From the NCBI RefSeq assembly GCF_000317515.1, contig NC_019738.1, positions 1,401,501-1,465,500 on the forward strand: a DNA stretch of 64,000 nucleotides. Direction: 5' to 3'. The position numbers and the translations under genes are program-made. The DNA comes from Allocoleopsis franciscana PCC 7113. Its GTDB lineage: Bacteria > Cyanobacteriota > Cyanobacteriia > Cyanobacteriales > Coleofasciculaceae. Below, piece by piece: positions 1 to 64,000 of the stretch; position 1 is the stretch's first letter, and each line of letters begins with the position of its first letter. The notes under the pieces were generated by a model that worked only from the letters and a program-made list of their open reading frames with translations, made no database searches and was not told where the DNA came from.

Positions 1-2
1 AC

Positions 3-215
3 CAAAGTTGGTTAGAGCAAGGAATAGAAAGCTTGCTACCATCTTATCTGGAGTTACTACAGATTCAAGGACGCCAAGTCATTGTTGATGGCAACGTCGG
101 CATAATTACGGGGGTAACCCCCACGGGGGAACTACGTCTTGGCTTAAACTCAGCGACAGCCCCTACAGAGATTTGCCTCCAGCCCGGTACAATCAGTCTT
201 GGTTATCGTTGGTAA
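3..215 (+). CDS. Biotin--[acetyl-CoA-carboxylase] ligase, C-terminal part (partial)
   Basis: The reading frame is open from the window edge to a TAA at 213-215, so only the C-terminal 70 residues are present. They read as a small beta-barrel: a stretch around VIVDGNVGIITGV, then GELRLGL, then a final GTISLGYRW. This matches the C-terminal domain of bacterial biotin protein ligases, where a Gly-rich turn and a final G-x-(I/V)-S-L strand are usual. The catalytic GRGRxGR-containing domain would lie upstream of the window. The family assignment rests on the tail only, so it is probable rather than certain. Confidence 0.62.
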   Translation, partial: QSWLEQGIESLLPSYLELLQIQGRQVIVDGNVGIITGVTPTGELRLGLNSATAPTEICLQPGTISLGYRW

Positions 216-323
216 TTCTTCAAGGGTGAATCACCAGAGCCAATTCGTATTGATCAGCACATTGATTGACTGAAATTCTTTATTCTTCCAGATAAATTAA
301 TAGTGATGAGGAGTGAGTCGGAA

Positions 324-2090
324 ATGACCAAAAAAACCGCGTCTGGGTCTGGTTACACCCTTTTAAGCTTCTTCTATCGGTCTCCTAGGCTGATGCTGGG
401 GCTGAGTTTATTGAGTGGGTTCAGTATCCTCAGCAGCGGCTTTGTAATCGCGCAGACAGATTCCCTGGTCGATACGGGAACGGCACCCCCCTCGACCTCG
501 GTCAAAGCGGCACCCGCACCGGCACCGGAACCCCCAGCCAGCCGCAAGCCAGTGGTAACTACCATTATCGTGCCAGACACCCCAGCACCCAGAGCCAATC
601 GGGAACATGTAGCCCCAGCTAAACCCCCCGCACCGGTAGCTGCCAAAAAACCAGCTTCTCCATCACGAACATCAGAGACAGCCACCCGGAAACCTTCTCG
701 CCAACGACAAACAGCAGAAACCGCTGCGAAAAAACCCTCTAGCCAACGACAAACAGCAGAAACTGCCGCGAAAAAACCCTCTAGCCAACGACAAACAGCA
801 GAAACCGCCCGGAGGAAGCCTCCTACCCTACAACGCACCGCTGATGCCCTAGGCCCCATTATTGCCGCCCCGAAAAAACCTATCCTGGCGGCTCCAAATC
901 TGTCTATACCCGACAGCGAAACTGTAGCGAAGCCTCCTAAGTTGTATATCAGTCCATCTCAAATCCAAGAGAGCGCACAAACTCCCGATTTGCCGACCAA
1001 TCGCTATCTTGACCGTACTGAGTACAATATTGGCGCAACTCCCAGAGACGAGAAACCGGCATCTGTCGTGGTGAGGGATCGCTCAACGGGTTGTAGAACG
1101 GTGTCGCAAAATGGACGACTGTTGAGTGGAAGTTGTGGGGTTGCCGCGCCTAATCAGCCAATAGCGACGCGACAAACGGCGACGAGAGACGTAACAAATA
1201 AACCATCAGCCAACCGAGCGATCGCTAACCGACAAACGGATAACCTCAGACATCTCCTTCAGGAGCCAAGGCTACCTAAAGTAACAACTCAGGCACTCCA
1301 ACTGGCTAGGCTAACCGCTCATAATGATCAACTTAACGAAGTAACCACTCCAGAACCTCAGTTGCTTGGAGTAAAAAGATTACCAGCGCCAGCCGTTGCA
1401 TCGACCAAGTCTGTTAACCCTCGTTCAGCGCGATTGAGGGTCAGAGGGATTCGTCACCCCCAGCAGAAGACCTACTCTGCATATTCTCCCCGACCCGTCG
1501 ATTTATTGCCGGCTTCGTCCTTCTCTTTTCCTGAAGCTTCGACTTCACCAGGAAGCCAGTCTTACTACAATGTGACCCGCCGACCCGCAGGGCGTCCCAA
1601 TGTCGGCAACGCTAATTTCATGTTCCCTCTAGCGATGCCTAACGCCATTACTTCCTTATTTGGTTGGCGGATTCACCCTATTGCAGGTGATTACCGCTTC
1701 CACGCGGGTACGGATATCGGGGCACCCGAAGGCACACCTGTACTCGCGGCGGTTGCGGGTCAGGTGATTACGGCTGACTTCATGGGTGGCTATGGCCTGA
1801 CGGTGGTCGTGCAGCACCAGGACGGCAATAACTTAAGCCTCTACGGTCACCTTTCAGAAATTTTTGTCCAACCCGGTGAGCAGGTGGAACAAGGAAATGT
1901 GATTGGACGGGTTGGCACGACAGGCTATTCGACCGGGCCTCACCTGCACTTTGAATGGCGACATCTGACTCCCAATGGCTGGGTGGCGCTGGATGCAAGA
2001 CCCAATATTGAATATGCTCTGGGTCAATTTATCAAATCGTTACAAGTCGCGCAGGCTACACCGGAGTCAGTTCCGCAACGAGGCTATTAG
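324..2090 (+). CDS. M23 family metallopeptidase, membrane-anchored
   Basis: Predicted periplasmic peptidoglycan endopeptidase or LytM-type factor. The first 20-45 residues contain a hydrophobic segment (LMLGLSLLSGFSILSSGF) that acts as signal peptide or anchor. It is followed by about 400 residues of Pro/Ala/Lys/Thr-rich low-complexity linker. That linker holds three near-identical tandem copies of a 14-residue unit (RQTAETAAKKPSSQ) at about 710-810. The LytM/M23 domain occupies roughly the last 150 residues, with HAGTDIGAPEGTPV (metal His and Asp) and HLHFEW (second His pair). GTG at 303 and ATG at 306 are alternative starts. ATG at 324 is preferred because GAGGAG at 308-313 sits at good ribosome-binding distance. 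The domain call is firm. Whether this is an active zinc enzyme or a regulator is not shown, although the visible metal ligands are intact. Confidence 0.88.
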   Translation: MTKKTASGSGYTLLSFFYRSPRLMLGLSLLSGFSILSSGFVIAQTDSLVDTGTAPPSTSVKAAPAPAPEPPASRKPVVTTIIVPDTPAPRANREHVAPAKPPAPVAAKKPASPSRTSETATRKPSRQRQTAETAAKKPSSQRQTAETAAKKPSSQRQTAETARRKPPTLQRTADALGPIIAAPKKPILAAPNLSIPDSETVAKPPKLYISPSQIQESAQTPDLPTNRYLDRTEYNIGATPRDEKPASVVVRDRSTGCRTVSQNGRLLSGSCGVAAPNQPIATRQTATRDVTNKPSANRAIANRQTDNLRHLLQEPRLPKVTTQALQLARLTAHNDQLNEVTTPEPQLLGVKRLPAPAVASTKSVNPRSARLRVRGIRHPQQKTYSAYSPRPVDLLPASSFSFPEASTSPGSQSYYNVTRRPAGRPNVGNANFMFPLAMPNAITSLFGWRIHPIAGDYRFHAGTDIGAPEGTPVLAAVAGQVITADFMGGYGLTVVVQHQDGNNLSLYGHLSEIFVQPGEQVEQGNVIGRVGTTGYSTGPHLHFEWRHLTPNGWVALDARPNIEYALGQFIKSLQVAQATPESVPQRGY

Positions 2091-2197
2091 AAGTTGAAGG
2101 GGTTGAAGGTTGAAGGTTGAAGGTTGTCTTGCCAACTTTGAACTTTCAACTTGCCCTAGCGCAGCGTTATCGACGAGAAGATCGTCACTTTCAACCC

Positions 2198-2887
2198 TTA
2201 TAAATACCCATGTTCTGCCAGAAAGGCGGGTGTAATCTCCTCTTGCTGGTTGGTTCCACCTATGCGATGACCTAGCAGCCTATCGACATACTTGCCGAGG
2301 ATATCACTCTCTAAATTGACCCATCCGCCAATCTGTAGGTGGTTGAGGTTGGTTTGGGCATAGGTATGAGGAATCACCGCTGCTTTGAACCAGCTACCTT
2401 CGGGGTCACAATCAGCAATCGTCAGGCTGACGCCATTGACGGCGATGCTTCCCTTGGGGACGAGATAGCGGGCAATTTGACGGTACCACTGATTGCTTAA
2501 AGAGGAGGGGGCTGTAAAACACATCTCCCAGGAATTGGGCGTTTGTACCGATTCCTGCAAGCAACCCACTCCGTCAATGTGGCCTGTGACAAAGTGCCCA
2601 CCTAACTTACTACCCACTCGCATAGATGTTTCTAAATTGACATAGGGAGCTGCATACTGCCTCTGTCCAATGGTTGTGCGATACAACGTTTCATCTGAAG
2701 CGGTTGCCACAAAGCCATGAGGTAAAATTTCCTCGACGGTCAGACAAATTCCATCGACGGCAACGCTGTCACCGAGCGCTAAATCCTGTAAGATAACCTC
2801 CGAGGCGTCAGTGCGACAGGACACATCGAAGCGATCGCCACCCAGCGATCGAAGGGTTCCAAGGGCTTGAATTAATCCTGTAAACAC
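2198..2887 (-). CDS. ribE: Riboflavin synthase, alpha chain
   Basis: Catalyses the dismutation of two 6,7-dimethyl-8-ribityllumazines to riboflavin, the last step of vitamin B2 synthesis, in the cytoplasm. Two lumazine-binding barrels are visible. The first has FTGLIQ at its start, then DSVAVDGICLTV and GGHFVTGHIDGVG. The second has GSIAVNGVSLTI, HTYAQTNL and NLESDILGKYVDRLL. The open frame extends upstream to a GTG at 2926. Family proteins begin M-F-T-G-(I/L)-(I/V), so the GTG at 2887, giving (M)FTGLIQ and about 229 residues, is the likely start. An AGGAGG lies about 16 bases upstream, slightly far but usable. It is a single gene whose 3' end faces a GTTGAAG-type repeat at 2092-2195. Confidence 0.93.
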   Translation of the reverse strand: MFTGLIQALGTLRSLGGDRFDVSCRTDASEVILQDLALGDSVAVDGICLTVEEILPHGFVATASDETLYRTTIGQRQYAAPYVNLETSMRVGSKLGGHFVTGHIDGVGCLQESVQTPNSWEMCFTAPSSLSNQWYRQIARYLVPKGSIAVNGVSLTIADCDPEGSWFKAAVIPHTYAQTNLNHLQIGGWVNLESDILGKYVDRLLGHRIGGTNQQEEITPAFLAEHGYL

Positions 2888-3321
2888 GGCTTCTGATTGA
2901 ACTCCTCCTAATGAGTACGTTGCCACGGCTGGACGGAAAGTGAGGGATTTAGGGATTACCGAACTGGAAGGAGATCACCAGAGAGTGAGATAAACTCTTT
3001 GAACATTTCCCATTTCCCTCTCCTCGAAGACCCTCCCAAGTCTTCACCCATCCCCCATCCCTTGGAGAGCTAACTCTCCAGCAAACGGTATGTTTTTTTC
3101 ATGAAGTCCCAAAGCAATCGTCCTGAGACTGGGGCATACTTGGAGAATACCACCTTGTTGATCCCAATTAAATTAGGTTCTCAAGGGCTGATTTTACGGT
3201 TGACAGGTCAAGCGATCGGAACAAAACTAGTCGTGTTTGTTCCAATTGTTTGCCGTAGAGTGCTAGTTTATCGCTCTGCTTTGATGCCCGTGATGCTGAC
3301 CGTGTTATAGAGGCTAAGCCG

Positions 3322-3828
3322 ATGATTGAAATGAGAGTTGCTGCAATTGCAATAGATGCCATTACCAAAAGTCCGATTGTTATGCTCAAGGATTCCTCGG
3401 ACAGACGAGCCTTGCCCATTTATATCGGACAAGATCAAGCAAAAGCAATTATCAGCGCTTTGGAAAAACAAGCACCCCCCCGGCCTCTCACCCATGACCT
3501 GCTCGTCAATATGCTAGAAGGATGGAACATGAAGCTGGAGAAGGTGATCATTCACTCCCTTCAGGACAATACCTTCTATGCCATCCTGTGTATGAGCCAG
3601 GGAGAAGCCAAAAAAGACATCGATGCTCGTCCCAGTGATGCGATCGCGATCGCTCTACGAACGGGTAGTCCGATATGGGTGATGGAAGAAGTAGTTGCCG
3701 ACGCTTCTATTCCAGTTGACCGAGACGCCGACGAAGAAGAACGACGAGCCTTTCGGGAGTTTGTCTCCAACATTCGACCCGAAGATTTTACCCAGCGCCG
3801 GGGATTTAAAGCCGGCCCAGATTCCTAG
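3322..3828 (+). CDS. Bifunctional nuclease family protein (BFN/DUF151)
   Basis: A 168-residue protein with the full DUF151 (BFN) fold. Key segments are LPIYIGQDQAKAI near residue 32, RPLTHDLL near 53 and DARPSDAIAIALR near 95. The acidic C-terminus (DRDADEEERRAFREF) resembles the UVR-like tail of this family. Plant and bacterial members have been reported to act on RNA and DNA, or to behave as stress or defence regulators; which applies here is unknown. It lies alone on the plus strand, divergent from ribE. The preceding 400 bases contain no convincing gene. A second ATG at codon 4 is an alternative start. Confidence 0.85.
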   Translation: MIEMRVAAIAIDAITKSPIVMLKDSSDRRALPIYIGQDQAKAIISALEKQAPPRPLTHDLLVNMLEGWNMKLEKVIIHSLQDNTFYAILCMSQGEAKKDIDARPSDAIAIALRTGSPIWVMEEVVADASIPVDRDADEEERRAFREFVSNIRPEDFTQRRGFKAGPDS

Positions 3829-4080
3829 CTTGGCCTTCAAGTGTTCGGTCAGCCAAAGGACTGGGTTGGAAGGTTGGAACGTTGAAGGTTGAAGATTGGA
3901 ATCTTGAAGGTTGGCAGTTATCACCTTAACCGACTAACCTATAACCTGCAACCCTTGCTAACCGATGAATTAACCTACAACTTGCCAACGTTCAACCCAG
4001 TCCCCTTCTTGCTCCGCTTGAATTCGGGGGATTGAAATCAGTAAGCTTATATGCTGATAGCTGGAAGCTGATATCTAAAA

Positions 4081-5211
4081 ATGCATTATCGACGGTTTGG
4101 GAAAACAAATCTACTCCTTTCTGTGTTTTCCCTGGGAACCATGCGCTGTTTGTCCTCTGAGTTAGAGGCTCGAAAAACGATACAGCACGCGATCGCTCTG
4201 GGGATTAACCACCTGGAAACGGCTAGGGGTTACGGGAAGAGCGAACAGTATCTAGGAAACATTATCAAAACCCAACTTGATGTACCGCGTGAGCAGCTAT
4301 ACATCACAACCAAGGTTCCCCCCACACCGGATGCGGACTTGATGCGTCAGTGGCTAGATGAGTCCTTAGAACGCCTCCAACTCGACTATTTGGATTGTTT
4401 GGCGATTCATGGTATCAATACCTGGGAGCATCTCGCTTGGGTGGAGTCCGAAACAGGATGTATGCAGGTGTTGACAGAAGCGGTAGCCCAAGGTCGAGTC
4501 AGGCATCTGGGCTTTTCCACTCACGCCCCATTGGAGATTATTTTAGCGACCCTGAACACTGATTTATTTGAATTCGTTAACCTTCATTACTATTACTTCT
4601 TCCAGCGCCATGCCGCCGCCATTGAGTTAGCTCACAATAAAAATATGGGCATCTTTATTATCTCCCCATCTGATAAAGGAGGACGCCTGTACACTCCACC
4701 GCCCAAGCTGGAACAGTTGTGTCATCCGTTCTCACCCTTAGAGCTGAATTATAGATTTTTATTAGCTGATCGCCGCATTACCACCTTGAGTGTGGGGCCG
4801 GCTAACCCCGATGAACTAACGGTACCGCTGAAGGTTGCCAACCAAGATGAGCCTCTCACAGCCATGGAAATTGAAGCTCTTTTACGTCTGGAAACTCAAG
4901 CGAAGAATGCCTTGGAAACTGACCATTGTCACCAGTGCTACGCTTGCCTTCCTTGCCCAGAAAACATTCACATTCCAGAAGTTTTACGCTTGCGGAATCT
5001 GGCGGTGGCTTACGATATGACTGACTTCAGTCAATATCGCTATCAAATGTTTGAAAACGCCGGTCACTGGTTTGCTGGAGTCAAAGGGAATCATTGTACC
5101 GATTGCGGTGACTGCCTGCCCCGTTGCCCCCATGAGTTGGATATCCCTGCGCTGTTGTCGGACACCCATCAACGTCTTAACGGGCCACCTCGGCGTCGGC
5201 TTTGGGAATAG
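4081..5211 (+). CDS. Aldo/keto reductase with C-terminal 4Fe-4S domain
   Basis: Residues 1-270 form an aldo/keto reductase barrel: RRFGKTNLLLSVFSLGTMR at the start, the DYLDCLAIHG strand, GRVRHLGFSTH, and a late SVGPANPDEL segment that belongs to the cofactor-binding part. Catalytic Tyr is probably in ETARGYGKSE. Residues 280-360 add a ferredoxin-like module with two Cys clusters, CHQCYACLPCP and CTDCGDCLPRCP, each suited to a 4Fe-4S cluster. This architecture is widespread in cyanobacteria and anaerobes. It suggests that the NADPH-linked reductase exchanges electrons through Fe-S centres, but the substrate is unknown. A GTTGAAG-type repeat array separates it from the upstream gene. Confidence 0.86.
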   Translation: MHYRRFGKTNLLLSVFSLGTMRCLSSELEARKTIQHAIALGINHLETARGYGKSEQYLGNIIKTQLDVPREQLYITTKVPPTPDADLMRQWLDESLERLQLDYLDCLAIHGINTWEHLAWVESETGCMQVLTEAVAQGRVRHLGFSTHAPLEIILATLNTDLFEFVNLHYYYFFQRHAAAIELAHNKNMGIFIISPSDKGGRLYTPPPKLEQLCHPFSPLELNYRFLLADRRITTLSVGPANPDELTVPLKVANQDEPLTAMEIEALLRLETQAKNALETDHCHQCYACLPCPENIHIPEVLRLRNLAVAYDMTDFSQYRYQMFENAGHWFAGVKGNHCTDCGDCLPRCPHELDIPALLSDTHQRLNGPPRRRLWE

Positions 5212-5430
5212 TGGGAGATTGGGCAGTCGTTTCTTTGATTACATAACGGATGAGAGCGCGTCCGTGGAACGCTCCTAAGGACACAACAATCTTTGTTATA
5301 GTGATGGCAATCGCCGAGAACCCGCTGCTTTTAAGAGAAAATCAAGATAGTGGGTCGTTACCGAGTAATTGCACGGACTCGAATACGACTGTCGGTAACA
5401 CAATAAGGATTATCCATTAGAGAGAACAAC

Positions 5431-6042
5431 ATGAGGGACATTACTCAAGAAGAAATGCGAGAACGAATGGGGAATATAGACCTAATTCGTGATATAATAT
5501 TTGGCCCAAAACTTCAAGAATATGACCATCGCATTGATAAATTAGAATCTAACTTATCTTTGCTAGAGAAGGAAACGCACGATCGCATTGATCAAGTCAA
5601 AACGGACTGTTTGACAGAACTGCGTTCATCCGTGGATGCTTTAGAGCAAAAAATCAAGTCTCTCAGCCTCACCTTCCAGAAGGATAACGCAGATACTCGA
5701 CAACTCATCGATCGCACTTACCAAAATTTTTCAGGGAGTCTGGAATCGATTGATAAAACGCTAGTAAGCCAGACAACATCGATTCGCAAAGAACTCTCAG
5801 AAACGAGAGAAAAGCTGCAAGATGATACCCGAAATCTCAAGTCTCAAATTTTTGATGAGCTGGAAAAGCGCTTCTCGTTGCTTGCCAACGCTAAGGTTTC
5901 CAGAAATGATATGGCAGACATTCTATTTGAGCTGGGCTTAAGACTAAAAGGAACTGACTTGGCTAAAGAGCTTAAAGAAGCGAGTAACAACAATGAGTCC
6001 AACGATGTTTTTTTTATAGAAGCCAGCAAAATTTCAGAGTGA
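5431..6042 (+). CDS. Coiled-coil protein, first gene of the GTPase/OmpA module
   Basis: A 203-residue soluble protein without a signal peptide or membrane segment. Residues 20-165 show a heptad-rich pattern (KLESNLSLLEKETHDRIDQV, ALEQKIKSL, ETREKLQDDTRNL) typical of a long parallel coiled coil. A short C-terminal helical region contains SRNDMADILFELGLRLKG. No catalytic motif was found. It stands 139 bases upstream of the large OmpA-domain gene on the same strand, and the pair probably forms a transcription unit. A role as cytoplasmic adaptor between the small GTPase and the membrane protein is an inference from position only. ATG 5431 follows an AGAGAG stretch that serves as a modest ribosome-binding site. 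Confidence 0.7.
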   Translation: MRDITQEEMRERMGNIDLIRDIIFGPKLQEYDHRIDKLESNLSLLEKETHDRIDQVKTDCLTELRSSVDALEQKIKSLSLTFQKDNADTRQLIDRTYQNFSGSLESIDKTLVSQTTSIRKELSETREKLQDDTRNLKSQIFDELEKRFSLLANAKVSRNDMADILFELGLRLKGTDLAKELKEASNNNESNDVFFIEASKISE

Positions 6043-6181
6043 ACTCAACGACCAAGTAGCCCTAAGCGATAGTGTTGCTTGAGCAAATTTCTGGAGTTTA
6101 GAAAATTTTAGGCTCCAGGAGGATTTTCATCGGGTAACATCTACCCGCCTAAGTGAAGATTTAGGGGAAGTAAATTAGACT

Positions 6182-8803
6182 ATGGCTTCATCAAAAGAAA
6201 ATCCCTCAGCTAGCTCCCCGCTAAAAGGCTTGGTGGATTTATTGGCTGATTTACAGATTCTGAACACACCGCAAAAACCTCAAGAGGAATCTTCCCCCTC
6301 TCAGACAGATGCACCCAGTCCGGGTGAAGCTCTGGGTTTGGCGTCGGTGGAGGAATACCCAGATGCACCGCCAAAGGCTGACGCTCCTCATGTCGCTAAC
6401 AGGGTGCGATCGCAAGATATACTTGAAGCTGAGACAAACACTCTAATTCCGTCTCACATTCATGAACAAGAATCTCCAGAAACGTCTCATTTCGCCGCTC
6501 ACCCTTCAGCGATAGAAGACTCCCTTAATCGGGTTGAAGGAGAACCCAAGGAACTATCTCAGCCTCATCCACCCAAACAGCAACAAGAAGAACCTAAAAA
6601 GCCATCCCTTCTCTCGCAAGCGGTTGAATTCTTGCAACATCGGCGAACTTCGTCTCATTCTTCAGAACAGCAACAAGAAGAACTTCAAAAGCCATCCCTT
6701 CTCTCTCAACCTGGGAAATCTTTCCCCAATGAACTACCTCATTTTCATCTGCCAGAGCAGCAAAAAACACCAATTACAAACCCATCCGTTTCCTCTCAAG
6801 TAGATTCAAGCCAGCCCAAAAACTTAGAGACACCTCCCGAACAAATCTTTAATCAGCTGATAGAATCTCACTGGGAAAAAGCACGACGAAATGAGTTTAT
6901 CAATCAATCCCTTGGCTCGACGCCTCATCATGATGTAGACAATTCAATTACCCTATTTGAACGTTGGCAACGTTTGCTCCTGACTCAGGAAGTCATGGAT
7001 TCGCGGAAGGCGCTCGCCGAGTTTAAACAAAAAGTAGAGACTCTTGAGCATCAAATTTATGAACCCACAGAATTAATTAATTTACTTCTACCTTTAATCG
7101 CTGAAATTCTGACTTTAAAAGTCGCTGATTCAAGGGAAGACATTGCCCAAGCCATTGCTCCAGTGGTTGATGAAATGATTCAGCGTCGGGCTAAACAGGA
7201 TATCGTAGCCATTAGTACCGCTTTAGCCCCTGTCATACCTGAAGCGGTTGCCAAACAAGTCCTCAACTCACCTGGGGCTTTAGCTAAAGCACTAGGACCA
7301 GAAATGGGGACAGCTATCAAAGAACAGATTACCTTAGAGCGGGATTCCATGGTAGATGCCCTCTATCCCGTCATTGGCAGTACCATTTCTAAATACATGG
7401 CGGAAGCCATTAAAGCCATTAATGAAAAAGTCGAAAATGCCTTCAGTTTAGAAGGACTTTCTCGCAAAGTTCGCGCCAAAGTACAGGGGATTTCTGAGGC
7501 GGAACTCATCTTTAAAGAGTCGATGCCATTTACTATCCAAGCGATGTTCTTAATTCATAAAAGCTCTGGATTGGTGATTGCAGAATTTCAACCCTCAGAT
7601 AGCCAGCGCCTAGAGTCGGAGATGGTGGCGGGTATGCTGACAGCAATTCGCAGTTTTGTCAATGATGTAATTGCTCAGACGGGAAGTGTTTCAGAGATCG
7701 ATCAAATTGACTATGGCGATTCAAGAATTATCTTGGAAGTGGCAGGATACTGTTACTTAGCGGCGGTAACTAAAGGAGAACATCCCCGATCATTTATTCA
7801 AAAAATGCGTAGTACGTTGAGTACTATCGTGCAAAAACAAGGTAAATCCATCGAATTATTTGATGGCGACCCAGATAATGTTCCCGAAGAAGTACATCAG
7901 CTTCTCGACAACTTAACAAAACTTTCCGATACAAATTCAGCTACTAAAAACCCCAAAGCTCCTGTTGCTTTGTTACTGATTGGTTTAACAGTATTTCTCG
8001 CCATTTCTCTACCCATAGGAATCTATCAATATCTAAGCTCAACGGACCGTCGTCGTGAGAGAGAAATTAACCTCGCTTTAGCCTCTGATCCAGAGTTAGC
8101 CGTTTATCGGGTTGGGGTAGATGCCAATCTAGGAACGATCAAGCTGAGTGGCAAGTTGCCTAATCAATATCTCCGTTCCAGAGCTGAAAAAATTGCCAAG
8201 GAAATTGAACCCAAACTGAGTATACAGAATACGATCATCCCTGTGGAAGTGCCCCCCAATCCGGTGTTGGCAGCAGCAGAGGTGAAGCGAGTGGTTAATA
8301 TTCTAAATCAGATTCAGGGTTCGGTAATTGCAGCAGATTATAGTGAGGGAACTGTAACTGTCAAAGGAGCAGTACTTCAGCAAGAGGATGCCAAGAAAAT
8401 TACACAAGCCTTTTTACAAATTCCCGGAGTGAAGTCAGTCAGCAACACCGTACAACTGCAACCGTTCGCGATTGCCTCCCGAATTTACTTTGACCAGGGT
8501 TCTTCCGAGATAAAATCAGAGGAACGTTCAAAAATTGCTCAGATCAGGGCATTTCTTGATCAGCACCCAAATAAGTACCTCAAACTCTTGGGTCATACTG
8601 ACCCTAAGGGTTCGGCTACTGAAAATCAGCAATTGGCACTGGAACGGGCAACCAAAGTCAAAAATGTGCTTATTGCTCAAGGAATCGCTTCCAAGCGATT
8701 GCTAGCTGAAGGGACAATAGACCCTCCTATTGGTGTAAGTGCCGAGCAACTCCCCTTATTAAGTCGATGTGTAGAATTTGAGATCATTTCACCTCAAAGT
8801 TAA
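6182..8803 (+). CDS. OmpA-family membrane protein with longin/roadblock-like and BON domains
   Basis: A large 873-residue protein with a distinctive order of parts. Residues 1-230 are disordered, with Pro/Gln/Ser-rich repeats (QQQEEPKKPSLLSQ and QQQEELQKPSLLSQ). Residues 240-430 are amphipathic helices with recurring AxAPVVxEx units. Residues 436-573 form an alpha/beta domain (QAMFLIHKSSGLVIAEF, MVAGMLTAIRSFVNDVI, YGDSRIILEVAGYCYLAAV, then IELFDGD) that looks like a longin or roadblock-type sensor. One transmembrane helix lies at about 594-618. Two BON-like repeats span 630-760, and an OmpA peptidoglycan-binding domain fills 765-873 (IYFDQGSSEI, LLGHTDPKGS, LALERA). Topology would place the N-terminal three quarters in the cytoplasm and BON/OmpA in the periplasm. 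The longin-like reading is inferred from pattern only. Such domains commonly regulate small GTPases, and one is encoded next door. Confidence 0.85.
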   Translation: MASSKENPSASSPLKGLVDLLADLQILNTPQKPQEESSPSQTDAPSPGEALGLASVEEYPDAPPKADAPHVANRVRSQDILEAETNTLIPSHIHEQESPETSHFAAHPSAIEDSLNRVEGEPKELSQPHPPKQQQEEPKKPSLLSQAVEFLQHRRTSSHSSEQQQEELQKPSLLSQPGKSFPNELPHFHLPEQQKTPITNPSVSSQVDSSQPKNLETPPEQIFNQLIESHWEKARRNEFINQSLGSTPHHDVDNSITLFERWQRLLLTQEVMDSRKALAEFKQKVETLEHQIYEPTELINLLLPLIAEILTLKVADSREDIAQAIAPVVDEMIQRRAKQDIVAISTALAPVIPEAVAKQVLNSPGALAKALGPEMGTAIKEQITLERDSMVDALYPVIGSTISKYMAEAIKAINEKVENAFSLEGLSRKVRAKVQGISEAELIFKESMPFTIQAMFLIHKSSGLVIAEFQPSDSQRLESEMVAGMLTAIRSFVNDVIAQTGSVSEIDQIDYGDSRIILEVAGYCYLAAVTKGEHPRSFIQKMRSTLSTIVQKQGKSIELFDGDPDNVPEEVHQLLDNLTKLSDTNSATKNPKAPVALLLIGLTVFLAISLPIGIYQYLSSTDRRREREINLALASDPELAVYRVGVDANLGTIKLSGKLPNQYLRSRAEKIAKEIEPKLSIQNTIIPVEVPPNPVLAAAEVKRVVNILNQIQGSVIAADYSEGTVTVKGAVLQQEDAKKITQAFLQIPGVKSVSNTVQLQPFAIASRIYFDQGSSEIKSEERSKIAQIRAFLDQHPNKYLKLLGHTDPKGSATENQQLALERATKVKNVLIAQGIASKRLLAEGTIDPPIGVSAEQLPLLSRCVEFEIISPQS

Positions 8804-8821
8804 AGCATTTTTAATAGGTGA

Positions 8822-8979
8822 GGAATCAGTTTACTTGAACCAGAACAACTAGCAGAACAGATTCAGCTTCAAAATCTGGAGCAAGTCGTCTCAGGAATTT
8901 ATCCAACTTCAGCCAAGACGGGTTTATCCGTTGACGACATTTTTCTCCAAATTGCTTACAAAATTTTAGAGTCCTGCGA
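8822..8979 (+). pseudogene. Remnant of a small GTPase C-terminus
   Basis: There is no start codon. In the frame beginning at 8822 the translation reads SLLEPEQLAEQ, then LEQVVSGIYPTSAKTG, then LSVDDIFLQIAYKILES. This aligns with the tail of the intact GTPase encoded at 9384-9893 (DLVDEEKLAKL, VVEIYQTSAKTG, VYVDEMFQKLAEKSIES). It includes the SAK guanine-specificity (G5) motif. G1 to G4 are missing because the upstream bases belong to the OmpA gene, which stops at 8803. The frame stays open to 9223 but loses resemblance after about 8979. The simplest reading is that a tandem duplicate of the GTPase was deleted, leaving its last 50 codons. Confidence 0.72.
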
Positions 8980-9383
8980 CAATGGATTTTCCCCCTTTCA
9001 AACCTCCCTTGGCCTAGAAGACTTCTCCAACGGTAGAGGAGGGGGGGAGGGAAACCAGAGTCTTCATGATAGCGATGCGGAGCATACTCCCAAGAAGAAC
9101 CCGCAGTGTCGTTCACACAGGACAGGGGAACCGAATGATGATGGTTTGTTCCTCCTGGGATGTTGTCTTACTACTCCTGGGATATGGTTGCACCTCGCTT
9201 GGACATTGGCAAATTCGGCTTAAACCCTCCAAGAGCATACTGGATGAGCGCTATCATACCCAATGCGACTGGTAGATCCCTTTGTTAAGCGCCTAAACAA
9301 TCTCTCCCCCTCCTTGCAGAAGAGTTATCGGGAGGTTACAAGAGAGCTGTAGACTGAAAATTTAACAATTAGTAACTATTCTT

Positions 9384-9893
9384 ATGGCAACTATCTCCAA
9401 GAAAATTTGCATGGTGGGTGACTTCGGAGTTGGCAAGACAAGCCTGATTCGCCGATTTGTCGATCGCCAGTTCAGCGATCAGTATCTTTCCACGGTGGGG
9501 GTCAAGATCTCTCGGAAACTTGTAGAATCCGTGAATTTACAGTTGTTAATCTGGGACTTAGAAGGTCACACTAAGTTCAAGGGTATTACCCCCAGTTACC
9601 TACAAGGAGCTAGTGGAGCTGTTGTTGTTGCCGATGTCAGCCGCATTGAAACTGTGGAACGGCTTTTAGAGCATATTAAACTCTTTTCATCCATTAATCC
9701 CAAAGGAACAATTGTAGTTGCTTTAAATAAATCAGATTTAGTTGATGAAGAAAAACTCGCCAAACTCACTCAATTAGTTCCCGTGCATGATTGCGAACGT
9801 GTGGTAGAAATCTACCAAACTTCAGCCAAGACAGGTGTCTACGTGGATGAAATGTTTCAAAAATTAGCTGAAAAAAGTATAGAATCCCTATGA
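9384..9893 (+). CDS. Rab/Ras-like small GTPase
   Basis: A 169-residue P-loop GTPase of the Ras superfamily. Motifs are in order: G1 GDFGVGKTS at residues 12-20, a switch I threonine in STVGV, G3 as WDLEG near residue 58, G4 NKSD near 115, and G5 TSAKTG near 148. The residue after the G3 glycine, normally the catalytic Gln of Ras/Rab, is His (DLEGH), so intrinsic hydrolysis may be low and dependent on a partner. There is no C-terminal cysteine for lipidation. The stop codon overlaps the start of the histidine kinase gene (ATGA at 9890), which indicates translational coupling. Upstream lies the degraded copy of a paralogue. Signalling at the membrane together with the OmpA-family protein is inferred. 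Confidence 0.92.
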   Translation: MATISKKICMVGDFGVGKTSLIRRFVDRQFSDQYLSTVGVKISRKLVESVNLQLLIWDLEGHTKFKGITPSYLQGASGAVVVADVSRIETVERLLEHIKLFSSINPKGTIVVALNKSDLVDEEKLAKLTQLVPVHDCERVVEIYQTSAKTGVYVDEMFQKLAEKSIESL

Positions 9894-11425
9894 ACGTTCT
9901 TTTAAATAAAATTGTAGCGCCCCGTTACGAATACCTAATTCTGACACGGAACTTTGTTATTTTAGAGGCATCCTATGGTGCACAATGTTTTGCTGATTGT
10001 CCAGAAGCGTTGAAGTTGGGAAAGGATATTCGTTTCGCTTTTCCGGAACTGCTCGGAATTGAAGAAATTATCCTTGATATCATAGCAGGACGACAGACGA
10101 ATTTTGAATTCAAAGGAATTGCTCGAAAAAATGACCAAAAATCCCCTTTTTACTTAGATTTATATATCAGTGAGTATTCTAATCCAGAGAGCTTGGATAG
10201 TCAGTTAATTGTCTTACTTGAAGATGCTACAGAAAGAATGATTTTACAGCAGACTTTGGCACAAAGAACCAATGAAGCCAATCTGTTAGTCAGTTCTTTG
10301 ACCGCTGCAAAAAAATATATTGATAAAATTATTACATCCATGGCTGATGCTTTATTAGTAACAAATGCATCAGGAATTATTAAAACGGTCAATCCATTTG
10401 CTCAAGATTTATTTGGCTATAGCCAGGATGAGTTAATTGATCAGCCAATCTCAAAAATAATTCACCAGGAAAACTTTTTAGATCAAACCAGGATTTTTTC
10501 TTCTTCAAATTTGGGAAAATTTATCAAAGATGTAGAAGTTTTTTGTCAAACTAAAACAGGCGAACAAATTTGTATTTCCTTTTCTTGTTCAGCGATTCAG
10601 ACGGAAATTGAGGGATTACAAAACTTCGTTTATATCGGTCGAGATATTAGCGATCGCAAACGAGTAGAAGCTCAAATGATGAAAGCACTGGAACGGGAAA
10701 GAGAACTCCGAGAACTCAAGTCCGACTTTGTTTCCATGGCAAGTCATGAGTTCCGGACTCCCCTAACGGCAATCTTTTCTTCTACTGAATTACTACAACA
10801 TTACGGTAATATCTGGCCTGACGAGAAGAAGCTCAAACACTATCATCGGATTGAATCTGCCGTCAGACGGATGACAGGACTCTTAGATGATGTTTTACTT
10901 TATAGCAAAGCCGAAGCTGGGAAACTACAGTTTAATCCTGCCTCCTTAGTACTAAAAAATCTGTGTAGCGATCTAGTAGAAGAATTGCAACTCGGCATTG
11001 GAAAAAACCATAAGATTACCTGGATCTACTCAGGGCCATGCAACAATGCTTACATGGATGAAAAGCTCCTGCTACACATTTTGACTAATTTACTCTCAAA
11101 TGCAATTAAATATTCGCCTTCAGGTACGACCATCTTTTTTAGCTGTTCCTGTGATCAGGATAATAAAGAAATAACTTTTGAAATTAAAGACCAAGGAATT
11201 GGTATTCCTCCAGAAGACCAAACCCAACTGTTTGAGTCATTCCATCGGGCAAAAAATGTAGGGGATATTCCTGGGACAGGACTCGGTTTAGCCATTGTCC
11301 AAAAATCAGTAGAATTACACGCCGGTAAGATTACAGTAAATAGTGAAGTGGGAGTTGGCACAACTTTTCGCATCACTTTGCCGTTGAATAGCAAGATTGA
11401 ACATGTTCCCGTGGAATCTCTCTAG
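9890..11425 (+). CDS. PAS-domain sensor histidine kinase
   Basis: A 511-residue kinase with no membrane segment. Residues 15-110 form a first PAS-like sensor and residues 140-260 a clear PAS domain (ADALLVTNASGIIKTVNPFAQ, ending in YIGRDISDRKR). A HisKA dimerisation domain has the phosphoacceptor in MASHEFRTPL. An HATPase domain carries N box HILTNLLSNAIKYS, G1 DQGIGIPPEDQ and G2 GTGLGLAIVQKS. It starts inside the last codons of the small GTPase gene, so the two are probably produced in fixed ratio. No response regulator gene is adjacent, so the output is unknown. A GTPase-controlled kinase, or a kinase that reports on GTPase state, are both possible. Confidence 0.93.
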   Translation: MNVLLNKIVAPRYEYLILTRNFVILEASYGAQCFADCPEALKLGKDIRFAFPELLGIEEIILDIIAGRQTNFEFKGIARKNDQKSPFYLDLYISEYSNPESLDSQLIVLLEDATERMILQQTLAQRTNEANLLVSSLTAAKKYIDKIITSMADALLVTNASGIIKTVNPFAQDLFGYSQDELIDQPISKIIHQENFLDQTRIFSSSNLGKFIKDVEVFCQTKTGEQICISFSCSAIQTEIEGLQNFVYIGRDISDRKRVEAQMMKALERERELRELKSDFVSMASHEFRTPLTAIFSSTELLQHYGNIWPDEKKLKHYHRIESAVRRMTGLLDDVLLYSKAEAGKLQFNPASLVLKNLCSDLVEELQLGIGKNHKITWIYSGPCNNAYMDEKLLLHILTNLLSNAIKYSPSGTTIFFSCSCDQDNKEITFEIKDQGIGIPPEDQTQLFESFHRAKNVGDIPGTGLGLAIVQKSVELHAGKITVNSEVGVGTTFRITLPLNSKIEHVPVESL

Positions 11426-11864
11426 TAACTTAAAGCGTCCTAAGAGAGATTTTGCTAATTTACTCGTGTCAAAAGAATAATTCTGTTTATTGAGAACACT
11501 TTATACAAGCTTTAAAAATATCGTGATACGGCTTACAGAAATATCATAAATAGGTAAATTAATCTTCAAAAAAGTTGTTAGTATTACAGTATGCCCTTCA
11601 GATTTACCTCTACACTTGTCATTACTGAAGTCTTGCAAGAATCTATTACATTTATCTGTTTTGGATTGAAAGATTTTTAGTCCAAACGGCTTAGAAATGC
11701 TCACTATGCATTTCTATTGAACATTATTGAAAAACTATCAATCCGTAATCTCACTGAAACATTACGGATTAGAGTTCAGTAATGTTACGTTAGAAATTTT
11801 TAGTGATTAGAACAATAATAGTTCTCGAAACTCGCTTGGTTATCAGGATTAGAAGGGAGAAACA
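11426..11864. other. Intergenic region with a perfect hairpin
   Basis: An AT-rich stretch between the kinase and the epimerase gene. No credible gene is seen on either strand. It contains a perfect 10-base inverted repeat, AATCCGTAAT at 11740-11749 and ATTACGGATT at 11761-11770, with an 11-base spacer. The repeat lies 95 bases before the epimerase start and is not followed by a T-run, so an operator or RNA structure is more likely than a terminator. Confidence 0.5.
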
Positions 11865-12857
11865 ATGCAAAGAACACTAATTCTAGGCGCAACTGGTTTT
11901 ATTGGCGGCAACCTAGTGAGAACCTTAGTTGCTAGAGGTGAATATCCGAGAATTCTCGTTCGTCCCGGTTCTTCTCTTTCCTTTTTGGAAGATATTTTAG
12001 AGCGAATCGAAATCGTCTACGGTGATTTTCAAGACCCAGAATCCTTGCGGGATGTAACAAAAGATATTGATGTGATTTTTCATCTCATCTCAACAACGAG
12101 TCCAAGTTCACCAATGGGAAGTAGCCTTGATGATGCTGTAAGCAATTTATTTCCCACTATTCGCCTGGTCGAATCTGCTATGGCTAATGGCGTTAAAAAA
12201 ATTGTTTACACTTCATCTGGAGGTACCGTTTATGGTGAACCTCAAATTACTCCAATTCCTGAAGAACATCCTCTCCTGCCTAAATCGGTTTATGGGCAAA
12301 GTAAGCTAACCATCGAGAACTTTCTTAATTTTTATGCCCGCTCAACAACACTAGATGTTAATATACTGCGAATCTCGAATCCTTTTGGGGCTGGACAAAA
12401 TCCCTTGAAAGCCCAAGGAATTATTGCAGTTGCCATGAATTGTGCTTACTCCAATCAGGTACTTAAACTTTATGGTAACGGTGAGGCTGTCAGAGACTAT
12501 CTTTATATAGATGACGTAACGGAAGCACTGATACTGGTGGCTCAAAAACCTGGGTCTTCAATTGTTAATATTTCTTCAGGCATAGGTTATAGTGTTCGGG
12601 AGATTGTTCAAGCTGTTGAAGAGGTTTCTGGTCGAATTATTCAAAAAGAGTTTATTCCGGCTCGTTCGAGTGATGTTAGTGTAAGTATTCTGTCTAACCG
12701 ACTTGCCTTTGAAATTTATGGTTGGTCTCCCAAAATTGGACTCTATGAAGGGTTAGCTAGATTGGATTACATGAGGAAAACAAAGAGGTGTATAACTCTA
12801 GAAAGAAGAACCCCGGCAAAGATACATCATATTGCAGTTACTTGTGGCAACCTATAG
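11865..12857 (+). CDS. NAD-dependent epimerase/dehydratase (extended SDR)
   Basis: A 330-residue extended short-chain dehydrogenase. The N-terminus LGATGFIGGNLVRTL holds the GxxGxxG NAD-binding loop. Catalytic residues are visible in YTSSGGTVYGEP (Ser/Thr) and YGQSKLTIE (Tyr-x-x-x-Lys). Residues 200-220 (GNGEAVRDYLYIDDV) are the nucleotide-sugar epimerase signature. It is most like UDP-glucose/UDP-glucuronate 4-epimerases used in polysaccharide synthesis; the exact substrate cannot be told. The final 30 residues (KTKRCITLERRTP onward) do not resemble the family end and may be a read-through extension. An AGAAGGGAGA ribosome-binding site precedes the ATG. It stands alone, with no glycosyltransferase neighbours. 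Confidence 0.88.
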   Translation: MQRTLILGATGFIGGNLVRTLVARGEYPRILVRPGSSLSFLEDILERIEIVYGDFQDPESLRDVTKDIDVIFHLISTTSPSSPMGSSLDDAVSNLFPTIRLVESAMANGVKKIVYTSSGGTVYGEPQITPIPEEHPLLPKSVYGQSKLTIENFLNFYARSTTLDVNILRISNPFGAGQNPLKAQGIIAVAMNCAYSNQVLKLYGNGEAVRDYLYIDDVTEALILVAQKPGSSIVNISSGIGYSVREIVQAVEEVSGRIIQKEFIPARSSDVSVSILSNRLAFEIYGWSPKIGLYEGLARLDYMRKTKRCITLERRTPAKIHHIAVTCGNL

Positions 12858-13048
12858 ATTCACAAGAATAAATCTCTTGGTAATAACGCTGGCGAATCAC
12901 CCTTTTAAAAAGCTCCTGAAGCATCTTACCTATCCCAATAGACTCTAGCCTAACTCGCTACGACAAAGGCCATAAAACCCACTTTTCCGATAAGCTCTAA
13001 AGGTTGAGGCACAATCGACTGTCTTATGCCTCCGCTATATTGGAATTT

Positions 13049-14791
13049 ATGAGCTTTGGTATTAGAGCCTTACCCAAAGAGGTGGTAAATCTCATTGCCG
13101 CCGGTGAGGTCATTGACTCTTTAGCGGCAGTGGTGCGAGAGTTGGTAGAAAACGCCCTAGATGCGGGTGCAACGCGGATCGCAGTTTCGGTGTGGTCTGA
13201 GCAGTGGCGAGTACGGGTGGCAGATAATGGCATGGGCATGGATTTGGGAGATTTGCAACAAGCCGCGACTGCCCATAGCACCAGCAAAATCCGTACCAGT
13301 GATGATCTGTGGAAGATTACGAGTTTAGGATTTCGCGGGGAAGCGTTGCATAGTTTAGTGGCGTTAGCTGATTTGGAGATTTTGAGCCGACAAACTCCGA
13401 ACCTTGAGGGTTGGCGAGTGAGGTATAACTCCGAAGGTGAACCGGCGCAGGTGGACGCTTGTGCGATCGCTCCGGGTACAGTTGTCACTGTCTCCAATTT
13501 ATTCGGAAATTGGCCTGTGCGCCGCAAGGGCTTACCGTCAGTGGCACAACAACTCAAAGCAATACAAACCACGATTCAGCAAATTGCCCTGTGCCATCCC
13601 CGTGTTACTTGGCAAGTGCAGCAAAATGAGCGTCCTTGGTTTAGCCTCAGTGCCGGTATAACCACTCAACACATTCTCCCCCAAATCTTGCGACAGGTAC
13701 GGCAGACGGACTTGCAGTATCTCTGCGTGGAAATACCGACGCCGGAGACTGGGGGTGGCGAAGATTTCCCTGGGCAAAATCCTGTATCTAAAATCCCAAA
13801 TTCGTTGATTCAGATCGTTTTGGGACTACCGGATCGGTGCCATCGACGACGCCCAGATTGGGTAAAGGTGGCGACGAATCGACGCTTAGTGCGATCGCCT
13901 GAATTGGAACAAACCATCTTAGCCGCGACTTCGCGAACTTGTCCCCGCGATCGCTACCCGATTTGTTTTCTCCACCTGCAAATCTGCCCCAGCCTCATTG
14001 ATTGGAATCGCCATCCGGCTAAGGCGGAAATTTACTTACATTCCCTTTCCTACTGGCAGGAACAAGCCTCCCGTGCGATCGAGCAAGCCTTACGCATTAG
14101 TCCCACCCAGGCTTCAGAAGCAAACCAATCCCAGCGAGTGACAACATTACTCAAGGTATCGGAAGAAAAAGCTGGCTACAACGTGAGTCGTTCCATACAA
14201 CCCACATCAGAGGAGGCAGAAAAAACTCAAAAATCTGGTGAAATTGGGTTAATTGAACTGCGAGCCGTGGCTCAGGTTCACAATATGTATATTGTGGCGG
14301 AGCATCCGACGGGGATGTGGCTGGTGGAACAACATATTGCCCATGAGCGAGTTTTGTACGAGCAACTGTGCGATCGCTGGCAACTCGTGCCGTTAGAACC
14401 CCCAGCCATTCTCAGCCATTTGACACCCGCTCAAGTCGAGCAACTTCAACGCTTAGGGTTAGAGATAGAACCCTTCGGTGAGCAGCTATGGGCGGTACGA
14501 AATGCGCCGGATCTATTGACAAAACGAGAAGATTGTGCAGCAGCTTTGTTAGAACTGAGTTTAGGGGGAGATTTGCAAACGGCTCAAGTTGCAACAGCTT
14601 GCCGTAGTGCCATTCGCAATGGTACGCCTTTGAGCTTACACCAAATGCAGACCTTGTTAGACCAATGGACACGCACCCGTCATCCCCGCACCTGTCCCCA
14701 CGGACGCCCTATTTATTTAGCGTTAGAAGAGTCATCCCTTGCCCGCTTCTTTCGCCGTCATTGGGTGATTGGTAAGAGTCATGGGATTTAG
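13049..14791 (+). CDS. mutL: DNA mismatch repair protein MutL
   Basis: Mismatch-repair ATPase that couples MutS recognition to strand incision. The GHKL ATPase domain is complete: ELVENALDAGA (Mg/ATP), DNGMGM, ATAHSTSKI and LGFRGEALHSL. A central transducer and a Pro/Gln/Ser linker follow. The C-terminal dimerisation/endonuclease domain shows EQHIAHERVLYE, ACRSAIRNG, CPHGRP and FFRRHW. The endonuclease motif is normally DQHAxxExxxxE; here the first residue is Glu and Ala is Ile. An upstream in-frame ATG at 13004 would add 15 residues, but MutL proteins start near the IRALPxEVVNxIAAGEV segment, so 13049 is preferred. There is no mutS nearby. Confidence 0.95.
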   Translation: MSFGIRALPKEVVNLIAAGEVIDSLAAVVRELVENALDAGATRIAVSVWSEQWRVRVADNGMGMDLGDLQQAATAHSTSKIRTSDDLWKITSLGFRGEALHSLVALADLEILSRQTPNLEGWRVRYNSEGEPAQVDACAIAPGTVVTVSNLFGNWPVRRKGLPSVAQQLKAIQTTIQQIALCHPRVTWQVQQNERPWFSLSAGITTQHILPQILRQVRQTDLQYLCVEIPTPETGGGEDFPGQNPVSKIPNSLIQIVLGLPDRCHRRRPDWVKVATNRRLVRSPELEQTILAATSRTCPRDRYPICFLHLQICPSLIDWNRHPAKAEIYLHSLSYWQEQASRAIEQALRISPTQASEANQSQRVTTLLKVSEEKAGYNVSRSIQPTSEEAEKTQKSGEIGLIELRAVAQVHNMYIVAEHPTGMWLVEQHIAHERVLYEQLCDRWQLVPLEPPAILSHLTPAQVEQLQRLGLEIEPFGEQLWAVRNAPDLLTKREDCAAALLELSLGGDLQTAQVATACRSAIRNGTPLSLHQMQTLLDQWTRTRHPRTCPHGRPIYLALEESSLARFFRRHWVIGKSHGI

Positions 14792-14860
14792 TGCCTAAGA
14801 TAATGCCCAAGCCCCATGAAGCGTTTGATGTAGCATAGTCAGTTGACTGTGTACTGAAGT

Positions 14861-16348
14861 GTGAGAGTGTCCAGCCCAACTCAACCCTCAAAATTCTTAG
14901 AGCCAATCGATCGCGCCGCAATCACCCTTATGCTAGTGCTGAGTCTGCTAATTGGCCTGGTGTTGTGGGGAGGCGATCGCACTCAACCTTATGTGCGCGA
15001 GTTTAGTTGGCAAAACAAACAAGTTGGGGTGGCGGATACCTTCTTTGTCCTTACCTTCAACCGTCCTATGGATCATGCCAGTGTGGAAGCCAACCTCCAT
15101 ATTGAGCCACCCCTACCAGGATTGTTGAGTTGGGCTGGACGGCGGTTGGTCTATACTTTATCCAATCCAGCACCCTATGGCACAGCCTATCAAGTGAAAT
15201 TGCAGAAGGCACAACAGTACATGGGGGAAGCGGGAAATCAGATGCAGCCGTTTGCCGGTCGATTTCGCACCCGCGATCGCGCCTTGGCCTATTTAGGTGT
15301 CGAGGGAGAAGAGAAGGGACGGTTAATTCTCTTCAACCTCACCCGCCAACAAAAAACACCCCTCACCCCCAAAAACTGGGTTGTGACAGACTTTAAACCT
15401 TACCCAACAGGCGATCGCATTTTATTTGCGGCTAGCGATTGGTCAAATTATGGCTCCGGATTGTTTGAACAACAACTGTACACCGTCACCACGGGGTTGC
15501 CTGGGATGTCTGCAAGCCAACCCAACTCGACCCCAAAAGCTGGCAGCATCGACCTAATTTTAGACAACTTAAACTATCAAAATCTCAAATTTGACCTATC
15601 CCCCAATGGGCAAGTTATTGTCGTTTTTCGGGTGAATCGGAGTCATATCGAGGACTCTGGACTGTGGGTACTGCAACCCAATGAGCCTTGGCAACCCTTG
15701 CTCAAACAGCCTGGAGGGGACTTTTTGATTACACCGGATAGTGAAGCGATCGCCAATTCCCCAGGAGAGGGGGTGGCGATTTTGCCCCTGACACCTCAAG
15801 CAAAACCCTTGGATTTTCTCCCCAAGTTTGACAAGGTACTCCATTTTTCCAGCGATGGCGTCCGAGCCGCGATGTTAAAATCGAACAGCGATTCTACACA
15901 ATCTCTGTTTCTGGTCACGAACCAGGGTGAACAGAAAGAACTCCTGAGGACGAACGGCGAATGGCTCAACTGTCAGTTCGACACCACTGCCAAAAAGCTC
16001 TACTGCTTAATGCTCCAGTTAGTACAGGGGAAAGAATACTCTCAACAACTCTCCCTGGTAGGAATTGACTTAAAAACCTTTAAAGTTGAGCCACTGTTCG
16101 TTCAGTCCAATCCGTCGGAGATGGAGATGAGTGTCTCACCCGATGGCTTGTCGCTGCTGTTTGATCAGGTTGTTACGAAACCAACACTGCCCTCACCAGA
16201 GGATTTAACCACAGATGTTGGGTCTGCGATTACGACGAGTCGCCTCTTATTGCTGCCTCTGGTCAACAAAACACCACAATCCACGACTAGCTCTGTTCCT
16301 TATCAAGAGTTACCTTTACGGGGTTTTCACCCTTACTGGTTACCCTGA
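14861..16348 (+). CDS. Membrane-anchored protein with Ig-like and beta-propeller-like regions
   Basis: A 495-residue protein with one transmembrane helix at about 20-40 (ITLMLVLSLLIGLVLWGG), then an extracytoplasmic part. Residues 50-125 (FFVLTFNRPMDHASVEANLHIEPPLPG, then YGTAYQVKL) look like the bacterial Ig-like domain found in SbsA and alpha-2-macroglobulin-type proteins. Residues 145-480 contain repeated short strands with DxxPYPTGDRILFAAS, LKFDLSPNGQVIVVF and MSVSPDGLSLLF, typical of TolB/WD-like propeller blades. No enzyme motif is seen. It starts with GTG 70 bases after mutL and may be co-transcribed with it. The cellular role is unknown; envelope sensing or scaffold is a guess. Confidence 0.75.
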   Translation: MRVSSPTQPSKFLEPIDRAAITLMLVLSLLIGLVLWGGDRTQPYVREFSWQNKQVGVADTFFVLTFNRPMDHASVEANLHIEPPLPGLLSWAGRRLVYTLSNPAPYGTAYQVKLQKAQQYMGEAGNQMQPFAGRFRTRDRALAYLGVEGEEKGRLILFNLTRQQKTPLTPKNWVVTDFKPYPTGDRILFAASDWSNYGSGLFEQQLYTVTTGLPGMSASQPNSTPKAGSIDLILDNLNYQNLKFDLSPNGQVIVVFRVNRSHIEDSGLWVLQPNEPWQPLLKQPGGDFLITPDSEAIANSPGEGVAILPLTPQAKPLDFLPKFDKVLHFSSDGVRAAMLKSNSDSTQSLFLVTNQGEQKELLRTNGEWLNCQFDTTAKKLYCLMLQLVQGKEYSQQLSLVGIDLKTFKVEPLFVQSNPSEMEMSVSPDGLSLLFDQVVTKPTLPSPEDLTTDVGSAITTSRLLLLPLVNKTPQSTTSSVPYQELPLRGFHPYWLP

Positions 16349-16726
16349 TAGGGAAGGATTGATGTTTTTCTAGGGAGAGGCATAGTCGATTCAACGCATC
16401 ATCTTACCCGATTTGGCTCCGTTTATATTGAAGAAAAACAATACTGGGTGCTTGACTTATAAAGGGTACTCTCTACTGATAGGGCGATCGCTGATGCCAG
16501 GATGTTAATTTTTCCATGATTGGGCATTCATTCCAGCTCAAAGGCTTCAGTCATTGGACAATTGAAAATCGTCATTTGGGACTCTTGGTACAAATTAGCA
16601 ATTCCCTGGGCGACACTCTCTGTCTCCCAACTCTTACTTATGTGGGAAAATCCTTATTCGGCAATCCAAAATTCTTCAATGGGTTGACCGGCTCCTTAAC
16701 ACACATTGCTCTAAGGCACTTGAATT
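16349..16726. other. Intergenic region, nothing recognised
   Basis: No convincing gene, RNA or repeat is seen. The plus-strand open frame that begins at 16516 and overlaps the amidase start has no family features and is treated as chance. The promoter of the amidase gene should lie here, but no clear -10/-35 pair was found. Confidence 0.4.
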
Positions 16727-17770
16727 GTGAAACTTCACTGGTTATTGCCCAGTTTTTTGGGCTTTTTTCTGCTCTCCTCTCCTGCTTATGCCCGCCAACT
16801 GCTCAATTGGCGTTTTGAAGCCAATCAGAATCGATTGATCTTTATCACAGACGAAGGGGTTCAACCTAAGGCACAGCTCATTAGCAATCCCACACGTCTG
16901 GTGATTGATTTGCCCGGTATTATGGTGGAACGCTCAACCGCCGATCAACTGGTAGGAGGAGCTATTCGCTCAGTGCGAGTCGGACAGGTTGATAACGATA
17001 CAACCCGCTTGGTGGTTGAACTCAATCCGGGTTACACACTCAACCCTCAAAATGTGCAATTTCGGGGAATTTCCTCTAATCAATGGATAGTGCAATTACC
17101 TATCCCCCAACAAGTAGCCCAGTTGCCCAATTCAGTTTCCCCACCTCTAGAGATTCCTGTACCCGCGCCGGCTGTGAGTCGTCCAACCGTCAGCGATTCC
17201 CAGGTTCCTAAGGGGCGATTAGTGGTGATGATTGATCCGGGGCATGGCGGGAAAGATTCTGGAGCGGTTGGATTGGGTGGCTTACAAGAGAAGGATGTTA
17301 TCCTGCCGATCTCACAACGAGTCGCCGCCATTTTAGAGCAACAGGGTATCCACGCTATTTTGACGCGATCAAGTGATTATTTCGTAGATTTGGCTCCACG
17401 AGTGGAAATGGCAAAACGGGAGCGTGCTGACTTGTTTGTCAGCATTCACGCCAATTCCATCGATAAGCGTCCAGATGTCAATGGATTAGAAACCTATTAT
17501 TTTGAGCGCGGTGAGCGTTTGGCTCAAACCATCCACAACAGTATTTTGCAAAGTCTTGATATTAAAGATCGCAGAGTACGACGAGCCAGATTTTACGTCC
17601 TCAGGAATAATCCCATGCCAGCCGTTTTAGTGGAAGTGGGTTTTGTGACGGGTGTTGAAGACGCACCCAGACTCGCCACCGCCGCATACGAGAACCAAAT
17701 GGCACAAGCGATCGCCAATGGCATCCTTCAGTACATTCAGCAAAACCAATATGTTGGGGGGTTGCATTAA
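16727..17770 (+). CDS. N-acetylmuramoyl-L-alanine amidase (AMIN + Amidase_3)
   Basis: Cleaves the amide bond between N-acetylmuramic acid and the stem peptide in peptidoglycan during cell separation or septal pore formation. A signal peptide occupies residues 1-22 (LLPSFLGFFLLSSPAYA with a cleavable A-x-A end). An AMIN domain for envelope targeting spans 25-125. The zinc amidase domain at 165-345 has MIDPGHGGKDSGAVG (first His and nearby Glu in LQEKDV), SIHANS (second His) and VLVEVGFVT (catalytic Glu). The start is GTG at 16727, which gives a well-formed signal peptide. Related AmiC-type enzymes drill septal nanopores in filamentous cyanobacteria, but a role in cell communication here is only inferred. 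Confidence 0.93.
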   Translation: MKLHWLLPSFLGFFLLSSPAYARQLLNWRFEANQNRLIFITDEGVQPKAQLISNPTRLVIDLPGIMVERSTADQLVGGAIRSVRVGQVDNDTTRLVVELNPGYTLNPQNVQFRGISSNQWIVQLPIPQQVAQLPNSVSPPLEIPVPAPAVSRPTVSDSQVPKGRLVVMIDPGHGGKDSGAVGLGGLQEKDVILPISQRVAAILEQQGIHAILTRSSDYFVDLAPRVEMAKRERADLFVSIHANSIDKRPDVNGLETYYFERGERLAQTIHNSILQSLDIKDRRVRRARFYVLRNNPMPAVLVEVGFVTGVEDAPRLATAAYENQMAQAIANGILQYIQQNQYVGGLH

Positions 17771-17874
17771 ACAAGGGCGATCGCTAACAGCATACTGTGG
17801 GTTGGAGTTTTCATCAATGGTTTTCAAGTGAGTTGACATTCCCCGGCGTGAACCCACGGGGATTCTTGGTTCAT

Positions 17875-18903
17875 CTAAATCTGATGATTCTTCCACCACA
17901 GCCCAATCCCAAACATCAGTGCTGATAGCAGCACAAACCATACCGAAAATGCAGTATGTCTTACTTTCTGAGCCAAATTGGCTTCCCACCATTTTCTAGG
18001 GCGAATCTTCTGTACTGAAAACGTAATCAATCCTGCTAAATTTAGGCAGATCAAGTTAGTTAGTAATAACAACATTGACCCTACAGCGACTTGCCCATGA
18101 CCTGAGCCAATTAACAATCCGAATGCCACTAAAGGTGGGAGTAAAGCCACGGCTACCATAACTCCCACAATGGCATTTGTGCCTCCGGATGTGAGTGAGA
18201 GTGCGCCTGCCATACCTGAGGCAAAAGCCAGGATAAGGTCTGAGCCACTCACTCTTGTCCTGGAGGCAATTTCAGGAATCTCTGGGTTGACGGTGAAAAA
18301 ATATCCAATTACGACAGACAAAGACAAAGCAATACAGATACCAACAGCACCAATTTTTACAGCCTGACGGGCAAGAGTTGTATCTCCAAGAGTCGTGGCA
18401 AGCGATAACGCCATATTCGGACCCAGTAAAGGGGCTATAACCATAGAACCGATAATGATAGTTCCGTCATCCCGTAACAGGCCAATGGCAGCAATAACTG
18501 TTGAGAGCAGAACCATCAAAATATGAGTCCATGACAGGATTACCGTGGCAGAAACATCTTCATAAAGTTCATGACGGTTGATCCGAGATAGTTGAGTATC
18601 TAACTCCTGTTCCTGCGGTTGTTTTTTGAGTTCAGCCCCTATCTCTGGAGGTCGTGAGGGTCGAGGGATAGATGCTTCTACAGAAAGCAGAATAAGGCGA
18701 AAGCCATCAACTTGAGAAAAGTGAGTTTCTAATTGATCAATTGCCGTTTCGGCTTCTTCCCCAGACAACAGTATTTTAACGAGAGTTTGATGATTGCATA
18801 GCTGAGTCTGCCAAATCTCTATTAAGGAATAGTCTTGGAGTAATTCTGGTACTTTCTGGGCGTCTTCATCAGGAAGGAATACTTCAATTAGACGTAAGTT
18901 CAT
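17875..18903 (-). CDS. DUF389 / TIGR00341 family membrane protein
   Basis: A 342-residue protein. Residues 1-110 form a soluble alpha/beta domain (MNLRLIEVFLPDEDAQKV start, typical for the cyanobacterial branch). Residues 140-340 contain at least six hydrophobic helices, including GSMVIAPLLGPNMALSLATTLGD and SGMAGALSLTSGGTNAIVGVMVAVALLPP, the DUF389 signature. The function of this family is not established; a transport-like role is possible. It is convergent with the amidase gene and divergent from the EEP-family gene downstream in coordinate. Confidence 0.85.
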   Translation of the reverse strand: MNLRLIEVFLPDEDAQKVPELLQDYSLIEIWQTQLCNHQTLVKILLSGEEAETAIDQLETHFSQVDGFRLILLSVEASIPRPSRPPEIGAELKKQPQEQELDTQLSRINRHELYEDVSATVILSWTHILMVLLSTVIAAIGLLRDDGTIIIGSMVIAPLLGPNMALSLATTLGDTTLARQAVKIGAVGICIALSLSVVIGYFFTVNPEIPEIASRTRVSGSDLILAFASGMAGALSLTSGGTNAIVGVMVAVALLPPLVAFGLLIGSGHGQVAVGSMLLLLTNLICLNLAGLITFSVQKIRPRKWWEANLAQKVRHTAFSVWFVLLSALMFGIGLWWKNHQI

Positions 18904-19045
18904 AGATATTTAGGTGCTTTGTTGCCTATACAAACTTTCGCTCTAAATACTGCAACTTGGTATAAACCCGCGATCGCTCCTCTAACTTACTACTCTTTCT
19001 CTGGCTCTGTGCTAACTTGGACTGACTCAATCAGTCTCCAGATAG

Positions 19046-20065
19046 ATGTCTCAGTCAAGATTGGCCTTAAAAAGAGCGGTCAGTTTAGCTAAATTCTTAC
19101 TGAATGTTGCAGCAGCCGGTGCCACAATCGCTACCCTTCTCGGTTTTGCCGGGAGTCTGTGGTGGGTTTTCGAGCTGTTCGAGCATCCCAGACCCCAATA
19201 TTGTTTAATTCTAATAGCTGCCGTCGTGGTTGGTGGCATTTCGCGTCAAGCCTGGAGCTTTGCTTGGTGTTTGCCGTTATTACTCAACCTGGTGCTGATT
19301 GTTCCCCTATTTTTCTCACCCGCTCAAGGCTCTGATTTACAACCTGCCAACCTCATCCCTGGCAGTACATTGCGTCTTCTCCTGGTTAACCTCGATCATC
19401 ACAATCAGGAAACAAGCCCAGCCATACAGTATATAGAATCACAAAACGTTGATTTAGTGCTGTTGCAAGAGGTCACATCGAGATCGCTGAGTACGCTGCA
19501 ATCCAATCTCTCACGATACCGAGTGGCTACGTCTTTACCACGAGAGAATTCCACGGGTGTAGCTATGCTTGTACCCACTACGCCATCCCAGTCAGTTGAG
19601 ATAGTAGCGACGCAAATCATAGAATTGCCGCCTAACTCAGGAGCACCCCTGATCGAAACTACGCTGCGATGGGACAGCACAGAAGTGGTAATCCTCGGTT
19701 TGAGTATAGCCCGTCCACAGAATCGCGGCTCTTCAGCCTTTCAACAGGTAGAGTTTGATGCCGCCGCCGAGTGGAGCCTTCGTCAGCAGAGACAGGAGAA
19801 GCGGGAAGTTGTTGTGATAGGTGATTTTAATACTACCCCCTGGTCCGGTCGATACGAGAAGTTTTTACAAGATAGTAATCTGCGTAATTCACTACGCGGG
19901 TTTGGGTTGCAACCGACATGGCACGCCGCTTTACCCTCTCCACTTATGGTTGCGATCGACCATTGTTTGCATAGTTCATCAATTAGAACGATCAACCGTG
20001 CTACGGGTGCCAATATTGGCTCAGATCATTTGCCACTGTTGGTGGAATTGCAAAGAGGTTTTTAG
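19046..20065 (+). CDS. Endonuclease/exonuclease/phosphatase (EEP) family protein, membrane-bound
   Basis: A 339-residue protein. Three hydrophobic stretches in residues 10-95 form an N-terminal membrane anchor. The EEP domain follows: LLLVNLDHHNQ near 112 (metal-binding Asn), VDLVLLQEVT near 138 (metal Glu), VVVIGDFNTTPWS near 255 (Asp and Asn), and GSDHLPLLVEL at the end (Asp-His pair). All catalytic residues of the DNase I/sphingomyelinase-like fold are present, so it should be active. The active site faces outside or inside depending on topology. The substrate is unknown, with phospholipid, phosphate ester or nucleic acid all possible. ATG 19046 begins MSQSRLALKR. Confidence 0.87.
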   Translation: MSQSRLALKRAVSLAKFLLNVAAAGATIATLLGFAGSLWWVFELFEHPRPQYCLILIAAVVVGGISRQAWSFAWCLPLLLNLVLIVPLFFSPAQGSDLQPANLIPGSTLRLLLVNLDHHNQETSPAIQYIESQNVDLVLLQEVTSRSLSTLQSNLSRYRVATSLPRENSTGVAMLVPTTPSQSVEIVATQIIELPPNSGAPLIETTLRWDSTEVVILGLSIARPQNRGSSAFQQVEFDAAAEWSLRQQRQEKREVVVIGDFNTTPWSGRYEKFLQDSNLRNSLRGFGLQPTWHAALPSPLMVAIDHCLHSSSIRTINRATGANIGSDHLPLLVELQRGF

Positions 20066-20082
20066 AGTCAGTCCTGAAGAAG

Positions 20083-20760
20083 TCACTCAGAAAACTTAGC
20101 AAACAGAGCATTGAGACTTTGAACAATCAAAGGAGTTGCACTCAGAATAATCAACCCTGAGACGAACAGTGTGATCACAGCATCCGCCCAGAGCCAATTC
20201 AGCGCCCAAACTGCGATCGCAGCTAAAATAACCCCAATTGAACTTGCCGCATCCGCCAGAATATGCAAAAAAGCTCCCTTGATGTTAAGGTCATGATGGC
20301 TATCTTTGTGCAATAAGAAAATATTGACGCTGTTGACTCCAAACCCAACGCTAGCCGTCGCCAACATCGGCAGACTCAGAATTTCCACAGGAGGAGACTG
20401 GAGACGTTCCACCGCTTCCCAACCAATCCAAAGTGCGATCGCCACCAGTCCCAAACCATTGATCAACGCCGCCAAGACTTCAACCCAATGGTTTCCCGGT
20501 ACTGAATCACTAGAACGACGGCGCTGAGCGATCCAGCTTGCCAGTAACGCCAGGATCAATGCCAAACAATCAGACGCCAGATGGCCTGAATCAGCGAGGA
20601 GTGCAAGACTATGGCTAAATAATCCTACGGTTAACTCTGCAACGGCAAAGCTGCAAATCAGAACCAACGCAATCAGCAGTAGCCTCACCTTACGGCTTGG
20701 CTGGGACGAATGACTGACAGGAATTGTGTGATGAACGCAGGAGGTGGAATGATGATGCAT
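20083..20760 (-). CDS. Cation diffusion facilitator (CDF) transporter lacking the C-terminal domain
   Basis: Proton-coupled efflux of divalent metals such as zinc. A His-rich cytoplasmic N-terminus (MHHHSTSCVHH) is followed by six membrane segments between residues 25 and 210. The metal site motifs are HLASD in TM2 and HILAD in TM5, a His/Asp pair in each, as in zinc exporters. The protein stops just after TM6 at 225 residues. Usual CDF proteins are about 300 residues and end in a ferredoxin-like cytoplasmic domain; here it is absent. Natural short CDFs are known, so this can be a functional variant. It is convergent with the EEP gene. Confidence 0.86.
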   Translation of the reverse strand: MHHHSTSCVHHTIPVSHSSQPSRKVRLLLIALVLICSFAVAELTVGLFSHSLALLADSGHLASDCLALILALLASWIAQRRRSSDSVPGNHWVEVLAALINGLGLVAIALWIGWEAVERLQSPPVEILSLPMLATASVGFGVNSVNIFLLHKDSHHDLNIKGAFLHILADAASSIGVILAAIAVWALNWLWADAVITLFVSGLIILSATPLIVQSLNALFAKFSE

Positions 20761-21040
20761 TGCAATTCGCTAACAATGTTGTAATTAGAACTTACACACC
20801 CATAGTTTTGCTAATAATCAACCCTAACATTAGTGATGACTCACTTGTTGCAGAAATGTTTCATGTCTGTGTACGACAGCAAGCAATCCCCTGGTGTACC
20901 TTGCCTGGAACATCGATCGTGTCTGTTCGTCCTTCAAGCTTAGTTTATCCTGTAAATTTTGATAGAGTAGGGAACAATCTTTCCTAAAGTAATCTGGTAC
21001 TGCTCAGAACGTAAGTAATAGTAATGCAGTCGTTTATACA

Positions 21041-21835
21041 ATGCTGATACGAAAACAAATTGCGTTTTATTTAAGCGATATTGAAACACCCGTTGGCAGA
21101 GTGATTAATTTGCTACTTATGGGTTTGATTTTACTATCTTCATCTATTTTTGTAGCAGAAACTTACCCCATTCCCCATTCTGTGCGTCAGAGCCTCGATG
21201 TGATTGATGCTGGAATCCTCATCATTTTTATAGCTGAGTATATCTTACGTTTTTGGTGCGCTGATTCCAAAGTCAAATTCTTCTTTAGTCCCTTCTCTTT
21301 AATTGATTTAGTGGCTATATTACCCTTTCTACTAGGGGTTACAAATATTCGGTTTATTCTCATCTTTAGATGGTTTAGAATTTTACGACTCATCCGATTT
21401 ATCCAATTGAAAATTTTCTTTTTTAAGATAAACACTGAAGATGGGGTAATATTTACCAGAATTTTATTTACATTATTTACAATTATTTTTGTTTATTCCG
21501 GATTGATTTATCAAGTTGAACATCGAGTCAATGCGAAGGAATTCCAAACTTTTTTGGATGCCGTTTATTTCTCAGTCGTCACCATGACAACGGTTGGGTT
21601 TGGGGATGTTACACCCCTTTCAGAAATCGGTCGCTTACTGACAGTCTTGATGATTTTAACGGGGATTGCCCTGATTCCATGGCAATTAGGGGATTTGATT
21701 AAGCAATTAATTAAAACAGCTAACCAAATAGAGATGCCTTGTCTAAGTTGTGGTTTACCGTTCCATGACAAGGATGCTCGGTTCTGTAAAATCTGTGGCA
21801 CTCCCTTGGAAAACGAGCCAGAAGAAGTGACTTAA
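21041..21835 (+). CDS. Voltage-gated potassium channel-like protein with C-terminal zinc ribbon
   Basis: A 264-residue six-transmembrane channel subunit. Segments S1-S4 lie in residues 20-125; S4 carries regularly spaced arginines (RWFRILRLIRFIQ). The pore loop holds the selectivity filter TMTTVGFGD near residue 187, flanked by S5 and S6. The C-terminus adds a four-Cys zinc ribbon, CLSCG then CKICG, in the last 35 residues, in place of a KTN/RCK domain. It is expected to be a K+-selective tetrameric channel in the plasma membrane. The ribbon could be an assembly or regulatory element, which is an inference. Confidence 0.88.
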   Translation: MLIRKQIAFYLSDIETPVGRVINLLLMGLILLSSSIFVAETYPIPHSVRQSLDVIDAGILIIFIAEYILRFWCADSKVKFFFSPFSLIDLVAILPFLLGVTNIRFILIFRWFRILRLIRFIQLKIFFFKINTEDGVIFTRILFTLFTIIFVYSGLIYQVEHRVNAKEFQTFLDAVYFSVVTMTTVGFGDVTPLSEIGRLLTVLMILTGIALIPWQLGDLIKQLIKTANQIEMPCLSCGLPFHDKDARFCKICGTPLENEPEEVT

Positions 21836-21861
21836 CAACTAGAGAATTTAAAGCATTAATC

Positions 21862-22557
21862 TCAAAACTCAATCCCCGGTTGTGCTTTAATCCCCTGTTC
21901 CCGAAAAGGATGTTTAATCAGCGTCATTTCCGTCACTAAGTCAGCTCGCTCAATTAAGGCAGCAGGTGCGCCTCTACCCGTTAGAATAACGTGAGACATG
22001 TCTTGCTTTTGTGCCAATCCTGCTAGAACGTCTTGAACATCTAGGTAACCTAGCTTTAAGGCAACATTCACTTCATCTAACAATACGAGTCTAAAGTCTG
22101 GGTTACGGATAAATTCCAGCGCCTTGTCCCATGCGGCTTTCGCTTTTTCAATATCTCGTGCTCGATCTTGAGTTTCCCAGGTGAACCCTTCTCCGAGTGC
22201 GTGAAACTCTAACTGGGGGGTTTCGTCCGGTGCGGCTATGGTCCAATGTTGGAAGGCCGCTTTCTCGGCAGGTTCCCAAGCTCCCTTAATGAATTGTACG
22301 ATCGCCACTCGATAACCATGACCGAGCGATCGCAACACCATCCCTAATGCGGCTGTGGTTTTCCCCTTGCCGTTACCTGTGTTAATAATAATCAGACCCT
22401 TCTCTTGTGAGGCTTGAGCAAGGCGCTGTTCTTGTACCTCCTTCCGCCGCTGCATTTTGCGCCGATATTGCTCTGGCGTCAGTCCAGACGATTCTGAACC
22501 AGAAACATCAGAAAATTCCAATGTTTCGTTTGAGTCAGTTTGAGAGTTGATTTTCAT
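21862..22557 (-). CDS. cobO: Cob(I)yrinic acid a,c-diamide adenosyltransferase (CobO/BtuR)
   Basis: Transfers the adenosyl group of ATP to the cobalt of corrinoids in B12 coenzyme synthesis or salvage. The P-loop is NTGNGKGKTTAALGM near residue 57. IVQFIKGAWEPAEKAA, VLLDEVNVALKLGYL and VILTGRGAPAALIERADLVTEM are all typical of the family. The N-terminal 45 residues are a charged extension with RRKMQRRKEVQEQRLAQ. The final IKAQPGIEF is the usual end. It is isolated from other cobalamin genes and convergent with the K+ channel gene. Confidence 0.94.
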   Translation of the reverse strand: MKINSQTDSNETLEFSDVSGSESSGLTPEQYRRKMQRRKEVQEQRLAQASQEKGLIIINTGNGKGKTTAALGMVLRSLGHGYRVAIVQFIKGAWEPAEKAAFQHWTIAAPDETPQLEFHALGEGFTWETQDRARDIEKAKAAWDKALEFIRNPDFRLVLLDEVNVALKLGYLDVQDVLAGLAQKQDMSHVILTGRGAPAALIERADLVTEMTLIKHPFREQGIKAQPGIEF

Positions 22558-22615
22558 CGAGCAAAACTAGAGAGACAACGATATAGGGGAAATTAGACCT
22601 TCAGGTAAGGGTTAA

Positions 22616-22765
22616 GGAGTGGGTTTAACCTGAGAGAGTTGAAAGTTGGACGACTGAAGGTTTAAATCGGTTGTTTACTTTTGTATAACCAGCAACTTAC
22701 GAACTGACTAACTTGCAAACTTGCAACTTAAGCGGCACAACAGCGAACCCAACTTTCAACTCTTT
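22616..22765. repeat. Intergenic GTTGAAAG/CAACTT-type short repeat region
   Basis: This stretch contains several copies of GTTGAAAGTTG-like words on one side and AACTTGCAAACTTGCAACTT on the other. It overlaps the 3' edge of the hypothetical gene at 22784. The composition is similar to intergenic stretches at 2092-2195 and 3862-3995. It is probably a degenerate dispersed repeat family. Confidence 0.5.
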
Positions 22766-22783
22766 TCCCCCATCCCTGATCGA

Positions 22784-23200
22784 TTATTTCATCCAAGAAT
22801 AGTCCCAGGACGGCTGTTCGATATCCTCAATCCAGTCCGTTCGATCGCCCAGACTGTCGTGTATGAATGGCTTTTGTATATTCTCCATCCAGGAGAAATC
22901 CCAGCAAGGCGAATTGGATTCTTCAACTTCGAGTACCATATCCCCCTGGTAGTTCTGATTCACCTCCATCGCTTTGGATCGCAAATGAGCGGGTACATAG
23001 CGCAGGTGAACCGGCAATCCGTGTCCCAGCATAAATTCGGCTAATTGCTCGGAATGGATGTAGATTCCCTGTGCGTGAAGGTTCTGCAAAATGTCTTCAA
23101 ATGTTGGCCATTGATTTTGTGCTTTTAGCGGAGAAGACAACTTCATGCTGTTTAGAGCAGTAGAGAGGAGCTCGTTTGATATCGCTAACATTGGTTGCAT
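22784..23200 (-). CDS. Hypothetical protein with WDxSWM repeats
   Basis: A 138-residue protein that I do not recognise. Residues 25-80 look folded (WPTFEDILQNLHAQGIYIH, then LRYVPAHLRSKAMEVNQNY). The C-terminal 45 residues are acidic and contain an aromatic motif twice, WDFSWMEN and WDYSWMK, the second at the very end. There is no signal peptide or membrane segment. The composition and the absence of an alternative frame support a real gene. It is upstream of cobO on the same strand, separated by 226 bases with repeats, so co-transcription is uncertain. Confidence 0.6.
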   Translation of the reverse strand: MQPMLAISNELLSTALNSMKLSSPLKAQNQWPTFEDILQNLHAQGIYIHSEQLAEFMLGHGLPVHLRYVPAHLRSKAMEVNQNYQGDMVLEVEESNSPCWDFSWMENIQKPFIHDSLGDRTDWIEDIEQPSWDYSWMK

Positions 23201-23667
23201 TTAGACAGAAGTGTGCTGAGTCGTGAATGATTGAAGCGACTGACAAGGCAAAGTTTTATCGGGGAATAAAACTGAGCCGTTACTGATGTCTTTGTCTACA
23301 CTTGGCTTTACCCAGAGAAGGTTTTGTTTTTATTGAGTTGTAGAGAACACAATACTTAGCTCAAGAAGCGCTGGTGTAAGGTTGGCGTATGCCTGCTGTT
23401 GCCAAAACTCGATTGTTGCATTGTAGTCGTTTTGGACGCGATCGCTGCCCACTGTGCTAATAAAGCCGCGAGACGATGGCGTTGACTCAACCGAGCAAGC
23501 CGCGCATGGCAAGAGTCTAACCTGGAGCTAGTAGGATTTAGTCCAGCGGAGCTAGCGCCTAAGGGCAAAGCTACCTTCATATACCCAGATTGCCAACGTA
23601 GATGGTCAGGGACGCGCTTCAACATCCGCTTAGGTACAATTACATCTATTTGATTGACTAATTATTT
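23201..23667. other. Intergenic region, no supported gene
   Basis: Two overlapping minus-strand open frames (23330-23512 and 23356-23625) are low in conserved features and look like translated repeat-type DNA. No RNA gene was recognised. Confidence 0.4.
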
Positions 23668-24207
23668 ATGATATCAGGGAAAATCACCCTCCTCGAAGGA
23701 GATATTACTCAGCAACAGGTCGATGCCATTGTCAACGCCGCCAACACCTCTCTGCTGGGGGGTGGTGGGGTGGATGGGGCGATTCATCTCGCCGCAGGGC
23801 CAGAATTACTGGTAGAATGCCGACGTTTAAAGGGCTGTAAAACGGGCGATGCCAAAATTACCAAGGGTTACAATCTCCCTGCCGATTGGGTGATTCACAC
23901 CGTAGGGCCTGTTTGGCATGATGGAAAGTATGGGGAAGATGAGCAATTAGCGAGCTGTTATCGTCGTTGTCTCGCGATTGCGGAGCAATATGAGATACGC
24001 TCCATTGCTTTCCCCGCGATTAGTACAGGTGTTTATGGTTTTCCTATGGAACGCGCTGCCAAAATTGCCGTGAAACAAGTCATGACGTTTTTGTTTTTGG
24101 AAAACCATTCTTCCTTAGAGGCTGTGATGTTCGTCTGTTTCAATCGCCAGACCTATGACTGCTATAGGTCGGCACTCAAAGAAATTTTATCTAACGAGCA
24201 AGGGTGA
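23668..24207 (+). CDS. Macrodomain protein (O-acetyl-ADP-ribose deacetylase-like)
   Basis: A 179-residue protein consisting of one macrodomain. Motifs: [21 protein letters not shown] (ADP-ribose-binding Asp and catalytic Asn), [15 protein letters not shown], then [12 protein letters not shown] for the phosphate-binding loop. These match the MacroD-type subfamily that hydrolyses O-acetyl-ADP-ribose or mono-ADP-ribosyl groups from proteins. The final bases TGATG overlap the start of the phosphate permease gene by one base, so translation of the two is probably coupled. It follows a non-coding gap of about 470 bases. Confidence 0.93.
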
Positions 24208-25472
24208 TGCTTGTACTACAACTGGGTCTGACGGCAATCCTAGCTTTCTACCTGGCATCGAATCTAGGCGCTAACGATGTCGCCAATGCGATGGGGACTT
24301 CCGTCGGGTCGAAGGCGGTTACCCTCCGGCAAGCGCTCGTGATTGCTGGCATTTTGGAGTTTACAGGCGCGGTTTTATTCGGTCATGGCGTTTCCTCCAC
24401 CCTCGCCACAGAAGTCGCTAACCCTGAATTGTTTGTAGACATGCCGCAACTGCTGATGCTAGGCATGATTGCGGTATTACTATCTTGTGGTTTATGGCTA
24501 CAAATTGCCACCAGCCGGGGTTGGCCTGTTTCATCGTCTCATGCCGTAGTAGGAGCGATCGCAGGATTTAGTTGGGTGGCTGCCGGTTTCGGTGCTGTTG
24601 ATTGGTCAAATATTCGTCTGATTTCCCTGGCTTGGGTTGTCACACCCCTAGTGAGTGGCATCATCGCGGCGGGATTCTACAGTGTCGTCAGGCACTCCAT
24701 TCTGGATCGCCCCAACCCCATCGTCCAACTGCGCGAGTGGATTCCTTGGTTGAGTACTACGCTATTTAGCGTCTTCGGCATTATCGTCCTGCCGACTCTA
24801 TTTCAACAACCCTTTTTTGCCGCTTTGCCGATTCCCTCCCACGACTTACCCCTTGCTACGGGAGCTGTTGCGGCGGTTGCTCTCACTATTATCAGTTGGC
24901 GACAACTCGCTCGTTTTACAGACATACCCAATGATCAAGAGTCGCCATTCTCCAATCCTGTAGAACGATTACTCGGACGCTTCCAAGTCCTGAGTGCTTG
25001 CTTTGTGGCCTTTGCTCACGGTTCTAATGATGTGGGGAATGCGATCGCTCCCTTAGCGGCGATCGCGTATATTCTACGTACAGGTTCTGTTCCCCTGACG
25101 GGATTTAATGTACCTTTGTGGATTCTCATCCTCGGCGGGGGTGGCATCGTTTTTGGTTTAGCGATTTGGGGCAAAAATGTGATCGCCACCATTGGGGAAA
25201 ATATCATTCCGCTCCAACCGAGTAGTGGTTTTTGCGCCGAACTTGCCACTGCCACCACCATTTTGATGGCTTCTCGGTTGGGGATACCTGTTTCTACCTC
25301 CCATGCTTTGGTAGGTGCGGTTGTTGGGATTGGACTCACTCAAGACTGGAAGAAAGTCCGTTTAGAAACGGTTCAAGGGATTGCGCTGGCTTGGATTATT
25401 ACCCTACCCGTAGCTGCTGGTTTAGGGGCAATGATTTTTATCTGCCTGCGTTTACTGTTTTTGCCTGGGTGA
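24207..25472 (+). CDS. Inorganic phosphate transporter, PiT family
   Basis: A low-affinity phosphate/metal-phosphate symporter in the plasma membrane. About 11 hydrophobic segments are visible. The two inverted PiT repeats are clear: GANDVANAMGTSVGSKAVT near residue 22 and FAHGSNDVGNAIAPLAAI near 268. Each repeat also has a paired SSHAVVGA or STSHALVGA motif. At 421 residues it is of normal size for the family. A GTG at 24204 is an alternative start, but ATG 24207 gives MLVLQLGL. It is coupled to the macrodomain gene upstream. Confidence 0.94.
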   Translation: MLVLQLGLTAILAFYLASNLGANDVANAMGTSVGSKAVTLRQALVIAGILEFTGAVLFGHGVSSTLATEVANPELFVDMPQLLMLGMIAVLLSCGLWLQIATSRGWPVSSSHAVVGAIAGFSWVAAGFGAVDWSNIRLISLAWVVTPLVSGIIAAGFYSVVRHSILDRPNPIVQLREWIPWLSTTLFSVFGIIVLPTLFQQPFFAALPIPSHDLPLATGAVAAVALTIISWRQLARFTDIPNDQESPFSNPVERLLGRFQVLSACFVAFAHGSNDVGNAIAPLAAIAYILRTGSVPLTGFNVPLWILILGGGGIVFGLAIWGKNVIATIGENIIPLQPSSGFCAELATATTILMASRLGIPVSTSHALVGAVVGIGLTQDWKKVRLETVQGIALAWIITLPVAAGLGAMIFICLRLLFLPG

Positions 25473-25507
25473 TCGGGTAAGCTGAGGCTGACATTGCCGT
25501 TAATGTG

Positions 25508-26488
25508 ATGAATTACAATTCAGAACAATTCCAATCATTGCTCAATTTACTTCCTAATACATTCGCCGAAAGTGTTGAACAAGTAACGGCCTTTATTTTA
25601 GTGGAATTGGAAAGGCAAATTGCTCAGAATCAACTTTATTACCATAACCACGAACACATTAAAGCGGTTCAACAACGAGCTGAGCGAATCTTTCAAGCCA
25701 TTCGTCCTGCCTGGAAAGCGACTTTGGAGCAGGAAACGGCTGAGGACTATTTAGAGCGAATGAGATTATTACTTAATCTATGTGCGATCGCTCACGATAC
25801 CATTCAGATTTTTATTCCTACAACTGAACCCCATACCCCCCGGCGGCGGGAAACGGGAGTGAGTGAACAAGCTACTATTGAATATCTACTGGGTTACATT
25901 CACCGTTTAAATCAGCAACTCCAGGAAAAAAATCCACATCACCCTGCATGTTTCACCGCTTCAGACTTACGAATTATGCAGGAAGCGATCGCCGCAACGA
26001 TCTGCGCCTACGATCCGAATCAGCAAGCCATTTATCAACCCGAACTTTACAATACCGATTGCTCAATATCCTACGTTGCCCGAATCATTGCTTTAGCGGA
26101 TATTGGCGCGTTAGGAATGAATGGGATTGAAGACTACAATCACGAGGGAAGTTTGTTATTTCTAGAAGAAAATCCAGATATCGTGCCGTTAATTCGCAAT
26201 CAGCAATTGCCCAAGTTGAAAAATGAGCAGCCAGAATTATCCGAAAATCTTAGACAGCGACTGTTGCGACGGACACGATTTCAGGTGAATTTTGCGCGAT
26301 CGCGTTTAGTGCGGTATGAACAAGAATTAGCCGATTTTCCGATTGATGCCATTCCTATTTTGCAACAAGAAGTATTTCAATACTTGCGTCCTAGCACCAT
26401 TCGAGAGCTTGAAGCCATAACTCCAACGGATGAAACAATATCTTTAGAGGTTTTAACGGCATTTTTTCAATTTGAAAAGATGCTCTAA
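25508..26488 (+). CDS. HD-superfamily-like phosphohydrolase domain protein
   Basis: A 326-residue all-helical soluble protein. YYHNHEHIKAV near residue 46 and CAIAHDTIQ near 97 give the spaced His and His-Asp of an HD-type metal site. Later elements include ICAYDPNQQA and IALADIGALGMNG, where a further conserved Asp would complete the site. Related cyanobacterial proteins are annotated as HD-like or hypothetical; the substrate is unknown. It lies 35 bases after the phosphate transporter and on the same strand, so it may be the third gene of that operon. ATG 25508 is preferred over GTG 25505. Confidence 0.7.
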   Translation: MNYNSEQFQSLLNLLPNTFAESVEQVTAFILVELERQIAQNQLYYHNHEHIKAVQQRAERIFQAIRPAWKATLEQETAEDYLERMRLLLNLCAIAHDTIQIFIPTTEPHTPRRRETGVSEQATIEYLLGYIHRLNQQLQEKNPHHPACFTASDLRIMQEAIAATICAYDPNQQAIYQPELYNTDCSISYVARIIALADIGALGMNGIEDYNHEGSLLFLEENPDIVPLIRNQQLPKLKNEQPELSENLRQRLLRRTRFQVNFARSRLVRYEQELADFPIDAIPILQQEVFQYLRPSTIRELEAITPTDETISLEVLTAFFQFEKML

Positions 26489-26553
26489 GTTGGTTGGCAT
26501 TACATTAATATTTGTCGTTGAGACAAGGCAGATGGCAGAAGGGAAATCGATGT

Positions 26554-28623
<2,070 letters not shown>

Positions 28624-28724
28624 TTAGACTCTAGTTTAGCGACAAGATTTGCGATCGCTATTCATATCCCTCTTGTGTCACTCTCCGGGAGAGCAATCTC
28701 CAGAAGCTGTTGTTCTTATCGATT

Positions 28725-28925
28725 ATGACAGCCTCCATCAACCCATATTTGCTGCGACAAGGTACTCAGTTAGCGATCGCTCATCAAGGCAAAGATATTC
28801 AACTGTTTGAGGGAATGCCAGTGACAGTAGAACTGAAACCCGTACTTGAGGCTAAGGATGAATCGATTACATTAAATATTCCTTCCGATCCAGCAGTTAA
28901 TCCGAACAAGCCGGATGAACGCTAA
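28725..28925 (+). CDS. Small hypothetical protein
   Basis: A 66-residue protein beginning MTASINPYLLRQGTQLAIA, with VTVELKPVLEAKDESITLNIP in its middle and a polar end (NPNKPDER). I do not recognise a domain. It has the look of a small cyanobacterial beta-strand-rich protein. It is divergent from ligA; a longer start at 28710 is less likely. Confidence is limited by its size. Confidence 0.5.
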   Translation: MTASINPYLLRQGTQLAIAHQGKDIQLFEGMPVTVELKPVLEAKDESITLNIPSDPAVNPNKPDER

Positions 28926-29060
28926 AACCCTTTAGATACGTTTCGCGATCGCCTGATTTGCGTGAAAAAGCAGAACCTCATTTAGCTCCATTTATCCTGT
29001 TGCCATACAGAACTCTAGGAAATTAACCTATAAACAGATGACACAATTCGGAGAGTGAAG

Positions 29061-29459
29061 ATGACGGATGCACCGACAGTTCTACTCACTTTTGCGGTTA
29101 ACGACCCAGAACTCGATGATGAGGAACGGCAAGAGATAGCCCAAAAGCTACTGCGCCAGCTCAAACAACTGGATGAAGTGGAGAAGGTTGGTCGTGCAGA
29201 AGACTCGAATCTAGAAGAGGGAAGTCGGTCGGTGCTGGCAACACTGGTGGGAGTCCTGACGGCAGAAGTCAGTGTAGAAAATGTTAAGAAAGTGCTGGGC
29301 TTTGTTGGCGATCGCCTGAGTGACAAGCCCATTATTATTAAAGTTAAAGTGGGCGAACAGGAAGTTGAGATTGAGGCAAAAAGCCGTAAGGAGTTAGAAG
29401 AGGCTGAGAAAGTTGCCAATAATCTCCTAGCGCGGATGCAAGGAACTTCTGATGCCTAA
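29061..29459 (+). CDS. EACC1-like effector-associated protein
   Basis: A 132-residue protein. The N-terminus VLLTFAVNDPELDDEERQEIAQKLLRQL, then VEKVGRAED, then a helix with VLATLVGVLTAEVSVENVKKVLGFVGDRL, and a C-terminal strand-helix (IIIKVKVGEQEVEIEAKSRKEL) match the pattern of the effector-associated constant component described in NTP-dependent biological-conflict systems. Such genes commonly sit next to caspase-like or other effectors. Here the gene overlaps the start of a caspase-like gene by eight bases, so translation is coupled. GGAG at 29050-29053 supports ATG 29061 over GTG 29055. It probably acts as an adaptor or sensor for its partner, which is now broken. Confidence 0.72.
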   Translation: MTDAPTVLLTFAVNDPELDDEERQEIAQKLLRQLKQLDEVEKVGRAEDSNLEEGSRSVLATLVGVLTAEVSVENVKKVLGFVGDRLSDKPIIIKVKVGEQEVEIEAKSRKELEEAEKVANNLLARMQGTSDA

Positions 29460-29928
29460 ACCTGCTCCTAAGAAGGTAGCACTGCTCATCGGAGTGAGTG
29501 AGTACAAGGAGGGTTTGCCTCCACTCCCGGCAGCACCTAATGATGTGGAAGCGATGCGGCGAGTGCTGCAAGACCCAAACTTGGGGGGGTTTGATGTGGT
29601 TGAACGACTGCTTAATCCTGACCCAATTGCCATGCAGGATGCCATAGAGAAGCTGTTTGCAGAGTGCCAAAAGGATGACCTGGCATTACTGTTTTTCTCC
29701 GGTCATGGCATCACTGATGATAATGGCAGGCTCTTCTTGACTACTCGCCTGACCAATGAAAAGAGGTTTAAAGCAACATCAGTGCCAGCTAGTTTTGTAC
29801 ATGACGTGATGAATGAAAGTGACTGTCAACGTCAGGTAGTCATTCTCGACTGTTGCTACAGTGGTGCTTTTAAGGAGGGGTGGCAGGCTAGAAGTGCTAG
29901 CACTATAGCAATCCTAAATGATTCGTGA
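29452..29928 (+). pseudogene. Caspase-like (peptidase C14/metacaspase-type) gene, interrupted by an IS
   Basis: The N-terminal half of a caspase-like protease: KKVALLIGVSEYKEGLPPLPAAPNDVEAM, catalytic His in LLFFSGHG near residue 81, and catalytic Cys in LDCCYSGAF near 141. Native sequence ends after 152 codons at base 29907. The last residues before TGA at 29926-29928 (AILNDS) come from the terminal repeat of an inserted IS630-like element. The remainder of the catalytic fold that follows the Cys strand in this family is missing. The protein is therefore probably inactive, although both catalytic residues remain. It overlaps the EACC1-like gene by eight bases. Confidence 0.86.
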
Positions 29929-31022
29929 ACATGAGTTATACATAAAGATTTTCGGAAAATCGAAGACTTGATGATGAGTAATGAGTTCAAATAATCTCTT
30001 GACTGCCGCGAAGGATTTACATAAGTGGTAAAACTCTCTCACAAATCTTTTGGCATACAGCCAAATGTCTTCCACAGGATTTTGTTCTGGGTCATTGGGA
30101 GCAAACTGAATACAAGTAACTTTCCATTCGTTCTCATCAAGTCCTTGATTTACGGAATCTAAGTACGCTCTAAATTCAACCGAACGATGATAGCTGGCTC
30201 CATCCCTCTCTCAAGGCAATACGGCTTTGAGGATACTGCCTGAGTAAGTATTGCACGAAGGCAATCGCGCTCTGTGAATTCCCCTGTTTATAAGGCTTAA
30301 CCCAAAATTCCTGTGTGTAATAGTTAAGCGCACCAAAATACGTCTGTCTTTGCCGCTCGTTGATTACGGGAACTTCAATTCGTTCTTTTGTATTACCCCA
30401 GACATAACCACAGATGTCCCCCCATAACAGATGGCATTCATCCTCAAAAAACACAACGAGTTCCCCAGACACAATCTCACGTTGATTAGTATCTAGCCAT
30501 TCCGTTATTTCAAGTTTTTTTTCGCTACTAAGTCAGGGTCTTTTTTAGGATTCTTCTTCTGCGTCTTTTTCCAACTGATATCTGCCTGTTTAAACAGTTT
30601 GTAGTAGCTCTGGTTTGATTCATACACCACGCCAAAACTATCTTCGACGTGTTCCTTTAGTTCGTCTAAATGCCAGTAATTCTTTTGTTTAAGCCAGCTA
30701 ATAACTGTTTGTTTTTGCACATCATTAAGATAACCTCTCGACCCTTGATGCTTAAGTCTCAATCCGACAATGCCCTGTGACAAAAACGCATATTTCCACT
30801 TATTGACAAATCCTACAGACACGCGCAAAATCTCTCCAATCTGAGCATGAGTGTAGTTTTGCATTACCATCTGCACAGCCAGCGCTCGTTTTAGTTCCCT
30901 GGAGTCTGGGTTTCCTTGAATGAAATCCATCAACTCTTCCATTGCTCAACAACGCCTCCTCCTGCTATGGCTTATTTAAGCATATCGATGAGTCTGAGTT
31001 TTCACAAATGATTTAGGATTGC
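29908..31022 (-). mobile_element. IS630-family insertion sequence, 1115 bp
   Basis: The ends are inverted repeats: the left end reads GCAATCCTAAATGATTCGTG and the right end, read inwards, GCAATCCTAAATCATTTGTG, differing at two positions. Both ends are flanked by TA (29906-29907 and 31023-31024), the target duplication typical of the IS630/Tc1 group. The transposase lies on the minus strand. The insertion splits the caspase-like gene. Removing the element plus one TA rejoins codon ATA to TAT in the same frame. Confidence 0.9.
29914..30942 (-). pseudogene. IS630-family transposase, three reading frames
   Basis: The DDE transposase is split. The first part (30942-30505) has the N-terminal helix-turn-helix (RALAVQMVMQNYTHAQIGEILRVSVGFVNKWK). 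It ends at a run of eight A (T8 on the plus strand, 30515-30522), where a -1 shift continues into KKLEITEWLD and VVFFEDECHLLWG, the first catalytic Asp. This looks like a programmed frameshift. Near 30200 a second shift is needed to continue into DGASYHRSVEFRAYLD and FAPNDPEQNPVEDIWLYAK, which carry the second Asp and the Glu. That shift has no obvious slippery run and is probably a disabling mutation. The element would be non-autonomous. Confidence 0.85.
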
Positions 31023-31024
31023 TA

Positions 31025-31231
31025 TATCAGCTAGAATGTACCGAACACTACCTAATAACCAATTTCAAAGGTGAAGATGTATGGATGAGCAATCGGTTAA
31101 TGATTAAGGTTGGAGAGCGAAAATATGAGCTGACGCGGAAAGGTCAGTTAACTGACGAAGAAATCAAATGGTTAACGAATGAATTGATCGAATGGTTAAG
31201 ATTGCCGAGAACAAAAAAGAACGAAAAATGA
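31025..31231 (+). pseudogene. C-terminal fragment of an unidentified protein, downstream of the IS
   Basis: This frame is in phase with the caspase-like gene once the IS and one TA copy are removed. Its 68 residues (HYLITNFKGEDVWM, then MIKVGERKYELTRKG, then LTDEEIKWLTNELIEWL) do not look like the end of a caspase. They resemble the LTxxExxWLxxELxxWL tail seen at the end of some cyanobacterial membrane or kinase proteins, an impression only. It has no start codon of its own with a good ribosome-binding site. It is probably a fossil of a gene that had fused with, or was deleted into, the caspase gene before the IS arrived. Confidence 0.5.
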
Positions 31232-31247
31232 AGGCAATTCCACTTGT

Positions 31248-31277
31248 AAAAAAAAGGGCGCACCAGCCAGTGCGCCC
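31248..31277 (-). terminator. Rho-independent terminator
   Basis: On the minus strand the hairpin GGGCGCAC/GTGCGCCC (31256-31263 with 31270-31277, six-base loop) is followed directly by eight T (A8 at 31248-31255 on the plus strand). It lies 45 bases beyond the stop of the fatty-acid hydroxylase gene and should end its transcript. Confidence 0.9.
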
Positions 31278-31321
31278 AGAAGTAGTAGGATGAGAAAATT
31301 GAACTCGTAAATCGGTAATGC

Positions 31322-32074
31322 TTATTTCTTGAACGGCAGGGTCAACATATCCTTGACACTGAGGGGTTGGGGATATTCTATTAAACCAATATCGATCTTT
31401 TTGGTGTCGCTGCAATACCGATAGGTGCCAAACAACCGATCCCAAATCGTCAGCAAACTGCCAAAGTTCGAGTCTGTTTCCTTGACGATTTGTGAGTGAT
31501 GGATGCGATGGTAGTTGGGTGTTACGATCAAGTAAGTGAGGATGCGGTCAATTTTTGGTGAAAGTGCCCAGTTGCTGTGTTGAAACAATTGGTCAGCAAC
31601 AAACATAGCTTCATATATAAATAAATATTCCGGCCTGATGCCAAACAACCCAATTAAGAGTGCCATGGGTACGTAGGATGCCATCACTTCGAGCAGCTGA
31701 AATCGATAAGCCGTTGTAATGTTCATGGCTAGATCTGAATGATGCACTCGGTGAAAGCGCCAGCCGATGGGCCAGAAGTGCGCCAAGCAATGCCAAGCAT
31801 AACGGTAGGAGTCGAGTACCAGTATGGATAGTAAAGCAACGACCCCAGGGAAGGGAATATAGTGAAATAGCCCAGGCCACATCTTTTGCTGCCAAATCCA
31901 GCTTAAGAGTAAGCCAAAGGGGATTTTGGTGACGACCGAATTGAAAATTGCTAGCGCTAAATTTGGCCCCAGTCTGCTCGCCCAACTCTGTTTGTAGGCG
32001 TAAAACGGAAATAAGACTTCTAAAATCCCGAAGAGTAACAGGCTGCCCAGAATTATCGGAAGAGTGCTATGCAT
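31322..32074 (-). CDS. Sterol desaturase / fatty acid hydroxylase family protein
   Basis: A 250-residue di-iron membrane oxygenase. Four hydrophobic segments alternate with the histidine clusters: HCLAHFWPIGWRFHRVHHSD near residues 114-133 and NYHRIHHSQ near 208-216, with HSNW between them. This His pattern (HxxxH, HxxHH, HxxHH) is the iron-binding signature. The substrate could be a carotenoid, sterol or lipid; it cannot be decided from sequence. A strong intrinsic terminator follows at 31248-31277. The rhodanese gene lies 113 bases upstream on the same strand. Confidence 0.88.
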   Translation of the reverse strand: MHSTLPIILGSLLLFGILEVLFPFYAYKQSWASRLGPNLALAIFNSVVTKIPFGLLLSWIWQQKMWPGLFHYIPFPGVVALLSILVLDSYRYAWHCLAHFWPIGWRFHRVHHSDLAMNITTAYRFQLLEVMASYVPMALLIGLFGIRPEYLFIYEAMFVADQLFQHSNWALSPKIDRILTYLIVTPNYHRIHHSQIVKETDSNFGSLLTIWDRLFGTYRYCSDTKKIDIGLIEYPQPLSVKDMLTLPFKK

Positions 32075-32187
32075 TGACTTTTACAAGGCTTAATTGAAGG
32101 ACTTTTTGGCAAGAAGTCACCCTGAGCAGAAAGGAGCATTGGGTATAGCGCTCCAGATCAATATCCTTAGCCCGATAAGTTTAACCT

Positions 32188-33219
32188 TTACTGTTTGTAG
32201 GTTGCCAGGGAGGGGTCAATTTCTCTGGTCCAAGCTTCGATGCCACCTTGGACTTTAGTGCCGATAACCCCAGCCTGATGTAGCAGTATCAGGGCACGGG
32301 CGGAGCGTTTACTAGACGTGCAGTAGGCAATGAGTTCACGACCCTTGAGCTGGGACTTAATTTCATTAATGCCTTTGCCTTGCTCCAGTTCTTGCAGGGG
32401 AAGCGAGACGGCACCAGGGAGGTGAGATAGGTTATATTCCCTAGCGGTGCGTACATCAACAATCAGGTAATTGTTTTGATCTTTGCTGTTGAGCAGTTTC
32501 TTGAGTTGATGTACATTCATCACTGGCTCAGAAGCTTCTTGAATCGCATAGCCAACGATGGGAAGATCTGAAGCAACGGCTAAAGGTACACCGGCTTGCA
32601 TGATGGGTCGCAGTAAGTCGGAGTTGTAACGCACCGCTCCTACTGTACCAACCGCTGAGAGAGCTAGGGCGACACCACAACCCGATAACCAGCTTTCCTG
32701 CGGTGAGCGCTTTTTCGCCGAACTAGACTGAAATTCTGGGATGTCCTTGATGTCGTACAGCGGCAAGCTGGAGTCGATGTACTTATTCCAGGCATGGATG
32801 CCACCGGTAATATTGATGGCTTTGATGCCAGCTTGTTGTAAGCGGAAGACGCTATGAGCGGAACGAATCCCAGCTTTGCACAAGACTAAAACTTGAATCT
32901 CTTGGCCTGGGTTCGCTTGACGTTTTTCTTCGAGCAGTTTTTGGATTCTCGCCACTCCTGCCCCAGCTTTAATGAGTGGATAGGGAACAAGGAACCAATC
33001 TCCCGGCAAGCGAGCAATGTTTTGCTCACTCTGGTAGCGCACGTCAATCAGCAGGAGATTGCTGGGATTTTGTGCGATGCATTGTTGGAGTTGTTGAACG
33101 CTGATCTGCGAGACTTGCGTTTGCAACAAGCGATGGCCGACGAAGGGAAGTTGGGTGAGTTTGCCGACGGGACTGCCTTGAGGGATGAAGTTTTTTAGAT
33201 GGGCGCGGGCGTCGAGCAT
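32188..33219 (-). CDS. Double rhodanese-domain protein
   Basis: A 343-residue protein with two rhodanese domains. The first, residues 38-158, has LLLIDVRYQSEQN and the active loop CKAGIRSAHS. The second, residues 232-340, has YLIVDVRTAREYNLSHLPGA and CTSSKRSARA. Both keep the loop cysteine, so both may carry a persulfide. A hydrophobic link at about 180-200 (GCGVALALSAVGTVGAV) may be a membrane helix. It would act in sulfur transfer or thiol metabolism; the partner is unknown. It starts at ATG 33219 and could be co-transcribed with the hydroxylase gene below it. Confidence 0.88.
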   Translation of the reverse strand: MLDARAHLKNFIPQGSPVGKLTQLPFVGHRLLQTQVSQISVQQLQQCIAQNPSNLLLIDVRYQSEQNIARLPGDWFLVPYPLIKAGAGVARIQKLLEEKRQANPGQEIQVLVLCKAGIRSAHSVFRLQQAGIKAINITGGIHAWNKYIDSSLPLYDIKDIPEFQSSSAKKRSPQESWLSGCGVALALSAVGTVGAVRYNSDLLRPIMQAGVPLAVASDLPIVGYAIQEASEPVMNVHQLKKLLNSKDQNNYLIVDVRTAREYNLSHLPGAVSLPLQELEQGKGINEIKSQLKGRELIAYCTSSKRSARALILLHQAGVIGTKVQGGIEAWTREIDPSLATYKQ

Positions 33220-34007
33220 GATGGTTGTTGTCCTTTGTTTCTCTATCCAGTAAGACTCGTGACTAGGGCTTAGTAATAATTGGGAGAATAAGCGGTCAAC
33301 AAGTCGAGGGGTTGATTGGGTCGATGAAGCTCTACTTGGGTTACGAGCTTTTGGCTTATCCCTATCCTATGGGCTTGAACAAAATATCGAAATTCTTTCG
33401 GCAACTCTTATTTGTCACTTTAAGAACTCCAGCCGTTTTTTAAAGTTTGAATGAAGCCCACCATCCTGAGGGCAGAACTGAATCATTAACGGGACTTTGT
33501 CCAGTCAAAAAACGTAATCCCCAAGGTTCTAAATTACCGCGAAAATACTGTGGTCAAGGATGAAATCATTATGTATTCATTCTTTGGGGTGATGAAAAAA
33601 TTTAGCTAATAGCTAAGCATTGGTTGATTGAAAATCAATCAATAGTGCGATCAAAAAATAGGCGGAATTCTGTCTAAAGTCTGTTTTATCCTTAAAAAAC
33701 CTCTTTGATTACTGAGGGGATGGCTCGGTTAATTCCCCTTCAAACTATTTTCTTTAATCAGAATATTTAGATAGATCACTTGCTCTTAGCTTCGAGAGTG
33801 AGATGGAACATCAGGGAATCTACTGAATGAACGCCCAGTTGATCACCCTCGGAAATTGCCTAGAGTGGATAGCGATCGCAATCATCACCCTTGCGAGTGT
33901 TAGCGTTTCACCGTATCACGCAAAGAAATCCGTCTGGATGGCAATTCCCTCAGGTTGAAACAGTACCATCGTGGTGTTGGTCAACCTACTCTCAAGGAAA
34001 AAAACAA
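33220..34007. other. Long intergenic region, nothing recognised
   Basis: About 790 bases between the rhodanese gene and the TerB-like gene. Both strands lack a plausible gene. No tRNA, hairpin with T-run or clear repeat was found. An upstream extension of the TerB-like frame (from 33891) is not favoured. Confidence 0.4.
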
Positions 34008-34454
34008 ATGAGCCTGTTCGATAAACTCTCTAGTGCGCGTCAACAAAGCCAAACTACATTAGGGCCAGCCGAAGCCTTTGCGGCGATCGCCTTGATTGCT
34101 GTGGCTGCCGATGGCTATGCGGCTGATGCAGAAGAGGAATTGCTCATCATTACCTTATCTCGGATGCAACTATTCAGGAGCTATCCCGCCGATGTGTTGC
34201 AAAGAATGCTCGATCGACTCCTGAGTATTCTCCAACGCCAGGGGGCTGAAACCCTGCTAGCTGCGGCTTTAGCCTCACTACCTCATGACTTGCAAGAAAC
34301 AGCCTTTGCTGTAACGGCGGATATTGTCTTAGCTGATGGCGAAGTGACCCAAGAGGAAGAAGAATTTTTGAATGACCTTTATCACGTCTTGGAGATACCA
34401 GAGGAAACCGCCATCAAGATTATTGATGTCATGTTGATTAAAAATCGAGGTTGA
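34008..34454 (+). CDS. TerB-like (tellurite resistance) domain protein
   Basis: A 148-residue all-helical protein. Residues 20-145 form two TerB-type helical repeats: AEAFAAIALIAVAADGYAADAEEELLII near 20, then AFAVTADIVLADGEVTQEEEEFLNDL near 100. Each repeat has the acidic A-D-G-x-(V/A)-x-x-x-E loop of this fold. Members are often linked to stress and metal homeostasis; the actual role is unknown. The frame is open from 33891, but AAGGA ten bases before ATG 34008 (MSLFDKLSS) supports the shorter start. Confidence 0.85.
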   Translation: MSLFDKLSSARQQSQTTLGPAEAFAAIALIAVAADGYAADAEEELLIITLSRMQLFRSYPADVLQRMLDRLLSILQRQGAETLLAAALASLPHDLQETAFAVTADIVLADGEVTQEEEEFLNDLYHVLEIPEETAIKIIDVMLIKNRG

Positions 34455-34510
34455 CACTCTCGCCCTCAAGCGACGCTGTAACCCGTTGATGCAGATCAAA
34501 AACAGGTATC

Positions 34511-34540
34511 AGGTGGGTTACGGCTGTGCCTAACCCACCT
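34511..34540. terminator. Hairpin between convergent genes
   Basis: A perfect 10-base stem, AGGTGGGTTA and TAACCCACCT, with a 10-base loop. It lies in the gap between the TerB-like gene and the end of egtD, which point toward each other. There is no T-run, so it may be a factor-assisted bidirectional terminator or a dispersed palindrome. Confidence 0.6.
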
Positions 34541-34563
34541 CATTCAACAGTAGAGATTAAGGA

Positions 34564-35613
34564 TTAACGCTGACAAAGTATCAAGCCAAACCATTGTTGC
34601 GAGTCAGTCCAAACCTTGAGGGGTTTTAAACCCTTAACCTGAAGTTCTTGTTGTATACCCTCTAGGTCAAACTTGCGGGAAATTTCCGTCATGATCGTTT
34701 CCCCTGCTGCAAAATTCAGGGTGAGGTCAAGCGCCTCTAACCGGACGGTGTGCGCTTCCAAACACCGCAAATGCATCTCAATCTGATTGAGTTGCTCATT
34801 GTAAAAGGCCCAATGTTCAAACTGCTGAGTATCAAAATTTCCCGCAAAACGCTGATTCAGATGCTCCAGCATATTCAGGTTAAATTCAGCGGTTACGCCT
34901 TGGCTGTCGTTGTAAGCGTCTTCCAGCAAGGGTTTTGCTTTTTGCAAGTCAACGCCGAGTAGGAAATACTCGCCCACTTTAAGCGCCCCTTGAATCTGGG
35001 AAAAAAAGACATCACACTCCTGGGGATTGAAATTGCCCAGCGTACTGCCTAAAAACACAATCATCCGCGTAGGCAACAAAGTAGGTGTTAGCTGTTGTAA
35101 TGCCAACTCATAAGTGCCGACTAAACCCTGAACCTGAAGTGAGGGATAATCTGCTAGTAATTGCCTCGCACTGCTTTCTAAGATTCCAGCACTGACATCA
35201 ATGGGCACATACTGTAATGGGTAGGCATGAGCGGCGTAAGCATCTAACAAAAGGCGGGTTTTTGTGGAACTCCCACTACCAAGTTCCACCAGTTCACAAG
35301 CCCCCGTCATCCGGGCAATTTCACTGGCATACTGGCGTAAAATCGCGGCTTCTGTCCGCGTTGGGTAATATTCGGGTAACTCACAAATCTCCTCAAACAG
35401 AACAGATCCACGATCATCATAGAAATACTGTGGTGGTAGAGTTTTGGGAGTCTGCGTTAACCCTTGGATCACATCGCTACCAACCTGGGGTTCTGCGTCT
35501 GAGGCAGCGCAGAGATTGACTAAGTATTGGAGCTTTAAGCGTTCCGCTTCTACAGAGTGAGGCTGATGGTCAGCTTGGCTGATGCCAGATACACTCTGAG
35601 TTAAATTCCTCAC
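34564..35613 (-). CDS. egtD: L-histidine N(alpha)-methyltransferase (EgtD)
   Basis: Trimethylates histidine to hercynine with S-adenosylmethionine, the first step of ergothioneine synthesis. Diagnostic segments are YYPTRTEAAIL near residue 77, LVELGSGSSTKTRLLL near 110 (SAM binding), YVPIDVSAGIL near 140, MIVFLGSTLGNFNP near 190, and LGVDLQKAKPLLEDAYND near 220. The size, 349 residues, is slightly above the usual 320-330 because of an N-terminal extension (QSVSGISQADHQ). The other pathway genes egtB and egtC lie about 14 kb away in this window. Confidence 0.92.
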   Translation of the reverse strand: MRNLTQSVSGISQADHQPHSVEAERLKLQYLVNLCAASDAEPQVGSDVIQGLTQTPKTLPPQYFYDDRGSVLFEEICELPEYYPTRTEAAILRQYASEIARMTGACELVELGSGSSTKTRLLLDAYAAHAYPLQYVPIDVSAGILESSARQLLADYPSLQVQGLVGTYELALQQLTPTLLPTRMIVFLGSTLGNFNPQECDVFFSQIQGALKVGEYFLLGVDLQKAKPLLEDAYNDSQGVTAEFNLNMLEHLNQRFAGNFDTQQFEHWAFYNEQLNQIEMHLRCLEAHTVRLEALDLTLNFAAGETIMTEISRKFDLEGIQQELQVKGLKPLKVWTDSQQWFGLILCQR

Positions 35614-36525
35614 GATTATTCTTCCCTAAAAAATTTCATCACACTAGGGCGCAGACATGCTCAACTCTGGGAAAGGGTTGAGGCGTAGGTTTCCTCTACA
35701 GAACTCTCTGCAAAGTCATCTACGTGGCGAGTCAGTGCTGCCAGCGTGCCATCACCCAGTTTAGTACCGAGGAAGGAAGTGAGAGAAATTCTCATCCTGC
35801 TTTTTCCGGTGTAACGAATGATGTGCTGTTCGTTAAAAACTCACAAATTACTCACAAGTTTTGCTTAGCATTATTAATAGTTTTGGACGGGTTGCTGTCA
35901 TACAAAATCAGATTATTTGTCATACATCTACAACCTTAATGTCATACATTCATAATTATGTATTACATAAAAAGAGAGGAGAGCTAGAGAGATTCTTTAG
36001 TTGATTACGGTTCTATCAAGAAGAACCTATTCAAGATAATTATTGCTGAAAGAAAATCAAGCTTTGTATGGAATTACAAGCTGAGTATTTTATCTATTAT
36101 AAAGTTGATTTATAAGTCGTAAATTGATAGCGAAATATCCAGATGTCTCAGCGATAGCCTTGAAAAGCTATAAGGGCAATACTTTCAAGGAAACCCAGGC
36201 TTTAGTTACAATTTTAAATATTAAAATACTTCTTAATTTATAAAAGCTTTATACACAGATAAAAAGATTGGAGCTAATAATAGAAATAGAGCAAAACAAA
36301 AGAAAGGACTGACGGGTGGGTGTAGAGCATATTTCACAGTCCGATCATCTCAAAAGCTTCTAGAGTCTCAACTAGAGAGTTGGGTGGACAAGATTTCCCG
36401 AAAATGAATGAAATGTAGAAATATGAGGTTAAAGCTCTCTGGATTCAGGCTAGGTGCGTCTTCACTGAAAAAAACATTAGGTTTCAATATTTTGTGAGCC
36501 GCTTAGTCATGGAGATGATGTTGTG
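35614..36525. other. Long AT-rich intergenic region upstream of the taxis operon
   Basis: About 910 bases without a supported gene, between divergently transcribed egtD and the first taxis gene. It carries the three TGTCATACA repeats described separately. The rest is AT-rich and may hold promoters for both sides; no clear -10/-35 pair could be named. Confidence 0.5.
35896..35948. repeat. Three TGTCATACA direct repeats with exact 22-bp period
   Basis: Perfect copies of TGTCATACA begin at 35896, 35918 and 35940, so the spacing is exactly 22 bp twice, about two turns of DNA. Such phasing suggests repeated binding of one protein on one face. They lie 280 bases upstream of egtD and 580 bases before the taxis operon. 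They could be regulator sites, or the end of a transposon with repeated transposase sites. Confidence 0.75.
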
Positions 36526-37725
36526 ATGGCTGTTAAAGAAATTCCTGCTGTTACGCCTCTGAGTTTGTTTACAGCATCCAAGCAAATTCAATTTCTAGCC
36601 ACCTTAAAACGAATTCGGTTTAGCGGCAAACTGGTGCTATCTGAACCCGAAGGACAGCAATGGCTGTTTTTTCTCCATCTAGGGCGCATTATTTATGCAA
36701 CGGGTGGCACTCATCCAGTGAGGCGATGGCAGCGGAATTTAGCCTTTTACTGCCCTCAAAGTCCGACTTTGCGCTTAACCCTAGAGCGCGATTTAGCCAG
36801 AATGGATACAACTCCTGTCTCTATGTGCTGGCAATATCAGCTATTATCTTTATGGACTCAGCAGCAAAAAATCACTTCTGAACAAGCCGCGAAAATCATT
36901 CACGCCGCAATCGCAGAAGTCCTATTTGATGTCGCGCAGGCAAGGCGTGCCACTTATCAAATTCATCCCAATAATTCCTTCTCAACACCACTCGCCTTGA
37001 TTGATGTAGAACATGCGATCGCAGAAGTTGAGGAGGAGTGGCAGGTTTGGCGTAATGATCGCGTTGCCGATTATTCTCCTAACCTGGCACCCATCATCAA
37101 GCAACCCGAACAACTCCGAAAACACACATCATCAGCAGCTTACCAAAGCTTGATTCAGTTGTTAGACGGAAAACATACTCTCCGGGATTTAGCCGTGCAC
37201 CTCAAACGGGATGTTTTGCAACTCACCCGTTCCTTTTTCCCCTACATTCAATCGGGGTTGATGGAATTGGTTAGCATTCCCGATTTACCGACTCCAGTGG
37301 GTGGAAAAGTTTCTGAAACACCCTCCACTCCTGTTGTCAACACCGGAGGGCTGGTAGCTTGCGTCGATGACAGTCCATTGGTTTGCCAAACCATGGAAAA
37401 ACTGCTTCTGGCAGCGGGGTATCGATATTTCAGCGTGACGGATGGGATGCGTGCGATCGCAACTTTACTTGCTCGTAAGCCAGATGTAATCTTTTTAGAT
37501 TTAGTAATGCCCAATACCAACGGCTATGAAATTTGCAGCCAATTACGCAAACTGGCTTGTTTTCAAGATACCCCGATAGTCATCTTAACGGGCAATGATG
37601 GATTAGTGGATCGAGTTCGAGCCAAACTCGTTGGAGCCTCGGATTTCTTAAGTAAACCCATCGATGCAGATATTGTACTCAACACAGTTCGTAAGCATTT
37701 AAAACAGGGCGCAATCAGTCATTAG
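36526..37725 (+). CDS. PatA-like response regulator (PatA/PixG type), first taxis gene
   Basis: A 399-residue protein. Residues 10-110 form the PatA N-terminal/DUF4388-like domain (LATLKRIRFSGKLVLSEPEGQQW, then HLGRIIYATGGTHPVRRWQR). A helical middle (LIQLLDGKHTLRDLAVHLKRDVLQL) follows. Residues 272-395 form a receiver: VACVDDSPLVCQTME, phosphoacceptor Asp in VIFLDLVMPNTNGYEIC, then VILTGNDG and the Lys in FLSKPID. It resembles PixG/TaxP1 of phototaxis operons and HmpA-type proteins. GTG 36523 precedes ATG 36526; GGAG lies 11 bases upstream. It begins a six-gene run with the order PatA-like, CheY, CheW, MCP, CheA, CheW. Confidence 0.9.
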   Translation: MAVKEIPAVTPLSLFTASKQIQFLATLKRIRFSGKLVLSEPEGQQWLFFLHLGRIIYATGGTHPVRRWQRNLAFYCPQSPTLRLTLERDLARMDTTPVSMCWQYQLLSLWTQQQKITSEQAAKIIHAAIAEVLFDVAQARRATYQIHPNNSFSTPLALIDVEHAIAEVEEEWQVWRNDRVADYSPNLAPIIKQPEQLRKHTSSAAYQSLIQLLDGKHTLRDLAVHLKRDVLQLTRSFFPYIQSGLMELVSIPDLPTPVGGKVSETPSTPVVNTGGLVACVDDSPLVCQTMEKLLLAAGYRYFSVTDGMRAIATLLARKPDVIFLDLVMPNTNGYEICSQLRKLACFQDTPIVILTGNDGLVDRVRAKLVGASDFLSKPIDADIVLNTVRKHLKQGAISH

Positions 37726-37888
37726 TCATTGCTGGGGGTGGGGGTGGGGGAATCCGACACCGATACATTCTGAACAAGAGTTAAATTCTATCCGTGTCGT
37801 GAATTCTGGGGAAGCAATGATGATTGACGATTAACGTTTGTTTGACTACCAACTCCTTTGTTTGTTATTAATTTATACGGTGAAAACC

Positions 37889-38254
37889 ATGACTACTGCT
37901 CTAGTTGTTGAAGATTCCAGAACTGATATGCAAGTGATCATTAGCTGTTTGCAACAAGGAGGCTTAAATGTCCTGACGGCTGACAGTGGTGAAGAAGCTC
38001 TAAGCAAAATTAGTAGCCATCAACCAGATGTCATCGTTCTGGATGTTGTCCTACCCGGACGCAGTGGATATGAAATCTGTCGCGACCTCAAAGCTGAAGC
38101 CAAAACCCGCACCATTCCAGTAATTATCTGTTCAACTAAATCAGGCGAAATGGATAAATTCTGGGGCATGAAACAGGGAGCAGATGCTTACCTTGCCAAA
38201 CCAGTTGACCAAGAGGAATTAGTCCGTACCGTGAAACAGCTCATCAAACGATAA
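37889..38254 (+). CDS. CheY-like response regulator
   Basis: A 121-residue stand-alone receiver domain. Motifs: ALVVEDSRTDMQ (acidic pair), phosphoacceptor Asp in VIVLDVVLPGRSGYEIC, VIICSTKSG (Thr/Ser) and YLAKPVD (Lys). An in-frame extension upstream to 37838 (MFDYQLLCLLLIYTVK) is atypical; MTTALVVEDS is the normal beginning. It equals PixH/TaxP2 in order. Phosphorylated form probably drives pilus motor or other output. A GC-rich hairpin follows it. Confidence 0.92.
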   Translation: MTTALVVEDSRTDMQVIISCLQQGGLNVLTADSGEEALSKISSHQPDVIVLDVVLPGRSGYEICRDLKAEAKTRTIPVIICSTKSGEMDKFWGMKQGADAYLAKPVDQEELVRTVKQLIKR

Positions 38255-38286
38255 GCCCGACCAACCATCAATATCTCACTCTTGAT

Positions 38287-38309
38287 TGGGGTGGGCATTG
38301 CCCACCCCA
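38287..38309. other. GC-rich palindrome between CheY and CheW genes
   Basis: TGGGGTGGGC and GCCCACCCCA form a perfect 10-base stem with a three-base loop. It is inside the operon and has no T-run. It may stabilise the mRNA end, attenuate transcription, or be a dispersed palindrome; a similar GGTGGGCATT/AATGCCCACC word occurs near 50941. Confidence 0.65.
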
Positions 38310-38363
38310 CCAGAGAAATGTGAAAGTTGTGTTTGGACAGCTTCTGAAGTGGAGTCTTAATCA

Positions 38364-38933
38364 ATGTCCAACTCTTTATCAGTCCGCAATTTTTTTTCCA
38401 TACCTGTAGCGCAGCAATTCATCGAATCGGCACCTTCTTCCAGGGCAACTGAACAGTTTTTACGATTTCATCTTTTGCCTGATACGACAGCCCTTTTACC
38501 GATTCAACAACTCACTGAAGTATTAACGATTCCCAAAGCTCAAATTGTACCCATTTTTCAGATGCCATCCTGGGTAATGGGAGCTTACAACTGGCGAGGT
38601 GAAGTTCTTTGGATGGTTGATTTAGGTCATTTAGTTGGACTCACTCCCTGGCACCAACAGGCAAACATTACTTCAGCCCATACAGCGATTGTACTCCAGG
38701 CTCCGACTAAAGAGTCAACGGCTACCAACCCAAAGCATGAGATGTTAGGGTTAGTCGTCAATCGCGTAGAAGATATCGAGTGGTGCAATCCAGATTGGAT
38801 TCAATCGCCGCCTTCATCGACGGTAACTCCTGAACTTGTGCCCTTTTTGCGTGGGTATTGGCTGAAATCGAATGGTGAAATGTTAGTGGTCATCGATGGT
38901 AAAGCGATTATGCTCTCGATGCCCAAGCAATAA
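38364..38933 (+). CDS. CheW-like adaptor protein
   Basis: A 189-residue CheW domain with a 30-residue N-terminal extension. Key segments: LRFHLLPDTTALLPIQQLTEVLTIP, the MPSWVMGAYNWRGEVLWMVDLGHLVG core, and MLGLVVNRVEDIEW. It couples the receptor to the histidine kinase CheA and equals PixI/TaxW1 in gene order. It starts 109 bases after the CheY gene. No alternative start is better than ATG 38364. Confidence 0.9.
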   Translation: MSNSLSVRNFFSIPVAQQFIESAPSSRATEQFLRFHLLPDTTALLPIQQLTEVLTIPKAQIVPIFQMPSWVMGAYNWRGEVLWMVDLGHLVGLTPWHQQANITSAHTAIVLQAPTKESTATNPKHEMLGLVVNRVEDIEWCNPDWIQSPPSSTVTPELVPFLRGYWLKSNGEMLVVIDGKAIMLSMPKQ

Positions 38934-39227
38934 GTTTTAGTTCTGTTATAGAGTGTTTTGTTCACGAGCCTATCTACCGCTACTGCCAAATTCTAAACAA
39001 TTGCGATAGATAGCTCAAATCAACACGGGAAATACTCTAAAAGTTTCATTCTGATTCCTAAATTTGCTTAAGGATTTCGCCACATCAGTTGACTAACGAA
39101 TCCTGACGATTGACCCCCAAGAAAGGGCTATCTATCCATGTGATGTAACGAATTTGCGCTGACATCTAGCCAGTTCGTTTGGAGTCACTCGCAACCACCT
39201 ATTTTTTTGATCATTGAGGTCTGTTCC

Positions 39228-42131
39228 ATGACACAGCTTTCTCCCAAACCAGGCTCTAATCGCAATCCTAATCATAATGGTAATGGTCGAGGTTCTTCCT
39301 TTAAAAGTAATCATCCTGAAGAGCGAAATTCTGCCATTCATTACTCACCTTCTAATCGTCAGTTACAGTCCCCGTTAGATGGTAATACTCTCCAACAGCC
39401 TCTGCTAGAAATGCCACCCATTCCTGTACCGGCAAACTATACTCGTCCACGCTGGGAGTGGGGTAAGTGGTTCTCGACCAGTTTGCGAGTCAAAACCACC
39501 GTGATCGCCATCTTGATCGGTACGCTTCCCGTGGTATCGATTGGTACCGTTGCCTATCTCACCACCAGTCAACAGTTGCGACAGCAAGTTCTTCAAAAAG
39601 AACAATTTGATATGGGTGACATGAAAGACAAGATCTATTTCTTCATCAAAGAGCGTGTGGGTGACATGGACTCGCTCTCGAACATGCCGAACTTCAAAGA
39701 TGCCAAGGTGAGAGACTTACTCAAGCGCGAGGAAAAAGAGGAAGCCCTCAATCGCTTTGCAAGTACTTACAGCATGTACGATAGCATTGCCGTGTTCGAT
39801 CTTAAGGGTAACTTGATTGCCCAATCTAAGAGCGAACCCTTACCGAATCACTGGGACCGAGATTATTTCCAGCAGGCGCTTAAGACGGATAAGCTATTCA
39901 TTACCGAACCCAGACGATCTGAAACGGGCGAGGGTGTTTTTCTTTTCGTAGCAGCTCCGATCAAGGATGGAGCCACTAACCAAACCATCGCGATCGTCCG
40001 CAGCCGCATTCCCATTAAACACCTCCAAGAGGTCTTTAACATCAACGCCGAGCGGGGACAGAAATTGTTTGTGGTTGATGCTTCTGGCAAAATTGCCACA
40101 GCTGCTAACGATCAACTGGTTGGGAAAAAGCTAGAGGAAGTATTTCCCACTCTGTTAACCAAAATCACACCAAAAGACCTCAAACAGAACGAGGTGAAGA
40201 ATATAGTCGGGACAAGTTTGGATGAGCAAACCCCACAGGAGCAGATTTTAACGTACTCTCGGGCTGACCGCCTCAGACCGTTGTTTGGCCTTGACTGGTC
40301 TTTCGTACTAGCTCGTTCTGCCAAGCAAGCCTTTGTTGCTGAGGAACAGTTGCTCTGGACACTGTTCTTGGGTACGGCTTCTGCAACCTTGTTAGTGGGT
40401 GCGATCGCGGCTTTCATCGCCAACCGAGCAACACGCCCCATTGTGGAAGCGGCTCAAGCGGTGGAAAAAATTGGTCAAGGGCAACTCGATACCCGTGTGG
40501 ACATTGCCGGGGAAGACGAGCTAGCGATCCTGGGCGGTAACATCAATGACATGGCAGGTCAGCTAGAAGTATTCACACGAGAACAAACCCTGGCTGCGGA
40601 ACAAGCCTTGTTGGTTGCCAAAGTAACCGGTTCGCGGGCGGAGAACTCCAAAGACTTGGAAGACTTGTTCAAGGACATGATCGAAGAAACCCGCCAAATC
40701 CTGAATGTAGATCGGGTACTCATCTACCGCTTCAACCCCGACTTCAGTGGCTATATTACGGCTGAATCAGTGGCGGCAGGTTTTCCTCGCGCCTTCAGTA
40801 ACAAAGCGGAAAGCTTCTATCTTTCAGAACTGCGAGAAGGAACTGACCCAGAGGACTTGGTCATTGCCATTGATAACATTGCTCACACTAATCTCCAAGC
40901 GGATCACTTGCAGTTATTAGAACGCTGGCGGGTGAAGGCAAAACTAGAAGTACCGATTCTCCATGAAGGTCAGCCCTATGGTCTGCTAATTGCCCACCAC
41001 TGCAAGACTACCTACGAATGGCAAGAGTCTGAAGTCGGCTTCCTCAAACAGTTAGCCGCTCAGATGGGTTTATCCTTAGACCGAGTCCTCCTGTTAGAAC
41101 AGACAGAACAATTAGCCGAAGAACAGCGCGACCTGAAAGAAGGACTGCAAAAACGAGCGTTAGAACTGCTGATGGAAGTAGACCCGATTAGTAAAGGAGA
41201 CTTAACGATTCGGGCACGGGTGACGGCGGATGAAATTGGCACCATCGCGGACTCTTACAACGCCACAGTGGGTAACTTGCGGAAAATTGTTACCCAAGTG
41301 CAAAACGCCAGTAGCCAAGTTGCTCAAACCACCAGCACCAGCGAAGTTTCGGTTCGAGACCTATCCGTAGAAGCCTTGCGACAAGCAGAGAAAATTGCTG
41401 TGGCCTTGAAGCGATCGCAAGATATGGCTCAATCGGTGCAAATCGTGGCTAACAGTGCGAAACAAGCTGAAGTCGCTGTGCAACAAGCCCAAGATACGGT
41501 GCATGAAGGAGACACAGCCATGAACCGAACGGTTGATGGTATTCTCGCAATCCGGGACACAGTAGCAGAAACAGCGAAAAAAGTCAAGCATTTGGGTGAA
41601 TCATCGCAAAAGATTTCCACCGTCGTTAACCTGATTAGTACCTTTGCCGCTCAAACCAACCTGCTAGCCCTTAACGCTTCGATTGAGGCAGCACGGGCAG
41701 GGGAAGAAGGACGAGGGTTTGCGGTGGTTGCCGACGAAGTGCGATCGCTAGCCCAACAATCAGCAGAAGCAACCATTGAAATCGAAAAACTCGTCGCCGC
41801 CATTCAAGGGGAAACCAACGAAGTGGTTGCAGCCATGGAAGCCGGGACGGAGCAGGTAGTAATGGGAACCAAGCTGGTGGATGAAACCCGCCAGAGCCTG
41901 AACAAAATTGCCACAGCGAGTAGCCAGATCAACAAATTGGTTGAGGAGATTGCCCAAGCCACGGTTGTTCAATCCCAAGCATCTGAAGCGGTAACCGAAA
42001 CCATGACCGACGTGGCAGCGATCGCCCAAAAAACTTCAACGGGCGCATCCCTGGTATCGGAATCTTTTAAGGAACTGCTGGCAGTGGCTCAATCACTACA
42101 AGAGGATGTGGGTCAGTTCAGAGTCAGTTAG
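39228..42131 (+). CDS. Methyl-accepting chemotaxis protein with dCache-like, GAF and HAMP domains
   Basis: A 967-residue receptor. TM1 at about residues 85-110; a periplasmic Cache-like sensor at 115-375 ([34 protein letters not shown]); TM2 at 380-405 ([18 protein letters not shown]); a HAMP; a phytochrome-type GAF at 470-640 ([29 protein letters not shown]); a second HAMP; and an MCP signalling domain ending at 967, with tip [20 protein letters not shown]. At the position of the bilin-binding Cys, the sequence is Ala-Asp-His (Asp559 and His560). It is thus related to PixJ-type photoreceptors but lacks the chromophore cysteine. TTG 39207 is an unlikely start; GAGG precedes ATG 39228. Confidence 0.94.
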
Positions 42132-42195
42132 AAGGCGAGAAGAGTCGGGGATTGGGGTTGGGGCAATGAGTCAGCCAAACATCATGACGGCTTGT

Positions 42196-42273
42196 TCCAG
42201 CACCCCATCTCCCCCGCACCCCAGCACCCCAGCCCCCCCGCACCCCCGCACCCCAGCACCCCATCTCCCTTTC
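42196..42273 (+). repeat. C-rich low-complexity repeat upstream of the CheA gene
   Basis: Tandem and interleaved copies of CACCCC(G/A)GCACCC-type words, for example GCACCCCAGCACCCCAGC. The run lies in the 154-base gap between the receptor and CheA start codons. It is not likely to be translated because the true CheA start is downstream at 42286. Confidence 0.8.
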
Positions 42274-42285
42274 CCCAGGACGACT

Positions 42286-45200
42286 ATGGCAATCAATCCT
42301 AATATCCGCGATCAAGCCTATCAGTTCTTCATCGAAGAGGCTCCTGAACTGTTGCAGATTCTCGAAGCGGGTTTACTCACCTTAAGGCAAGAGAAGAACA
42401 CTGCCAAAGTCCACGCTTTAATGCGAGCGGCTCATTCCTTAAAAGGAGGGGCTGCCAGTGTAGAGTTAGAAGCGATCAAAACCCTAGCTCATCGCCTAGA
42501 GAACATCTTTAAGGCACTTTACAGCGACACGGTAGAAATTGATACGAACCTAGAGAGTCAACTGCTACAAGCTTACGACTGCTTGCGTCTCCCGTTAATG
42601 GAGCAGATTCAAACCGGTTACTTTGACCCAGAGCACGCTTTAGTTTTAGCCGAACCCCTCTTTGTCCAGATTGAGGACAAATTAGGAGATGCCCTCAACC
42701 AAGCCGATACCTATATTCCCAGTTCCTCAGAGTTGGGTATCGATATGGCTCAGTCTATCTTTGAAGTGGATGTGGGCGAAGGATTGGAGCGTCTGGCAGA
42801 GGTTGTTGCTAATCCTCAAAACTATGAGGTAGGGGGAGAATTAAGAGCACAAGCAGAAGTATTTGCCGGGTTTGCCGAGTTACTCAACCAGCCCGGATTT
42901 GGCGCGATCGCACATACAGCCCAACTAGCACTGGATGCTTACCCCGAACGCGCTTTAACGATTACGCAGCTAGCGCTGGCTGATTTTGAGTTTGCCAGAC
43001 AAGCGATTCTCGCCGCTCATGCACAAAGCACTAACGTCAAACCGATTAGTCCCTCTAGTGCTTTATTAGCCTTAGCCCACTCAGACGGCACAGCCAGCCA
43101 GGAACAGACCAAAGAAACCGTTCCTGCTCTTGAAGATGTCTTGAGCATCAAATTAGATGAAAATCTCTCCATCACCCCAGTACCAGAGGATATATACAAT
43201 CTGGAGGCTGATGGAACACTAGAGGACATTTTTGCCACGGCGGCTCCAAGCTTGAATCCGAGTGTGGCTGAAACCAATCGGCTGGATGAGGTACATCATC
43301 TTGAGCCAGATCTGGCACTAGAAGCGATTTTCGCTAACGCTCCCGAACTATTCGAGCAGCCTTCCCCAACCACCGAAGTGCCAACTCATGAGTTAGACTT
43401 CTGTGAAATTGTTGATATTGAATCAGTAACAGATGAAGCTGTCGGAGATCTGCCTGTCGTGGAAACGGGTGTGGACAGCGCTGTTGTAACTTCCTCTTCA
43501 GATGCTGAAAACGAGTTACCCATTACCCCATTCAACATACCCTCTTTAGCCCTAGAAAACGGTGAAGCAGCCGCTCAATCGATCGCACAGATCTTTGAGC
43601 AGTTGCCACCGGTTGAAGAAATGCCTGTATTGATATCTCGCTCAAATGCTGCCAGCACGACAGCGGAAAATCCCCCAGCGATCAATTTAGTCCCAACGTC
43701 GTCAATTCCGGGTGAATTGTTACCAACGAATGCAGCTCATTCGCCCACCCCTTCCCCTCACCCAGAAGTTGATCGTGGATCGACCGATATTCCTCAAGGT
43801 AAAGCTTCTCCCGTTCCGACGCTTTCAGTGCGAGTGGATTCAGAACGACTGGAACGGATGAATAATGTAGTGGGTGAGTTAGCAATCAACCGCAATGGGC
43901 TTTCTCTCCAGAATCAGCAATTACAGAGATCAGTACGAGAATTGCTGGATCGATTCGTTCAAGTGCAGGGCGTGGTGGGTCACTTGCGGAAGCTATCCGA
44001 TCAGATGCTTGCCACTCCCGAACGCCCTCAGTATGAGGCAATTCTACCTGCCGTTAATCCTCTAGGAGATCTCGTCATTCGTCAAGCTGATTTTGACTCC
44101 CTGGAATTGGATCGGTATGGAGTGCTCAACTCTCGCCTACAAGAGCTGATTGAGGACATGGTGCAGTTGGAAGAAGCGGTGGATGATGTTTCTTTGTTCG
44201 CCAAGCAATCCAATCGCACCCTGGAACAACAGCGACAAATGCTGACTCAGTTGCGGGACGAGTTGATGTGGGCGCGGATGTTGCCGTTGAGTGAGGTACT
44301 CAACCGTTTTCCCAGAGTATTGCGTGATTTATCGACTAATTACCACAAATCGGTCACGTTGAACCTCAGTGGTACAGGGGTGTTAGTGGATAAAGCGGCA
44401 TTAGAAAAACTGTACGATCCTTTGCTGCACTTACTACGAAATGCCTTCGACCATGGCATCGAATCTCCCGAAATCCGGCGTCAGCAGGGCAAACCGGAAC
44501 AAGGTAAAATTGAAATTCGAGCGTATCACCAAGGCAGTCAAACCATTATAGAAGTGAAAGATGATGGTCAAGGACTCGATACCGAAAGTATTGGCAAACG
44601 AGCGATTGAATTAGGGTTATTATCCGCCGAGCAACTGGCGACGACTTCTAATAATCATCTGTTTGAACTGGTGTTCGAGCCAGGATTTTCCACCGCCAAG
44701 CAGGTAAGCGAACTGTCTGGACGGGGAGTGGGGTTGGATGTGGTGCGCTCCCAAATGCGATCGCTCAAAGGCAGTATTACGGTTTCTTCTTCGCCGGGAG
44801 TTGGTACGACTTTTACCTTACATCTACCGTTAACTCTAACAATCGCTAAATTACTCGTCTGCTTAATTGGCCCCACCGCTATCGCCTTGCCGTCTGACAG
44901 TGTGGAGGAAATTGTCGTTCCTAAATCCGACCAGGTGAAAACGACAGGAGAACAGCGATTTTTGCGTTGGCGTGACCAGATTGTTCCAGCTTATCGACTC
45001 GCTGACATTTTGGATTATACCTGCCCGTTGCCTGAAAGCGCTCCCAGTCAAGCTTTGGTGTCAGTTCCTTCTCCAGCCGATTGGGCACTACCGATGCTGG
45101 TACTGCGACAAGAGGAACAGGTTCTCGCATTGGAAATTGATCGCTTGGTCACAGAGCAAGAATTGGTGATTAAACCGTTTGGTTCTGCGATCGCACCTCC

Positions 45201-45825
45201 TAGTTTTACTTACGGTTGTACCATTTTGGGGGATGGCAGTTTAATCCCGGTGATTGATGGTACAGTTCTACTCGATCAGCTTTTGGGTCACAATACAACC
45301 GCCACACGAATCAACACGGGTTCTAAGCCGATTACTTTAACGGTTAACGAAAATTCTTCCATTAACCAGACCAAGACGGGTATTACAGCGCCTCATGCTC
45401 CCACCGTACTGGTGGTTGATGATGCGGTTGCTCTGCGACGAACCCTCGCGCTTACCCTAGAACGAGCCGGTTGTCGAGTCTTGCAGGCACGGGATGGACG
45501 AGAAGCTTTGGAACAACTGCGCCAAGGTTCGTCTCGTGTGAATCTCGTGGTTTGTGATATTGAAATGCCCAATATGAACGGCTTTGAATTTCTTGGTCAG
45601 CGTCGCCAAGACCCTCAATTGTCAAAAATTCCCGTCGTCATGCTGACCTCTCGCAGTAATGATAAACATCGATGGCTAGCCATGCGTTTAGGTGCGACGG
45701 CTTACTTCACCAAGCCTTACCTGGAACAAGAGTTTCTAGTCGCGATCAAACACATTATTGATGAGCAAAAGTCACAATCTACCCTTGAGTCGTCACGAAA
45801 CTCATTGCAACTCCAAGAAGCTTAA
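42286..45825 (+). CDS. Hybrid CheA-type histidine kinase with C-terminal receiver
   Basis: An 1179-residue kinase. Hpt domain at residues 1-110 with phosphoacceptor His in MRAAHSLKGGAAS. A long variable linker (about 115-520) follows. Then come the dimerisation domain (SVRVDSERLERMNNVVGELAINR), the ATPase domain (LLRNAFDHGIES, DDGQGLD, SGRGVGLDVVRSQ), a CheW-like domain (ALPSDSVEEIVVPK), and a receiver at 1040-1160 (VLVVDDAVALRRTL, phosphoacceptor Asp in VVCDIEMPNMNGFE, Lys in FTKPY). An in-frame start at 42106 would add 60 low-complexity residues. ATG 42286 preceded by AGGA gives the normal Hpt start. It equals PixL/HmpE in order. Confidence 0.94.
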   Translation: MAINPNIRDQAYQFFIEEAPELLQILEAGLLTLRQEKNTAKVHALMRAAHSLKGGAASVELEAIKTLAHRLENIFKALYSDTVEIDTNLESQLLQAYDCLRLPLMEQIQTGYFDPEHALVLAEPLFVQIEDKLGDALNQADTYIPSSSELGIDMAQSIFEVDVGEGLERLAEVVANPQNYEVGGELRAQAEVFAGFAELLNQPGFGAIAHTAQLALDAYPERALTITQLALADFEFARQAILAAHAQSTNVKPISPSSALLALAHSDGTASQEQTKETVPALEDVLSIKLDENLSITPVPEDIYNLEADGTLEDIFATAAPSLNPSVAETNRLDEVHHLEPDLALEAIFANAPELFEQPSPTTEVPTHELDFCEIVDIESVTDEAVGDLPVVETGVDSAVVTSSSDAENELPITPFNIPSLALENGEAAAQSIAQIFEQLPPVEEMPVLISRSNAASTTAENPPAINLVPTSSIPGELLPTNAAHSPTPSPHPEVDRGSTDIPQGKASPVPTLSVRVDSERLERMNNVVGELAINRNGLSLQNQQLQRSVRELLDRFVQVQGVVGHLRKLSDQMLATPERPQYEAILPAVNPLGDLVIRQADFDSLELDRYGVLNSRLQELIEDMVQLEEAVDDVSLFAKQSNRTLEQQRQMLTQLRDELMWARMLPLSEVLNRFPRVLRDLSTNYHKSVTLNLSGTGVLVDKAALEKLYDPLLHLLRNAFDHGIESPEIRRQQGKPEQGKIEIRAYHQGSQTIIEVKDDGQGLDTESIGKRAIELGLLSAEQLATTSNNHLFELVFEPGFSTAKQVSELSGRGVGLDVVRSQMRSLKGSITVSSSPGVGTTFTLHLPLTLTIAKLLVCLIGPTAIALPSDSVEEIVVPKSDQVKTTGEQRFLRWRDQIVPAYRLADILDYTCPLPESAPSQALVSVPSPADWALPMLVLRQEEQVLALEIDRLVTEQELVIKPFGSAIAPPSFTYGCTILGDGSLIPVIDGTVLLDQLLGHNTTATRINTGSKPITLTVNENSSINQTKTGITAPHAPTVLVVDDAVALRRTLALTLERAGCRVLQARDGREALEQLRQGSSRVNLVVCDIEMPNMNGFEFLGQRRQDPQLSKIPVVMLTSRSNDKHRWLAMRLGATAYFTKPYLEQEFLVAIKHIIDEQKSQSTLESSRNSLQLQEA

Positions 45826-45873
45826 TTGGTAACACCTAGAGAGATGGGAGAATGGGTAATTTTCAGTAGCGTC

Positions 45874-45936
45874 CCATTACCTATTACCCATTACCCATTA
45901 CCCATTACCCATTACCCATTACCCATTACCTATTAC
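45874..45936 (+). repeat. TTACCCA heptamer tandem repeat
   Basis: About eight copies of the 7-base unit TTACCCA (two variants read TTACCTA) end five bases before the ATG of the next gene. An inverted relative AATGGGTAAT lies at 45851-45860, so hairpins can form. It resembles the short tandemly repeated heptamers (STRR) of filamentous cyanobacteria. Confidence 0.88.
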
Positions 45937-45940
45937 TCCT

Positions 45941-46483
45941 ATGAAAAATCTCTTACTCCAACCCAAATCTACTGCTGCCGATTTTCGTAAGTCTCGACAG
46001 ACAGCACCTTCGATCAAACTGATTGTGTTTAAAATCGGTAATCTCAATTTTGCTCTACGCATTGAATCGGTTTACAAAGTAGTGGATCGCACGCCAGTTT
46101 ACAGTAGCGGACTCAATCATGTTGGAGTAGCCCACATGGGTGATTCTCTGCGAGATAGTTCTGCGGCACGGGAAATCACGGTTGTAGACCTGAATTGGCA
46201 ATTTTTTCAATCCAGTTCAATGTCTGAGTCCGGCGGTTATCTGGCGATTGTGCAAAGTACAACGGGTGAATTTTACGGGATTCCCGTGGTTAACACTCCT
46301 GTCTTAATCGAAGTGCCGTTATCCATGTTCCGGGTTTTACCAGAGTCCTATCGTCGTGCGGATACCCTGGAAGTCGCTAGCCATGTTGCTGTTATTCCAC
46401 AGCAAGGAGGAACACTAACTGTGTTTTTACTGGATGTTGATTTACTCCTGCCACTCTTCCAAAAACTGGCTGCGGTGAAATAG
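45941..46483 (+). CDS. CheW-like domain protein, last gene of the taxis operon
   Basis: A 180-residue protein with a CheW-like fold: LIVFKIGNLNFALRIESVYKVV near residue 28, then VVDLNWQFFQS, YLAIVQSTTGEFYGIPVVNTP and VFLLDVDLLLP. It differs from classical CheW and may bind CheA, the receptor, or act as a sink. No Shine-Dalgarno precedes the ATG; instead a TTACCCA heptamer array ends beside it. It is the sixth co-directional gene of the run. Confidence 0.78.
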   Translation: MKNLLLQPKSTAADFRKSRQTAPSIKLIVFKIGNLNFALRIESVYKVVDRTPVYSSGLNHVGVAHMGDSLRDSSAAREITVVDLNWQFFQSSSMSESGGYLAIVQSTTGEFYGIPVVNTPVLIEVPLSMFRVLPESYRRADTLEVASHVAVIPQQGGTLTVFLLDVDLLLPLFQKLAAVK

Positions 46484-47127
46484 CGAATCATTTCAATTCA
46501 ACAAGCGTACTAAGCTGACAATCATCCAAATTGCAGATGTCCAGAGTAGAGATTTCTTGTAACTTGGGAAAGATTGTCCGTCCAAATTATGCAAGTTAAA
46601 GGCATAAAAGAACAGCTTAGCACTGTCACAGATTGGAGCTAAAACTTGCATCCTGAGGTTCAAGACGCTGACAATTGACTAAGTTTTGTGGGTGATTGGC
46701 GGATGAAGCGTGGGTAAGGTTGAATGACTCCAATGGCGCGATTGCGAAGCGCTGCTGTGTTAGGGAAACGACTTGGAAGGAATCAGCGCAGAGCGATCTT
46801 TTCCTCAAAGATGTGTTTTCCTCATAACTGGAGTTTAGACTACGATGGCAAGGAGTGCCGAGTAGAGAAGCAGTAATTACGGCAAAAAAATTAGTCAAGT
46901 TCGCGAGTGCCAATCGCGAATAAAACTCAGCGCAATGAAACTGACATGAAATGATACAGACTTAAGCTCAAGCCGGGATGATTGCCCAGAACAAAAACTC
47001 TCGCGTGTGTCTCTCCGGTTCTGTGTTTCCGTGTCTACCCTAATCAAGAGCATCCAACCTGACATGTATAAGTCATGGGAAAGGGGAGAAAATGATAATT
47101 AACCAAAATCGATCATTTCTCCCCTGC
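46484..47127. other. Intergenic region between taxis operon and transposase
   Basis: No gene is supported. A minus-strand frame at 46626-46913 lacks family features and looks like translated non-coding DNA. The left boundary of the following transposase element must lie near its end, but terminal repeats could not be found by eye. Confidence 0.4.
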
Positions 47128-48434
47128 ATGAACTATAAACAACTTCAAGAATTTCGCCAACAAGTTTACGACTTAATTAACTTCGCGCAGGATGCTACTT
47201 TTGAGTTGACTGATGCTGTACTCACAACTCGCAATGTCTATAGCCTAGCTGAATTTTCTTTAAGTCCCTTTTTTCGACGGAAGTGGCCGAGCATATATGA
47301 AGCTCTACAAGACTGTAGACCGAATCGCAACAAGTTAATGCGCCTGTATATCAAACAGATACTAGTGCAGGAGCGCCCCGTTTTAGCCGTAGATCATACG
47401 GCTTGGGCAAGAGTTCATTCACCAACATTGCAAGACCGTACTTACTGCCATCAGCCAAGTGCGATCGCTTCCAACAAACCGATTAGTATCGGTCAAGGAT
47501 ACAGTACCATAGCTTGGATACCCGAACATAAGGGCAGTTGGGCATTACCTTTGAGACATGAGCGGATTACCAGTTGGGAGAATCCGATTAGCAAAGCTGC
47601 TTGGCAAATCAAACAAGCTTGTAAGTATTTGCCACTACGTCCGATGATTTTACTCGATAGTGAATATGGCAATGCTTCCTTGCTCAATCAAACAGCCCAG
47701 ATAGAAGCCGACTTTTTGATGAGGATTCGTTCTAATCGTTGTTTATACTCAGCACCTCCTGCCTATACAGGTAAGGGACGACCCAGAAAACATGGTCAAA
47801 AATTTAAGCTCAACGACTCATCAACTTGGTGGGAAGCTACTGAAATGGTTGAAGTTGAGGACTCAAGGTTTGGGCAACTTCGAGTCCGGATGTGGCAAGA
47901 CCTGCATTTTCTGGTAGTGCTTCAATTGCTATGCAATTAATTTTAGTCGAACGTATCCTGCCGGAGCAATCACACTCAAAGTCTCAACCGTTATGGTTGG
48001 TGTGGGTAGGTCAGGAAATGCTGCCCCTGCCTGAGATTTGGCGACAATATTTACGTCGCTTTGCTGTTGACCACTGGTATCGTTTTCTTAAACAACGATT
48101 ACATTGGACAGTTCCTCAACTGAGTACTCCATGCCAATGTGAAAGGTGGAGTGATTTAATGCCCATATTGACTTGGGAATTATGGTTAGCTAGAGACTTG
48201 GTGGCACAACACCACCTTCCTTGGCAAAAACCCCTGTCAAATTTAACTCCTGGGCGGGTGGCTGAGTCGTTCGCATTACTTTTACCGGAGATTGGCACAC
48301 CGGCTGTCTCTCCCAAACCCCGTGGAAAGTCTCCGGGTTGGCAAGCCGGGAACAAACGTACTAAAAAAACTCGTTACCCAGTAGTGAAAAAAGGAAAAAC
48401 ACCACACAAAAAACGGACAAAAAAAGCTGCTTAA
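47128..48434 (+). pseudogene. Transposase of a cyanobacterial DDE family, frameshifted
   Basis: The first part (47128-47940) starts MNYKQLQEFRQQVYDLI and has catalytic-type Asp in PVLAVDHTAWAR and ILLDSEYGN. It reaches LRVRMWQDLHF, then leaves frame. The second part continues in another frame from about 47911 (SGSASIAMQLILVERI) through QYLRRFAVDHWYRFLKQRLHW to a basic C-terminus (KKRTKKAA) at 48434. Deletion of one base in the TTTTC run at 47908-47912 would explain the change. A longer in-frame beginning at 47092 is possible. Terminal inverted repeats and target duplications were not identified. Confidence 0.83.
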
Positions 48435-48534
48435 TCTCTATTTTTTCTCTGGCTGTTCTTCTTTCTCAGCTTTTGTTATCGCTGAGTTAGTTTGTCGTAG
48501 TCTAATCTCCAGTAGTCCGCATGATCAAGGTAAG

Positions 48535-48744
48535 TTGAAAACTTTGAAAATTGACAGAAGAAATCTTGATTTGGTTGATGATATCTATAAGCGTGCCATA
48601 AATTGGCTCACAAAGATGCCGGATGAATTAAAGTATCCGCAACTCAATGAAACTGCCGACTGTAAACCCATGATTATTATTGTAAAGCAAGGGGTTTTAT
48701 CTGCTCTTTATGAGAAAGATAACTTTTTGAAGGCTGTTTATTGA
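48535..48744 (+). CDS. Small hypothetical protein
   Basis: A 69-residue frame starting with TTG and preceded by AAGG. It has a helical charged start (TLKIDRRNLDLVDDIYKRAINWL) and a hydrophobic strand (MIIIVKQGVLSALY). I do not recognise a family. It lies between a transposase and egtB and could be the remnant of a gene disrupted by the element. Confidence 0.35.
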   Translation: MKTLKIDRRNLDLVDDIYKRAINWLTKMPDELKYPQLNETADCKPMIIIVKQGVLSALYEKDNFLKAVY

Positions 48745-48816
48745 GATTTTCAATAGACTTTTTGAAAAAAAATTTATATAGGGCAAGGTCTGCCTTGCTC
48801 CTATAAATGACTGGGT

Positions 48817-50142
48817 TCAAATCATTGAATCACCGCTATCCGGTTGGGATATGGCACAACGAAAGCCAGCTAAAATCTGACGAATGCTCGGATAATACCA
48901 GTTACGAAAACTAGAGCGAATTGCCCTGGGACGGGTCGCCCAACTACCCCCTTTTAAGACTCGGTGCTGTCCATCGAAATAAGTTTGGGAATAGCCTCGG
49001 TAAGGGTAACTGACAAATCCCTCGTAAGCGTCAAACCAGCTAGCTGTCCATTCCCACACATTGCCGAGCATATCATCGCACCCATAGGCACTTTGTCCCA
49101 GTGGGTAAGCATTTACAGGTGTTGTTTGCCCAACGCAATTATCAAGATTACATCGGTGAGAGTCGGGTGTTTCCTGCCCCCAAGGGTAGGTGCGCGGCTG
49201 TCCAGTTGCAGCATCCCAACTCGCTGCTTTTTCCCATTCAGCTTCGGTTGGCAGTCGCTTGCCGACAAATCTCGCATAGGCGTCGGCTTCGTACCAACTC
49301 ACCCCACAGACGGGATGATTATCCCAGGTTGAAGCTGATGACCAGTAAAGGGGTTGAGCCACGGGATTTTCTTGTAACCACTTCCACCCGTCGGGTGACC
49401 ACCAACGTTCGTTTTGGTATCCACCGGCTTCGATGAACTCTCGGTACTGTCTACAAGTGACGGGGTAGCGGTCAATCCAGTAGGTATCTAAGTATACCCG
49501 GTGACGCGATCGCTCGTTATCCAAGGCTTCAATTGAGTCGTTGCCCATCATAAACTCGCCTGCTGGAATTTCCCTCATCTCTACGTCCCTAGAGGGAACC
49601 GATGAAACAGAGGATGAAGAGGATGAGACATTTACCGCAGAACCCTGAACCCACATCTCTTGATGCCGTTCCAGAAGATGCCAGCGTTGCAATTGTAAAA
49701 CAAAAGCAATGGTTTCGCCATGCTGACTTTCATGCTGAATTAAGAAGTGCCAGAGGCGTTCTTGCTGTTCTACCGGGGCGGTTTCTAGATAGCTGAATAC
49801 TTGGGTTCTAACCGTATTGAGGTAATGATGAATTTCGGTTAGTGGCGGTACATTCTCTCGTTCCGACTTGGGCAAGCCATCGGCGGCAAATAAGCGATGA
49901 TATTCCGGAAACAATGGAGGTAAACCGGCACAGCGTTGCAGCAACCACAGGGCTTCTGTATAGGCAATGTGACCCAAATGCCAACCTACTGGACTGAATT
50001 CTGGATGTGCTTGTCGCCGAAACGTCGTATCGTCAATGCCTTCAAACAAAGCCAAGGTGCCGATTCGGCACTGATGCATTGCCTCTCGGATGGTTTCTCT
50101 AATCTGTAGGGACGAAGCCTTGGTGCCGGAATTTTGGGACAT
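48817..50142 (-). CDS. egtB: Ergothioneine biosynthesis sulfoxide synthase (EgtB)
   Basis: Iron-dependent enzyme that joins hercynine to cysteine or gamma-glutamylcysteine, inserting sulfur at C2 of the imidazole ring. Residues 10-165 form the DinB-like helical domain with HLGHIAYTEALWL and the HX3HXE iron motif HESQHGE. Residues 185-437 form the FGE-sulfatase domain (EIPAGEFMMGNDS, DRYPVTCRQYREF, WYEADAYARFVGKRLPTEAEWE, LGNVWEWTASWF, GFRCA). The size of 441 residues is normal. egtC lies about 900 bases upstream on the same strand, and egtD is 14 kb away. Confidence 0.94.
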   Translation of the reverse strand: MSQNSGTKASSLQIRETIREAMHQCRIGTLALFEGIDDTTFRRQAHPEFSPVGWHLGHIAYTEALWLLQRCAGLPPLFPEYHRLFAADGLPKSERENVPPLTEIHHYLNTVRTQVFSYLETAPVEQQERLWHFLIQHESQHGETIAFVLQLQRWHLLERHQEMWVQGSAVNVSSSSSSVSSVPSRDVEMREIPAGEFMMGNDSIEALDNERSRHRVYLDTYWIDRYPVTCRQYREFIEAGGYQNERWWSPDGWKWLQENPVAQPLYWSSASTWDNHPVCGVSWYEADAYARFVGKRLPTEAEWEKAASWDAATGQPRTYPWGQETPDSHRCNLDNCVGQTTPVNAYPLGQSAYGCDDMLGNVWEWTASWFDAYEGFVSYPYRGYSQTYFDGQHRVLKGGSWATRPRAIRSSFRNWYYPSIRQILAGFRCAISQPDSGDSMI

Positions 50143-50533
50143 AATTCTAAATTTCTTCTAAAAAGCTTAGGGGTTAGCGGTCAGGGAAGAGTAATCTTCA
50201 GGCAGAGGTGGCGGCAATGGGAGCCATCATGGACTGACTGGAAAACAGGGAGTTACAATCCCATTTCGTCATACCCGTGAGGCTGAACTCGGTTTTCCGT
50301 TTGGGGTCTGGCGTTTGACAACCTGTGACCTTGCTCACCCATTAGATTTGTTCAAGTCACCTATTTGTAGATAGTAGATTACTGATATGCCAACCCTATA
50401 TCACATTTACGCATGATAATCATCACGTTTTTATAGTATTAGATTCCTAGCAATTCTTCAAAAAATCTATTAATATTCAAAATTGAATTTCAAAATCAAC
50501 GGTTGTTAAAACTTAATAATTTCAACATTAATC

Positions 50534-50725
50534 ATGACTATGACAATATTAGGGGACAAAAAGCAAATCAACCCCAAAAAATCTTGCTTGAAATCACACT
50601 ATAAAGCTTTAAATTCTGGAACAGAAGACAAGTTTGAAGCATGGCTCATGACAATAGAAGACCGATGGACAGATGAAATCCTAGATTGTTTAAAAGGTAA
50701 TTTTCCTGATTGGCGTGGGCAATAA
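50534..50725 (+). CDS. Small hypothetical protein
   Basis: A 63-residue frame (MTMTILGDKKQINPKK, then TEDKFEAWLMTIEDRWTDEILDCL). No domain is recognised and no strong ribosome-binding site is seen. It is the only plausible gene in the 900-base space between egtB and egtC, and may be chance. Confidence 0.3.
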   Translation: MTMTILGDKKQINPKKSCLKSHYKALNSGTEDKFEAWLMTIEDRWTDEILDCLKGNFPDWRGQ

Positions 50726-50940
50726 TTTCGATTAATTAAATCAGGATGGTTACTTATCAATTTCAAATTTCATGAATTTACCACAAACAAACTTATTTCC
50801 TCATAAAACAAAATAAATCAACCATTGGACTGATTTATAGGTATGAAAATTGGTTTTTTAGAGGACTACAGATGCAGGAATTAATAATTTCTCTAATTAG
50901 CTACCACTCTAGTGAGGTAGGTGGAAAAAATTAAACATAA

Positions 50941-51005
50941 GGTGGGCATTACCTACCTTTAATCCTGTCATCCTCTGGGACAGAAAATCATAGGGAATGC
51001 CCACC
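50941..51005. other. Interrupted palindrome downstream of egtC
   Basis: GGTGGGCATT (50941-50950) and AATGCCCACC (50996-51005) form a perfect 10-base inverted repeat, with an inner weak stem (TGTC/GACA). It lies just beyond the egtC stop and could end its transcript, or be part of a dispersed palindrome family with the one at 38287. Confidence 0.6.
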
Positions 51006-51036
51006 CTACAAGTTGCTTATGTTGATTGATAACCGT

Positions 51037-51846
51037 CTACTGACTGGCGTCTGTAGGACTAGCATCGATTGATGAGATTTCCAAGTTTTCTCCCACACGG
51101 AGAATACTACCCTCCGGGCACTCATGCCAGTTGCCGGCGAATATAGGTTCAGAGGCAATCATGACTGAATCGGGGAAAGTTGGGTCATCTCTGAGCCAGT
51201 ACAGTGAGGGAGCCGTGATACCGTAAGCATAGCGACTAGCAACGAGTTGATGCCCATCACTAATAACTAGGTTGGCAGAAAAGCTGACTTGATAGGCTTT
51301 TGCTAACTCGGTTAGGGTGATTAAGGTGGTGTGTAATGCCTCGACAATGGTGCTATTTGGGGATACCTCCAGCTCATTGATTAAGAGAGCGAAGATATGT
51401 TCGGAATCCGTGGTGCCATTGATGGATTGGTAGATGCGATCGCCAATTTTTTCACGTATCGGTCGATACAAAGACTTGCGGAAATTACTGATTAATCCGT
51501 TGTGGATTAATAACAGGCGACCCTCGCGAAACGGCTGACAGTTGCTCATATCCAGCGCTTGGCCTGCTGTCGCACTGCGGACATAGGCCAACACACACCC
51601 CGACTCAACATAGCGGCTCAATTCCGGTAGATTAGTCTCATTCCAAATGGGTAGGGTGTTTTTGTAAGTAAAGGGGTCAACATTCCGTTGTGGATGATAC
51701 CAGCCGATTCCTAAGCCATCAGCATTGACTACGCCAGATGTCATCTCACGAGGCTGATAACTCTGGACAATTAGTGAATGTTCGGGTTTATACAAGAGGT
51801 GGTCAAGTTGGATGGCAGGGCCAAGGTAGCCAAGTAATCGGCACAT
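51037..51846 (-). CDS. egtC: Class II glutamine amidotransferase, EgtC-type
   Basis: A 269-residue Ntn amidohydrolase. The nucleophile is Cys2 of MCRLLGYLG after Met removal. NADGLGIGWYHP, VLAYVRSATAG, HNGLISNFR and STDSEHIFALL are the usual binding segments of this group. In actinobacteria EgtC removes the gamma-glutamyl group from the hercynylcysteine sulfoxide intermediate. Nearness to egtB (both minus strand) and egtD in this window supports the same role. Other YafJ-like class II amidotransferases share the motifs, so the exact role depends on context. Confidence 0.83.
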   Translation of the reverse strand: MCRLLGYLGPAIQLDHLLYKPEHSLIVQSYQPREMTSGVVNADGLGIGWYHPQRNVDPFTYKNTLPIWNETNLPELSRYVESGCVLAYVRSATAGQALDMSNCQPFREGRLLLIHNGLISNFRKSLYRPIREKIGDRIYQSINGTTDSEHIFALLINELEVSPNSTIVEALHTTLITLTELAKAYQVSFSANLVISDGHQLVASRYAYGITAPSLYWLRDDPTFPDSVMIASEPIFAGNWHECPEGSILRVGENLEISSIDASPTDASQ

Positions 51847-52031
51847 TCTGAACTATTTCCTGTTACATGACTAGTTGTCTATATCCTGATTGTGACTGAT
51901 TCAAGTTTTTAGTGTTTCCTTAACAAAAGAGATTAGGGGGTAGGACTGACTCGCCAACTCTATCCAGAGATTTGCATAATAGCGGTTAAGCCTGTACGTC
52001 GCCTTTGTCCTCTAACCCAAGGAACATCCCC

Positions 52032-54929
52032 GTGATACCCATTCCCCTCGACGCAATAATTGGCGCAATTACCGATATCGTCAGTCCTACCGCTTTTATC
52101 AAGGACAAGCTCCAGCGCAATGAGACAGTCATTAAATTATTAAAAAAGTTTAACCTCGACCCAGAGCATCCACCGACTGATTTTAGTGGAGTTTACGCTT
52201 ACGCCTTGGTAGAGTATGGCGTTGGCAAACCCAAGCCGTTCCTTGAACTTTTCCGGCAACAAGAGATTCAAAAGATTTTCCGCAGGGCATTAGACCAAAA
52301 TAACCCTTCAATTCTCCTCAAAGAAGGCGAAGCGTTTCTGGATGGGTATGCTTTAGGGGATGAAATCCGAGAGTTGGGAATTGACGCTCACAGAGAGTTC
52401 GCGGCGTTTGCTACCGTGTTTATCGAGGTGGCTAAGCGATCGCGCACACCGGCTGAAGTTCTCACCAATCAGCAGATAGGCTCCTTACATAAAAGGATAG
52501 AAAATATCCAACAACGCCTCGAAAGGCTGCCGACACTAGAGGGAATTCGGACAGAGATGGCGCGGCTGGCGGCACAGGATTACTTAGCACTGCCAGCGGC
52601 TGAACCCTCAACCCAAAACAATTGCAAGGCTTTTGTTTTAGCGCAGCAGATGAGGGGTTGGTTTGAAACCTTGGGCTACCGCTTTGAGCGGTATGAGGTT
52701 TGGGAAGATACCTATTTTGAGTGGATTATCAACATCCCAGTCCGGCGAAATCGATACGATCGCATTCTCGTGCGAGGGATTGAGGGCGAGGCAGGAATCA
52801 GGGATGTGGCGGCGTTGCGCCAATCAGTAGAGGAGCAACGAACCGATGAAGGTTGGCTGGTGACGGCACGGCGAATTTCACGGGCGGCGCGGGATGAGGT
52901 GGAGAAGGAGGAAAATCGTCATCTGGGTTGCTATACCTTCGATGAACTGCTCGATCAGGATGCTGACTTCAGTGGTTATCTCGACTGGTTGGAAGCAGAG
53001 GTGAAACGTCGGGATATTGAGAAGAAGTATGTTCCGCTTGCCTGTACGAAAGAAGAAATTGACCTCGTTACTAAGCGCAGGTTAGCCGTCAGTCGCTACG
53101 ACGAACGCGACGGCTGGATAGATGGATATATTGACCTCTGGCTGGATGACTCAGCTAAAGAGCATATCTCGATTCTGGGAGAGTTCGGTACGGGCAAGAC
53201 GTGGTTTGCCTTCCACTATGCTTGGACGGCACTGCAACGCTATCGGGATGCCCAAAAACGGGGGGTGGAACGTCCTCGTTTACCTTTAGTTATCCCCTTG
53301 CGGGACTATGCCAAGGCGGTGAGTGTGGAGTCGCTGTTTTCCGAGTTTTTCTTCCGCAAGCACGAGATTCCGTTACCGGGATATTCGGCTTTCGAGCAAC
53401 TCAACCGCATGGGTAAGCTGCTGCTGATTTTCGATGGCTTCGATGAGATGGCAGCACGAGTTGATCGGCAAGAAATGATTAATAACTTTTGGGAGTTAGC
53501 GAAGGTTGTAGTACCCGGAAGTAAGGTAATTTTGACCTGTCGCACCGAACATTTTCCAGAGGCGAAGGAAGGGCGGGTGCTGCTAAATGCAGAATTGCAG
53601 GCTTCTACGGCAGCTTTAACGGGTGAAACGCCGCAGTTTGAGGTGCTGGAACTGGAGAAATTCAACGATGAGCAAATCCATCAAGTGTTGTTGTTCCAAG
53701 CAGAACCTGCAACCGTTGAGCAAGTAATGAGGAATTCTCAATTGTTGGATTTGGCGCGTCGTCCGGTGATGACGGAGTTAATTTTGGAAGCATTGCCGGA
53801 TATTGAGCAGGGTAAACCAGTGGATATGTCGCGGGTTTATTTGTATGCGGTGCGACGCAAGATGGAGCGAGATATTAGGGCGGAACGGACGTTTACTTCG
53901 CTGGCGGATAAGCTTTACTTTTTGTGTGAGTTGTCCTGGGAGATGGTGTCCAGTGATCAGATGAGTTTGAATTATCGGCTTTTCCCTGAACGCATTCGTC
54001 GGTTGTTTGGTTCTATGGTGCGGGAAGAGAAGGATTTAGACCACTGGCACTATGACATGATGGGTCAGACGATGCTAATTCGTAATTCTGATGGGGATTA
54101 TACGCCAGCGCATCGATCGCTGTTGGAGTTTTTTGTGGCGTATAAGTTTGCGGCGCAGTTGGGGGCGTTGGCTGCTGATTTTACGGAGTTGGCACAGGCG
54201 CAGTCGCATTTGGATGGAGGTGCTGCACCTCAGAATTACACTTGGTCTTCCTATTTTCGGCGACAGATGGATGAGGCGGGGAGGATTGTGCCGATTGCGT
54301 GTCTGAAGGGGTTTGTGAGGGAAGATTTAGCGCAGCTTCGCGGTGCTTTTGGGCAAGCACCACTGACGAAGGCGGTGATGGATTTGATTGTACCGATGCT
54401 TGACAGCATTTCTCCCCCCTTTTCAACCGGAGCTTTAGTGAGGAGGACAGGGGGGGATCATCAGGATGTCGCTGAGGGTCGATCCCCCCAACCCTCCTTA
54501 ACAAGGGGGGCTAAGAATGAGTCACCATTTATCGAAATTCTGGAAGCGACACGGGGCAAAACTGAAGATGAGGTAGGTTATGTCGGGGGGAATGCAGCGA
54601 CGTTATTGGTAAAAGTTGATAAGGGTGCGATCGAAGGTAGAGATCTCTCCCGTGCTGTGATTAAAGGCGCTGATTTTTCTAATGCCAGTCTGAGTGGTGT
54701 CAATTTGGCTGAAGCGAATTTAGCTGATTCTGCTTTTACTAAAATCTTCGGTACAGTCTTTGCAGTAGCATTTAGTCCTGATGGCAAACTATTGGCTACA
54801 GGTGGTTCCGATGGCGTAGTTCGTTTCTGGGACGTTACGAGCGGCAGAGAACTTGTGACCTGTAAAGGTCACAGCAATTTAGTAGTTTCAGTGGCACATG
54901 AGGAAAGCTTTAGCTCCACTGCTGTTTGA
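52032..54929 (+). CDS. NACHT-type NTPase with nuclease-like N-terminus, truncated in the WD40 region
   Basis: A STAND NTPase of about 965 residues. Residues 1-160 are helical and uncharacterised. About 190-310 looks like a restriction-endonuclease-like domain ([46 protein letters not shown]). Walker [10 protein letters not shown] is near residue 383 and Walker [12 protein letters not shown] near 463. A winged helix/helical part ends in [14 protein letters not shown]. Pentapeptide repeats ([19 protein letters not shown]) and a single WD40 blade ([24 protein letters not shown]) follow. The array then stops and the last codons run into foreign sequence. GTG 52032 with AAGGA upstream is preferred over TTG 52005. 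A repeat-derived insert lies at 54410-54513. It resembles NLR-like antiphage proteins. Confidence 0.85.
54410..54513. repeat. Palindromic repeat inserted inside the NACHT gene
   Basis: C-run/G-run palindromic sequence with the 19-mer CCGGAGCTTTAGTGAGGAG at 54427-54445, then GGGGGGATC/GATCCCCCC and an inner CCCTCCTTAACAAGGGGGG. It is translated in frame as [22 protein letters not shown] and PQPSLTRGA, a low-complexity, polar segment. The 19-mer also occurs at 56320-56338 (reverse) and 58105-58123. Confidence 0.85.
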
Positions 54930-55212
54930 CGATGAAAAAGTCACAGTTGAACCGGAGGGAAAAAGTTCAATTGTTGCTCCATCTAAGCGTTCAAAGAAAG
55001 CCCGCGCTAAGGCAGCGACTAAAAAGACACCTGAAAAGCTTCCTGTCCATAGTTTTCGGACTTTAATGACTGATTTAGCAACGATTGTCAAAAATAAATT
55101 CCAGTCTAGTGGTCTGGAGACTTCTCTAATGTTTGAGAAAATTACTCAACCGACTCCACTCCAACAAAAAGCGTTAGATTTGTTAGAAGTTTCCTTAATT
55201 TGTACCCAGTAA
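54895..55212 (+). pseudogene. Transposase C-terminal remnant (IS1634-like)
   Basis: About 105 residues: [13 protein letters not shown], a basic linker (KRSKKARAKAATKK), then LPVHSFRTLMTDLATI and TPLQQKALDLLEV. This resembles the C-terminal part of IS1634-type transposases as I recall them; the group cannot be proved by eye. No N-terminal catalytic part is present. The frame begins where the NACHT-gene WD40 reading frame runs off, so the junction at about 54890 marks a deletion or insertion. Confidence 0.6.
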
Positions 55213-55264
55213 CAGCCGAGGAGTTGAGTCTCTCCCTCTCTCACAGCATAGGTTGTAGTTTTTT

Positions 55265-55300
55265 GTCAAAGGGGAACTTCCGGTCAAAGGGGAACTTCCG
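55265..55300 (+). repeat. Perfect 18-bp tandem duplication
   Basis: GTCAAAGGGGAACTTCCG occurs twice head to tail, 55265-55282 and 55283-55300, just before the PIN-domain remnant. Confidence 0.95.
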
Positions 55301-55302
55301 TT

Positions 55303-55470
55303 AAAACTGCTGCGAATTTAAGGGCTACTACTAACCTCAAAGCACCCGATGCAATTCATGCTGCTACGGCACTAGATGTAGGTTGTACGCTATTTTTAAC
55401 CAATGACAGTGGGTTTCGTAATGTTCCCAGTCTCCCTGTTGTCATCCTCAGTGAAGTGTTGGCATCATAA
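55303..55470 (+). pseudogene. PIN-domain (VapC-type) toxin remnant
   Basis: No start codon. The frame reads AANLRATTNLKAPDAIHAATALDVGCTLFLTNDSGF and ends VVILSEVLAS before TAA. This is the C-terminal half of a PIN nuclease, with conserved Asp in APDAIHAATA and TND. The N-terminal active-site Asp and the antitoxin gene are missing. The tandem 18-bp repeat precedes it. Confidence 0.78.
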
Positions 55471-55480
55471 TAGTACTCGC

Positions 55481-55576
55481 TACAACGGTATGAATATTAC
55501 GAGTGTTACGGGTTTAACGGAAACTGAGACAGCAACGCTCAAAGCTTTAGGGGCAGTAGAAGATGGGGTGTTGTAG
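55481..55576 (+). pseudogene. Pentapeptide-repeat or NACHT-protein tail remnant
   Basis: Frame YNGMNITSVTGLTETETATLKALGAVEDGVL before TAG. The VTGLTxxxxATLKALGA ending is typical of the last residues of cyanobacterial pentapeptide-repeat proteins. It may be the original end of the NACHT/WD40 gene, pushed 700 bases away by foreign DNA, or of another gene. It has no start of its own. Confidence 0.55.
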
Positions 55577-55669
55577 AGTGTCATGCATTGCATGTGGTGC
55601 AATCCCATTTTCTGTGGGTAATGGGTCATTGTTAGAATTCGAGTAAACAATTCCTCTCCACCCACTAAA

Positions 55670-56281
55670 ATGTTTGCCACTCTAGAACATCGACAGATGA
55701 CTTCCCAGGAATATCTGGAATGGGAAGAACAGCAACCTTTCAAATATGAATATGTCAACGGCAAAGTCCTTGCCATGACTGGGGGAACCCTCCCCCACAA
55801 TTCTATTGCTCTTAACTTGGCATCGGCTCTCAAAAATCATCTAAGAGGTAAAGGCTGTAAAGTCTTTATGGCAGACGCAAAAGTCGCCATATCTGAGAAG
55901 GGACCCTTTCACTATCCTGATGTGATGGTAACCTGCGACCAACGAGATCGCACGGCTCGAAAAATTGTTCGATTCCCTTGTTTCATCGCTGAAGTTCTCT
56001 CTCCTGGTACAGAAGGTTTTGATCGCGGCAAGAAATTTACTCACTACCGCCGCCTAAAAACTTTGAAAGAATACGTCCTCATCGATGCCGAGCAAATGAG
56101 CGTTGAGTGTTATCGACTGAACGAACACAAGAAATGGGAACTTACTCACTACCAAATTGATGAAACTAATCTAGAAGAAACTGAGCTAGAAGTCTATCTG
56201 AGTAGCGTTGACTTCCGTTGTCCTATTTCTCTTCTCTACGAGGATGTTGACTTTTCAATAGAAACAGAAAGTGAACAATAG
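55670..56281 (+). CDS. Uma2 family endonuclease (DUF820)
   Basis: A 203-residue PD-(D/E)xK-type protein, in cyanobacteria present in many copies. Key segments: MTSQEYLEWEEQQPFKYEYVNGKVLAMTGGT (Glu), HNSIALNLASAL, HYPDVMVTC (Asp), FIAEVLSPGTEGFDRGKK (Glu and Lys) and YVLIDAEQMSVECYR. The fold fits a restriction-type nuclease; the biological role is unknown. Its stop codon TAG overlaps the left terminal repeat of the MITE-like element at 56279. Confidence 0.92.
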   Translation: MFATLEHRQMTSQEYLEWEEQQPFKYEYVNGKVLAMTGGTLPHNSIALNLASALKNHLRGKGCKVFMADAKVAISEKGPFHYPDVMVTCDQRDRTARKIVRFPCFIAEVLSPGTEGFDRGKKFTHYRRLKTLKEYVLIDAEQMSVECYRLNEHKKWELTHYQIDETNLEETELEVYLSSVDFRCPISLLYEDVDFSIETESEQ

Positions 56282-56444
56282 ACCTCTTGCAAAAATACAA
56301 AGAACCCCTCCCCAGCCCTCTCCTCACTAAAGCTCCGGTTACTAAGGGGAGGGAGCAAGATTTCAAGTGTTTTCCCCCAATATATCGAGGGGATTAAGCC
56401 GGAGCTTTAGTGAAGAGGTAGATTCAACTTTTGCCAGAGGTCTA
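56279..56444. mobile_element. MITE-like palindromic element, 166 bp
   Basis: Ends are TAGACCTCTTGCAAAA at 56279-56294 and, inverted, TTTTGCCAGAGGTCTA at 56429-56444 (15 of 16 pairing). Inside, CTCCTCACTAAAGCTCCGG at 56320-56338 and its inverse with one mismatch at 56399-56417 form further stems. There is no coding capacity. It looks like a non-autonomous derivative of an IS whose ends read AGACCTCTxGCAAAA. Confidence 0.8.
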
Positions 56445-56475
56445 ATCAAGAGTTTCATGAGAAAGAAGTTAGAAG

Positions 56476-59400
56476 CTACTGATTCACCACCATCAATTGA
56501 GAAGAAGCCGATCGCCCAAACTCTTCTGGGGCATATTGTAACTGAACCTCGGCACCAGGCCAGAGGAACGTACCTGGGGTAACGGAACGCACGAGGTAGT
56601 GCAGGTTATAAACTCCCGCTTCTAAATGATCGGCATAAGCCACGATGCGATCGCGATAAATCGTCTGATAATTAACTTGCCAGCTATCTTGTTGTGCCTG
56701 GAAGTAGGGCGTAGCGGTTTGGAAACTCGTATCCACTGCCTCAAACCCAGCGGGAAGTGGGTCTTTTATCACAACATGATCCACGGGGCGATCGCTAATT
56801 ATTTCCAAACCAATATCAAACACCTGCCCAGCTTTGACAGCTAATGGATCATCCGCCGCATAAAGTCCGATCTTTCGCAGTACTTTGTCCTGATTAGCCG
56901 CACGAACTTCTCGTGTCACCCGTAGTCCATTAAACCGTCCCGGTTGATTGCCCTTGAAGCGATAGCGATAGGCAACTAAATAGTGCAGTGTCCCTTGACC
57001 GGATTTGTTTAACTTCAAATCATGTCGTCCACGGGGTAACTGTGCCATTGGCACTTTGAGTTCAAGGCTAGGTTTCTGGTAACCCTCAAACTTGGCAGAT
57101 TGTAAATTTTTACCCGCAAGTTGAACCGTAGCGGCAAAGTTCGGCGGTGTGGGTTGAAGCTGGCTATACTCCACCAAAGCGGTGAGGGCTTCGGCATTAT
57201 CATAGCTAGTCTGCCAGGTTCCTTGTCGCCGTAGTGCCAAAAGTCCTTGTAGTAATCGGTCTAACACTTCTGGCTGAGCTTTTTGAGCCATAAACAAGCG
57301 CAAAGCTTGAGCTTGAGCGGTTGTCGGTGAACTAATCCAACTCCAATTTTTGGGTAAGTTTACTGTAGCTGTTCGTCCGGTTTGATACACCGTTTCTTGC
57401 AACTGATTAAACAGCGATTGTGACTCTTTTTGCCACTCTGGGAACTGGGAAAGATAACGAGCCAGTTTAATCTGAGCCACCTGATCGAATTGACTATGCT
57501 GGGCATAGATATCTGCCAAAAATTCATTGCGTTTTTCTCCAATTTCTGCCAAAGCCATTAAAGCTTCTAGCCGCACTTGATTTTTGCACAATTGTTCTCG
57601 GCAAAAATCGTATTGAGCAGGGTTGGCGAGGATTTTCTTCAAATAGGAACTCGCACGAGAAATCATTGGAGAGTCTGCCTGTAGAGGCGCAAGGCCTTGC
57701 GCCCCTACAAAAGCCTTGGATGCCATAATAATTGAGCGAACAGCATAGGGAGTCACAAACAGGTCAGAACTTTTTTGTCCGGGGAAAGCGGCAAATCCTC
57801 CATCCGGTTGTTGCAGTTTTTGCAATTGCTCAAGGGCTTGGCTAGCCTGTTGAGTCGGATTAAATTCGGCAAAGGTTTGAGTGTATTTTTGAGAGAGAGT
57901 TTGTAGAGAAGCTGCGATCGCTAATTGACTCGCTGCTGGTTCCAAGAAGGGTAACTGATTCTCTTGCAAAACTTGCCGCGCTGGGGCGGTAATCTCTGGA
58001 ATTAGCGTACTGGCGAGGGAAACGTCTAAACCTCCCGCATCCGGTACAACTTTTTTATCTACATTTACAGGAATCTTCACCTGATTGCTCCCCCCTTTAT
58101 AAGGCCGGAGCTTTAGTGAGGAGCTGGGGGGGATCGTCCCCGTTTCCACTACCTGTTCAGTAACCTCTAATGGTTTCACCTCCAAAGGAACTGCAAACGC
58201 ATCCGATGTCCCATTCAATTGGCTGACAAATTCTACTTTCCCTTCACCCGTACTACTGGCTACGATAGGGAAACGGTAAGCTTGAGTACCGGATTCTACC
58301 TGAGTTTGCAGCCTTCCAGGTTTATTGTCGGCAATCTGAAGTGCGCCACTGACAGCCCCATTAATGGCAAGATTGCCCTTTTGTCCCGTGTTGTTGGTAA
58401 CGGATAAACCGGCTTCCATGCGATCGCCGGGACGAGCAAACTGAGGTAATACTGGATTAGAGATTAGGGGTTTTGTTGTCATAAACGTCGCCTCCCCATT
58501 CCCGAAGCGGAGATTCCCATCCGTTGCCACCGCCATCACCCGCCAAGTCGTCAAATCATCGGGCAATTTAAAGGTAACTTGAGCTTTCCCACTCGTATCG
58601 GTCAAAACGGAGCCATTATAGTAAGCTAAGGCTTTAAAATCAGTACGAACGCGAGTCCCCGCTACCCCAGCGGATAACCCTCCCCCATATCCCCAGCCTT
58701 TTTCCTGCGCTGAAGTCAGAGGTTGTACGACGACATCGGGACGGTTATCGGCAAAACGAGTCGAGATAGGTTGCTCTGCATATACTGTTTTTACCAAATC
58801 CGGGGGACGGTAGCCGGTTAGTTGCAGCACCGCCTCATTAACCGCCATGACGGTAAATTGTCCTTGGACGGGTTGATTTTGATTGTCCTTAAGTTCGAGT
58901 TGCACGGTTTGTTCAGTACCCGGTTGTAGCGAACCTTGCACTGGAGTAATTTTGGCTTTTAAATACTTGCCTTCCAAGTTCGTTTTGAAAGGTGCAAAGC
59001 CAATTCCTACCAGGTTATTTAAACTCCCCGGTTCAACTTGCTCTAAAGGCGCACCTTGGCGAACTAGAACCGCTTCAACTGCGGCATTAGGTAGCATTTC
59101 TGGAGTGACTTGGAACTGAATCTCTGGTGCACCGCCCTTGATTTTTGTGATGGTTTGATAGAGGGTATTGTGGCGAACGACGGCAAAGTATAACTCGCCT
59201 TCTGGATAAGGGGATTGGATTAAAGCTGTAGCCGTTTCGCCCGGTTGATAAGTTTCTTTATCCAGTTTGATTTCAATGCGATTATTGGTATAGCGATCGC
59301 CCCAGCTTACAGGATTAGCCCCCGTCGCCCAAATCTGCAAATCCGTTGCTGTAACGGCATCTTTAGTATTAGCCAAATTGGCGTGAATGCGATAGGAACC

Positions 59401-62298
59401 TGACTCAGGAGGAGTGAGGGAAACCGCTTGGGGACGATTACCAGAACGAATTTTTGCCTCTCCTACTGTCTTATATTCCACCTGATTGCGAGGTGTTTGA
59501 CTCCCTTCAATTACCTGCGTTACACTGCTGTATTTGATTTGTTGCAGTTCAACGCGAATTTGTTCTCCTTCAAGTACCTTTCCGGTGGGGTCGGTAACAA
59601 TCACCTGAATAGGAAAAGGTTTATTGGCTTCTGCTACAAAATTACTTTGTAAACCAATTAATTTGTCACTGGGCAAGGCGGTAAATTCTTTAGAATCAGA
59701 TACCGATAGATTTGAGACATCGCTCACTTGGACATCGATTCGGTAAGTCATTGGGTAGGGCAAATCTTTCGCTACCGTTACCGTTTGACCGCTTTGTCCT
59801 TGTTGATTGAGTTCTTGATTGGTTTGCAGCACATCGGTGGGTACCGCCGGACTTTCTTCAGGCCAAAACCACTGACGACCAAAGGAAAATTTCTCCCAAC
59901 CTTTGGGGATAAATGCAGTTTGCTTGCGCGTGATATAATACTTAGCTTTTCCACCTTCCACCGCCGAACCAAACAGGTAGTTACTTTGAGCTTTAGCTTC
60001 AACCTTTTGGTTAATTAGGGCAAATTTTTGATCGAGGTTGAGAGCAACTTTAAAATTGGGGGGTTTGAATTCAGCTACGCGAAATTCCCCGGAAATTTCC
60101 GCACCACCGTCTCCTTTGGCGCGAATTGAATAGTAACCTAAAGGTTGATTGGGCTTAATGGGCAATTCGAGGGAGAATGTCCCAAATTCATTCGTCGTCT
60201 GGGTACCCAAATCTGTCTTTTTACCATCTGGGCTAACCAGCGTTACTTTATAGTTAGCATTTTTATCCTGCTTGATGACTCCATTTTGCAGATAGTAGGC
60301 TGTTCCTGTTAACCAAGCGGTTTCTCCAGGTTGATAAAGTTGGCGATCGGAAAAAATTGTTCCCCTTGATTCAGGTTTTCCACTCTGCCAACCGCCATTA
60401 ACGTCGTAGTCGTAAATTCCGCTATATTCATTCGTCCGAGTAAACGCCCAATCTTTCCCGTCACGGGCAATCACGAGCAATTTAGGTGCTTCTAAAAAGC
60501 TTTGACCTCCACCTTTAATACACTTCTGCAAATCTTTGCTATTCAGCAGTAATGTTCCAGTTGGGTCAGTTTTACCCATTGCACAAGCTACAGATGGAGA
60601 TGGAGATTTTGCCTCTAATTGGGATTCATAAATTTCAACCGTTGCTGATGCGACAGCAGAACCATCGGAAAGATGATTGACTCGAACCAATCCCGATTCT
60701 GGAAACCACTGGGCAAACACTCCTAAATTCGTTAACTCCACCAGTCCGTAATAGGTCGGTTCGCGCCACTTTTTTTGACCGTTTTCTTGATAAGAATTGG
60801 TTCGCGCCTGTATCCCATAGGCTAACATTCCTGTATTTCCAGCCAGCTTTTCCCGTAAAGGAACAGTTACTTCAGTGGACTGATTTTTTTTCCCAGATAC
60901 TTTAAAGCTTGACCATTTATCGGGTGGGGGAAGTAAATCATTACTATTTCCTTTGGGATAAGCGGAATCGGTATAAACTAAATCGGTTGGTGTCACAACC
61001 CGATAAGCCGCTTTGTACTTTGATTCAGGCAGGTTAACCGTAGAAATATTTAATTGTAAGTTTTTGCCAGAAGGAAAAATATTCAGATTAGAGGGTGCCC
61101 AAATATCACCGATTAGATCTCCCGTTTCATACTTCACCGTCACGGGTTTTCCCAAAGTTTGCCCAAATTTATCTTTGATATTGGCACCGAGGGTAATCGT
61201 ATAAGTGGTTGTGGGTTCTAATACCCAAGGGTTGAGGCTAACAATATCCCCGTTATCGTAGGCTCTGATTAGGGGAAGCGTTTGTTTGGGCGCGGGTTTA
61301 ACGGTAATGTTCTTAATGGCTGAATCTGCAATCAAACCATTGTTAAATTTTAATTGAGCGCTGCCTTTTTCAAAGCGTTCGTTGTTATTTAATTCGATTT
61401 TTTTAAAGTTGAGAGGGGCGTAAGTGGTAACTTGGCTAACCACAGGAGTTTCTGTCGGGAGATTTCCACGCGCAGGGCGCAAACCAGGGGAAAATTCTAA
61501 GCGATAATTCGTGGCTTTTTCTAATGCACGTCTTGGTATTAAGGTATAAACCCAGTTACGCTGTGATGGGTCGAATTTCTCTTGGGGTTGGTTGGGGTTA
61601 GATTGTTCCTGAAGTTGGTTGGAGGTGGAGGGGGTTTTGTCTTCTTCCAGAGCAACTTTCAGGGATACATTCTCTTTTTTTTTCTGCCCTTGGGGAATAA
61701 GGGTGACATGCTCTTGGAGGGAATCCAAATCTAGTTCTGTATTCGAGGTAACTTTCAGGGTTGGCTTTACGTCGAAAGGTTCCGCTTGAGAGTCGGGATT
61801 TGCCGTTTTTCCTGGTAAGCTTGTTAGTTGAATCGTTTGAGTATTAAAAGTCCAAGCCAGATCTTTTTCTAAACGATGTTTGTTAAGGTCGGCTAATCCC
61901 GCTTTCAGGGTAACTTTTACCCGGGTGGCTTTTGGCAGAGCTTGGTCGGCTTGAAATCCCACCATCCGGGGGGTTAAAAAGCGAAATTGTCCCTTCAGAG
62001 GCGGCAAAATCTCAAATTTGTTCAGGAGATTCTGCTGTTGAGGACTGTCAAGGCTCTCAACGGGAATCAGGGGGTTTTTAAACCGGATGCGGATTTGAGC
62101 CAATGGTTCAGCCGCTCCGGTTGGACTAATCTGCTCGATCCAGTCTGGGAGTTGAGGGGTGGGGAGTGGGGTAACGGTGGGGAGGGGTTCAACCCTGGAG
62201 GTGATTTTGGCGATGTCACACCCGACTATCCCCCAGATGAGGGTGAGGACGAGTAGAAACGGCATCCAAGTTCTAATAAATCTGCCGATGGTGTGCAT
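56476..62298 (-). CDS. Alpha-2-macroglobulin family lipoprotein, thioester-lacking
   Basis: A 1940-residue giant. The N-terminus (FLLVLTLIWGIVGC) is a lipoprotein signal with Cys at about residue 27. The order is: Ig-like/MG1-type domains (SbsA-like strands), MG2 (VVGGWQSGKPES, then DRQLYQPGETAWLTG), several macroglobulin domains, the A2M core (ALAYYNGSVLTDTSGKAQVTFKLPDDLTTWRVMAVATDGN), and a helical toroid TED-like part (LPFLEPAASQLAIAASLQTLSQK). A CxEQ thioester motif, expected near the latter, is not present. It probably traps or shields proteases in the periplasm. It carries two repeat-derived segments inside its frame (57680-57709 and 58088-58134). It stands alone, without the usual PBP1C partner. 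Confidence 0.9.
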   Translation of the reverse strand: MHTIGRFIRTWMPFLLVLTLIWGIVGCDIAKITSRVEPLPTVTPLPTPQLPDWIEQISPTGAAEPLAQIRIRFKNPLIPVESLDSPQQQNLLNKFEILPPLKGQFRFLTPRMVGFQADQALPKATRVKVTLKAGLADLNKHRLEKDLAWTFNTQTIQLTSLPGKTANPDSQAEPFDVKPTLKVTSNTELDLDSLQEHVTLIPQGQKKKENVSLKVALEEDKTPSTSNQLQEQSNPNQPQEKFDPSQRNWVYTLIPRRALEKATNYRLEFSPGLRPARGNLPTETPVVSQVTTYAPLNFKKIELNNNERFEKGSAQLKFNNGLIADSAIKNITVKPAPKQTLPLIRAYDNGDIVSLNPWVLEPTTTYTITLGANIKDKFGQTLGKPVTVKYETGDLIGDIWAPSNLNIFPSGKNLQLNISTVNLPESKYKAAYRVVTPTDLVYTDSAYPKGNSNDLLPPPDKWSSFKVSGKKNQSTEVTVPLREKLAGNTGMLAYGIQARTNSYQENGQKKWREPTYYGLVELTNLGVFAQWFPESGLVRVNHLSDGSAVASATVEIYESQLEAKSPSPSVACAMGKTDPTGTLLLNSKDLQKCIKGGGQSFLEAPKLLVIARDGKDWAFTRTNEYSGIYDYDVNGGWQSGKPESRGTIFSDRQLYQPGETAWLTGTAYYLQNGVIKQDKNANYKVTLVSPDGKKTDLGTQTTNEFGTFSLELPIKPNQPLGYYSIRAKGDGGAEISGEFRVAEFKPPNFKVALNLDQKFALINQKVEAKAQSNYLFGSAVEGGKAKYYITRKQTAFIPKGWEKFSFGRQWFWPEESPAVPTDVLQTNQELNQQGQSGQTVTVAKDLPYPMTYRIDVQVSDVSNLSVSDSKEFTALPSDKLIGLQSNFVAEANKPFPIQVIVTDPTGKVLEGEQIRVELQQIKYSSVTQVIEGSQTPRNQVEYKTVGEAKIRSGNRPQAVSLTPPESGSYRIHANLANTKDAVTATDLQIWATGANPVSWGDRYTNNRIEIKLDKETYQPGETATALIQSPYPEGELYFAVVRHNTLYQTITKIKGGAPEIQFQVTPEMLPNAAVEAVLVRQGAPLEQVEPGSLNNLVGIGFAPFKTNLEGKYLKAKITPVQGSLQPGTEQTVQLELKDNQNQPVQGQFTVMAVNEAVLQLTGYRPPDLVKTVYAEQPISTRFADNRPDVVVQPLTSAQEKGWGYGGGLSAGVAGTRVRTDFKALAYYNGSVLTDTSGKAQVTFKLPDDLTTWRVMAVATDGNLRFGNGEATFMTTKPLISNPVLPQFARPGDRMEAGLSVTNNTGQKGNLAINGAVSGALQIADNKPGRLQTQVESGTQAYRFPIVASSTGEGKVEFVSQLNGTSDAFAVPLEVKPLEVTEQVVETGTIPPSSSLKLRPYKGGSNQVKIPVNVDKKVVPDAGGLDVSLASTLIPEITAPARQVLQENQLPFLEPAASQLAIAASLQTLSQKYTQTFAEFNPTQQASQALEQLQKLQQPDGGFAAFPGQKSSDLFVTPYAVRSIIMASKAFVGAQGLAPLQADSPMISRASSYLKKILANPAQYDFCREQLCKNQVRLEALMALAEIGEKRNEFLADIYAQHSQFDQVAQIKLARYLSQFPEWQKESQSLFNQLQETVYQTGRTATVNLPKNWSWISSPTTAQAQALRLFMAQKAQPEVLDRLLQGLLALRRQGTWQTSYDNAEALTALVEYSQLQPTPPNFAATVQLAGKNLQSAKFEGYQKPSLELKVPMAQLPRGRHDLKLNKSGQGTLHYLVAYRYRFKGNQPGRFNGLRVTREVRAANQDKVLRKIGLYAADDPLAVKAGQVFDIGLEIISDRPVDHVVIKDPLPAGFEAVDTSFQTATPYFQAQQDSWQVNYQTIYRDRIVAYADHLEAGVYNLHYLVRSVTPGTFLWPGAEVQLQYAPEEFGRSASSQLMVVNQ
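57680..57709. repeat. Palindrome inside the alpha-2-macroglobulin gene
   Basis: A 30-base near-perfect palindrome, TGTAGAGGCGCAAGG and CCTTGCGCCCCTACA (one mismatched pair). It is translated on the minus strand as part of FVGAQGLAPLQAD, without breaking the frame. It is of the kind usually seen between cyanobacterial genes. Confidence 0.85.
58088..58134. repeat. Palindromic repeat inside the alpha-2-macroglobulin gene
   Basis: CTCCCCCC at the left, CCGGAGCTTTAGTGAGGAG at 58105-58123, then a G-run. It encodes IPPSSSLKLRPYKGGS on the minus strand. The same 19-mer lies in the NACHT gene in the other coding orientation. Confidence 0.85.
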
Positions 62299-62490
62299 GG
62301 CTTCTTTCCTTACAGCTAATTCAGCGAATCGCTGGCGCAGATGGATTCAATAAGACCACTTCTACACTTGCGATCGCGTGTATTTCCGGATCGCTCCATA
62401 AATTGTTACTGGGAAGTTAACGCAATGTAGGAGACGAGCCGCTTAGCTGGGCAGTGATAGACAGTTCCAGTTCAACCTAGTACTTTATAG

Positions 62491-62516
62491 AGGTGTTAGA
62501 TTTGCGTCTAACACCT
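62491..62516. terminator. Hairpin just after msrB
   Basis: AGGTGTTAGA and TCTAACACCT form a perfect 10-base stem with a six-base loop, 14 bases past the msrB stop on the minus strand. There is no T-run, so termination is possible but not shown. Confidence 0.6.
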
Positions 62517-62529
62517 AACACTTGTGAAC

Positions 62530-62928
62530 TTAAACCTCTTTATCAAATTTCAAAGAAGCAGAATTCATGCAATAGCGCTGACCAGTTGGCGCGGGGCCAT
62601 CATTAAATACATGACCGAGGTGGGCATCACAGGCAGCGCAGAGTACTTCGGTTCTCCGCATGAACAAGCTATTATCACTCTCAAGCTTTATATTCTCTTG
62701 ATTGACTGGTGCCCAGAAACTAGGCCAACCCGTTTTAGAATCGTACTTTGTTTCAGAGGTAAACAGGTCGTTCCCACAGCAGACACATTTATATATTCCT
62801 TCCTCTTTGAGGTTATAATATTCTCCGGTAAAGGCTCGTTCTGTCCCTTTTTTTCGAGTAACTTTGAATTGCTCCGGCGTGAGCTGCTGTTTCCACTCTT
62901 CCTCAGACTTCTGTACCTTTTTAACCAT
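62530..62928 (-). CDS. msrB: Peptide methionine (R)-S-oxide reductase (MsrB)
   Basis: Reduces R-methionine sulfoxide in proteins. A 132-residue single domain with zinc Cys pairs CVCCGND and [16 protein letters not shown], and the catalytic Cys in RYCMNSASL. The N-terminus begins [20 protein letters not shown], read on the minus strand, precedes the ATG. Other oxidation-defence genes (egtB, egtC, egtD) are in the same window, but not adjacent. It is monocistronic, with a hairpin beyond the stop. Confidence 0.95.
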
Positions 62929-63074
62929 GCTTTAATCCTCCTTTTAGGTCTATTTCCAGATTAGACGCCATGCGAGTAGAGCGCACAACGAAAGAATAAA
63001 AATTCTTATCCCTTCTGCCGTCTGCCGTCCGCCTTCGGCCTTCTTTTCAAGTTAGATCCTAACCGTAGTGGGGT

Positions 63075-64000
63075 CTACTCTTGCATCAAAATCAGCCGCA
63101 GTGGGTCTAAACGAATGTGCCACGGGTAGGGTTGGTCTTTGAAGCTTTCCCATTTTTCTTTAAAGACTTCCGCTTGCAGGTGGTAATCTTCAGGATGACT
63201 GGGGGAGGCATTTAGCTTGAGGTATAGCGTCATCCGGTGGGGTGTTTCAATCGCCTGAACCAACCAACAGGGGAAAGTATTCTCTTGGTTGGGTTGCTTG
63301 GTGAAGGCTATTTGGTGGGCGCGAATTCCTACCGAAGAAAGTGGGACAGGGATGGGTTCGATCACCTGTAGGTTACAACCCCAGTCAAGCGCTTCTACCT
63401 GTTGGGAGGCGGTGACAACCGCACGAGAGAAGTTCTTGCACCCAGTTAATTGAGCAACACGGAAAGTGCCCGGTCGCTCGAAAATGTCATATTTAGAGCC
63501 AGATGCGATCGCATGACCTCGTTCTAAGACCAACAAATCTCGACACACTCTGTACGCTTCTTCCAGATTGTGCGTCACAAATAGGGTAATGCCCTGATAA
63601 GTGGCTAGCGTTGAAATCAGTTGCTTTTCTAACTGAGCACGTAAGTGGGTATCCAGTGCTGAAAACGGTTCATCGAGGAGTAGCGCTTCCGGTTGACTCG
63701 CTAACGCCCTTGCCAACGCCACCCGTTGCTGCTGTCCACCAGAGAGTTCATGAGGATATCGGTTGGCTAATCCCTCTAAATGCATCGCGACAAGTTGGGT
63801 TTCAACCTGTTGCTTGATGGTTAAACGCGATGTTCCCTTGGGGAAGCTGAACGCAATATTTTGAGCGACTGTTAGGTGAGGAAACAGGGCATAGTTCTGA
63901 AACAAAAAACCAATTTTGCGATCGCGAGACGGAATATTAATTCCTTGTTCCGAGTCGAATAATACCCTCCCATTTAAAACAATGCGACCTTCCGTGGGTG
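63075..64000 (-). CDS. modC: ABC transporter ATP-binding protein, molybdate type (partial)
   Basis: The frame is open to the window edge, so the N-terminus including Walker A is outside. Visible: FLFQNYALFPHLTVAQNIAF (Q loop), ELSGGQQQRVALARAL (signature), ALLLDEPFSALD (Walker B), LFVTHNLEEAYRV (switch His). The segment NIPSRDRKIGFLFQNYALF is typical of ModC-like proteins. The C-terminal 110 residues are a TOBE-like regulatory part (PVPLSSVGIRAHQIAF). In cyanobacteria modB and modC are sometimes fused. Sulfate or other anion transport cannot be excluded. Confidence 0.75.
   Translation of the reverse strand, partial: PTEGRIVLNGRVLFDSEQGINIPSRDRKIGFLFQNYALFPHLTVAQNIAFSFPKGTSRLTIKQQVETQLVAMHLEGLANRYPHELSGGQQQRVALARALASQPEALLLDEPFSALDTHLRAQLEKQLISTLATYQGITLFVTHNLEEAYRVCRDLLVLERGHAIASGSKYDIFERPGTFRVAQLTGCKNFSRAVVTASQQVEALDWGCNLQVIEPIPVPLSSVGIRAHQIAFTKQPNQENTFPCWLVQAIETPHRMTLYLKLNASPSHPEDYHLQAEVFKEKWESFKDQPYPWHIRLDPLRLILMQE

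Follow-up and report, generated by a model that had tools for sequence, protein, structure and literature searches.

A predicted longin domain beside a Rab-like GTPase in a probable cyanobacterial Rup operon

We found that the cytoplasmic domain of an OmpA-type membrane protein encoded by Allocoleopsis franciscana PCC 7113 is predicted to have a longin fold, an assignment that rests on a structural model and not on a solved structure. Its gene stands in a conserved four-gene neighborhood with the genes for a coiled-coil protein, a Rab-like small GTPase, and a histidine kinase. Our preferred reading, to which we give no more than an even chance, is that the four genes form a Group 1 Rup GTPase signaling operon in which a longin platform acts on the GTPase and the GTPase acts on a PAS-fold output domain; the binding, the direction, and the enzymatic role are inferred.

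The module is not new in itself, because Wuichet and Søgaard-Andersen described the same neighborhood in 2014 under the name Group 1 "Rup" system (PMC4316618). That description comprises a GTPase, a coiled-coil protein, a membrane protein that combines a domain of unknown function with OmpA, and an output enzyme, typically a diguanylate cyclase/phosphodiesterase or a kinase, whose N terminus holds an invariant Gln; the GAP was unknown, and the Rup GTPase family had no experimentally characterized member (PMC4316618). We found no further Rup reports in the open-license literature. Relative to the 2014 description, we assign a longin fold to the unknown domain of the membrane protein and a PAS fold to the output N terminus, for which no fold had been given in 2014, and we add class III cyclase, SpoIIE, and winged-helix fusions to the outputs. 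Also new is the contrast with the published view of longins as a eukaryotic or Asgard development. The open-license literature yielded no description of a longin in a Rup system or of a bacterial longin next to a GTPase, which is only weak evidence of novelty.

Gene content and conservation of the locus

5431-6042, forward strand: coiled-coil protein gene, 203 aa (open reading frame)
6182-8803, forward strand: longin/OmpA membrane protein gene, 873 aa (open reading frame and Pfam)
9384-9893, forward strand: Ras/Rab-like (Rup) GTPase gene, 169 aa (open reading frame, Pfam, motif alignment, and sequence matches in the structure database)
9890-11425, forward strand: PAS histidine kinase gene, 511 aa (open reading frame; four-base overlap with the GTPase gene)

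The window (the whole stretch analyzed, 64,000 nucleotides of a 7.97 Mb genome) contains all four of the co-directional genes that the first-pass annotation had proposed, including the four-base overlap of the kinase and GTPase genes (9890 versus 9893), and Pfam agrees with the OmpA (6e-15), BON (two stretches), and PAS histidine kinase (HisKA, HATPase_c, and PAS) domains that it had named. An Rfam search of the window for RNA families gave no match.

We counted neighborhoods at 80 named cyanobacterial loci. In 75 of them, the longin-OmpA gene has the coiled-coil gene immediately upstream; a GTPase gene lies no more than 600 bp downstream in 70 (far above chance), and an output gene directly follows the GTPase gene in 61. 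At seven loci no GTPase is seen, and three of these (L072, L090, and L130) stop at a contig edge. Even in a divergent cyanobacterial branch (21–24% identity), the coiled coil, the longin-OmpA protein, and the GTPase are all kept. Among 244 cyanobacterial genomes, the longin domain occurs in 31, the GTPase in 31, and both in 30 (hypergeometric 4e-36, not corrected for kinship). Two loci (L062 and L063) carry a second copy of the longin-OmpA gene that encodes a longer variant of about 1,200 aa, and no GTPase, coiled-coil, or output gene was found beside this copy.

The evidence for spread beyond the cyanobacteria consists of plasmid records and the 2014 paper. Independent longin and GTPase searches of 72,556 plasmids returned the identical four records, three of them rhizobial, and the same operon is present in Rhizobium and Mesorhizobium. 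The Mesorhizobium gene order is hypothetical protein, OmpA protein, "Rab family GTPase," and nucleotide cyclase; the cyanobacterial profiles match the counterparts of the coiled coil (1.8e-18), the longin domain (2e-41), and the GTPase (9e-51), and the cyclase matches the output-domain profile weakly (4e-5). A chance neighborhood of unrelated genes, an explanation that we give practically no weight and for which we found no supporting evidence, is rejected in view of this conservation of gene order across cyanobacteria and alphaproteobacteria.

The predicted longin domain

The membrane protein was divided as follows:

6854-7525, forward strand: helical cytoplasmic region preceding the longin domain, residues 225-448 (all-helical in the AlphaFold model, at moderate to low confidence)
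7526-7939, forward strand: predicted longin domain, residues 449-586 (AlphaFold model m380b40635d97; Foldseek and VIA-align matches)
7634-7645, forward strand: MLTA segment, residues 485-488, within the first longin helix (carried unchanged by all 113 of 113 sequences)
7961-8023, forward strand: single transmembrane helix, about residues 594-614 (hydropathy peak of 2.5 at residue 596)
8045-8209, forward strand: BON domain, residues 622-676 (Pfam BON, 4.6e-13)
8486-8713, forward strand: OmpA domain, residues 769-844 (Pfam, 5.6e-15)

The structure was predicted from residues 225-600 aligned with 32 relatives. In the model, the longin domain has the order beta-beta-alpha-beta-beta-beta-alpha-alpha and forms a five-stranded sheet whose second strand is followed by a central helix, with two more helices at the C terminus, which agrees with the published longin topology (PMC10933270). 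Local confidence is mostly 85–95, falls to 64–77 around one loop, and is lower in the preceding helical region. The model matched complete longins in two structural comparisons. In Foldseek, all 24 matches with E ≤1e-3 were longins or adaptor/coatomer subunits of longin fold, the best being adaptor sigma subunits, zeta-COP, the Mon1-Ccz1-Ypt7 complex, and Sec22b. In VIA-align, Sec22b scored a Z of 14.3 with 126 of 127 residues covered, followed by VAMP7 (14.1), TRAPP subunits (12–13), Fuzzy (12.4), and an Asgard longin (11.9). As a control, the same pipeline assigned the N terminus of the kinase to PAS folds and not to longins.

No Pfam match above the cut-off was seen for this domain in the window protein or its relatives. 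Below the cut-off, Fuz_longin_1 reached 2.6e-4 in one relative and 0.01 in another set, and it did not match the window protein; a sequence-profile search against solved structures found no longin relative.

The first-pass annotation had suggested a longin- or roadblock-like domain at residues 436-573. The structural matches strongly support the longin half of that suggestion and not the roadblock half, and they move the domain slightly downstream, to about residues 449-586. We consider it very improbable that the domain is an MglB-type roadblock and the system a variant of MglA-MglB. The two folds share a core, the model has a short helix before the first strand, and Foldseek ranks LAMTOR roadblocks from place 37 on, but the two helices that follow the sheet are longin-like, and Robl_LC7 was reported neither for the window protein nor among the listed families of its relatives. 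The 50 VIA-align matches listed are longins and adaptor-type longin folds, although this does not exclude a roadblock lower down. A profile comparison with the genome's own roadblocks gave 0.6%, a result of little weight because it rests on just five close sequences.

The helix that carries MLTA corresponds to the one that forms the GTPase or dimer face in longin and roadblock platforms already known. Because consecutive helix residues face all sides, the invariance of MLTA suggests, by inference, that this segment is an interface as well as part of the core. Many longins, among them SNAREs and adaptor subunits, have no role in GTPase regulation. It is therefore conceivable, if in our view quite unlikely, that the domain is a structural dimerization module that makes no contact with the GTPase, in which case control of the GTPase would fall to the coiled-coil protein or to the OmpA protein's helical region. 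Certain longins, such as those of SNAREs, do act outside GTPase regulation (PMC10933270), and the 203-aa coiled-coil protein carries a highly conserved N-terminal segment of its own (residues 10-34); the invariant MLTA helix speaks against such a module, as does the domain's almost perfect co-occurrence with the GTPase. The unexplained helical region that precedes the longin domain tempers any role that we propose for the domain in GTPase control.

Outside the longin domain, the only clear hydrophobic segment of the protein is that around residues 594-614, in line with the one membrane helix proposed earlier. Asp807 and Arg822 occupy the peptidoglycan-binding positions known from E. coli OmpA; Arg is found at its position in 113 of 113 sequences and Asp in 87 of 113.

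The GTPase, the output domain, and a proposed mechanism

The GTPase matches Pfam Ras at 2e-25, and of the 60 solved structures that match it best in sequence, nearly all bear Rab or Rab-like names (Rab22A, 2e-21). All five G motifs that had been read in this protein were confirmed, and they are conserved in 105 sequences (G1 GDFGVGKT, G2 Thr37, G3 WDxEG, G4 NKxD, and G5 TSAK). The motif alignment also upheld the replacement of Gln61 by His; across the 105 sequences this position is His in 57, Ser in 28, Gln in 10, and Glu in 5. Without Gln61, this GTPase may depend for hydrolysis on a residue supplied in trans.

The kinase has two parts:

9890-10309, forward strand: N-terminal PAS-fold domain, residues 1-140 (model pLDDT of 90; PDB matches of PAS/LOV/PYP type; conservation)
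10310-11425, forward strand: second PAS, HisKA, and HATPase_c (Pfam)

The first of these is a constant N-terminal element found before histidine kinase, hybrid histidine kinase, GGDEF, class III cyclase, and SpoIIE domains. Within it, Gln121 is present in 128 of 130 sequences and Gln125 in 126 of 130.

The window therefore shares with Group 1 Rup systems a single-domain Ras-superfamily GTPase with G1 to G5 present and the catalytic Gln of G3 missing, an adjoining coiled-coil gene, and a membrane protein that combines a conserved domain with a single inner-membrane helix and OmpA. The output N terminus, for which one invariant Gln was described, here offers two near-invariant candidates. The GTPase gene is likewise uncoupled from a roadblock gene, the nearest Robl_LC7 gene of the genome being 121 kb away.

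We propose that the OmpA protein would be tethered to peptidoglycan on the outside, with its longin domain inside; what it senses in the envelope is inferred. The longin domain, probably dimeric (also an inference), would together with the coiled-coil protein provide a platform at the inner membrane. There it would bring in the Rab-like GTPase and alter the nucleotide state of the GTPase; a role as GEF or recruiter is the most likely. Once GTP-bound, the GTPase would dock on the N-terminal PAS fold of the output protein (the histidine kinase in this operon) and switch the output; Gln121 or Gln125 of that domain would be the candidate for hydrolysis in trans, as outlined in 2014. Control of the GTPase by the longin domain and GTPase input to the kinase are inferred from the operon structure and from knowledge of the families, without binding, exchange, or hydrolysis data. 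With that reservation, the longin assignment names a candidate for the regulator that the 2014 description of the Rup GTPase family left missing. The parts are small and soluble, so the idea is directly testable in vitro.

The arrow between longin domain and GTPase may also point the other way. The longin domain may be a GAP or the downstream target of the GTPase, in which case the docked GTP-bound GTPase would signal outward and alter the grip of OmpA on the cell wall, and the kinase would be the regulator. A GAP is to be expected for a GTPase without Gln61, the roadblock protein MglB acts as a GAP on MglA according to the literature, and the membrane protein and the GTPase are equally constant whereas the kinase is swapped for other enzymes. 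We nonetheless regard this alternative as unlikely, though not negligible, because outputs that have different catalytic domains and a common N-terminal domain resemble readouts and not regulators.

Three known systems besides Rup come close to this arrangement. Eukaryotic longin regulators of Rabs (TRAPP, Mon1-Ccz1, and Fuzzy-Inturned) likewise pair a longin with a Rab-like GTPase, but the predicted longin of the window lies in a peptidoglycan-anchored bacterial membrane protein, outside vesicle traffic, and has no exchange data. MglA-MglB of Myxococcus and Thermus likewise pairs a small GTPase and a regulator that has the roadblock/longin superfold; in the window, however, the partner domain is predicted to be a longin and not a roadblock, and the GTPase best matches Rabs. 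The actinobacterial conservon (CvnA-D) is also an operon with a small GTPase, a histidine kinase, and two further genes, but the window operon has no roadblock gene (no Robl_LC7 in any of the four genes), its kinase has no membrane segment in the Pfam architecture, and an OmpA membrane protein is present instead.

One published account derives the longin domains of eukaryotes from roadblock ancestors (PMC3521125), whereas another has longins diverge in forerunners of the Asgard archaea (PMC10933270). If cyanobacteria and rhizobia have a longin fold next to a Rab-like GTPase, this would place the partnership in bacteria or reveal transfer between domains of life. Because the longin fold regulates Rab GTPases in our own cells, its predicted presence next to a bacterial Rab-like GTPase means that the partnership may predate eukaryotes. 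We suggest tentatively, and with somewhat less assurance than we have in the operon model itself, that bacteria have a true longin that regulates an adjacent Rab-like GTPase, that the Rab-longin pairing runs parallel to MglA-roadblock in prokaryotes and was not born in Asgard archaea or eukaryotes, and that the PAS-fold domain is an effector plug through which the GTPase can act interchangeably on kinases, cyclases, phosphatases, and a transcription factor.

Variation in the GTPase and output genes

A gap of 580 bp separates the OmpA gene from the intact GTPase gene and contains a feature that the first-pass annotation had overlooked:

8834-8974, forward strand: remnant of the 3' end of a second GTPase gene (47 codons, TSAKTG among them; start and G1 to G4 missing)

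The remnant is 64% identical over 42 residues to a GTPase of the relative L070, and we infer from its presence that the GTPase was duplicated or replaced at this locus. Rearrangements at the same gap are seen in the close relatives L069 and L070.

The genome also encodes a second intact GTPase (C1:334094; L002 and L067; 67% identical). Its neighbor is a short protein that consists of the output PAS-fold domain and one PAS alone. As the genome has a single longin gene, these two are separate from the longin.

At several loci (L035, L036, and L047), one GTPase is followed by two output genes in series, the first for a kinase or GGDEF protein and the second for a class III cyclase; a single switch may therefore control more than one output. 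In another protein of the window's own genome (L157; C1:6188615), the output PAS-fold domain follows an apparent OmpR-type winged-helix region, called by eye from the sequence, and this protein is possibly a GTPase-controlled transcription factor. Elsewhere in the window, tandem repeats are present at 690-809 (unit of 42 bp), at 42197-42263 (unit of 8 bp), and at 45873-45936 (CCCATTA, nine copies).
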